A stretch of 32,441 nucleotides of DNA. Origin: a virus. Made by a program: the position numbers and the translations under genes. Positions 1-32,441 of this stretch are shown piece after piece (the first letter of the stretch is position 1; every line of letters starts with the position of its first letter). The notes beneath the pieces were generated by a model, which saw only the letters and a list, made by a program, of their open reading frames with translations, ran no database searches and was not told the DNA's origin. The stretch lies in IMG/VR virus record IMGVR_UViG_3300028388_002207, positions 1-32,441 of that record. One strand, given 5' to 3'.

Positions 1-2
1 AT

Positions 3-131
3 GGCGCAGGCGCGCACATGCGCGAAGCTGTGCGACTCCAGCGGGCGCTCGAAGAATACCGCCGGATTGAGGTAGTAATCGGGCGTGGGCGTCCATCCAC
101 GCAGCCCGAACGCCCGTTACATCGTGATTGA
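3..131 (+). CDS. C-terminal end of an unrecognised gene (partial)
   Basis: An open frame enters from the left edge and stops at TGA 129-131. The visible part, including a stretch starting MREAVRLQRALEEYRRIEVV, is Arg/Glu-rich and probably helical. It resembles no family I can name. The DNA is GC-rich like the following gene and unlike most of the window. The frame is short and could be chance in GC-rich DNA, so confidence is low. If the next gene starts at GTG 124, the stop of this frame overlaps that start in the motif GTGATTGA, a common translational-coupling arrangement, which is the main argument that this frame is real. Confidence 0.35.
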   Translation, partial: GAGAHMREAVRLQRALEEYRRIEVVIGRGRPSTQPERPLHRD

Positions 132-591
132 CGGGATCACGAACCCGCTCGACCTGTACTTTTTCCACCTGCAATACCTGACCCCGCAGGGCAGCCCGAT
201 GATGGAGGTTCGGAACAACAGCGGGATGGTTTCTATTTACGGAGCCAAAGAAGAGCTGTTGACCGGCGGTACTGCCGAGGTAGAGAGTTTCAACGCAAAC
301 AACAGCGTGAGAAACAAGTTTGTTTGGGCCTGGTTCGAGGACGCGACGGCGCGCGTGTTTATGCTTGAGGGGCACGCTTGGCAGAACGGGCGTGGGAACA
401 TAGAAGTTATCGACAGCGACTTCTACGCGGTAGGTATCGGCAACCGTTTCCCTCAGCCGACACAAGATCAAGCCCACTTCATCAAAGAGTACACGCGGGC
501 GGGTGTGTCTTTCGGTGTTGATTTGACATCTGAAGCCTATGACGGTATCGACCACCGCGCTTACATGGGCGTCTACAGGACTACTCCATGA
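85..591 (+). CDS. Phage protein of unknown function
   Basis: A 168-residue frame from GTG 85, or 155 residues if the alternative GTG at 124 is used. The 124 start would overlap the upstream stop (GTGATTGA), while the 85 start has GAGG about 12 bases ahead, so the start is undecided. The product looks globular and beta-rich, with no signal peptide or membrane segment. The segment DSDFYAVGIGNRF followed by a helix faintly recalls the AxGsG turn of phage proteasome-like Ntn hydrolases, but an N-terminal catalytic Thr is not evident and I do not assign that function. It lies just upstream of the neck/tail genes. Its GC-rich codon use differs sharply from the downstream operon, suggesting a separate evolutionary origin or a recombined patch. 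Confidence 0.6.
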   Translation: MGVHPRSPNARYIVIDGITNPLDLYFFHLQYLTPQGSPMMEVRNNSGMVSIYGAKEELLTGGTAEVESFNANNSVRNKFVWAWFEDATARVFMLEGHAWQNGRGNIEVIDSDFYAVGIGNRFPQPTQDQAHFIKEYTRAGVSFGVDLTSEAYDGIDHRAYMGVYRTTP

Positions 592-671
592 AGGCGCAAA
601 CAGACCTCGACGACCGCCCCGTGATCGAGTCCATTTAGACGCCGTGGTAAGAGACCTATCGGAGAGCTGCT

Positions 672-869
672 ATGGGTCCAGAATTTCCACTACAGAGAAT
701 ATACGCAACCTATACTGGGTGGCAAGAAGACCCTTCTAGGTTTCAAGAGACTGGCTGTCGTTACAAAGAGAAGAAGTTTGGTCCTTCTAATAGGAAGAAC
801 TTTGGTAGGCTTAACCTGCAGTCAGATAGCCTTATTGAAATGGACGCTTGTTCGTCTGCAAGAGATTAA
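672..869 (+). CDS. Small hypothetical protein
   Basis: A 65-residue frame beginning at ATG 672, with a good GGAGAG ribosome binding site six bases upstream and a stop three bases before the next gene. The product is hydrophilic, basic in the middle and has two Cys residues; I recognise no family. Codon use (AGA, ATA, CCA, TCT) fits the AT-richer part of this phage, so the composition change from the GC-rich region happens just ahead of this gene. A second open frame over the same bases (625-888, no good start codon) encodes a hydrophobic stretch and overlaps the next gene by 16 bases. Which frame is translated cannot be settled from sequence alone; the start codon and ribosome site favour this one. 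Confidence 0.5.
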   Translation: MGPEFPLQRIYATYTGWQEDPSRFQETGCRYKEKKFGPSNRKNFGRLNLQSDSLIEMDACSSARD

Positions 870-872
870 AAG

Positions 873-1061
873 ATGGCAGATCAAATAGCTGAAGGTGAGT
901 CTGCAGCTAGCGTTAGAGCTAAGTTGAACGCAGCTTTAGCGGCTATAGAGACCCTGCAATCACAGGTTTTACCTGATCCAGCTTCTCTTGAAGATGGAAC
1001 TATGGTAGTGGTACAGAACGGCTCATGGGTTATCGTAGATAGACTAGAGGGCGGAAGATGA
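873..1061 (+). CDS. Small phage protein with AVR-KLNAALA helix
   Basis: A 62-residue protein whose N-terminal half (GESAASVRAKLNAALAAIE) is a predicted amphipathic helix or short coiled coil. Its wording resembles the N-terminal segment found in many phage virion proteins that begin with a G(E/D)S-x-x-x-VR-x-K-(I/L)N motif. The C-terminal half is a short beta-like stretch ending in a positively charged tail. Its stop overlaps the holin start by four bases (ATGA), so the two are probably translationally coupled. It may be a minor structural or lysis-accessory protein. Function is not known, and the assignment rests on motif wording only. Confidence 0.7.
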   Translation: MADQIAEGESAASVRAKLNAALAAIETLQSQVLPDPASLEDGTMVVVQNGSWVIVDRLEGGR

Positions 1062-1606
1062 TCGACACCAGTAAAATGAGAGATTGGGTTAAAGTTGTAG
1101 CCACAGTAGCCCCCAATATTGCCACTGCTCTAGGCACACCTTTGGCTGGGGCTGCTGTCAGTGTGTTGGGTAAGTTCTTAATAGGGGACGAGAAGGTAAC
1201 TGAAGACACAGTAAAGGAAGCTGTGCTGAATGCGAGTCCAGAAACTTTAGCTAAGATTCAAGCAGCAGAAATGGAGTTCAACTTAAAGCTTAAAGAGCTT
1301 GATGTTAGTTTGGAAAAGATAGCTGCTGCAGATAGATCTGACGCCAGAACAATGCATATTGCATTGGAGAAAGATGGTATAGATTGGCTAGGGATGATCA
1401 TTCTTGCTGCTTTCATAGCCTGTCTAATGTCGCTTTTTCTACAGCCGATTCCCAATGGAAACAGCGAGCTTATCTACACAATGATCGGTGCATTGCTTGT
1501 ACTGGTTAAGCAGTTTGCAGACTTCCGTTGGGGCAGCAGTCTTGGTTCTAAGCTAAAGACTATGCAGATGGGAGATGTTCTGAAAAGAGGAAAAACGGAT
1601 GCTTGA
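1058..1606 (+). CDS. Holin, 3TM family
   Basis: A 182-residue protein matching the phage/GTA '3TM' holin type. It has an N-terminal hydrophobic segment rich in Ala/Gly (about residues 12-42), a charged helical middle with the family-typical AAADRSDARTMH stretch (about 89-100), and two C-terminal membrane segments (about 110-128 and 138-150), followed by a basic tail. Holins oligomerise in the inner membrane and time the release of endolysin. Here the holin is in the late structural operon, whereas the only recognisable endolysin lies on the opposite strand at 24589-25392, so the lysis genes are split. No spanin gene is recognisable nearby. Starts at ATG 1058, overlapping the previous stop. 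Confidence 0.88.
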   Translation: MIDTSKMRDWVKVVATVAPNIATALGTPLAGAAVSVLGKFLIGDEKVTEDTVKEAVLNASPETLAKIQAAEMEFNLKLKELDVSLEKIAAADRSDARTMHIALEKDGIDWLGMIILAAFIACLMSLFLQPIPNGNSELIYTMIGALLVLVKQFADFRWGSSLGSKLKTMQMGDVLKRGKTDA

Positions 1607-2093
1607 ATCAGAAGTGTCTAATGATTCTATTAGAGTCGCTTGCGGTGTTTCGGCGGCAGAATGGCCTGATGAGGCATTTACTGCTGCCGACTTCGCTACT
1701 GAGTTTGAAAATGAATATCATTTTGAGTTCAATACTAGCTTAGACTACAAGACAGTAGCCGATATAATTAGTGAGGGCAATGATGCTGATCCCATGGAGG
1801 ATGCCTATTTCCTCTTGTACTACATGAAAGAGTGGTATAAGTATTATGCAGCTGCTCGCATAGCTTATTCAGCTCACTTGAGTCTGGCTAAAAAGATCAC
1901 GGACTCAGAGAATAGTATAGAGCGTTTCCCTATGGATTACGAAGCGCTGAGAAACGCTATGGCTAGATTAGCCTCTGTTGCAAAGAACAGATTTTATTTT
2001 TACTTGACAGGGGATGAACTGTTTGCACAAGGCGCGTCTTCTTCTATTTTGGGAACCTCTTCTCCTAGCTACGACCCAGTAACCGGACAGTAA
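1599..2093 (+). CDS. Probable head-tail connector (neck adaptor) protein
   Basis: A 164-residue acidic, mostly helical protein. Its start ATG 1599 overlaps the holin stop (ATGCTTGA). Two long helical stretches around residues 60-100 and 110-140 are rich in Tyr and Ala, and the C-terminus is Ser/Thr/Pro-rich and probably disordered. Helical bundle proteins of this size commonly form the adaptor ring below the portal. The position directly before two neck proteins and the tail terminator supports such a role. No diagnostic motif is visible, so the assignment is from gene order and fold impression only. Confidence 0.55.
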   Translation: MLESEVSNDSIRVACGVSAAEWPDEAFTAADFATEFENEYHFEFNTSLDYKTVADIISEGNDADPMEDAYFLLYYMKEWYKYYAAARIAYSAHLSLAKKITDSENSIERFPMDYEALRNAMARLASVAKNRFYFYLTGDELFAQGASSSILGTSSPSYDPVTGQ

Positions 2094-2094
2094 A

Positions 2095-2997
2095 ATGCCA
2101 GGGCTTTCTTTAAAAGTAGCTGCTCAAAGATTTCAAGACGAGACCTATGATCTATGGGACTCGGGCTTAGATGACTTTGTAGGCACTATGGTAGGAAGGT
2201 TGTTCAGGGTGGATAGGTTTAAGACAATCTACCATAGGCCAACCCGCCGCCAGAAGATGACCGTTAAGGACATGGGTTCTTTGCCTGATAGTATGGTTAT
2301 TAGGCGTCAGCTTGACGGAGAAGTTTTTATTGTATGTGATACCAATGAGAGGGAGTTTTGGGCTGGGCAGAACTATGATAACGTAATAACTGTAAACAGG
2401 GTAGCTGGTAAAGGTTCTCTAGTAAAGGCAAGAGTCCTTGGTTCTGGGGATGACCTAGGGGCTGTCAATCTAAACCTAGAGATTCCTACTTATTTAGATT
2501 TCGAGCTAAGAACAGCTACTGATGAGCCAGGAACTCAGGACATATTTATCGGTAACTATATAGCAGTTTTCTCTAAGAACGCTGCTGATGCAAGACCTGG
2601 AGATTATTTCAAACTAGGTGATGATACTTATAGAGTTGATTTGCTTTATGTAGACTCTGGTTTTCAGCACGCTCGGGTTGTTAAAGAACCTTTCTCTTAT
2701 GTGACTGCTAATTACAAGCTTCATACTGGTGGAAGAGCTTATGACCCCAGTACTTCTACTTATAATACCGGAGCAGCAGTAGATAGAGCCGTTTCTATTA
2801 TCATACCCAATATAAAGAAAGAGCAAGATGCTGAAAGAGATTACAGGCAGGTAGTAGATGCGTTCATTTATAAAAGGCACATAGGCTTTAGACCTAAACT
2901 ACAAGACGAATTACAGGTTGATGGAGACACTTACGAGATAGTGGAAGTCACCGAGTTCGGTGAAAATGATCAATGGAAACTTAGGCTTAGTAGATAA
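2095..2997 (+). CDS. Probable neck/stopper (head closure) protein
   Basis: A 300-residue beta-rich protein. The C-terminal segment (about residues 262-300) has the pattern of a small beta-barrel head-closure domain: F-R-P-x-L-x-D-E-L-x-V-D-G-x-x-Y-x-I-V-E-V-x-x-x-G and a terminal strand. The first 100 residues include a second beta-rich part. It follows the putative adaptor and precedes the HK97 gp10-like gene, the usual place for the stopper that plugs the neck after packaging. The stop TAA shares its last base with the next start (TAATG), implying coupled translation. The exact role could also be a neck fibre or tail-attachment protein. Confidence 0.55.
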   Translation: MPGLSLKVAAQRFQDETYDLWDSGLDDFVGTMVGRLFRVDRFKTIYHRPTRRQKMTVKDMGSLPDSMVIRRQLDGEVFIVCDTNEREFWAGQNYDNVITVNRVAGKGSLVKARVLGSGDDLGAVNLNLEIPTYLDFELRTATDEPGTQDIFIGNYIAVFSKNAADARPGDYFKLGDDTYRVDLLYVDSGFQHARVVKEPFSYVTANYKLHTGGRAYDPSTSTYNTGAAVDRAVSIIIPNIKKEQDAERDYRQVVDAFIYKRHIGFRPKLQDELQVDGDTYEIVEVTEFGENDQWKLRLSR

Positions 2998-3605
2998 TGA
3001 GAGTTAGAAAGACCCCTATTGTAGACGGTAAGTATGCGAAAGGCTTAAAGAAAGCTCAAGATAATAATGAGACTTACCTTTTAAACCTAAGCAGCATGTT
3101 CAGATTTGTCGGTAAGCGTGCTTTAGCCGCTGGGGCAGCTGCAGCGCTTGAAGCCGCTATAGATAACACTGTTGTTGATACGGGTAGAGCAGCTTCTAAC
3201 TGGAGACTGTCTGCAGGTAAGCCCTCTGGGATGGCTATGGGTAGTCTTGAAAGCTGGGGTGGAGAGAGGTTCGATACCAATACAATTAAAAACATCAAGT
3301 CTAACTATTATGGATATAGAGGTTCTGATAGAAAACCTATAGACGGTGGAACGCTTTCTAGTATGTTAAAAATAGGGAAATTGGGAACGCCCTCTTTGTT
3401 TCTTTATAACCCAATAGCTTATGGAGTTAAGAACCCAGACGGAGCTGGAAGGTCTTATGCTGAAAATGCTTTTAGGTTAATGGGAACTCCAGCACAGTTT
3501 GTGGGCGCTAATCGTCAGGTAGTTGAGGTCGGGCAGATGGCCGCGTTGCAGGCGGCTAGAGAAGCGGCTAAAATCGTGAGAGCTGGCGGGCGGATACGCG
3601 CATGA
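2997..3605 (+). CDS. HK97 gp10-like head-tail/neck protein
   Basis: A 202-residue protein with the hallmark of the HK97 gp10 family: an Ala-rich helix followed by NTVVDTGRAASNW (about residues 57-70), corresponding to the family's T-P-V-D-T-G-x-(L/A)-x-x-S pattern. The family forms part of the neck between head and tail. The second half includes a region ending in an amphipathic helix (about 170-202) rich in Ala and Arg. The gene sits between the putative stopper and the tail terminator, the canonical order. The last bases overlap the next start in ATGA. Confidence 0.8.
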   Translation: MRVRKTPIVDGKYAKGLKKAQDNNETYLLNLSSMFRFVGKRALAAGAAAALEAAIDNTVVDTGRAASNWRLSAGKPSGMAMGSLESWGGERFDTNTIKNIKSNYYGYRGSDRKPIDGGTLSSMLKIGKLGTPSLFLYNPIAYGVKNPDGAGRSYAENAFRLMGTPAQFVGANRQVVEVGQMAALQAAREAAKIVRAGGRIRA

Positions 3606-4030
3606 ATTTGGCCGAAGCTAGACAGACCATCGAAACATATCTGAACACGAATTGGAGCCACACTCCTATTGTGTGGGAGAACACGGATAGTTACGCCTTC
3701 GATGGCTCCCAACCTTTCCTCCCCTCTGGAGACGCCCACTACCTCCACACCTCTATTCGTTGGAACGGAACCGAACCTCACGCAGTTCCTGCTGACGGGT
3801 GTAAAATCACAGAAGGCGTCCTTAGCTTTAGAATAAATATAAAGAAGTCTATAGGCACCAAATATTTAGAAGAGTACACCGATTACTTGATGGGCTTGTT
3901 TCAAAGTAAACCAGTCTCGTCTGTCGATGGCTCTGTTAGGTTTCAAAATACGTCGTCCACTGTTGAGTATAATACAACCGGATGGTACGTAAGAGAGGTT
4001 TCTTTTAACTTTTGGTTTACCTATAGCTGA
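3602..4030 (+). CDS. Tail terminator protein
   Basis: A 142-residue protein with the length and outline of siphovirus tail terminators (lambda gpU/DUF4128 type). It has an N-terminal helix that begins as A-R-Q-T-I-E-T-Y-L, a W-x-x-T-P-(I/V)-x-W-E-N-T motif at about residues 17-28, a central strand ending in an R-I-N-I segment, a helix including Y-L-M-G-L-F, and a C-terminal strand with WYVREVSFNFWFTYS. The terminator caps the tail tube when the tape-measured length is reached and provides the head-binding face. Its position immediately before the major tail protein supports this. Translation is coupled to the upstream gene through ATGA. Confidence 0.82.
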   Translation: MNLAEARQTIETYLNTNWSHTPIVWENTDSYAFDGSQPFLPSGDAHYLHTSIRWNGTEPHAVPADGCKITEGVLSFRINIKKSIGTKYLEEYTDYLMGLFQSKPVSSVDGSVRFQNTSSTVEYNTTGWYVREVSFNFWFTYS

Positions 4031-4038
4031 GGTATAAA

Positions 4039-5088
4039 ATGACTTGTGCAAGTTATGGTTCTTCTTCCAATACCGCTCTCTTTTATCAACTAGACGCGGA
4101 CCCTTCTGCTGCGATTCCTACTGCTCTGACTTGGGCTCCTGTACCGTTCACCAGTGAATCTCTCGATGCGCAGCTTAGCTCCACGATATCTGAACAGATC
4201 ACACCACAACGCTCTTACGCCAACTCTAAACTCTCTCAGGGTGAGGTAGGAGGTAACGTCGGATACGAAGTTTTTGCTGGCACCTTCATGGAGAACATGT
4301 TGATTGCCGCTTTGCAGGCTAACAAAACAATGATTCTCCCTGGGGACACCCGTGGGGCTGGCAATTGGGCAGACGCTGAAGCTCTGACGAATGGTTCTAC
4401 TAATCATTGCTTGATGTTCCTGAAGAGAGTGCAAAACGCGGCTGGCAATTACGATATGTACATCTATCGTGGTTGCCAGATAGGTTCGCTCTCTATGACT
4501 ATTGAACCAGGGAACCTGATCACTGGTGACATTTCTATCATGGGTACTGGCCTTGGTAACGGGGCTACTGCTGTCTATGAAGACGTTGCTCCAGACGGTG
4601 GACCTCTCGGAGTAGGCAAGTGGGAGTGGGGTACGCTTGGAGAAAACGATCTCATGTCTGGTGTTGACTCTCTGAAGAACTTCGAGATTCAGAATTCGTC
4701 TGGAACCGATCTAGGAATTATTCCTCAGAACGTCAGTATCACTATCGACAACCAGCTGCGTCAGCAGTTCGGTGTTGGCACTGGCAGCATCTACGCTGCA
4801 GGTGTTGCTTCTGGCAGATTCATGACTTCTTTCTCTCTGTCAGCTTATTATGCTAATCCCGCTATCTTTACTAACTTCACTCAAGATACTGAGGTAAAAG
4901 TTGTGTTTGGGTTGAAGGACAGTTCTGGTATTGGCTTCGATGTTCTGGCAGACAAATGTAAGATCACGTCTGGATCGTCCCCGATGGCTGGTGGGCCTGA
5001 CCAGGATCTTTTGATCTCTACAGAGATCAGAGCGTTCGAAGATGACACGCATGGTACTGTTAAGTTCACTCTTGACTTGACCACGTAA
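4039..5088 (+). CDS. Major tail (tube) protein
   Basis: A 349-residue protein of the siphovirus tail tube type. It shows the pattern S-E-S-L-x-x-x-x-S-x-x-I-x-E-x-I-T-P-Q-R (about residues 34-53), then G-E-V-G-G-N-V-G-Y-E-V-F, a typical tube-protein core, and a repeated beta-strand C-terminal domain that may be a surface decoration. GAGG is six bases ahead of the ATG. Codon choice differs from neighbours: CTG, CGT and AAC are favoured over TTA and AGA, which fits a very highly expressed virion protein. A strong hairpin (5113-5130) follows the stop, consistent with separating its message from the low-abundance chaperone gene downstream. Confidence 0.85.
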   Translation: MTCASYGSSSNTALFYQLDADPSAAIPTALTWAPVPFTSESLDAQLSSTISEQITPQRSYANSKLSQGEVGGNVGYEVFAGTFMENMLIAALQANKTMILPGDTRGAGNWADAEALTNGSTNHCLMFLKRVQNAAGNYDMYIYRGCQIGSLSMTIEPGNLITGDISIMGTGLGNGATAVYEDVAPDGGPLGVGKWEWGTLGENDLMSGVDSLKNFEIQNSSGTDLGIIPQNVSITIDNQLRQQFGVGTGSIYAAGVASGRFMTSFSLSAYYANPAIFTNFTQDTEVKVVFGLKDSSGIGFDVLADKCKITSGSSPMAGGPDQDLLISTEIRAFEDDTHGTVKFTLDLTT

Positions 5089-5112
5089 TCGCGGCATCTG
5101 CCGTATAACTGA

Positions 5113-5130
5113 CCCCCGGCAAACCGGGGG
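5113..5130 (+). terminator. GC-rich hairpin after major tail protein
   Basis: A perfect 7-bp stem (CCCCCGG / CCGGGGG) with a CAAA loop lies 24 bases after the major tail stop. No U-run follows, so it is not a classical intrinsic terminator. It may attenuate transcription or protect the 3' end of the abundant tube-protein mRNA. The next gene's ribosome site (GGAG at 5142-5145) lies just downstream. Confidence 0.65.
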
Positions 5131-5153
5131 TATAACCCCTTGGAGACATAACA

Positions 5154-5603
5154 ATGTCGTTTGATCTTGAAGAAATCATTGTAGATGAGAAGCTAGCTAA
5201 AGAAGGCGTTTGGTTTGACTTCTACGGTGATAGTAAACTTCTCATAGCTTCTAAAGAGAATGGCCTCTATCGCGCAGAGATGGCTAAGCTCGCTAAGAAG
5301 TACGAGCTTCAGTTGAGCCGTAACGGAGATGACTACGATAAGACTCAGCTAGTGACCCGGCTTACTGCAGAAGTGACTGCAAAGGTTCTTCTTCTTGACT
5401 GGAAGAACATTAAGTGGAACGGTGTAGAAAACGCCCCCTATACGTGGGAAGCTGGGCGTGATGCCCTGCTCAAAAGCTCTACTCTGTCTGAGTTTGTGAC
5501 AAGTAAAGCTGAAGACACCTCCAACTATAAGGAGGTTTTGATTGAAGAAGTAAAAAAGCCCTCGAATGGCACCTCTCTTGGGGACCAGCCAAAGATGTCT
5601 TGA
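5154..5603 (+). CDS. Tail assembly chaperone G (0-frame product)
   Basis: A 149-residue acidic/amphipathic protein between the tube and tape measure genes, the standard place of the lambda gpG-type chaperone, with the usual length. It helps load tube subunits onto the tape measure. It has a good GGAG site and ATG 5154. Its 3' end carries a slippery A AAA AAG heptamer at 5552-5558 in the correct phase (gtA AAA AAG). A fraction of ribosomes should therefore leave this frame and make the longer GT protein. The 0-frame tail after the slip site is about 14 residues, rich in Ser/Gly. Confidence 0.85.
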   Translation: MSFDLEEIIVDEKLAKEGVWFDFYGDSKLLIASKENGLYRAEMAKLAKKYELQLSRNGDDYDKTQLVTRLTAEVTAKVLLLDWKNIKWNGVENAPYTWEAGRDALLKSSTLSEFVTSKAEDTSNYKEVLIEEVKKPSNGTSLGDQPKMS

Positions 5604-5935
5604 TCCTTAGCTATGAGCGTACAGGGATTGTACCTCCGGCTTGGGAAAACAAACCTGAGATTACTCCAGAGGTAGAATTCTATCTCTGGAGTTTTAATAC
5701 GTTAAGCAGGTATCGTGTTAAATCTCTAGGTGGAATGGGAGGAGGCTATGGGTCTATCACTTGGGATATGGTCCGCGACTTTTGTACATTGGTTGGCTTC
5801 AGTAAACCAGATGAAATTTTTCTGATGCTGGAAGTGATTGCTGCTTGTGATCAAGTTTATCTTGAGTATCAAGCTAAGTCAGCTGAAAGAAAGGCTAAGT
5901 CTCAAAAGAAGCCGATAGGAAAAGCGAGGCGCTGA
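5154..5935 (+). CDS. Tail assembly chaperone GT (-1 frameshift fusion)
   Basis: Predicted fusion of the G protein (135 codons to base 5558) with the overlapping -1 frame, giving about 260 residues. Re-reading G5558 continues as GCC CTC GAA TGG and runs without interruption into the downstream frame that ends at 5935. The T part has the family flavour: Y-E-R-T-G-I-V-P-P-A-W then W-S-F-N-T-L-S-R-Y-R, and a basic C-terminus (KAKSQKKPIGKARR). In lambda and relatives the GT protein bridges tube subunits and the tape measure. The downstream frame alone would need a weak TTG start at 5600, so the frameshift is the more economical reading. Inferred from sequence; not experimentally shown here. Confidence 0.85.
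5529..5558 (+). promoter_or_regulatory. Programmed -1 ribosomal frameshift site
   Basis: The heptamer A AAA AAG (5552-5558) is in the 0 frame as gtA AAA AAG, the strongest bacterial -1 slippery class, known from dnaX. A perfect anti-SD-pairing AAGGAGG lies at 5529-5535 with no start codon to serve, 16 bases upstream of the heptamer. Internal SD sequences near 10-15 bases upstream are known frameshift stimulators. A downstream structure is weak (possible TGGC/GCCA pairing at 5567-5592). Confidence 0.85.
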
Positions 5936-5936
5936 A

Positions 5937-8900
5937 GTGGCATTTGAAATCCCAATTGTATTTAGTGCAGAAGGGGAGGCGGCAGTACAAGCGCTGCTTA
6001 CTTCTTTCACTAGAGACGCTAAGCGCCTATCTGAAGAGCAGATTAAAGGGATCAACCAAGCTGCGCAGGCTGCGCAGAAGATGGACCTAGTCAGTGATAA
6101 GATGGAGAAAAACAGCAAGGATGCTGGGAAGGCCGCAGAAGATGCGGGAAACAAAACATCTCAAGCTTCCTCGCAAGCTAGTAGAAGTGTAGAAAGTCTT
6201 AACGCTGAGCTAGTTAGACATCTAGGACTCTTAAAAGAGTTGGGAGCTAGTCAAGCTGCTATTGGCCAGATTGCAGCTGGTGGTACTTCGAACGCTTTGG
6301 GGGGTACAATAAGTGCTGATGAGCGCAGAATAGCGCGCTCTCTGCAAGACATGGCTGAATATAACAGGGAATTACAGGCTCTCGCTAACAAGTTAGATGT
6401 AGCTAGAGAACGGCAAAGAGGGTTAGGCGATGCGATGCAGAAGCAGGAGCTTGCTACAGTTCGTATAACGAAAGCTAACAAAGCTTTTAATGCCGAGATG
6501 TACGCTGCTGCCCAAGCTGAACAAACCTCTATCATTAGAAAGAAGGCATCTATTGACGCGATAGAAAGACAGAATAGGGCCTTAGCTACGGCTACAGCTA
6601 AGAACCAAGAATTTTCAGCCGCTTCAGCACTGGCTACAGAACTTCAGAAACAGGAACTATCTACCAAGCAGCAAACCGCTAAGGCTCAGGCTACACTAAC
6701 TACACAAATGAGCGCTGGGGTTGCTAGGCTTAATGAGTATAAGGCAGCAATCGCTAATCAAAACGAAGTCCAAAGAACTCAGATACACTCTCTCACAGCA
6801 GCAACCAAAGCCGAGCAAGAAAGACAGAGAGCACAGGACGCATCAGCTGCTAAGTTAAAAGCTTACAACGCTGATAGAGAAAAACAGATCTCCATTGATC
6901 AACAGCTTCTTAAGTGGAAGCAAAAACTGACAGCTCTAGAAGCTGCTGAAGCATCTTCTGTCCGTGCAGCACGCGCGGAATACGAGAGAAAAGCAGTAGC
7001 CGCAGGCATCCTTTCAGCAAATACCTCCCGAGCTGCAGCCGCAACGGGTCTTCACGCAGCCGCACTCGCCGTCGAACGCCAAGCCATGGCCGCAACTCGG
7101 GCCACTATGTACGGCTTGGGGGCCTCCATCGGTATCTACACCGGGGCGACGCTGGCCCTCGCAGCCGCCGTCTACGGCTCCGTGCGCGCCGTCAAAGAGG
7201 CGGTGAAGGTTGGGGCCGAGTTCGAGGACGCACTGGCGTCTGTGGCTGCTGTGAGCACCACAGCGGCATCAGGCACCAACGAATACCAGAACACGCTCAC
7301 CAAGATCGGCCAGAAGGCCGTCGATGTGTCCTCCACGTCTCGTTTCATGGCAAGCGAAGTCGTCGCCGCCATGAAGGAACTTGGCATGGCCGGTCTTGAT
7401 GCCGAGCAATCTATGGCTGCCGTAGAAGATACAATGAAAATGGCAGCTATTGGAGGAATTGAATTTGGGCGCGCTGCCGATATTGCTACAAATATATTGT
7501 TTGGCTTTAGGCTCGGTATTGGAGATCTTGGTTATGTCATAGATGCAATGGCCTATGCAGTAACTAATTCTAACCAAACTATTGAGCAACTTGGTAACTC
7601 TCTATCGTATGTAGCTCCGGTTGCAGAATCCTTTGGCTTGGGATTGGATACTGTTGTAGCGGCTACAGAGGTACTTGCTAACTCAGGTATTAAGGCAAGT
7701 CGTGCAGGTACTGGTCTTCGTCGTATTCTTCTCAGAGTCTTCGAACCTGTAGAAGCAGGTAAGAAAGCATTTGAAAACTTGGGCGTCTCTATGGATGAGA
7801 GCCTTGGTGGTGCTGATGCATTCATAGATTTACTTGAGCAATTATATGCAGCGACTGGAGGAGTAAACTCCGGTGTGGGCGAACTGGCAAACATCGTTGG
7901 TGTTAGAGCTGCACCTGCATTTATCCAGTTAGTTAAGTCAGTAGGTCTCGGAACTAAGTCTATCAGGTCTCTTAAAGATGAGCTAAGTGAGTCAGGAGTC
8001 TTGGGTGCTTCTGATGACATGTTCAGAAAGGTCAGTGATACACTGAAGACTGATTGGCTTGAAGCTCTTGGTGCTGTTGAAGGCGCTTTTGTCCAAGCGT
8101 TTGACTTTATAAAAACAGATTTGCGAGACGTTGTACAGAGTATAACGGCCACTATTAGAGCAATTACCTTTGACCCTTCAACCATACACCAACTTACAGA
8201 AGGGTTTAGGTCTTTTGCCATAACCCTAACTAACGTAGTACCACAGATAGTCGCATTCTATGGTGCCTATAAAGCTTTACAATTCGTTATAGCAGGAGGG
8301 AAGGCTTTTTCTTCTGCTACGACCAAATCTGCTGCATTTTTTGCTCAAATAAAAAGCGGTACAAAAGATTTAAAGAAGTCTTCTACTATTGTAGACCAGT
8401 ACGGTAATTCTTTAGCAGCGATAGACAGGAACGCTAAAAAAGCTAGTTCAGGCATAGCTCTAATAGGAGGTAAACTAGGCAAGCTAGCTAAATCTTTCGG
8501 CGGTATCGCTGCTACTGCTGGAAGATTGGTTGGTTGGACCTTGGCTTTGTCAGCTGTTGGTTTTGTAGTAGGCAAACTTGGTGACTTGGGTAAAGCTTTC
8601 GAAGGTAATGCAGAGAAAGCTGAAAGACTGAAGAAACAGTTCGAAGAACTTTCTGAAGCTCGTGATACTGCTGGGTCTTTCGAAAGACAAATATCGCAAC
8701 AAACTTCAGAGCTGCAAAACTTAGAGAAAGAGCTTGCGTTAGCTCAGGAAAGACAGGATAACTTTGCTACTCCTGCCAATACAGCTAGGATACAAGAACT
8801 TAAATCTGCAATCGCAGAAACAAAAACGGAATTGGCGGAATTTACTAAGCAGTATGAGTTGTATAATTTAGCTGCTGAAGAAAAAGATTTACAAATAGAG

Positions 8901-11900
8901 CAAGAATCTTTCGAAGCTAGAAAGAAAGCTTTGCAGGATCAAACAGATCTGTATGAAGAACAGCTTAATACATTAGAGGCGGTAAGAAGAAAAATAGATC
9001 TTTTAGAAACAAGAAAACCTGAGGGTTTTGTTTCAGGTAGAGACCAATATTCTTCTTCTGAAGAGCTTGAAGAGTTAAAGACTCAACAGGAAGAACTAGA
9101 ATCACAGATAAGCAGAACTAGTACAGTTATACAGAATCAACGCCGGTCTCTGGAGATGTCTCGACAGGTGATGAATTCATCTGTCGAGGACTTGAATGCG
9201 CTCAGGGAATCTCAGCAGCGGTACAATGTTGGTACTGCACAATCAGCTAAACTCATACAAGATAGTATAGAGATTTTTACTAATAAGGCGGCAGCTGTAC
9301 TAGAGCTTCAGGAAGCTTTCGATAAGTTAGGACAAGCTGCCCCTAGCGCCCTAAACGGTATTATGCAAGCTCTTACTGCTTTTAATAGCAGTATGAACAG
9401 CGTTGACGAGTTACTGGCTGAGATGGGCAGTACTGTGGGTAAGATGGTTAACCTACAGTTGGGTATAGGGGTAGATAGCTATGCTGCTGGGGCAGATGAT
9501 CTTGAAGCTCTTAGTAAACAGTTCGGCAATATTACTTCTAAACTCACTGAGTTTACAAACAAGGGAATTGAAGCTAAAGACGCTTTAGCAGATCTTTATG
9601 GAGATAATCCTGAGCTTGCACCATCTTATGCAGCCCAGTTAGAGGAAGAGAACAAAGCTCTTGAAAGTCGCATTGCTTTGATTAGAAAGCATGGTCAAGA
9701 AGAAGGGGCCTATCTTTACGAACAGCAACAGCTTAGAGCAAAAGCTAAAGAAGATCTTGCAGTTATTAGCGATTCAGAGAAGGCCCTGCTCGATCTTGCA
9801 AAAGAGCGGGGTACCCTTGATAAAGAGCAGGTTGGAATCCAGAAGACGGCCGAGGAACTGAGAACTGGTATTAATGCTCGCCTAGATCAAGAGCTTCGCT
9901 CTTTGGAGTTGAAGAGGGAAGAGAATAAGGTCATTGCTGAACAGAACGAGCTTAGTAAAGTTCAAGCCAAAGGAGATGAGTCAAACACCTGGGCTATAGG
10001 AAAGCGTCTTGACTATCTAAAGAAGATGGCCAATCAATATCGAGTCAATTATGACTTGGTTAAAAAGATATATGAGATGGAGTCAGCCTCTGGTGAACAC
10101 CCGGATGCACAACCTGGACAACCTAGGTGGGTAACGGACAAGAGTAACGGCAGAAAGACACAGGTTTGGGGGTCTTTCCAATTTACCACAGATACCTTAA
10201 AAACCATAGAAGACGCCGATATATCCAACTTTGCTGCTGAAGCCGAGACTCTGATGAAACATATCAGAAACCTCGGCGATCAAGGAGTCAAAACACTACG
10301 AGACTTCGCCATAGCGTATTACGGTGGTATGGGTACCTTCGAGGCGTGGCAGAAAGCAGTTGCTAATGGTACAAGAGAAGCTTTTGAAGAAGGTAATCCA
10401 GATACTACGGCATACGCCGATGCTTTTGTAAAACAGTTCGGAGAAGCTACTGACTCTATAACTGGCCTCACTGATGAAGCTGTAGGCGGACTAGACCTAG
10501 TAACTACTGAGACTGGCGATGTATTAGAGGAGATGGCAAAAGCCGCTGATGACATAAAGAAGAAGTACCTACCTGAAGATTACGCTAGAGAATATGCTGA
10601 CTCTATGCGGGAAGTTATAGGACTTCTAGTTCAACTAGGAGACTTAACACCTGAAGAAGGTCAGCGCGCTCTCATCGCAGTTCAGCAAGAACTTAACGAT
10701 AAGCTAGACGAGGGTCTGCTTAAAGTTCCGACCATGCAGGAGATATGGTCTGACACGATGAAGGATATGGCAAAGAGTGTTAGGGATACTTTGTCTGATG
10801 CCTTCTACGACTTGTTCTCAGGCTCTCTTAAGAGCTTGAAAGACTTTGGTAAGAAACTGAAAGAGGTATTCCTGAAGATTCTAGCTGACCTTGCATCTCA
10901 AGCCATGATGCGCCCCATCACCATCATGATAAACGGGGTGTTTGGCGGGATGCTGGGAGGTGGTGGTCAAGCCATGGCTGCTCAGGCGGCTGAAGGTGCT
11001 GTCAAGTCTTCTGGCACTGGCGGCTTCGGCCTTGGCGGCATCGGCCGTGGGCTCATGAATCCTGGCGGGTTCGACTGGGGGACTGGGATCGGCGGATTTA
11101 TCGAACGCGGCCTCTTCAATACAGGGATGTCAAACGTCGGTTCGTCCTGGGCAATGAACCTGTCACAGATGCCTAACTGGGCATTCATGGGGGGTGGCAT
11201 TGGAGGTTCTTTGCTATCTTCTTTATTGTTCAAAGGCAAAGGTTACAGTGGTATTGGAGGCGGTATAGGCAGTGGGCTAGGATCTATCGCTGGTGGAATG
11301 ATGCTCGCCCCGATGCTAGGCCCACTTGCCCCGCTTGGACCAATCATCGGAGGGCTGCTTGGTGGAGCCGGTGGTGGTTTCCTGGGCAGCCTATTCGGCG
11401 GCGGCAAACCGAAAACGCCTGCTGTCAACGCATCTATTAGTGGGGGTGATTTGTTGCTAAACAGGTCTCCGTCTCTTAAAGGTGAAAACCTTACCCAAGT
11501 ATCACAACAAATAGATGAGGCTAACCGAGCTTTTAACGATCTAATTAAAACCTTTAGTGAGGAAGGTCAAGAAGCTGCTAACAACATTGGTAAGGATTAC
11601 GGTAAATTTGACCTAGATACCGGGTTCCTTAGCGATGTTATCATCGACTTCTTTAAAGAAGGCATCAATGCAGCAGCAGAGGCTGGTGATGTCAGGGCTG
11701 AGATCCTTAAGAAATACACAGAGGATCTAGAAGGAGAAGACTTCGCTAATGCTATTCAAGCTACTCAGCAATACATAGATCAACTGCTTGCCGATGTAAA
11801 TAATCTGAACGGATCTGTTATTGGGGATATGTTAGGCTTGACTGGTAATGCTGATCAAGACCTTAAAATATTTGACCAGTATGTTCAGAAGTTCTGGGAA

Positions 11901-13694
11901 GCTGGAGACAGCCTAGAAGACGTGTATCAGAAAGCCTCAGAACATTTGAAAGGCGTCTCTGTAGCAATCGACGCTGCTCTTATTTCTGGCGTGAATCCTG
12001 ATGACATAGATTTCGGTTGGGCTGACTGGGCAGCTGGGATCATAAAAGAAGTAGCAGATAGCATAGAGGCAGTTCAATCGGGAATCCAAACGTTTGTTAA
12101 CGAATTTCTTACAGAGGAAGAGAAGAGAGACTTTATTCTTAAAGGGTCTCGTAAAGAAATAGACTCTAAGTTTGGAGCTGACTTCTTTGAGAAGAACGAC
12201 ATCACTGATAGAGAGTCTTTCACAAACTTCGTAAAGAACCTTGATCTGACTGATGAGGCTCAGCTCAAACTTTACACAACTATCATGGAGAATATAGGGG
12301 CGTTTGACGCTTTCTTCGACGCCATGGAAGATGGAGGGGAAGAAGTTCAAAACGCTCTGTCAGATTTTGCGGAAAGCATCAATAAATATATTGATGATGT
12401 CGTGGCTGGTAAAAGTCCAGACATGCCTGAGATAAGCAAGGATGCGATAGATGAAGGTAACAAGGGCTTCATGGACTGGTTGAAGGAGGATAACGACCCC
12501 AGTGGCGCTTTCGACAGATTGAACAAAGTCTTTATGGAGTGGGGCATTACGCTTCCGAAGACCAAAGACGAGTTGCTTAAGCTTGTTAATTCTGGCAAGC
12601 TATCTGCAGAGCAGATAGCCATATTGTCGTTCATGATTGACGACTTTGAATCCATGTTTGAAGAGCTTGGACCCACACTGGAAAAATCAAAAGGAGCAGT
12701 AAAAGATTGGCTAGATAACTTAGCTAAGGGTATCGTTAGTGAGGCTCCTGATCTTGAAGGGATGGAAGATATCGGTGCTCTAAAAGACTGGGCCAAAGGC
12801 ACGGAAACAACAGAAAAAAGCCTAGCTAGGTTGAAGGCTTTGTTTAAAGAGTGGGGCATGGAGCTGCCTGAAACTCGTTACGCTCTTCAAAAGCTGATAG
12901 ATTCTGGTAAACTGACAGAAGACCAGATGGCTATCCTGTCCCTAGTTTTGGGTGATCTATCTGCGGTATTTGGTGACGTTGCTTTCAGTGCTGAAGCAGC
13001 ATTGACAGACATGCAGACGCAGATCGGGGACTTCAGGAAGCAGATTTTGGAGTTTGGTTATTCCGATGAAAAGCTTTACAAGATGCGAGAAAAGGAAATC
13101 GAGGATCTTACCAAGAAGTTTATTGAGACAGAAGATCCTGAAAAGGCTAAGGAAATTTTCGATGAGATAATGCAAAAGTCTATCGATCAGTGGAACTCTC
13201 TGACCGAAGACCAGAAGTGGGCTAAGCGAGATGAATATCTAGCTTGGTTGGATGATTTGGAGAAGTGGGGCAAAGAGAAATTTGGTGAAGACTTTGATGT
13301 TGACGAATATCTTGATAAGAGGAAGAAAGAAGAGGAAGAGAGAAAGAAGGCCGAACTTGAAGCGCCTCAAATGCTTAAGGACGCAGCTATAGCATTGTCT
13401 GATGGAATAGGCGCTCTGCTGGAGGGCTTTGCTAAGATTCTTGAAGACATTAACCCAGATGTTTCTAAGGATCTTAGAGACAATAATGCCGGAGGTGACT
13501 CTAATCTGTCTAAGGCTATCGACAGCTTAGCAACGGTGGGAGAGAGCTTGATGGAAGCTGTTAGCGGTATGGCAGAAGCCAATGCCAACACAGCTAAAGC
13601 CATGAACGCAGCTGCCAGTAAGATAGCTAATCAGAAAATCACTGTTGAAGTGGTCGTGAGAAACGGCGGCAAGCAAGCTAAAGTGGGTTTCTAA
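5937..13694 (+). CDS. Tape measure protein with TP901 core and lytic transglycosylase domain
   Basis: A 2585-residue protein starting at GTG 5937 (GAGG upstream). Order: coiled-coil rich N-terminus (1-380); a hydrophobic Ala/Gly segment (about 388-418); TP901-type tape measure core (about 423-690, with the A-S-V-A-A-V-S-T and S-x-Y-V-A-P-V-A-E motifs); further hydrophobic segments near 765-785 and 862-885; long coiled coils (900-1350); a lysozyme-fold SLT transglycosylase (about 1355-1470, candidate catalytic Glu at 1382 in YEMES, then WGSFQFTTDTL and AYYGGMGT); a Gly-rich hydrophobic region (about 1657-1828); and a helical C-terminus with two degenerate repeats (about 2171-2252 and 2278-2350). 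It sets tail length, is ejected first and can open peptidoglycan. At about 1.5 A per residue it predicts a tail near 380 nm, unusually long. Confidence 0.93.
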   Translation: MAFEIPIVFSAEGEAAVQALLTSFTRDAKRLSEEQIKGINQAAQAAQKMDLVSDKMEKNSKDAGKAAEDAGNKTSQASSQASRSVESLNAELVRHLGLLKELGASQAAIGQIAAGGTSNALGGTISADERRIARSLQDMAEYNRELQALANKLDVARERQRGLGDAMQKQELATVRITKANKAFNAEMYAAAQAEQTSIIRKKASIDAIERQNRALATATAKNQEFSAASALATELQKQELSTKQQTAKAQATLTTQMSAGVARLNEYKAAIANQNEVQRTQIHSLTAATKAEQERQRAQDASAAKLKAYNADREKQISIDQQLLKWKQKLTALEAAEASSVRAARAEYERKAVAAGILSANTSRAAAATGLHAAALAVERQAMAATRATMYGLGASIGIYTGATLALAAAVYGSVRAVKEAVKVGAEFEDALASVAAVSTTAASGTNEYQNTLTKIGQKAVDVSSTSRFMASEVVAAMKELGMAGLDAEQSMAAVEDTMKMAAIGGIEFGRAADIATNILFGFRLGIGDLGYVIDAMAYAVTNSNQTIEQLGNSLSYVAPVAESFGLGLDTVVAATEVLANSGIKASRAGTGLRRILLRVFEPVEAGKKAFENLGVSMDESLGGADAFIDLLEQLYAATGGVNSGVGELANIVGVRAAPAFIQLVKSVGLGTKSIRSLKDELSESGVLGASDDMFRKVSDTLKTDWLEALGAVEGAFVQAFDFIKTDLRDVVQSITATIRAITFDPSTIHQLTEGFRSFAITLTNVVPQIVAFYGAYKALQFVIAGGKAFSSATTKSAAFFAQIKSGTKDLKKSSTIVDQYGNSLAAIDRNAKKASSGIALIGGKLGKLAKSFGGIAATAGRLVGWTLALSAVGFVVGKLGDLGKAFEGNAEKAERLKKQFEELSEARDTAGSFERQISQQTSELQNLEKELALAQERQDNFATPANTARIQELKSAIAETKTELAEFTKQYELYNLAAEEKDLQIEQESFEARKKALQDQTDLYEEQLNTLEAVRRKIDLLETRKPEGFVSGRDQYSSSEELEELKTQQEELESQISRTSTVIQNQRRSLEMSRQVMNSSVEDLNALRESQQRYNVGTAQSAKLIQDSIEIFTNKAAAVLELQEAFDKLGQAAPSALNGIMQALTAFNSSMNSVDELLAEMGSTVGKMVNLQLGIGVDSYAAGADDLEALSKQFGNITSKLTEFTNKGIEAKDALADLYGDNPELAPSYAAQLEEENKALESRIALIRKHGQEEGAYLYEQQQLRAKAKEDLAVISDSEKALLDLAKERGTLDKEQVGIQKTAEELRTGINARLDQELRSLELKREENKVIAEQNELSKVQAKGDESNTWAIGKRLDYLKKMANQYRVNYDLVKKIYEMESASGEHPDAQPGQPRWVTDKSNGRKTQVWGSFQFTTDTLKTIEDADISNFAAEAETLMKHIRNLGDQGVKTLRDFAIAYYGGMGTFEAWQKAVANGTREAFEEGNPDTTAYADAFVKQFGEATDSITGLTDEAVGGLDLVTTETGDVLEEMAKAADDIKKKYLPEDYAREYADSMREVIGLLVQLGDLTPEEGQRALIAVQQELNDKLDEGLLKVPTMQEIWSDTMKDMAKSVRDTLSDAFYDLFSGSLKSLKDFGKKLKEVFLKILADLASQAMMRPITIMINGVFGGMLGGGGQAMAAQAAEGAVKSSGTGGFGLGGIGRGLMNPGGFDWGTGIGGFIERGLFNTGMSNVGSSWAMNLSQMPNWAFMGGGIGGSLLSSLLFKGKGYSGIGGGIGSGLGSIAGGMMLAPMLGPLAPLGPIIGGLLGGAGGGFLGSLFGGGKPKTPAVNASISGGDLLLNRSPSLKGENLTQVSQQIDEANRAFNDLIKTFSEEGQEAANNIGKDYGKFDLDTGFLSDVIIDFFKEGINAAAEAGDVRAEILKKYTEDLEGEDFANAIQATQQYIDQLLADVNNLNGSVIGDMLGLTGNADQDLKIFDQYVQKFWEAGDSLEDVYQKASEHLKGVSVAIDAALISGVNPDDIDFGWADWAAGIIKEVADSIEAVQSGIQTFVNEFLTEEEKRDFILKGSRKEIDSKFGADFFEKNDITDRESFTNFVKNLDLTDEAQLKLYTTIMENIGAFDAFFDAMEDGGEEVQNALSDFAESINKYIDDVVAGKSPDMPEISKDAIDEGNKGFMDWLKEDNDPSGAFDRLNKVFMEWGITLPKTKDELLKLVNSGKLSAEQIAILSFMIDDFESMFEELGPTLEKSKGAVKDWLDNLAKGIVSEAPDLEGMEDIGALKDWAKGTETTEKSLARLKALFKEWGMELPETRYALQKLIDSGKLTEDQMAILSLVLGDLSAVFGDVAFSAEAALTDMQTQIGDFRKQILEFGYSDEKLYKMREKEIEDLTKKFIETEDPEKAKEIFDEIMQKSIDQWNSLTEDQKWAKRDEYLAWLDDLEKWGKEKFGEDFDVDEYLDKRKKEEEERKKAELEAPQMLKDAAIALSDGIGALLEGFAKILEDINPDVSKDLRDNNAGGDSNLSKAIDSLATVGESLMEAVSGMAEANANTAKAMNAAASKIANQKITVEVVVRNGGKQAKVGF
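12448..12985 (+). repeat. Two diverged protein-level repeats near tape measure C-terminus
   Basis: Two units, about 12448-12690 and 12768-12985, encode similar sequence: D-W-(L/A)-K, then L-x-x-(V/L)-F-x-E-W-G-(I/M)-x-L-P-(K/E)-T, then L-x-(K/S)-G-K-L-(S/T)-(A/E)-(E/D)-Q-(I/M)-A-I-L-S. They look like a tandem duplication of an approximately 80-residue helical module. The DNA copies are diverged, so it is an old event. Confidence 0.75.
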
Positions 13695-14186
13695 ATGGAG
13701 AGAGCACTAGACCCTCAAGTAGAACAAGCGCTCTACGATAACGAAACTACCCCTTGGTACTTGATTAAAATAGATTCGAACCAAGGGGCCTTACGCTTTT
13801 CTACAGCTGGAACCATATCTCATAGTGGGTATACCTGGGTAGGTGGGCCGAGCCTAAGCTCTCAAAGCTCTGGTGACTGGACCTTAACTATCCCAAACGC
13901 TGACGGACAAGCGTTTTTCTTAGGTGTCAATGATTCTGCCTATGGTTCTCCAGTTACTGTTTGGGCTTTAGACGGGGGTGGAAAGACAATCATCTATACA
14001 GGGTTCGTAGGGGAAGCAACAAATATGTCCTACGAATCTGTAGCTTTTAACCTGTACTCCACTAGCCCAGTCTTTAATCTTTTACCGAATGTTTTCTTAA
14101 AACCCCCGTTCGCTAACTTCTCTATTCAACCTGGGACAGAAGTTTCTTTTGGAGGGCAAACCTATATCTTGGAGCCTGAAGAGTGA
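13695..14186 (+). CDS. Minor tail protein (distal tail/hub-associated)
   Basis: A 163-residue beta-rich protein starting at ATG 13695 directly after the tape measure stop. The order of a short N-terminal helix, a W-Y-L-I-K-I strand, the G-x-T-I-x-H-S-G-Y-T-W segment and a C-terminal piece (F-N-L-Y-S-T-S-P, then a proline-rich loop and G-G-Q-T-Y-I-L-E) resembles the small hub proteins between tape measure and tip protein, similar in outline to DUF2163/DUF1833-type proteins. It likely forms part of the distal ring. Stop overlaps the next start (GTGA). The family is not certain. Confidence 0.65.
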   Translation: MERALDPQVEQALYDNETTPWYLIKIDSNQGALRFSTAGTISHSGYTWVGGPSLSSQSSGDWTLTIPNADGQAFFLGVNDSAYGSPVTVWALDGGGKTIIYTGFVGEATNMSYESVAFNLYSTSPVFNLLPNVFLKPPFANFSIQPGTEVSFGGQTYILEPEE

Positions 14187-15013
14187 GCGTATTAGACACG
14201 CTTATAGGTAACAACATAGATCAAGACTCTAGTTTTGATCTGGAAATAGGTCTAATACCCTCTAATGTATCCGACAATGACGGGGTCGTTAGAAACAGAA
14301 AGCTGTACACAACGCTTTTTACCCTATTCGAAATAAAAACAATAGACATTAGTAAAAATACTGCAGCGTCTATAGTCTCAGATTACTTTGATAAACAAGG
14401 AGAGTATTTTGAGTTTACTTTTCCTCTAGATGGAGAGACTTACAACGTCAGATATGTTGGAACACCGACTTCTGTTGAGGGTGAGGGTGTTGATTCTATC
14501 CAAGGCGGCAGACGAGTAGTAACTTTTGATCTTATAGGGTACAGATTAACTCCTCCAGCTGAACCAGAAGTAACAGATTTTCCTTACACGTTAGTAGAGG
14601 GTACGCTTTCTTCTGGCTTAGAAGATGGTGTGAAGTTAGACTGGGGTGATGGCCCTTTAGGCTCTCCTAGAACTAGGAGGCTTTATGTTAATCCAGTCTA
14701 TAATTTTTCTTTTACTATGGTGTTGACTCTAAGTGAATGGGAAAGTTTGTACGCTCATTATAATTACAACGCAGGCTCTAACTTTCTTTTTACAGACCCA
14801 ACCACAGGGGATTCTTATCTAGTAGATTATACAGATAAGCTTTCATTTAAGGTCGGGGAAGGGTTTAACGAAGAAGGACAATTTATAGAGGCTAGCATCA
14901 ATCTTTCCGGGTACCTCTACGCCTCTGCAGAGACAGGCAGGTGGCTTCTTGCTGACGGTTATTGGGATGACGGCGGATTGTGGGACGACAGTGCTGCTTG
15001 GCCTTTGGACTAA
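14183..15013 (+). CDS. Minor tail protein with duplicated tube-like domain
   Basis: A 276-residue protein starting at GTG 14183. Two halves appear homologous. Residues about 38-130 and 160-255 each carry R-(K/R)-L-Y, an aromatic-rich strand, a helix with E/S-D-Y or L-Y-A-H-Y, G-E/N-x-F-x-F, G-x-x-Y-x-V-x-Y, a GEG loop and a final L-x-G-Y strand. This would suit a trimeric hub mimicking the six-fold tube with two tube-like domains per chain, as known for some tail hub proteins. The C-terminus is Trp/Asp-rich (D-G-Y-W-D-D-G-G-L-W-D-D). Inferred from pattern matching by eye; family unnamed. Confidence 0.65.
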   Translation: MSVLDTLIGNNIDQDSSFDLEIGLIPSNVSDNDGVVRNRKLYTTLFTLFEIKTIDISKNTAASIVSDYFDKQGEYFEFTFPLDGETYNVRYVGTPTSVEGEGVDSIQGGRRVVTFDLIGYRLTPPAEPEVTDFPYTLVEGTLSSGLEDGVKLDWGDGPLGSPRTRRLYVNPVYNFSFTMVLTLSEWESLYAHYNYNAGSNFLFTDPTTGDSYLVDYTDKLSFKVGEGFNEEGQFIEASINLSGYLYASAETGRWLLADGYWDDGGLWDDSAAWPLD

Positions 15014-15016
15014 ATT

Positions 15017-17638
15017 ATGGCAGACGTAAGAGACTTTCCTGACTGGGTACCGCCAGACGACACGACCAAAGGTCGTGGCGGCGGTGGCGGCGGAGGCGGC
15101 GGCGGAGGTAAGGACAAGTCTACAGACAAGAGGGTTGCTGGATACGCAACTAGGTTGCCTATTGTCTATGGAACACAGCAAGTACAAGGAAAGTTACAAT
15201 ACCTAGAAAAAAGTTCTCTTGGACTCTCCAGCACTTTTTACTTTATAGACATACATTGGTGCGAGGGGCCTGTCTATCAAATAGTCAGATACTTCGATGG
15301 TAATGCTTTTTACGAGCCTGATTATTTTAATGAGTACTTAGGGGAGGTATCACAAGACCCTGATCCTGACCTTGAGCGGATAATCGGTAGTGAGTATAAA
15401 GATAACTTCGTAAGTGAGGTAGCTGGGAGGACAGTAACTTCTTGTCATACTGTATTTAGGCATAGACCTAGTCATAAACTACCAGACTATTATGCTGAGA
15501 TCAAAGGCTGTAAAGTTTACAACCCTCTAACAGACGAGACTCTTTGGAGCAACAACCCAGCTCTATGTGCCGGTGATTTCGTACTTAAAGCAGGGGTAGC
15601 GGTAAACTGGGAAGACAGTACTCAAGCTATAGAAAGATGCGCTGAGCTTCTAGACGATGATAACCCACGTTGGACTATCAACATAACTATAGATAAGACA
15701 GCTACACTACAAAGCCAATTAGAGTTTTTTGAGAAGTGCGGGCACTTCATGGCTGTTCCTACTTCAGCTGGTATAGCGTTCGTAGCTGATTACGTACCTA
15801 CAACTTATATAGTCCTTGATCCTTCTAGAGACATGGTCAGGGAGTCTTTAAAATTAAACCGTAAATCGATAAAGGATAGACCCACTGTAGTAGAAGTCAC
15901 CTACACCGATTTAGCTCCTGATGAAGAGAACGAAGACCCGCAAAAGTGGGGTACCAAGAGCTACGTAGAAACCCATCCAGGCGTAATTTCAGGAGACCTT
16001 ATCTATAATAAAACTTCTGTGAATATAGCAGAGGTTCATAACGAAGCTGAAGCTGTTCGAGCAGCAAAAGAATTGCTCAATACTTACACATTGAGAGCCT
16101 TAGAAGGGGCTGTTACTTTAAGAGACATTGGACTTAAAGTATTAGAGGGCTCTGTCATAGAGTTTCCTCATCCGCTAGGTTTTGATAATTTTAGGGCTAG
16201 AGTACTAAATAATACTCTTACCAGCCCTGGTAGGTGGTCTACAAAGTTCGAAGAGTACAGCGAGGATGTTTACTCAGATGAGGTAGCTCCTGTACCAGAT
16301 GACAATAAAACAAACCTGCCTAATCCTTGGGATGTTGTTCCTCCAACTAACATAGTGGTGTCTGAAGTACCCTTTGTTCACACATCTGGGGAAAAATCAG
16401 TACAGTTAAACATATCTTGGGACAGTTCTAACTACCCATACCCAGCAACTACTAACTTAACCATTAATAAAGGTGGTTCTCTTTTCGAATCATCTAACCC
16501 TAGGTTAAATGAATATACAACTAAAATAGTGGAGATCGGGTCTACTTATACAATTAACCTTTCTACTGTGGCAAATGCAAACGGAATAGAAAGTGATTTA
16601 GAAACAGTAGACTACATTGTTCAAGGTATAGACTTTATCCCTGACAACGTAGAGAACCTAGAGGTCAGAGTCATAGGCGGAGAGGTGATAGCCTCGTATG
16701 ACTATCCCCAGTTTGACGATGATATATCAGGGGTACGCATTAAGTTCGTTCCTATTGGACAGACTTGGGAAGATGTCAGCAAATTTATCTTTGTGGACTC
16801 AACAGCTTTCTCAACAAGGAGCGTAGCTGCTGGTAGATGGCAGTTCATGATAAAGACAGTTGACTCTGCTAAGCAAGAGGCAGCTGAACCAGTCGTCAAA
16901 GTTATAGACATAATCTCTGACGGGTCTCAATTTTTTGTTGGGGATTTTATCTTTGGTTACGATCAGGTAAATAGCTCCAATATACATGTTTCTAATCGTA
17001 GGCAACTTGGAACTTATTATATCTCATCGACTGGAAATACAGTTGAGTCTCTGTTTCCTAACTTAGGAGATAACTATACAGATAACTCAGCGTATTACGA
17101 TACTGCGAATGTCTCTGAGTTTGTTAGCGATATCTGGGACTTGGGGGCTATATCTGACGCAGATACATACGCTGGCACGTTCACAGCTGACTTTTCAGGT
17201 GTTGTTGCTTTAGACTCTGGTGCTACATTCACCACTTATATTGATACTAGTTTAGATGGTAACTCATGGGAGTCTTATCAAGACACAGAGATAGCAGCAG
17301 CAGAAGCAGGATTCGTAAGGGTTAGAGTAAGAGCTACTAGCTTTAATGGTTTTGCTATAACCAAGCCTATTTCTATAAAACTAGACGTGGTCACTAAAAG
17401 AAAAACAGGAAGAGCATATGCTCAGCTTACCGGCCCTACTAGAGTCATGATTGGAGATAACGTTGCTTTTTATAATGCCATATTGATGCAGGCTGAAGGT
17501 CTAAACGAAAGGAAAATGCGCTACGATACTCCTGTCACTGGTGCTGCAGGTGTGTCTTACGTCGATTTCTACATGTTCGACGCTGCCGACAACCAAGTGG
17601 TCGGCGGATTCTCTTACTCAATCGATTACGTGGGGTGA
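15017..17638 (+). CDS. Tail tip / receptor-facing protein (lambda gpJ-like)
   Basis: An 873-residue protein in the position of the tail tip fibre. After a short acidic start there is a run of 11 Gly (residues 21-31), then K-R-V-A-G-Y-A-T-R-L-P-I-V-Y-G-T and a hub-like region with C-E-G-P-V (about 78-82), both typical of gpJ-like proteins. A fibronectin-like section starts near residue 440, with V-x-x-S-W-D-S-S wording. The C-terminal third has a beta-sandwich pattern (S-L-D-G-N-S-W-E-S) that may contact receptors. No peptidase motif is evident. It probably forms a trimeric tip and determines host range together with the Gly-rich adhesin downstream. Confidence 0.8.
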   Translation: MADVRDFPDWVPPDDTTKGRGGGGGGGGGGGKDKSTDKRVAGYATRLPIVYGTQQVQGKLQYLEKSSLGLSSTFYFIDIHWCEGPVYQIVRYFDGNAFYEPDYFNEYLGEVSQDPDPDLERIIGSEYKDNFVSEVAGRTVTSCHTVFRHRPSHKLPDYYAEIKGCKVYNPLTDETLWSNNPALCAGDFVLKAGVAVNWEDSTQAIERCAELLDDDNPRWTINITIDKTATLQSQLEFFEKCGHFMAVPTSAGIAFVADYVPTTYIVLDPSRDMVRESLKLNRKSIKDRPTVVEVTYTDLAPDEENEDPQKWGTKSYVETHPGVISGDLIYNKTSVNIAEVHNEAEAVRAAKELLNTYTLRALEGAVTLRDIGLKVLEGSVIEFPHPLGFDNFRARVLNNTLTSPGRWSTKFEEYSEDVYSDEVAPVPDDNKTNLPNPWDVVPPTNIVVSEVPFVHTSGEKSVQLNISWDSSNYPYPATTNLTINKGGSLFESSNPRLNEYTTKIVEIGSTYTINLSTVANANGIESDLETVDYIVQGIDFIPDNVENLEVRVIGGEVIASYDYPQFDDDISGVRIKFVPIGQTWEDVSKFIFVDSTAFSTRSVAAGRWQFMIKTVDSAKQEAAEPVVKVIDIISDGSQFFVGDFIFGYDQVNSSNIHVSNRRQLGTYYISSTGNTVESLFPNLGDNYTDNSAYYDTANVSEFVSDIWDLGAISDADTYAGTFTADFSGVVALDSGATFTTYIDTSLDGNSWESYQDTEIAAAEAGFVRVRVRATSFNGFAITKPISIKLDVVTKRKTGRAYAQLTGPTRVMIGDNVAFYNAILMQAEGLNERKMRYDTPVTGAAGVSYVDFYMFDAADNQVVGGFSYSIDYVG

Positions 17639-17642
17639 CAAC

Positions 17643-17870
17643 GTGCTTAGCGATGAAAAACAGGCAGCTCTGATTTCTTGGGGTATCAAAGACATGGATG
17701 ATATTGTCGATGTTAACGTGGAGAAGATGCAAATTATCTACAAGGATGGATCAGTAAGAACAAAGTGTGAAGTTTATACTAGAGTTATGGGTTATCATAG
17801 ACCCACTAACTTCTTTAATCCCGGAAAATTAGAAGAACACAGGGAACGGGTTTTCTTCGAGGAAAAGTAA
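17643..17870 (+). CDS. Small NrdD glycyl-radical-loop-like protein
   Basis: A 75-residue protein starting at GTG 17643, four bases after the tip gene; an ATG upstream (17541) lies inside the tip gene and is not preferred. The C-terminal segment Y-T-R-V-M-G-Y-H-R-P-T-N-F-F-N-P-G-K-L-E followed by E-H-R-E-R-V matches the C-terminal pattern R-(V/I)-x-G-Y-x(n)-N-x-G-K-x-x-E-x-x-x-R of anaerobic ribonucleotide reductase NrdD, where the Gly in R-V-x-G-Y carries the radical. The NrdD zinc cysteines are missing; only one Cys is present. It may be a radical-domain spare part analogous in idea to YfiD/GrcA, or an unrelated tail accessory that borrowed the motif. Function not proven. Confidence 0.75.
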   Translation: MLSDEKQAALISWGIKDMDDIVDVNVEKMQIIYKDGSVRTKCEVYTRVMGYHRPTNFFNPGKLEEHRERVFFEEK

Positions 17871-18278
17871 ATGGCTTACCCAACTCCTAATTTTAATCAA
17901 CCAGACTCTACTACTCAGAGTCCAGCTGAATATGACGACTCTATCAGGTATAATATAAACTTTCTTAGAGACGTTCTTGCTCTTGGCGGAATATTTATCC
18001 ACGGGTGGGATAGCGAGGCTGTCAGTGCTCTTAGTGACTACGAACAACCTGACTACTGGTTAGCCTCTAACGGGGTTCAGAGAATCAAAGTCACCCCAAC
18101 ATGGGGCACAACCGGAGGGCAAGCTGGAAACATTATTCAGATCTATGGAGAATATAGTTCTAACAGCGGTTCTACATGGGACTTTATTGTCGGACCAGAA
18201 AACAAACCTTACTTGCAGATAACATGGACTGCTGACTCCTTGTTTAGGCAAGCTATCTGGAGTGCTACACCACTATGA
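17871..18278 (+). CDS. Hypothetical tail-region protein
   Basis: A 135-residue protein with start ATG 17871 immediately after the previous stop and GAGG ten bases upstream. The N-terminus (Y-P-T-P-N-F-N-Q-P, then a helix R-Y-N-I-N-F-L-R-D-V-L-A-L-G-G) is a typical virion-attachment helix preceded by an extended arm. The rest is beta-rich, with several Trp residues and the sequence I-Y-G-E-Y-S-S-N-S-G-S-T-W. Its place between the tip gene and the Gly-rich adhesin suggests a fibre connector. Four-base overlap with the next gene (ATGA). No family recognised. Confidence 0.65.
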   Translation: MAYPTPNFNQPDSTTQSPAEYDDSIRYNINFLRDVLALGGIFIHGWDSEAVSALSDYEQPDYWLASNGVQRIKVTPTWGTTGGQAGNIIQIYGEYSSNSGSTWDFIVGPENKPYLQITWTADSLFRQAIWSATPL

Positions 18279-18985
18279 GTTTTTTCAGCGCATCAGCAGG
18301 AGCCGTAAAAAAACTAAACGATAAGTTGACTACGGCTAGGGCCAATCTTCTTGATAACTTATCTACGATTCTTACTCACACAGGTAATCTAAATACAAGA
18401 CTCACTGCTGATAGAGCCGGCTATCTAGATGCTCTAGATATAGGTGTACCTGTTCAACCAAGAGTTGCGGTTTTTACCTCAACTGGTTATTGGGTAGTTC
18501 CTAACGGGGTGAATAGTGCTATCTTTACTCTTCTTGGGGGAGGTTCTGGAGCCACTTCTGGAGTTGCAGGTGCAGCCGGTGGAGTGATCTACCGAATGGT
18601 TCAGAAAGTAACTCCAGGGAACTCTATTCTAATCACAATAGGAGCAGCTGGAGCCGGTCAGGTAGGAACTAATACTTATGCAGAAGCCGCAGCTATTGGT
18701 GGCGCAACAGTAGTGATGAATATGGCTGCCTTTGGCGGCACAACAGGGGGTGGGGGAGGTTATATTGGTGTTGGTCAAAACGGAAGAAATGCTTCCGGTA
18801 TTAATGGTGCTACCTCAGGATGGGGAGGCGGAGGAGCTGGTAAAGAAGTCCCAGTAGCGGAGGCAGGTGATAATGCTACTGGGTTTGCTGCTGGCGGTGG
18901 TAAAGGCGGGTCTAGTGGTGGTATTACACCCACTCTTTATAGAGGAGGGAATGGCTCTCCAGGTTTGTGCATCATTGAGTATTAA
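18275..18985 (+). CDS. Glycine-rich tail fibre tip / adhesin
   Basis: A 236-residue protein. Residues 1-60 form a helical segment, then the strand V-F-T-S-T-G-Y-W-V-V-P-N-G-V opens a glycine-rich domain. That domain contains GGGSG, V-T-P-G-N-S-I-L-I-T-I-G-A-A-G-A-G, GGGGGYIGVGQNG, GWGGGGAGKE and a terminal G-N-G-S-P-G-L-C-I-I-E-Y. This is the known layout of Gly-rich phage adhesin domains, which form polyglycine-II helices and carry variable receptor-binding loops. It probably decides outer-surface receptor specificity. It is followed by a small chaperone-like gene, as expected for fibre modules. Confidence 0.82.
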   Translation: MSFFSASAGAVKKLNDKLTTARANLLDNLSTILTHTGNLNTRLTADRAGYLDALDIGVPVQPRVAVFTSTGYWVVPNGVNSAIFTLLGGGSGATSGVAGAAGGVIYRMVQKVTPGNSILITIGAAGAGQVGTNTYAEAAAIGGATVVMNMAAFGGTTGGGGGYIGVGQNGRNASGINGATSGWGGGGAGKEVPVAEAGDNATGFAAGGGKGGSSGGITPTLYRGGNGSPGLCIIEY

Positions 18986-18987
18986 TC

Positions 18988-19407
18988 ATGGCTAGAATAG
19001 CAATTCTTAACGAAAGTAATGTTATCATCAACATTGTTGAGGCTAACCCCTCTGCCTTTAACAACGGATATATTCTTCAAGAAGATGAAGTTGTAGCAAT
19101 AGGGGATCTAGTTACTCAAGGAGGAGTAGTAAGATCAGGTCTACGGTACAAGTCAGTTGACAAACTAGAGTTTATGGGACTGCTTATGACAGCAGGTGGT
19201 GTCACTTCGTTCTCTCAGATTCTAGCTGACCCTTCTTTTGCAGACTTTAAGTTGATGTATGATGCTGCAGAAGCGTTTGAACCAGACCACCCCCTTCTTG
19301 ATCAAGCACTAACACAACTAGATGCTAGCGCCTACATGCCTAACGGAAAGCAAGCAGTACTTGATGCTTGGCCTAGGAAAATTAAAACAGCCGCAGACTT
19401 TCTCTGA
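18988..19407 (+). CDS. Tail fibre assembly-like protein
   Basis: A 139-residue protein starting at ATG 18988. The first 45 residues (A-I-L-N-E-S-N-V-I-I-N-I-V-E-A, then a two-strand motif with E-D-E-V-V-A-I-G-D-L-V) follow the small beta domain common at the N-terminus of phage tail fibre assembly or accessory proteins. The C-terminal part is helical. Its place right after the adhesin gene supports a fibre chaperone or fibre-associated role. Its stop overlaps the following start (ATGA). The role is inferred from order and domain pattern. Confidence 0.65.
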   Translation: MARIAILNESNVIINIVEANPSAFNNGYILQEDEVVAIGDLVTQGGVVRSGLRYKSVDKLEFMGLLMTAGGVTSFSQILADPSFADFKLMYDAAEAFEPDHPLLDQALTQLDASAYMPNGKQAVLDAWPRKIKTAADFL

Positions 19408-19610
19408 TGAAACTAAAAGACAGTGACCACCGCTGTCATGATACTCGCTGCACGAATAAGGAGTCTTGTGAGCGTTGGGTTCAACGAGAAGGGGGCGGGG
19501 CGCATACAGTTCACGCTTCTACGATGCGCCCCGCATGGCAGTGCCACGAAGAGTTCTGCGATAACGCCATACTAGTCGATGGCGTAGAGTGGCCTAGTGA
19601 AGATGAATGA
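19407..19610 (+). CDS. Small Cys/His-rich protein
   Basis: A 67-residue protein with start ATG 19407 overlapping the previous stop. Four of its five Cys residues lie in two groups: H-R-C-H-D-T-R-C-T-N-K-E-S-C near the N-terminus and W-Q-C-H-E-E-F-C after residue 43. With several His residues this suggests a zinc or iron site. No function recognised. It is the last gene of the + operon and runs 17 bases past the 3' end of the converging - strand sbcC gene. Its second half is GC-rich, in continuity with the GC-rich end of sbcC. Confidence 0.65.
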   Translation: MKLKDSDHRCHDTRCTNKESCERWVQREGGGAHTVHASTMRPAWQCHEEFCDNAILVDGVEWPSEDE

Positions 19611-21720
19611 TATTGTCTGCAGCCACTTCCCTGTGCGACACAAGGATGATCTGGCCACCTTGCGATTGCAGCTCCTGAGCCAGCAGCATCGCGTTGTCGT
19701 CTGTCGCTGGCCCTGTCACCTCATCAAGTAGCATCAGTGGGGCCTCAGCGCCCCGTAGCGCGGCTCCCAGCGCTAGTTGCAGGCTCAGTGCCAGTAGCAC
19801 GCGCTGCAGCGCTGACGCCTCGCTCACCGGCAACTGCGTGCCTCCCCCTTCTCGATAGCACAGCGCCCCGTCCTCGATCTCGATTGCCCTCAGGTCGCCG
19901 CTGGACGTGCGCGCCAAGAACAAATTGGCATACGCCAATATGTTGTTCCACGCTTCTTTGCTGTACCTTATTTTTGCTTCTTTCAGGTACTTTATAAGAC
20001 TCTTAATAGTTTCGTAGTGCTCTGCCTCTTCCTTTAGTTCTTCTACCTCTCTAGACAGCATAGGAAGCCTAGCTTCGAACGGCTCTACACTATTTCTAAG
20101 CTGGTCTAGTTCGCCTTTTACTTGGTTGTACGCTAGGTATACAGTATCGTAATCTTCTTTAGCTTTAGAAAGTCTAGCTTCTTCTTTTTCTTTTTCTTTT
20201 TTAAGTGAAGCTATCTCCTCTTTACTGACTTCAGGGAGGGCATTTAATTTTTCTTCTGCTGTAGCTAGCTCCTTACTTCTGTAGGTTATCTCACTTTCAC
20301 GTTCTTTTTTGTCTTCTAATCTTTCTTTCTCATACTTAATACGCTCTCCAAGCTCTGCATGTTCCAAAGCATTGCAGTAATTGTCCAGCAATACTTGCTT
20401 CTGTTGCTCCATCAAGGCTTGGCAATTGTTTATATACGTGTCCCAGTCGTTATACGACTTCTTAAAATTCGCTATCTCTTCCTTATGCAACCTAAAGCTG
20501 TTGTACCTGTCTGAGATTTCTTTGTATTTCCTGTGAGCATTCTCATGGGCTGTAGTAGCTTTAAGCAACTCAGCTTGTGCGTTATTGTGAGTGCTAGCAT
20601 CGTATGCCCTTTTGCAGGTTGGGCAGGATGTTGACTTAGCAGCTACTTGAGCTGAAGCAAGCCTGTGTTTAGCTGATTCGTAGGCTTTTGCACAAGCCTC
20701 AAATTCGTCGTCTAGGCTTACCTCTAATCCGTAAGATAGATCGACATCCTCCAGCTCTCTAAGTCTGGATGAAATCTGAGCTAGCTGGCCCCTTGAGCTT
20801 AGCTGTCTCTGCTGTAGATCTTCTATCTGCAGGCGCACTTCGTTAATAAGTTCTAACTTAGCCGCCCCCTCCTTATGTTCCTCTTCTAACTGGGCATATA
20901 GATCATGGGATATATAACCAGTCTGTTCTATCTCTTGCTTAAGTCTCTCAATTTCTTTAGCGTGGGTACTGATTATTTCAAGAGCTTGTTCCCTAGCCTG
21001 CAACTGCTGTGTCTTTTCGTTAATAGCCGTAGCTACAGCCTTCGCTGTACTGGCAGTTCTGGTTTCATTTAGTAGCTTTTCTTTTTCTTCCAGTTCGGTA
21101 GTTAGAACTCCAAACCTCTCGTCCAGCTGGCTTATTTTTTCTTGTGCAGAGTCTACGTGAGCTTTATATTCTTGATATGTCCGCAATACTACCTGTAGTT
21201 TATCTGAGGCAGATGAATAATGTTGCTGACTTGACGTGGCTAGATTGATAATATCCCCAACAGTTGTTACGCCAGTCACACTATCCAGAATATTGCCAAG
21301 CTTTTCGTAACTAAGATCTAGTAGAGCATCACCCCCTTTAGCCGGCATGTGGTAGAAAGTTTTAAAAGCCGCAGCATCTAGCCCGAATATTTCAGACACA
21401 GCCTTATTGACTGCTGTGGTAGCACTAGCTACAGTTACACCGTCTTTGTAAAGATATGCATCTTTGTTGGTTCTCGTTATCTTGTACTCACCGTCAAGAT
21501 AGAAATCTAACTCTATCTTAAAAGACTTCGTTCCTTTAGTGGGCAAGTTAGCTGCTGTGTGGTTTATGACACTAGAGCCATACAAAGCGTAGAGAATTGC
21601 GGTCAGTACTGTAGTCTTACCACTCCAGTTATCTCCGACAATCAGGTTTAACCCTGGCGTGAACTCAAGCTCAAGCTCGGTGTGCTTCTTGAAGTTAGTG
21701 AGACTGAGTTTAGTCAGCAC
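19594..21720 (-). CDS. sbcC: SbcC/Rad50-like recombination exonuclease ATPase subunit
   Basis: A 708-residue SMC-type protein: N-terminal Walker A (VGDNWSGKTTVLTAILYAL, about residues 29-47), long coiled coils with a zinc hook CPTC (Cys366 and Cys369) in the middle, and a C-terminal ATPase with Walker B LMLLDE (Asp666, Glu667) and a VSHRE H-loop. The signature motif normally LSGGE is degenerate here (LPVSEAS). With SbcD (22185-23249) it should form a DNA end-processing nuclease like T4 gp46/gp47. The start is GTG 21720 with AGGAG six bases upstream, overlapping the previous stop. The last 110 codons are unusually GC-rich (about 69% by hand count) with a sharp change near 19925. Confidence 0.92.
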   Translation of the reverse strand: MLTKLSLTNFKKHTELELEFTPGLNLIVGDNWSGKTTVLTAILYALYGSSVINHTAANLPTKGTKSFKIELDFYLDGEYKITRTNKDAYLYKDGVTVASATTAVNKAVSEIFGLDAAAFKTFYHMPAKGGDALLDLSYEKLGNILDSVTGVTTVGDIINLATSSQQHYSSASDKLQVVLRTYQEYKAHVDSAQEKISQLDERFGVLTTELEEKEKLLNETRTASTAKAVATAINEKTQQLQAREQALEIISTHAKEIERLKQEIEQTGYISHDLYAQLEEEHKEGAAKLELINEVRLQIEDLQQRQLSSRGQLAQISSRLRELEDVDLSYGLEVSLDDEFEACAKAYESAKHRLASAQVAAKSTSCPTCKRAYDASTHNNAQAELLKATTAHENAHRKYKEISDRYNSFRLHKEEIANFKKSYNDWDTYINNCQALMEQQKQVLLDNYCNALEHAELGERIKYEKERLEDKKERESEITYRSKELATAEEKLNALPEVSKEEIASLKKEKEKEEARLSKAKEDYDTVYLAYNQVKGELDQLRNSVEPFEARLPMLSREVEELKEEAEHYETIKSLIKYLKEAKIRYSKEAWNNILAYANLFLARTSSGDLRAIEIEDGALCYREGGGTQLPVSEASALQRVLLALSLQLALGAALRGAEAPLMLLDEVTGPATDDNAMLLAQELQSQGGQIILVSHREVAADNIIHLH

Positions 21721-22192
21721 TATCCACTCCTTCCAACTCTCTTAGGCGCAGCTCTAGTTTTGCCAAAGCATTCCACGCCTCATGAGCCATGTGGTTAAGC
21801 TCTGACTCCTGATCTATATCTTCCCCCATCCAACGTTTCAAGGTGTGGCGAAACTCGGCGTCTTCGTACCTTTCTTGTCCGTTAGGCACTGACTCCCAGC
21901 CCTTATCCGTGTATTTAACTGCCCCGTAGGTACCAACCTCTGAGATAGCCCACAATGCTCTAGCAAACCCTGATAGAACTAGACTTACCCTAGGTTTGTT
22001 GGCATCTAGCTTGGCTCCGAGTTCGTGCTGAGATAACCCGTTAGGGTCTAGGTTTTTTCTGAGATTACGTAGATCTTCATTAAGAGCCTTAATAACGTCT
22101 AATGCGTTTACATGCGTATCTTTCTCTATATCTATAGACCTTTGAGAAGATTCAGGCGTTTCATTTGAAACATTAGCTCTTTCTTCAATCAT
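21710..22192 (-). CDS. dATP/dGTP diphosphohydrolase-like protein (PF18909 type)
   Basis: A 160-residue protein starting at ATG 22192, which overlaps the sbcD stop (ATGATTGA); a longer in-frame extension to 22279 lies inside sbcD and is unlikely. The family pattern is clear: G-A-K-L-D-A-N-K-P-R-V-S-L-V, then T-Y-G-A-V-K-Y-x(3)-G-W-E, Y-E-D-A-E-F-R-H-T-L-K-R-W-M-G-E-D-I-D-Q and N-H-M-A-H-E-A-W-N-A-L. Phage members are described as dATP/dGTP diphosphohydrolase (N-terminal domain) proteins. A role in trimming purine dNTP pools fits the neighbouring MazG-like gene and polymerase. The first 65 residues are extra and helical/charged. Enzymatic activity is inferred from the family. Confidence 0.78.
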   Translation of the reverse strand: MIEERANVSNETPESSQRSIDIEKDTHVNALDVIKALNEDLRNLRKNLDPNGLSQHELGAKLDANKPRVSLVLSGFARALWAISEVGTYGAVKYTDKGWESVPNGQERYEDAEFRHTLKRWMGEDIDQESELNHMAHEAWNALAKLELRLRELEGVDSAD

Positions 22193-23249
22193 TTCTAACT
22201 TTCTCCAGATAGTATTTCCAAAGACCATAAAGACTGGGTGTATTCTTAGCTTTAAGATCGTTATCAATATGCTCAACAATAGAAGCTAAGCGCAGTTTTG
22301 GTAGAGTTTCCTGTATCTCTTCAGAATTATTAGTCTTTACCCTAACTCCGAACGCCCCATTTTTAAAAAGCTTAACTACTTTTCTTTGTGTCTCACCAGA
22401 TTTCAAGTCGTCCTCAATATCATAGTATTGATATGTCTTGTTTTCTGGTACAGCACTAGCCTTACCTGAATACACCTGCTCTTCCTTATTCCACACGCAT
22501 TGTCTGATGACTTCACCCGAAACAGTGTCAATTAACAAGGTATATTTGTCTGTCAGATTATCGAAAGCTGTCGGCCTAAATGAGCCAAGCACGATAAGCC
22601 TACCATCGAAATCTGTCTTAGGTACGTGGTCGTGACCGATGACAATATGATGGAAGGTGCTCAACAGAGTGTGCGCCTTATCTCTTTGCAAAGTCAGTTG
22701 AACATCTTCATCAGAATTAGGCATATTGTAGTTGCAGTGAAGACACAAGATTCCCCAGAAAGCCTCACCACTTTCGTATAGATCCAGCGCTCTTCTTTGT
22801 GCTAGCTCAAGAGCTTCAATAAAAAGCTTCTGACTGTAAACATGTGGCACTAAGAAGAACTTAGTTTGTTCAACTTCAAATACCTGAACTTCAGGAGCAC
22901 TTCCAGGACCAACCACTAAGCGTTCTCTCATGTCTTGAGAGATCGTAGAGATGAGTTCCAAGCTGGAAAGAGAATCATTCTTATTCTCGACATCATGATT
23001 CCCGGCCAACACACGATCGGTCAGCCCCACGATCTCAGCCCCGGCTGCAACCACCGGCTCAGGGTTGGAGCTGCGGTCGAACAGGTCACCAGTGCAAACA
23101 GACAGCCCACCACTGGCTCGGTGAGCGCGCAGCATAGTGCGCAGTGCCTCACGGGTCTCAAGCTCCCTGGCGAGCGCTGAGGACGGGGTGGCGTTAGCCT
23201 TGCGAGACAAGCCGATATGTGGATCTGTGTAAATGAGAACGCGACTCAT
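22185..23249 (-). CDS. sbcD: SbcD/Mre11-like nuclease subunit
   Basis: A 354-residue calcineurin-type phosphoesterase with all motifs: D-P-H (Asp9, His11), G-D-L-F-D-R, G-N-H-D, L-H-C-N and G-H-D-H. Partner of the SbcC protein encoded two genes downstream; together they process DNA ends and feed recombination, like T4 gp47. Both start and stop overlap neighbours (ATGA type). The first 88 codons, holding the first metal-binding motifs, are GC-rich (63-67% by hand count) while the rest is near 43%, with a sharp border near 22985. Confidence 0.93.
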   Translation of the reverse strand: MSRVLIYTDPHIGLSRKANATPSSALARELETREALRTMLRAHRASGGLSVCTGDLFDRSSNPEPVVAAGAEIVGLTDRVLAGNHDVENKNDSLSSLELISTISQDMRERLVVGPGSAPEVQVFEVEQTKFFLVPHVYSQKLFIEALELAQRRALDLYESGEAFWGILCLHCNYNMPNSDEDVQLTLQRDKAHTLLSTFHHIVIGHDHVPKTDFDGRLIVLGSFRPTAFDNLTDKYTLLIDTVSGEVIRQCVWNKEEQVYSGKASAVPENKTYQYYDIEDDLKSGETQRKVVKLFKNGAFGVRVKTNNSEEIQETLPKLRLASIVEHIDNDLKAKNTPSLYGLWKYYLEKVRND

Positions 23250-23689
23250 TGCGCAATGGCTGCTCTGACAGCCTGCTCCAAGGTGTCGAACAGCCTGCGC
23301 TCTTTCAAATGCAACGGACCCATCTTACAGGCGCAGTAGTACCCGTCCCATAGCTCGAACTTATAGGACAGCGGAGAGTAGAAGAGAAACCAGTATTTCC
23401 CTCCTGCCCTGTTCACTAGCCTTGCAGAAGCTAGTTGTTCCGGGCTTACGTTTGCAGAGAAACACCCTCTTAAGGACTCGTGTTTCTCACTGAACTTGCA
23501 TTCTATATAGACAGCTCTTCCTTCGTAACAAACGTGGAAGTCAGACTTCTGTTGGGGCAGATAATTGCCAGCTGAGCGAGTATCGTAGAAGCGCTCATAA
23601 GTTAGCTTTTCTTTTCTCTGGATTCCCTCCAGTACTTCTTGTGTTGCATCTTCTAGTTTTTTCCAGTGGTCTATCTTTTTAACTGGCAT
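23246..23689 (-). CDS. PD-(D/E)XK nuclease, Holliday-junction resolvase-like
   Basis: A 147-residue protein with the restriction-endonuclease fold signature: Asp50 in Q-K-S-D-F-H and E-C-K (Glu63, Lys65) in the following strand V-Y-I-E-C-K-F-S, preceded by an amphipathic helix. This spacing and size fit RecU-like resolvases or VRR-type nucleases. It is in the sbcCD operon, so a recombination-intermediate nuclease is plausible. The C-terminal half has a Trp/Tyr-rich strand and several Cys residues. The stop overlaps the sbcD start. The precise family is not certain. Confidence 0.75.
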   Translation of the reverse strand: MPVKKIDHWKKLEDATQEVLEGIQRKEKLTYERFYDTRSAGNYLPQQKSDFHVCYEGRAVYIECKFSEKHESLRGCFSANVSPEQLASARLVNRAGGKYWFLFYSPLSYKFELWDGYYCACKMGPLHLKERRLFDTLEQAVRAAIAQ

Positions 23690-23867
23690 TTAATCTTTCT
23701 CTTTCATGTAACAGTAAGTCTACAAGTTCGTCTTCTTCCTCTGTTAAATGCATAGTGTTATCAAGTAAAGATAGCCTTATCTTTAATTGGAGGTAAGTAA
23801 GTATACTAAGTAGCACCTGCTTATCGTTTAATGAGTCTAGTGGGGGCAGGCAACCGAAGTTATACAT
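23679..23867 (-). CDS. Small helical hypothetical protein
   Basis: A 62-residue protein predicted as mostly helical, acidic at the C-terminus (L-T-E-E-E-D-E-L-V-D-L-L-L-H-E-R). AGGTG precedes the ATG at a suitable distance. It lies between the DnaQ-like exonuclease and the PD-(D/E)XK nuclease and overlaps the latter's start by 11 bases, consistent with operon membership. No function recognised. Confidence 0.65.
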   Translation of the reverse strand: MYNFGCLPPLDSLNDKQVLLSILTYLQLKIRLSLLDNTMHLTEEEDELVDLLLHERERLNAS

Positions 23868-23875
23868 AACGACAC

Positions 23876-24592
23876 CTACTTTTCTAAGATGTAATCAATA
23901 GTAGCTCTAAGATCTGGACTCATACTGCCTTCTTGCTTGTTCATCCATACGGCCCAACTCCTAGGTACTTCGTCTATTAGCTTACCTTTATGCTTCCCAA
24001 ACGGCATAACAGAGAAAGGCGTTGGCTTCTTTAGCTGTTGCGACAAATCCTCATAAGACATGGTGAGCTTTTTCCGCATAGCCTCCATCACGTCTAACGT
24101 GGCCATCACGTCAACAGTCGCATCATGGGCACCCTCAAGCTCTTTCCCGATAAACACCTTGTAAAGATCTCCAAGCTTCCTGCTTTTCAAGTCAGGGAAG
24201 TACCTATTTGCTATCGTAAAGACGTCTATGTGGTCAATCCCCTCAAATACAGGATTACCCCCGTTACACTGGTCTATCATAGGCACGTCGAATGCTTGAC
24301 CGTTCATCGTGACTAGATAAGTCTTATCCATCTCTTTCATGGTCTTAACGATAAGATTTATTTGCCATGCAATAACTGTATATAGGGGCGCAGTCATTAC
24401 CTTGTCAGCAGTGATACCGTGTACATCGGATGCTCCCTTATCAATCTGCATCAGAGGGTTAACGTAAGTATTCAGGATGACGTACTTACTTTTGTCTTGA
24501 TCAGTCGTGTAAGCTAGGCAAGCCTGCACAGGACGGTCCTTGTGAGGCTTTACGCCGGTCGTCTCTAGGTCGAACCCAATAAAAATAGTCAT
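23876..24592 (-). CDS. DnaQ-like 3'-5' exonuclease fused to DUF3820
   Basis: A 238-residue protein: an N-terminal DEDDh exonuclease domain (F-D-L-E-T-T-G with Asp8 and Glu10, N-G-Q-A-F-D-V-P in the middle, A-H-D-A-T-V-D-V-M-A-T as the third motif) and a C-terminal DUF3820 module (about residues 190-238, P-F-G-K-H-K-G-K-L-I-D-E-V-P). The domain pair is a known phage architecture. It probably digests 3' ends in replication or repair. Its start overlaps the endolysin stop in ATGA. Since the polymerase already has its own 3'-5' exonuclease domain, this enzyme more likely serves repair or nucleotide recycling. Confidence 0.9.
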   Translation of the reverse strand: MTIFIGFDLETTGVKPHKDRPVQACLAYTTDQDKSKYVILNTYVNPLMQIDKGASDVHGITADKVMTAPLYTVIAWQINLIVKTMKEMDKTYLVTMNGQAFDVPMIDQCNGGNPVFEGIDHIDVFTIANRYFPDLKSRKLGDLYKVFIGKELEGAHDATVDVMATLDVMEAMRKKLTMSYEDLSQQLKKPTPFSVMPFGKHKGKLIDEVPRSWAVWMNKQEGSMSPDLRATIDYILEK

Positions 24593-25392
24593 CCTACGAT
24601 CCCATCCACCATGTCTAGATATGCTCCGTGAACCCAGCCACCGATTCTACCATCATAGGTTTTTACTTCAAACCAATCCTCATGGTTGCCAACGATCAAA
24701 ACTTCAGCATTCTTATAGAGAATATCTATTCTGTTGTACTTAACTGAAGGGCCAGTGCGCACGTTCAGACCGTAAGCAGTTACTCTGCCTACTTGCATGT
24801 TAATACCAGATTCAGTTACTGAGTAGTCGTAAGCTGCAGACTCCACTACCTCGTTAAATTTCCTATACTCACCGTAATAATACTGAACTCTTTCAAGAAA
24901 GTGTTCTTCTACTTGCTGCCAAGTCTTTGAGACATCCCAAGGAAGAACCATCACGTCCCATTTATTTCTCTGATCAATACCCCACTTTTCTTCCACCATC
25001 CCATGATTGGCTATAGTCTTATGGTTAACGCCCATGAAATTACAACGATAAGCAATTTCAGCACAGACTCTACAGCCCAGCTCATATTGGGCATGGGTGA
25101 TTGGGTCAGTTCCTCGGACAAAGGGCTTCTCTCTGGAGCCGGCCATGCCTGCTAGAGCTACCCCAACTGTCTTAGTGTTAGCACGCCTGCAGTGTGCTGC
25201 ATACCGCCCATCACTGGTATTGTCGTTGTCTTCAATCTTGTTATGACCGTAGACCAACGTCAGGTCTTGATCAATAATGAAATGATAGAACTGCCTATCG
25301 TGGTTGGTAGACTTTCTATCTCCTGCAGTCCAATGTAGCACCAACCGCTTCGGGTTTCCGTTAATGTACTCGTCTTTGATTAGAAATTTCAT
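24589..25392 (-). CDS. Endolysin: N-acetylmuramoyl-L-alanine amidase with SH3b domain
   Basis: A 267-residue protein with an amidase_2 domain (about 1-155): V-L-H-W-T-A-G with His20, Y-H-F-I-I-D, A-A-H-C, and H130 with K144-W-D146 as the probable second zinc ligand, catalytic Lys and third ligand (as K-x-C in T7 lysozyme). It ends in a bacterial SH3 domain (about 207-262: L-N-V-R-T-G-P-S, W-F-E-V, G-G-W-V-H-G-A-Y-L). Its start has AGGAG seven bases upstream, ten bases after the polymerase stop. It should cleave peptidoglycan at lysis. Its place in the replication operon, away from the holin, is unusual; T7 gene 3.5 is a parallel. No signal peptide. Confidence 0.9.
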   Translation of the reverse strand: MKFLIKDEYINGNPKRLVLHWTAGDRKSTNHDRQFYHFIIDQDLTLVYGHNKIEDNDNTSDGRYAAHCRRANTKTVGVALAGMAGSREKPFVRGTDPITHAQYELGCRVCAEIAYRCNFMGVNHKTIANHGMVEEKWGIDQRNKWDVMVLPWDVSKTWQQVEEHFLERVQYYYGEYRKFNEVVESAAYDYSVTESGINMQVGRVTAYGLNVRTGPSVKYNRIDILYKNAEVLIVGNHEDWFEVKTYDGRIGGWVHGAYLDMVDGIVG

Positions 25393-25402
25393 TTCTGCTC
25401 TC

Positions 25403-28400
25403 CTAAATGTTGTGACCTAGTTTCTCAAGTGCCTGTTGAATAGATTCTCTATCAACAGAATCAAGTTCGATCTGGTCTCCCCAAGTATTACCTATCTCCA
25501 CGTCAATCAGCAGACCCACTGGGTATCCAGGAGGAGTGATTTGCATTACATCTTTCATCTCCATCACGTAATCAACAGCCTTACTGACTGGTACCCTAGA
25601 CGTGAACTCGTCATAAATAGGTTTGATGCTTTTCATCCCATGCTTAGCAACCAGACCTCTGTCCCGTATCTTCTGTCGAGCCTCCTTAAGAATATCAGCA
25701 GCAGTACCCTGAATAACTGCATTAACTAGCTGCCTTTCCATTCGCTGAACTTCTTGCTTGTCTGAAGACCACAGCTCTTTGGTGGCGTGGCGTCTATTCC
25801 CGTAAGCAGTTTCGCTGTATCCAACTTCCTTGGCCTTGTAGATTACTTCTTTCTGCCATGGCTGAATACGATTGTACATGGAGAAAGTGTTATTGAGCAG
25901 TGCCTCTGCCAACTTAATATCAACCAACAAGTTCTTTGCCAATGTGTGTTCAGTACCACCATAAGCCAAACCAAAGTTAGTTGCTTTGGCATATTTAGCT
26001 CTAACCGCATTTATGTAACTATTTAGTTTATGTTTCTTGTCTTTACGGATCTCCATAAATTCTTCATACGACATAACTCCAATTGCTGGACCATCCAGGT
26101 GAGGCATAACGGAAGGTGCGATCCTCGACCCAGTTACAGAGTGAATATCTTTTCTAGGGTTAGAGGTAAAGGCATCAAGAAGTGCCGGATCTTTGCTCTC
26201 ACAAGCCAGAATCAGAAGCTCTTGGGACTGCCAGTCGATAGAAACGTAGACATGCGGTTCTTCATCACGCTTTCCTGTCGCAATGAACAAGTTCCTAATC
26301 TTGTTCTCTTCTTTATGACTAACGGCCAACACATTAGGAGCACCACCAGCAGGTCTGCGAGTAACGGTCCCACAGTTTTTAATCTGCGGATGAAGAAGAC
26401 CATCTCTAGGATGAACCCAGTTTGGGTATGGCGTGTAATAGAGGCTAATGTTCTGACCAGCAGCTGCGGCTCTCATATAAGCCTCTAAAGGCTGGCGTCT
26501 CCAGTCTTTCTTGTCAGAAATATCGAAAGCAAATGCAGATTGTATCGCTTTTACCCCTGTCCCAGGGCTGCCAGGGAGCTTGTGCCTCTGTCTCAAGCTG
26601 CCTTTCTGCTTCTTGCTCCTATGCCTGATAGGTAATTTAAGTTTGCAGTACAGAAGCTCCTGCATCTGCTTAGGTGAGCCGAAGTTGAACTCATCTCCGT
26701 GCTCGCTAACCAGTTTCTTCTTGCCAGAAAAGAACGGGGCTGCAAAATTTTTCAGCGCTTCATATTCTGGTCCTTTACGTTTAGTACTTCCCAACACATG
26801 CCTAGCAGAGAATACAAGACCAGCAAATAGATGGAGCGCATTTGCTTCTGCTTCCATCTTTTTTTCTCTAAGCTCGTCAACATGGTCTTGTACATAGCAC
26901 TCCCAATCCTCTACCTCTGAAGCTTTAATAGACGTTAGTTTGGGGGCACCTTTAGAGATACCTTGAGCAACTTTAGTGATATTTGTTGAAGTACTTACGA
27001 ACTCAACCTCTTTGTATTCGCTTTTATGTGGCGTATAGAAGCAAGCTTCCCACACACTCTTCCACATCTCACCTTTCTTCTGATTGATGTACTGCTCAAC
27101 TTCTGAAGCTGTCGCTAACTTAGCGGATTTCTGCATGTCTGCAGCTTTAGCCCGCAACTCTTCAAGCCTCTCTTTAAATAGTGTAGTTGCGGCTGCCATA
27201 TTCTCTTCTTGAGAATACTTGCCAAGATGCTCAGTTAACGCATCTCCGAGGGTCTGCCTAGCCTCCGAGATCTTTGCCTGATCTTCCTCCAATAACCGAG
27301 GAATTTCTTCTGAAGCTAGCGGAGTACCAGCGATAAAAGAGTACGTGTCGTCAATGATAGGCTCTACTTCCCTACTAACGTAGAAGTCCCACATCTTTTC
27401 ACATTGGAGCTGCAGCTTCAGAATTTCAGACAAGATAACAGTGACTAACGAATCATCGCAGGCATAATTAAGAACATATTCTGCGGTGAGTTCGTTCATC
27501 TTCAAACCATTCGTAGTCTCCTGATATGAAGCCTGCTTGTAATTTAAACAGCGTTTAGATAAATCCTTAAGACCGACTTCTTCATTCTCATCAGCGTACA
27601 TCGCCATGATGGCTGTATCCATAGGGGCCTTAGGCCATACACTCAGGTTCAGGACAGTTACAGCCGTCTCATAAGCAGCGTTATGAACAACCGTATCTTT
27701 CTTATCGAGAAGAGAGATGATCCAGTTGCCCCATTCGATAGGAAAGTTATTAGTTTCTATGTGGTCAAATGGGATGTAAACAGTTTTCTCGTTATTTCTA
27801 CCGTAGCATATAGAAATGCCTGCCAGCTTCTGCTCTAAGACATCAACGTAATCTTTGTTCTTTGCTGCAATCCGAAGGTTTTCATGCTGTTCGTTATCCG
27901 ATGCTTCGTAGTCCCAAGCAACTACAGGTGATTCTAGGATTTCCTTAGCAATCTCGCTAGTTAGGCGTTGGTGTTTACTACTGTCAATCAACTCGAACAC
28001 CGGCATAAAGTGCTTAATGCGCTCGTAGTAGAAAGGTATACCAGCTTCTGCCAGACTAGCCTTAAGAGCCTCGTGATCTGGTACTACAGCCTGCCATTGC
28101 GGGCGTTTAGGCTCGCCCATATAAGCCCCATAGCAGGCTTCAGGGTTGGTCTTTGCCAGACGATACCCAAGCCTCCACTCAGACCAGTGCTCAAGCAGCA
28201 TCAAGAGCACTTTGTCGTCGGTTGCTTTGTGTGCTGCCTCTACCGTCTTAAAGTCGTTAGTAGCAACACACGTCTCAAGCTGCTCCAACCCCTCAATGCC
28301 GTAGCTTTCTAACAGATGTGTGAACTTGGCAGGGCCAAACCCAGTAACGCCTTTGTACCCGTCGCTGCTGTCACCACAGAGAGATTTGTGAAGAGCGATA

Positions 28401-28948
28401 AACCTAATAGGTGTACCTTTGTTGGTCTTCTCCCCTACGTAGTCTGTTTCGTATAGATAGGATTTCCCAGCGTGGTTGATAGAAACTTTAGGAGATAGGA
28501 GCTGGATCAGATCCTCATCACCAGTAAAGATTTCCATCGTAGCATCAAGCCGCTCCGAGAGAAGTGCTATGATGTCATCAGCTTCTTCCCCCATGACGTG
28601 AACGAACTTAGAGCCTAGGTTAAGCAGGATTTTCTTCAGTATCTCATAGGCTTTATTGATTTCTGCTCGCCTAATTTCAGAGCTTTTCTTTTCTTTGCGT
28701 GATTTCTTATAGTCTGCGAACATCCTAGTTCTGTAGGTGTTTCCTTTATCTTCTACGCAGATAATGTCTGCCGGTACTACACCTCCATTAAACAAGTTCT
28801 GGTAGAAGCTGGTGAAAACCTGATTGACCATATCAGGTGCTGACACGATAGATAGATTACCCTCTTCGTCTTCAATAGTCTTGTCAGCTACCGACCCATA
28901 ACGGATCAAGATCCCTCGATAATCAATGATCTTGTAATGCTTACGCAT
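25403..28948 (-). CDS. polA: DNA polymerase I, FEN + 3'-5' exo + polymerase domains
   Basis: An 1181-residue family A polymerase. Domains: 5' nuclease (about 1-290; G-E-E-A-D-D at 120-125, [15 protein letters not shown]); 3'-5' exonuclease (about 335-515; Asp346/Glu348, H-N-A-A-Y-E with Glu427 in place of the usual Asp, Y495-x-x-x-D499); a long segment (about 515-750); then thumb motif F-N-F-G-S-P-K-Q at 754, motif A D-W-Q-S-Q-E-L (Asp905), motif [11 protein letters not shown] (Lys988), motif C Y-D-E (Asp1113, Glu1114), where Tyr1112 replaces the common His. It is about 250 residues longer than E. coli Pol I, mostly from the pre-thumb insertion. Phage replicative polymerase. Confidence 0.94.
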
Positions 28949-29141
28949 TCTTTTCTTCCCACTTTTCTAACGCAGCTGCTGGGTAGATTTGCACAGACCC
29001 GGATTCAAATGCACTTTCAACACAGTATCCTTCTGGGTTTAGCTTGGTGCTGTAGGTGCCTACAACAGTACCGTGCCATTGAGATCCTTTGATCTTCTTA
29101 ACCTTGTCACCAAGGCTAAATTTTTTGTTTCTGTCGCTCAT
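28941..29141 (-). CDS. R67/DfrB-type (type II) dihydrofolate reductase homologue
   Basis: A 66-residue SH3-like protein that aligns along most of its length with plasmid type II DHFR (R67/DfrB). G-D-K-V-K-K, Q-W-H-G, V-V-G-x-Y-x-T, L-N-P-E-G-Y, V-E-S and [12 protein letters not shown] are shared. The residues known to line the R67 active site (Lys32, Ser65, Gln67, Ile68, Tyr69) map to Lys16, Ser49, Gln51, Ile52 and Tyr53. R67 works as a tetramer making tetrahydrofolate and is insensitive to trimethoprim. It sits between a MazG-like gene and the polymerase, overlapping both, so supply of thymidylate precursors during replication is a fitting role. Activity not shown; the R67 comparison is from memory. 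Confidence 0.85.
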
Positions 29142-29659
29142 CGATTGTCGCCGTCTCCTTGAATAACTCCGCGAGCTTTTCTTGAAGAAAGCTTATTGAC
29201 ATTTGTGTCTAGGATCTCTTGCATATCTCCTGTAGTAAAAGTGACATGCTTTAAGATTAGCAGGGTTGAGAGATAAATGTCACCTAACTTATATTCATTA
29301 TCATCTCTTAGATACTTCTTACAAGATTCTGCAACAGTCTTAATGTTTTCAACATAATTAAAAAACGGCTGTCCATCTACTACGTTTAGCAGCTTTGGGT
29401 TTTTTTCTAACTCAGCCTGAAGAGCAGACAACCACGAATTGCCAGTAATGTTCCCGCATGTAAAGATCAAACGAACTCCGTACCAGTATACATCCCCAGC
29501 TTCCTTAAGAATTTCTTCCTCACCATCGCACTCCAACCACTCTGCGTATTCTCCAATCAAACCAAAGCAAAGGTAAGAAAGCTCGTCTGGATTTCCTGTC
29601 CCCATCCCAGGGTATACAGCAGTAGAGTTAGTGAACAGCAGGTATTCAGTCAAGTTCAT
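29138..29659 (-). CDS. MazG-like nucleotide pyrophosphohydrolase
   Basis: A 173-residue all-alpha NTP pyrophosphohydrolase. Metal-binding helix pairs E-x-x-E (Glu37, Glu40 in L-I-G-E-Y-A-E) and E-x-x-D (Glu53, Asp56 in K-E-A-G-D-V-Y-W-Y) are intact. The C-terminal N-x-x-K-L-x-x-R-x-x-R-G segment is also typical. The start ATG 29659 has GGAG at seven bases; a GTG/upstream start would lie inside the previous gene. It likely hydrolyses (d)NTPs or alarmones to NMP and PPi, adjusting the pool for the phage polymerase or countering stress signalling. It lies directly upstream of the DHFR-like gene, overlapping by four bases. Substrate unknown. Confidence 0.85.
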
Positions 29660-29864
29660 TGATGAACTCCTCAATATCGATGATAGTTTGTTCTAGATAG
29701 TTGAGTGCGAAATTGCCAGCAAAGGAACTAGCCCTGTTCCTGAAGTAAGCTTCCACATTTTTCTTGGAGTCTTTAGCTTTTACCAACAGATCCTCAGCAA
29801 TAAATTTTGCGAGAACAGGATCAGCTTCCGGTATTTTAAACGTTACTACCTTTTCGTTAATCAT
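29646..29864 (-). CDS. Small hypothetical protein
   Basis: A 72-residue helical protein with no recognisable motif. An N-terminal strand (E-K-V-V-T-F-K-I-P) is followed by two or three helices and an acidic C-terminus. It lies between the XRE regulator and the MazG-like gene with short overlaps on both sides, consistent with operon membership. It might be a small structural partner or inhibitor, but nothing in the sequence says so. Confidence 0.7.
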   Translation of the reverse strand: MINEKVVTFKIPEADPVLAKFIAEDLLVKAKDSKKNVEAYFRNRASSFAGNFALNYLEQTIIDIEEFINELD

Positions 29865-30156
29865 CGTAGTTAAGCTCTCCTAGCTGAGCGTCATAATAGT
29901 CTTTTAGCTCCTTTAAACAAAGCAGTTCTTCTACTGGGGTCTTCAGGTAATAAGCTAGAATAACTGCTACATCATTAGGTAGGGTTCTAATACCTTGCTC
30001 GTAGTTACTTATCCTGCTCTTACTAAGCCTCCCTCCTGTAGCTCTAGATAGCTGTCCTAGAGTGATATCCATAGATTCTCTCACGGCTTTAAGCTTTCCT
30101 CCTACATGCTTATTGAAGTCACTAATTCTTTCAAGTTTCTTTTCTTCATTCATCAT
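29857..30156 (-). CDS. XRE-family (Cro/CI-type) transcriptional regulator
   Basis: A 99-residue protein with an HTH_3 domain at about residues 20-75: K-L-K-A-V-R-E-S-M-D-I-T-L-G-Q-L-S-R-A-T, S-K-S-R-I-S-N-Y-E-Q-G-I-R and P-N-D-V-A-V-I-L-A-Y-Y-L. This is a standard Cro/CI helix-turn-helix; there is no separate effector domain, only a short acidic tail. Start ATG 30156 is chosen because AAAGG lies eight bases upstream; the GTG at 30165 is closer than the site permits. It probably regulates early transcription, perhaps through the nearby palindrome (30729-30741), although that link is a guess. Confidence 0.85.
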   Translation of the reverse strand: MMNEEKKLERISDFNKHVGGKLKAVRESMDITLGQLSRATGGRLSKSRISNYEQGIRTLPNDVAVILAYYLKTPVEELLCLKELKDYYDAQLGELNYDD

Positions 30157-30517
30157 TGTTGTCACCTTTAAAGTTGACTAAGTCTTTATAATCTTCAAGC
30201 AATTCATGCATGTTATCATGCGGATTAATACAAAACCCCAAGTCGTCTAACGAAAAACAGATGTCGCTGCATTCCTCACAAAAATATTTATCTGCTAGTG
30301 GAATCTCCCCTTCCTCAGTGTATATCTTCAGCTCTATTTCTGTGGCAGGTATTTTAAACCGCTTCACCACGGAACAGATAGCGCCCACTTCTATCAGAGT
30401 GTTGCAGCTCATGCATCTCTGTCTTTTCTTTGTATTTAGGTTGGTGTAATTTTCAGGCTGATAAGCTACTGTTGTTCCCGGTTCTGGGTCAAAATCGCAG
30501 TAACACGATAGTCCCAT
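30146..30517 (-). CDS. Cys-rich putative zinc-binding protein
   Basis: A 123-residue acidic protein with three Cys clusters: C-Y-C at residues 5-7, C-M-S-C (about 35-38) and C-E-E-C-S-D-I-C (about 80-87), consistent with a zinc ribbon or treble clef. It overlaps the XRE gene by 11 bases. Function unknown; proteins of this kind are common in phage early regions. A large stem-loop (30545-30602) lies upstream in its leader. Confidence 0.7.
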   Translation of the reverse strand: MGLSCYCDFDPEPGTTVAYQPENYTNLNTKKRQRCMSCNTLIEVGAICSVVKRFKIPATEIELKIYTEEGEIPLADKYFCEECSDICFSLDDLGFCINPHDNMHELLEDYKDLVNFKGDNNDE

Positions 30518-30544
30518 AGATCTATTCCTCAGCTATTAAAAGGA

Positions 30545-30602
30545 GCCCCCACCACACGCACACCAGACAGAACAGATTGATTAAAAAACGTGCAGTGGGG
30601 GC
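30545..30602. other. Large stem-loop with GC-rich arms
   Basis: An inverted repeat of 14-base arms (30545-30558 and 30589-30602): 8 bp perfect GCCCCCAC/GTGGGGGC, a 2x2 CA/CA mismatch, then 4 bp CACG/CGTG, closing a loop of 30 bases that contains a T6 on the - strand. It lies between the tRNA-Arg and the Cys-rich gene. Possibilities are transcript processing, a terminator (TCCTTTTAA follows on the - strand) or a leader element. Confidence 0.6.
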
Positions 30603-30608
30603 ATTGCT

Positions 30609-30685
30609 TGGCACCCCCGGTAGGATTCGAACCCACAACCTAAGGATTAGAACTCCTTTGCTCTATCCAGTTGAGCTACGGGGGC
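30609..30685 (-). tRNA. tRNA-Arg (anticodon TCT)
   Basis: Read on the - strand: acceptor stem GCCCCCG with CGGGGGT (one G-U pair), D arm GCTC-GAGC, anticodon stem AAGGA/TCCTT with loop GTTCTAA (anticodon TCT), T arm GTGGG-TTCGAAT-CCTAC, discriminator G and encoded CCA. It reads AGA, a codon that is frequent in the AT-richer genes of this phage and infrequent in many proteobacterial hosts, so it probably supports translation of phage genes. Confidence 0.95.
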
Positions 30686-30687
30686 TG

Positions 30688-30716
30688 AAAATTAGACGTG
30701 GCCGTACTCTAATTTT
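30688..30716. other. AT-rich 9-bp hairpin next to tRNA-Arg
   Basis: A perfect 9-bp inverted repeat (AAAATTAGA/TCTAATTTT) with an 11-base loop lies two bases upstream of the tRNA-Arg 5' end. On the + strand it is followed by a T-rich tract (30713-30728). It could be a transcript-processing signal for tRNA maturation, or a terminator for unseen + strand transcription. Confidence 0.55.
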
Positions 30717-30726
30717 TATTTTTTAT

Positions 30727-31047
30727 TTATTGTGACACAATGAGAGTTTCTTTATTTGCTAATGGGTCTGGTTGTGCAAAATACCGTTGTTTCATCCTGT
30801 CTCTGTCCTTAGCAGTAGGATCAGGCAGCTCGTACGTACCTGTATGAGTACTATCGTACCTATCTTCCCAGAACCTAGGGTCCGTCACATGTTCCTTTAA
30901 CCATGGTGTCACTGCTTCTAGCATCCTAGGTAGCATATGCGTCATCAGTCCTGGATGCCCAGAGATCCATTCAAGATCTTCGTAGACATGTCCCATCTCA
31001 GTATGAAGACGCTCGGTTGTCAAGTTTCTTAGTCGTTGTATATCCAC
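30727..31047 (-). CDS. Hypothetical phage protein
   Basis: A 106-residue protein starting at GTG 31047 with a strong AAAGGAG site seven bases upstream. It is helical in its first half (M-G-H-V-Y-E-D-L-E-W-I) with an H-M-L-P-R-M-L-E-A-V-T-P-W-L segment, and proline/charged in its second half. It lies between two tRNA genes. I recognise no catalytic motif and no named family with confidence. Confidence 0.75.
   Translation of the reverse strand: MDIQRLRNLTTERLHTEMGHVYEDLEWISGHPGLMTHMLPRMLEAVTPWLKEHVTDPRFWEDRYDSTHTGTYELPDPTAKDRDRMKQRYFAQPDPLANKETLIVSQ
30729..30741. promoter_or_regulatory. Operator-like perfect palindrome
   Basis: ATTGTG-A-CACAAT is a perfect palindrome of 6+1+6 bases at the very end of the 106-residue gene, next to a long A/T tract and upstream (on the - strand) of tRNA-Arg, the Cys-rich gene and the XRE regulator. 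It may be a regulator binding site. No clear sigma-70 promoter pair is visible, so this is tentative. Confidence 0.35.
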
Positions 31048-31079
31048 AGTATATCTCCTTTACTTTGTTGTTGGTTAGT

Positions 31080-31156
31080 TGGTGGGCCAGGAAGGATTCG
31101 AACCTTCTATCTTCCGGTTATGAGCCGGTCGCGTATACCACTTATGCCTCTGGCCC
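31080..31156 (-). tRNA. tRNA with CAT anticodon (Met or Ile2)
   Basis: Read on the - strand: acceptor GGGCCAG/CTGGCCC, anticodon loop CTCATAA (anticodon CAT), T arm GAAGG-TTCGAAT-CCTTC, discriminator A and encoded CCA. The D stem has one mismatch and the outermost anticodon-stem pair is not Watson-Crick. The normal G1-C72 pair argues against an initiator tRNA. It could be elongator Met, or an Ile tRNA in which the C is changed to lysidine; the sequence alone does not decide. Confidence 0.88.
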
Positions 31157-31188
31157 TGATAAGCTTGGCGGATTCTATTATCTCATTG

Positions 31189-31344
31189 TTATGAAGATTG
31201 ATCAGCTTCAACGTCAGAAATCGCTTTATCTACAACGTCTTCGATATGATCTCGCAAGTCGTCAGCGCTCATGCGTTCGCCAAGCAGATAGATCAAAGAC
31301 TCAATCCGATCTAAGAGTTCGTCGTTTGTCTCATCAATCAACAT
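31189..31344 (-). CDS. 51-residue acidic hypothetical protein
   Basis: A small gene with start ATG 31344, AAAGGAG seven bases upstream and stop TAA 31189-31191. The product is acidic and helical (D-E-L-L-D-R-I-E-S-L-I-Y-L-L-G-E-R, then D-D-L-R-D-H-I-E-D-V-V-D-K-A-I). The ribosome site and intact frame between a tRNA remnant and the tRNA make it likely real. Role unknown; size and charge would fit an inhibitor of a host factor. Confidence 0.7.
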   Translation of the reverse strand: MLIDETNDELLDRIESLIYLLGERMSADDLRDHIEDVVDKAISDVEADQSS

Positions 31345-31445
31345 AACAAGCTCCTTTATCTAGTGTATAGACGTAATAACACAGAGCTGCACTAGCTCTG
31401 AGCTACCGGCCCTGTGGAGTTTGGAGGGTTCTGTCTATCTCGCTG
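31345..31445 (-). pseudogene. tRNA 5' remnant with hairpin (degenerate tRNA cassette)
   Basis: Read on the - strand, GGGCCGGTAGCTCAG looks like the acceptor and D-arm start of a tRNA (5' end near 31415), but no anticodon arm, T loop or CCGGCCC partner follows. Instead there is a perfect 7-bp hairpin (31382-31400, loop GCACT). The spacer between this remnant and the upstream gene's stop (31409-31450) aligns with the spacer between the intact CAT tRNA and its upstream gene (31153-31194), about three quarters identical by eye. A duplicated gene-tRNA unit whose second tRNA decayed is the simplest reading. Confidence 0.55.
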
Positions 31446-31694
31446 TTATGTGTCACGTTCTGCCTGGTACTCTGCAACAGTTTTGCCAAAATGCTGCTCT
31501 GCACATTCACGGCAATAAAAAACACCGCAATACAGACAGCGATAGGAGTATTTCATTCTGACCATCTTTAAGCACACACACCGAATCGATAGCACTTTCG
31601 ACGGCATATTGTCGTTCTCTTGGGTTCTAATAAACCGCGCCTGGCTTTCCAATATCCCCGCCTGCGTGGTCTGTTCACCAATGTCTAAACACAT
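31446..31694 (-). CDS. Zinc-ribbon hypothetical protein
   Basis: An 82-residue protein with start ATG 31694 and GAAGG seven bases upstream. A C-L-Y-C-G-V-F-Y-C-R-E-C-A motif near residues 53-65 looks like a compact zinc-binding ribbon, preceded by another C-V-C pair. The 5' leader (AGGACTTGTTATG) is similar to that of the 51-residue gene downstream (AGGAGCTTGTTATG), supporting duplication of this unit. Function not recognised. Confidence 0.65.
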   Translation of the reverse strand: MCLDIGEQTTQAGILESQARFIRTQENDNMPSKVLSIRCVCLKMVRMKYSYRCLYCGVFYCRECAEQHFGKTVAEYQAERDT

Positions 31695-31718
31695 AACAAG
31701 TCCTTCCAGTCGGGCGCT

Positions 31719-31979
31719 TCACTCGCTAGCGCTAGTTCTGCGACCCTGAGTTTTAGCGTTAACATCCGACATGCGAGCATAACGTTTTTGCCACTGGTCA
31801 GGTGCGAACGCAGTATCCGTGCATGGACATGTCGCGTTGCCGCATGAAACAAAGCCGCCCACATACGAAACGACGGGATCGTGATTGCAAAACGGACATG
31901 CCAACAAAGAGGTGGACGGCGACATGGAAACCGCATCGACCTCCTCGGTTGATTCGTTGTGTGTATCAGCGGTTTCCAT
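31719..31979 (-). CDS. Lar-like zinc-ribbon protein (restriction alleviation family)
   Basis: An 86-residue protein starting at ATG 31979 (GGAGG eight bases upstream; an earlier ATG at 31994 has no site). The C-terminal 45 residues show the Lar-type ribbon: A-C-P-F-C-N-H-D-P, then V-S-C-G-N-A-T-C-P-C and a closing D-Q-W-Q-K-R-Y helix corresponding to the family's W-N-x-R. Known Lar proteins (prophage Rac) change type I restriction-modification activity to protect unmethylated DNA; most phage relatives are untested. The first 25 residues are a charged, possibly disordered extension. The gene is GC-richer than its neighbours. Confidence 0.7.
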   Translation of the reverse strand: METADTHNESTEEVDAVSMSPSTSLLACPFCNHDPVVSYVGGFVSCGNATCPCTDTAFAPDQWQKRYARMSDVNAKTQGRRTSASE

Positions 31980-32005
31980 GCGCGTCGCCTCCATCGTTAG
32001 CCGTC

Positions 32006-32029
32006 ATGCCGAGCCGCATGGCTCGGCAT
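32006..32029. other. 10-bp perfect hairpin between genes
   Basis: Arms 32006-32015 and 32020-32029 (ATGCCGAGCC/GGCTCGGCAT) pair perfectly around a GCAT loop, eight bases past the stop of the gene to the right on the - strand. There is no T-run on either side, so it is more likely a mRNA-end stabiliser or a factor-dependent terminator than an intrinsic terminator. Confidence 0.6.
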
Positions 32030-32036
32030 AACCTAC

Positions 32037-32441
32037 CTAGCCTTTATAGATCTCGAAAGCCCACGGAGTAAACCCAACCTTCACTTTGGCGCTCTGCTCA
32101 ACCTTCTTACCCTTATAAACTCTAGTCCACACCTCATGAGGGTTAAGACCTTGAGTAAGGATACGCTTGATGTGAGCTTTAAACGCACGACGACTGGCCT
32201 TGGGGATGCTAAGAACTACCGAAGAACCGTCAGTCAGTACCGCTTCTGCCTCAATATACGGAGTGGGCTCTGGGGAGGGCGTGAATCCTTTCTGTCGCCA
32301 CTCTTCAAACGTCTCACTCAAAGGCTTTCCACTGACATCAGTCTGCATATCGTAACTATAGACAGACTCTGCGTTAGCCTGACCATAGGCGATGCCGTTC
32401 GAGTAAAGGTACTTCGGCCTACTACCAAAACCGATCTGAGC
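32037..32441 (-). CDS. C-terminal part of an unrecognised phage protein (partial)
   Basis: The frame is open from the right edge through the stop at 32037-32039, giving at least 134 residues. An internal ATG at 32348 has no ribosome site, so the true start is probably outside the window. The visible part has I-G-F-G-S-R-P-K-Y-L-Y near the edge, a proline-rich stretch, then an Ile/Leu/Lys helix and a beta end (V-K-V-G-F-T-P-W-A-F-E-I). It could be a DNA-binding or structural protein; I cannot assign a family. Confidence 0.7.
   Translation of the reverse strand, partial: AQIGFGSRPKYLYSNGIAYGQANAESVYSYDMQTDVSGKPLSETFEEWRQKGFTPSPEPTPYIEAEAVLTDGSSVVLSIPKASRRAFKAHIKRILTQGLNPHEVWTRVYKGKKVEQSAKVKVGFTPWAFEIYKG

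Follow-up and report, generated by a model that had tools for sequence, protein, structure and literature searches.

Overall organization of the locus

Here we describe a cluster of small genes and tRNA features on the minus strand of a stretch of viral DNA of 32,441 nucleotides (the whole stretch is hereafter referred to as the window). Read along that strand, the cluster comprises a 91-amino-acid (91-aa) open reading frame, an 82-aa gene, a spacer, a tRNA-like stretch, a 51-aa gene, a second spacer, a tRNA-Met gene, a DUF7736 gene and a tRNA-Arg gene. The 91-aa frame (31719–31994) has a weak similarity to Lar that lies under the Pfam cut-off. It meets the 82-aa gene (31446–31694), which encodes a CxxC-rich protein, at an attC-like junction termed site A (31691–31765); the R' of this site, GTTATG, includes the ATG of the 82-aa gene, and its R'' lies within the 91-aa frame, about 40 nt ahead of the stop codon. 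A degenerate attC junction, site B (31342–31451), links the 82-aa gene to the 51-aa gene (31189–31344): its R'', CATAAC, holds the 82-aa stop and its R', GTTATG, holds the 51-aa start. Site C (31152–31193), behind the 51-aa gene, consists of an R''-side half only and runs into the GGGCC of the tRNA-Met gene (31080–31156); no R' was seen downstream of this half. The DUF7736 gene (30727–31047; Pfam PF24875, 58.9 bits) follows, and is a cassette gene in several other phages.

Two spacers lead into tRNA starts

The spacer behind the 82-aa gene (copy 1, 31408–31450, the R''-side spacer of site B) and that behind the 51-aa gene (copy 2, which is site C) form a repeat on the minus strand, with 33 of 43 aligned columns identical and one gap. 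Their local alignment scores 33, whereas 19,750 pairs of segments drawn at random from the window reached 31 at most. On either strand of the window, neither copy has a better match than the other copy; outside the pair, the highest scores are 25 and 23. Both copies begin at the R'' of their genes (CATAACA) and both end in GGGCC, which in copy 2 is the start of tRNA-Met; after GGGCC, copy 1 runs on as GGTAGCTCAG. The tRNA starts behind the two spacers are 256 bases apart in the same register, and in both tails the tRNA, or its start, comes 35–36 nt after the TAAC of R''.

A sequence-only reading of this DNA had noticed that the spacer between gene stop and tRNA start occurs twice, and the pairwise alignment places this identity above background, with bounds that differ by about one base from those it gave. 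That reading had taken the repeat for a duplicated gene–tRNA cassette with similar leaders before two genes. The unit of spacer plus tRNA start is indeed present twice, with one tRNA broken, but a copying of the gene along with it was rejected: the 51-aa and 82-aa proteins are unrelated and give no alignment, and the leaders share merely a common ribosome-binding site, TAAAGGAG. Since the genes in front are unrelated, it is the tail that was duplicated, not the gene.

The tRNA-Met(CAT) gene is intact, with its CCA encoded, and its cloverleaf is recognized by both tRNA models (ARAGORN; Rfam, 53.1 bits with a cut-off of 29). It carries an A where the Rfam consensus has U8, and the intact copy may therefore itself be drifting. 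Behind copy 1, the second tRNA keeps only a 5' part, GGGCCGGTAGCTCAG (31398–31412), which runs into a 7-bp hairpin (CAGAGCT/AGCTCTG, 31382–31400) instead of a tRNA body, in agreement with what the sequence-only reading had described. On a tRNA-start PWM built from the first 15 bases of 34 distinct tRNAs of other loci, this remnant scores 13.5 and ranks second of 64,852 window positions; the true tRNA-Arg start ranks first and the true tRNA-Met start 13th. Scores of at least 13.5 were found at 16 of 3,433,946 positions in other loci, 12 of them within ARAGORN tRNAs and 4 outside. The remnant appears clearly tRNA-like at its 5' end (15 nt) only, because no Rfam tRNA match was obtained there or beyond at E values up to 10 and because the local alignment of its surroundings (56 nt) to the 34 tRNAs surpasses shuffled sequence only modestly (28 of 1,500 shuffles were as good). 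ARAGORN made no call in the same stretch.

Two functional explanations bear on these observations. First, positions 31369–31412 could form a functional structured RNA with a tRNA 5' end, such as a tRNA-like decoy, a processing signal or a terminator-like hairpin. The longer fold around the hairpin (31360–31415) is stable, at −18.8 kcal/mol by RNA folding, and begins at the tRNA-like 5' end, but no conserved relative of 31369–31412 was found and no Rfam match there exceeds the gathering score; we consider a function of this kind very unlikely. At the gathering threshold, Rfam reports two tRNAs only in the window, and nothing in the loci L028–L031 described below. Second, the repeated spacer could be a promoter or an RNA-processing leader for tRNAs, kept for that function, as its position just ahead of both tRNA starts would suggest. 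Against this, 32 kb of sequence contain two copies only, neither of them ahead of tRNA-Arg, and no copy adjoining a tRNA was found elsewhere, which makes this account extremely improbable. The spacer DNA pattern gave seven matches in viral contigs, none at a locus with a tRNA and several of them ribosome-binding sites. A phage-wide promoter repeat was likewise rejected, on the count of two copies in the window.

Genes of the locus in other cassette arrays

Close relatives of the window were found neither by BLASTN against phages nor by polymerase scans of viral contigs. A distant BLASTN search with 29500–32441 returned 319 phage records, and the 40 best listed all match the two tRNAs. Scanning viral contigs with the polymerase alone yielded nothing; with an alignment of five polymerases it yielded 78 loci (24–36% identity in the best segments), in none of which tblastn at E 0.01 detected a 51-aa, 82-aa, 91-aa, 123-aa or DUF7736 product. 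Viral contigs hold no detected relatives of the 123-aa and 91-aa products, and phages none of the 51-aa, 91-aa and 134-aa products; recurrence in other arrays was thus not seen for the 91-aa gene. Eleven loci compared with the window match it only at 30718–31063, 31161–31367 and 31458–31685, that is, in the three cassette genes.

One relative of the 51-aa gene was found, in locus L031 (82% amino acid identity). There, palindromes (TAACG...GTTAGGC or GTTATG) are interspersed with small genes, which is the layout of attC sites. The record (L031 plus L054, 27,256 bases) carries portal, head, tape-measure and tail-fibre genes, and has nothing else in common with the window at a BLASTN E value of 1e-3 or a TBLASTX E value of 1e-5. 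The similarity covers 6 of 6 bases before the ATG (CTTGTT) and 130 of 156 within the gene including its stop, and outside the cassette falls to 8 of 24 further upstream and 11 of 30 past the stop. These limits of homology are the boundaries of an exchangeable cassette, and the 51-aa gene is the one gene for which exchange as a unit bounded by R' (G|TTRRRY) and R'' can be recognized. In L031 itself, three attC-like matches with near-identical starts (1353, 1699 and 3190) extend over the start of a small gene, probably a repeated cassette.

The 82-aa gene has three relatives. That in L028 lies in an array, that in L029 lies outside any array, and L030 gave no match in our stem scan (see below). 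By eye, the last attC of the L028 array (4081–4130) keeps only its R'' half and leads directly into a phage gene; in having an R'' half only, it resembles site C of the window.

The DUF7736 gene has relatives at 27 loci, 26 in viral contigs and one in the genome set. An attC-like palindrome scoring at least 10 lies within 300 nt upstream of the gene at 6 of these loci (L003, L008, L009, L010, L014 and L016, with L009 and L010 appearing to be near-copies), compared with 32 of 3,131 random points drawn from loci other than L003 and L008. At the same score and distance, the other 21 loci have none. The records of L003, L008 and L014 carry portal, terminase or head–tail genes. Thus, three neighbouring genes of the window recur as cassettes in other arrays: the 51-aa gene (L031), the 82-aa gene (L028) and the DUF7736 gene (6 of 27 loci).

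The attC-like sites of the window

An array of gene cassettes has at least two attC sites, each made up of R'', L'', L' and R' in an imperfect palindrome. The window's own attC-like sites are weak. The stem scan found no site in the window at the threshold of 10, with site B scoring 8.5 and site A 4.0. Its background is 23 matches of at least 10 in 890,820 shuffled bases, and at a score of at least 12 it gave a single match, in the L003 record, in 1,362,660 bases of later loci. The scan also hits loci without a visible array (L007, L024 and L029), and a single match is not proof of an attC site.

Half-site matrices were trained on 30 sites of other loci, hand-picked from the stem-scan matches with the strand set by eye. 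Left out of the training were L003 6032, L009 1165 and 3269, L010 (the near-copy of L009), L031 4385, 1353, 3190, 5435 and 1699, and the matches in L007, L024, L027 and L029. By these matrices, the R' side of site A ranks first of 282 GTTA in the window and its R'' side fourth of 282 TAAC; the two sides of site B rank 18 and 12, and the R'' side of site C ranks 40. Among the window's 152 TAAC/GTTA pairs, site A has the highest score (30.1), which 1 of 60 shuffles matched. Site B is second, with a score of 17.8 that was reached by 35 of 60 shuffles.

A covariance model was built from 10 sites of other loci (alignment A5, with a hand-written structure). Alignments A1, A2 and A4 do not enter it, and the A4 sites from L016, L014 (4910) and L009 (4917) were dropped as misaligned. 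Its best match in the window is site A (31691–31765; 12.8 bits, E 0.42); sites B and C were not found. The model's matches in L009, L014, L028, L031 and L043 arise partly by construction; L003, L008, L011 and L016 played no part in its training, and of these L003 gave seven sites and L008 six. The 39 control loci (L051–L062 and 27 of the 78 loci L063–L140; 696,918 bases) gave two matches, both in the L003 record. Site B as a well-folded attC was rejected on its stem score, its shuffles and its absence from the covariance-model matches. Compared with phages, site B gave only 23-nt matches (E about 1) in five Vibrio phages, and its middle gave none.

Sites B and C are counted as putatively attC-derived by position, not by score: R'' (and in B also R') stands at places homologous to the boundaries of intact attC sites in L028 and L031. 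The window's record, which is possibly a fragment, has no match over the family cut-off to the integron integrase model (TIGR02249) and so lacks the integron-integrase gene of a complete integron; ten other records searched, L043 not among them, have none either.

A probable decayed cassette array with tRNA sequence in two tails

On the evidence above, we think it probable that this region of a tailed phage is an array of integron gene cassettes in decay, with attC sites and no integrase. Three of its genes (82-aa, 51-aa and DUF7736) would be cassettes that had moved in the past by exchange at attC, and the most fitting interpretation of the repeated spacer is an attC 5' half, present behind the 82-aa gene and again behind the 51-aa gene. 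Cassettes of one array often have attC sequence in common and different genes, and the tails would be alike while the genes differ because the spacer sits at the position of the attC 5' half. The two tails would have a common origin, each having once held a tRNA 35–36 nt past the TAAC of R''. In the simplest history, one attC tail with its tRNA was copied once and the copies lost different parts, in an order that we can only infer. Behind the 51-aa gene, tRNA-Met would have been kept and the 3' half of attC lost; behind the 82-aa gene, R' would have been kept and the tRNA reduced by decay to its 5' end and the hairpin. Today, tRNA-Met is probably cut from a phage transcript by host tRNA-processing enzymes and probably supplements translation. 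The cassettes would no longer, or only weakly, be mobile, integrase action presumably lying in the past.

The repeat could also stem from a plain duplication of a phage tRNA, in which unequal or illegitimate recombination made a single further copy of spacer plus tRNA and one of the two then decayed; the genes would belong to arrays elsewhere, but the repeat would have arisen without integrons. The weakness of the window's attC-like sites and the lack of an integrase agree with such an event, as does the end of the repeat, which lies only just within the tRNA. It is harder to reconcile with the other end of the repeat, which begins at R'' (CATAACA), where the cassette homology to L031 ends and the attC of L028 begins, and with three neighbouring genes that are cassette genes elsewhere. 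We judge it unlikely.

The tRNA gene may have been nested inside the attC site, between R'' and R', a possibility that we put forward tentatively and with considerable doubt. Site B (R'', remnant and R') and site C (R'' and intact tRNA) would then be two descendants of one site, in a cassette whose body held a protein gene and whose recombination site held a tRNA as a second cargo. Integrases are not known to read the stretch between R'' and R' by sequence. Were the nesting true, tRNAs could spread through phages and hosts by way of integron exchange. None of nine array loci (L003, L008, L009, L010, L011, L014, L016, L028 and L031) gave an ARAGORN tRNA call, so a tRNA-in-cassette mechanism is rare, if it is a mechanism at all. 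The sequence-only reading had named relatives lacking any tRNA at the site as a point against itself, and these loci bear it out in part; none of the nine has both tails of the window.

Phage tRNA genes and tRNA remnants are known in general, and the window likewise has one intact tRNA with CCA and one truncated 5' remnant. Unlike a tRNA cluster, it has them in the tails of cassette genes, at an equal distance from R''. Integron cassettes with non-coding RNA are known too, for example sRNA-Xcc1 of Xanthomonas. The window resembles these in the association of an RNA gene that encodes no protein with cassettes, and differs in that its tRNA would lie between attC boxes and does not form the cassette body. 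Phages often gain and lose tRNA genes, and the route by which these reach the genome is usually unclear; should the attC region of a cassette be able to carry a tRNA, integron recombination would offer a concrete, testable route. Our literature search (titles and openings of abstracts, with few subscription journals covered) found no tRNA in an attC region. Cassette arrays of phages have been published before, and the new element here is the tRNA in both tails. The main text of Qi et al. 2023 (PMC9892861) gives 17 phage CALINs (attC clusters lacking an integrase) for 10,705 phage genomes; of six phage attC sites tested there, five were active with IntI1. Like the CALINs of that text, the window has small genes on a tailed phage and no integrase; the attC-like junctions between its genes differ from the sites there in being degenerate, and two of its tails carry a tRNA or tRNA remnant. 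By term search, the word tRNA is absent from that main text.

Arrays in other records and the flank of the locus

Apart from the tRNAs, phage records with long cassette arrays turned up. In the L003 record (56,348 bases), the stem scan marks 12 attC-like sites in two orientations in about 10 kb (L003 448–7458), and further attC-like sites lie near 18292–18686 of L052 in the same record. DUF7736, of which we found no mention in the literature searched, recurs in phage cassette arrays and could serve to find more of them. Two isolate phages have a DUF7736 gene, Nitrincola phage 1M3-16 and Xanthomonas phage Elanor (L056 and L057); neither gave a stem-scan match of at least 12. L043, a contig of Thiobacillus denitrificans (features at 3915–7540), has an attC-like site before its DUF7736 gene and another, seen by eye, after it. 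Beyond a methyltransferase-like gene that follows the DUF7736 gene lies an integron integrase (457 bits, cut-off 265). A second tyrosine recombinase adjoins a tRNA-Val, which suggests a prophage end, and L043 looks like a prophage carrying an integron.

On the far side of the 91-aa frame, a 134-aa frame (32037–32441, the end of the window) has distant matches in L076 and L086, phages found through their polymerase, and for this reason probably belongs to the phage backbone and not to the array. An inverted repeat (32003–32015/32020–32032, within 31999–32037), with TAACG and GTTATG at its flanks, separates the 134-aa frame from the 91-aa frame; it may act as a terminator or mark where the array ends.
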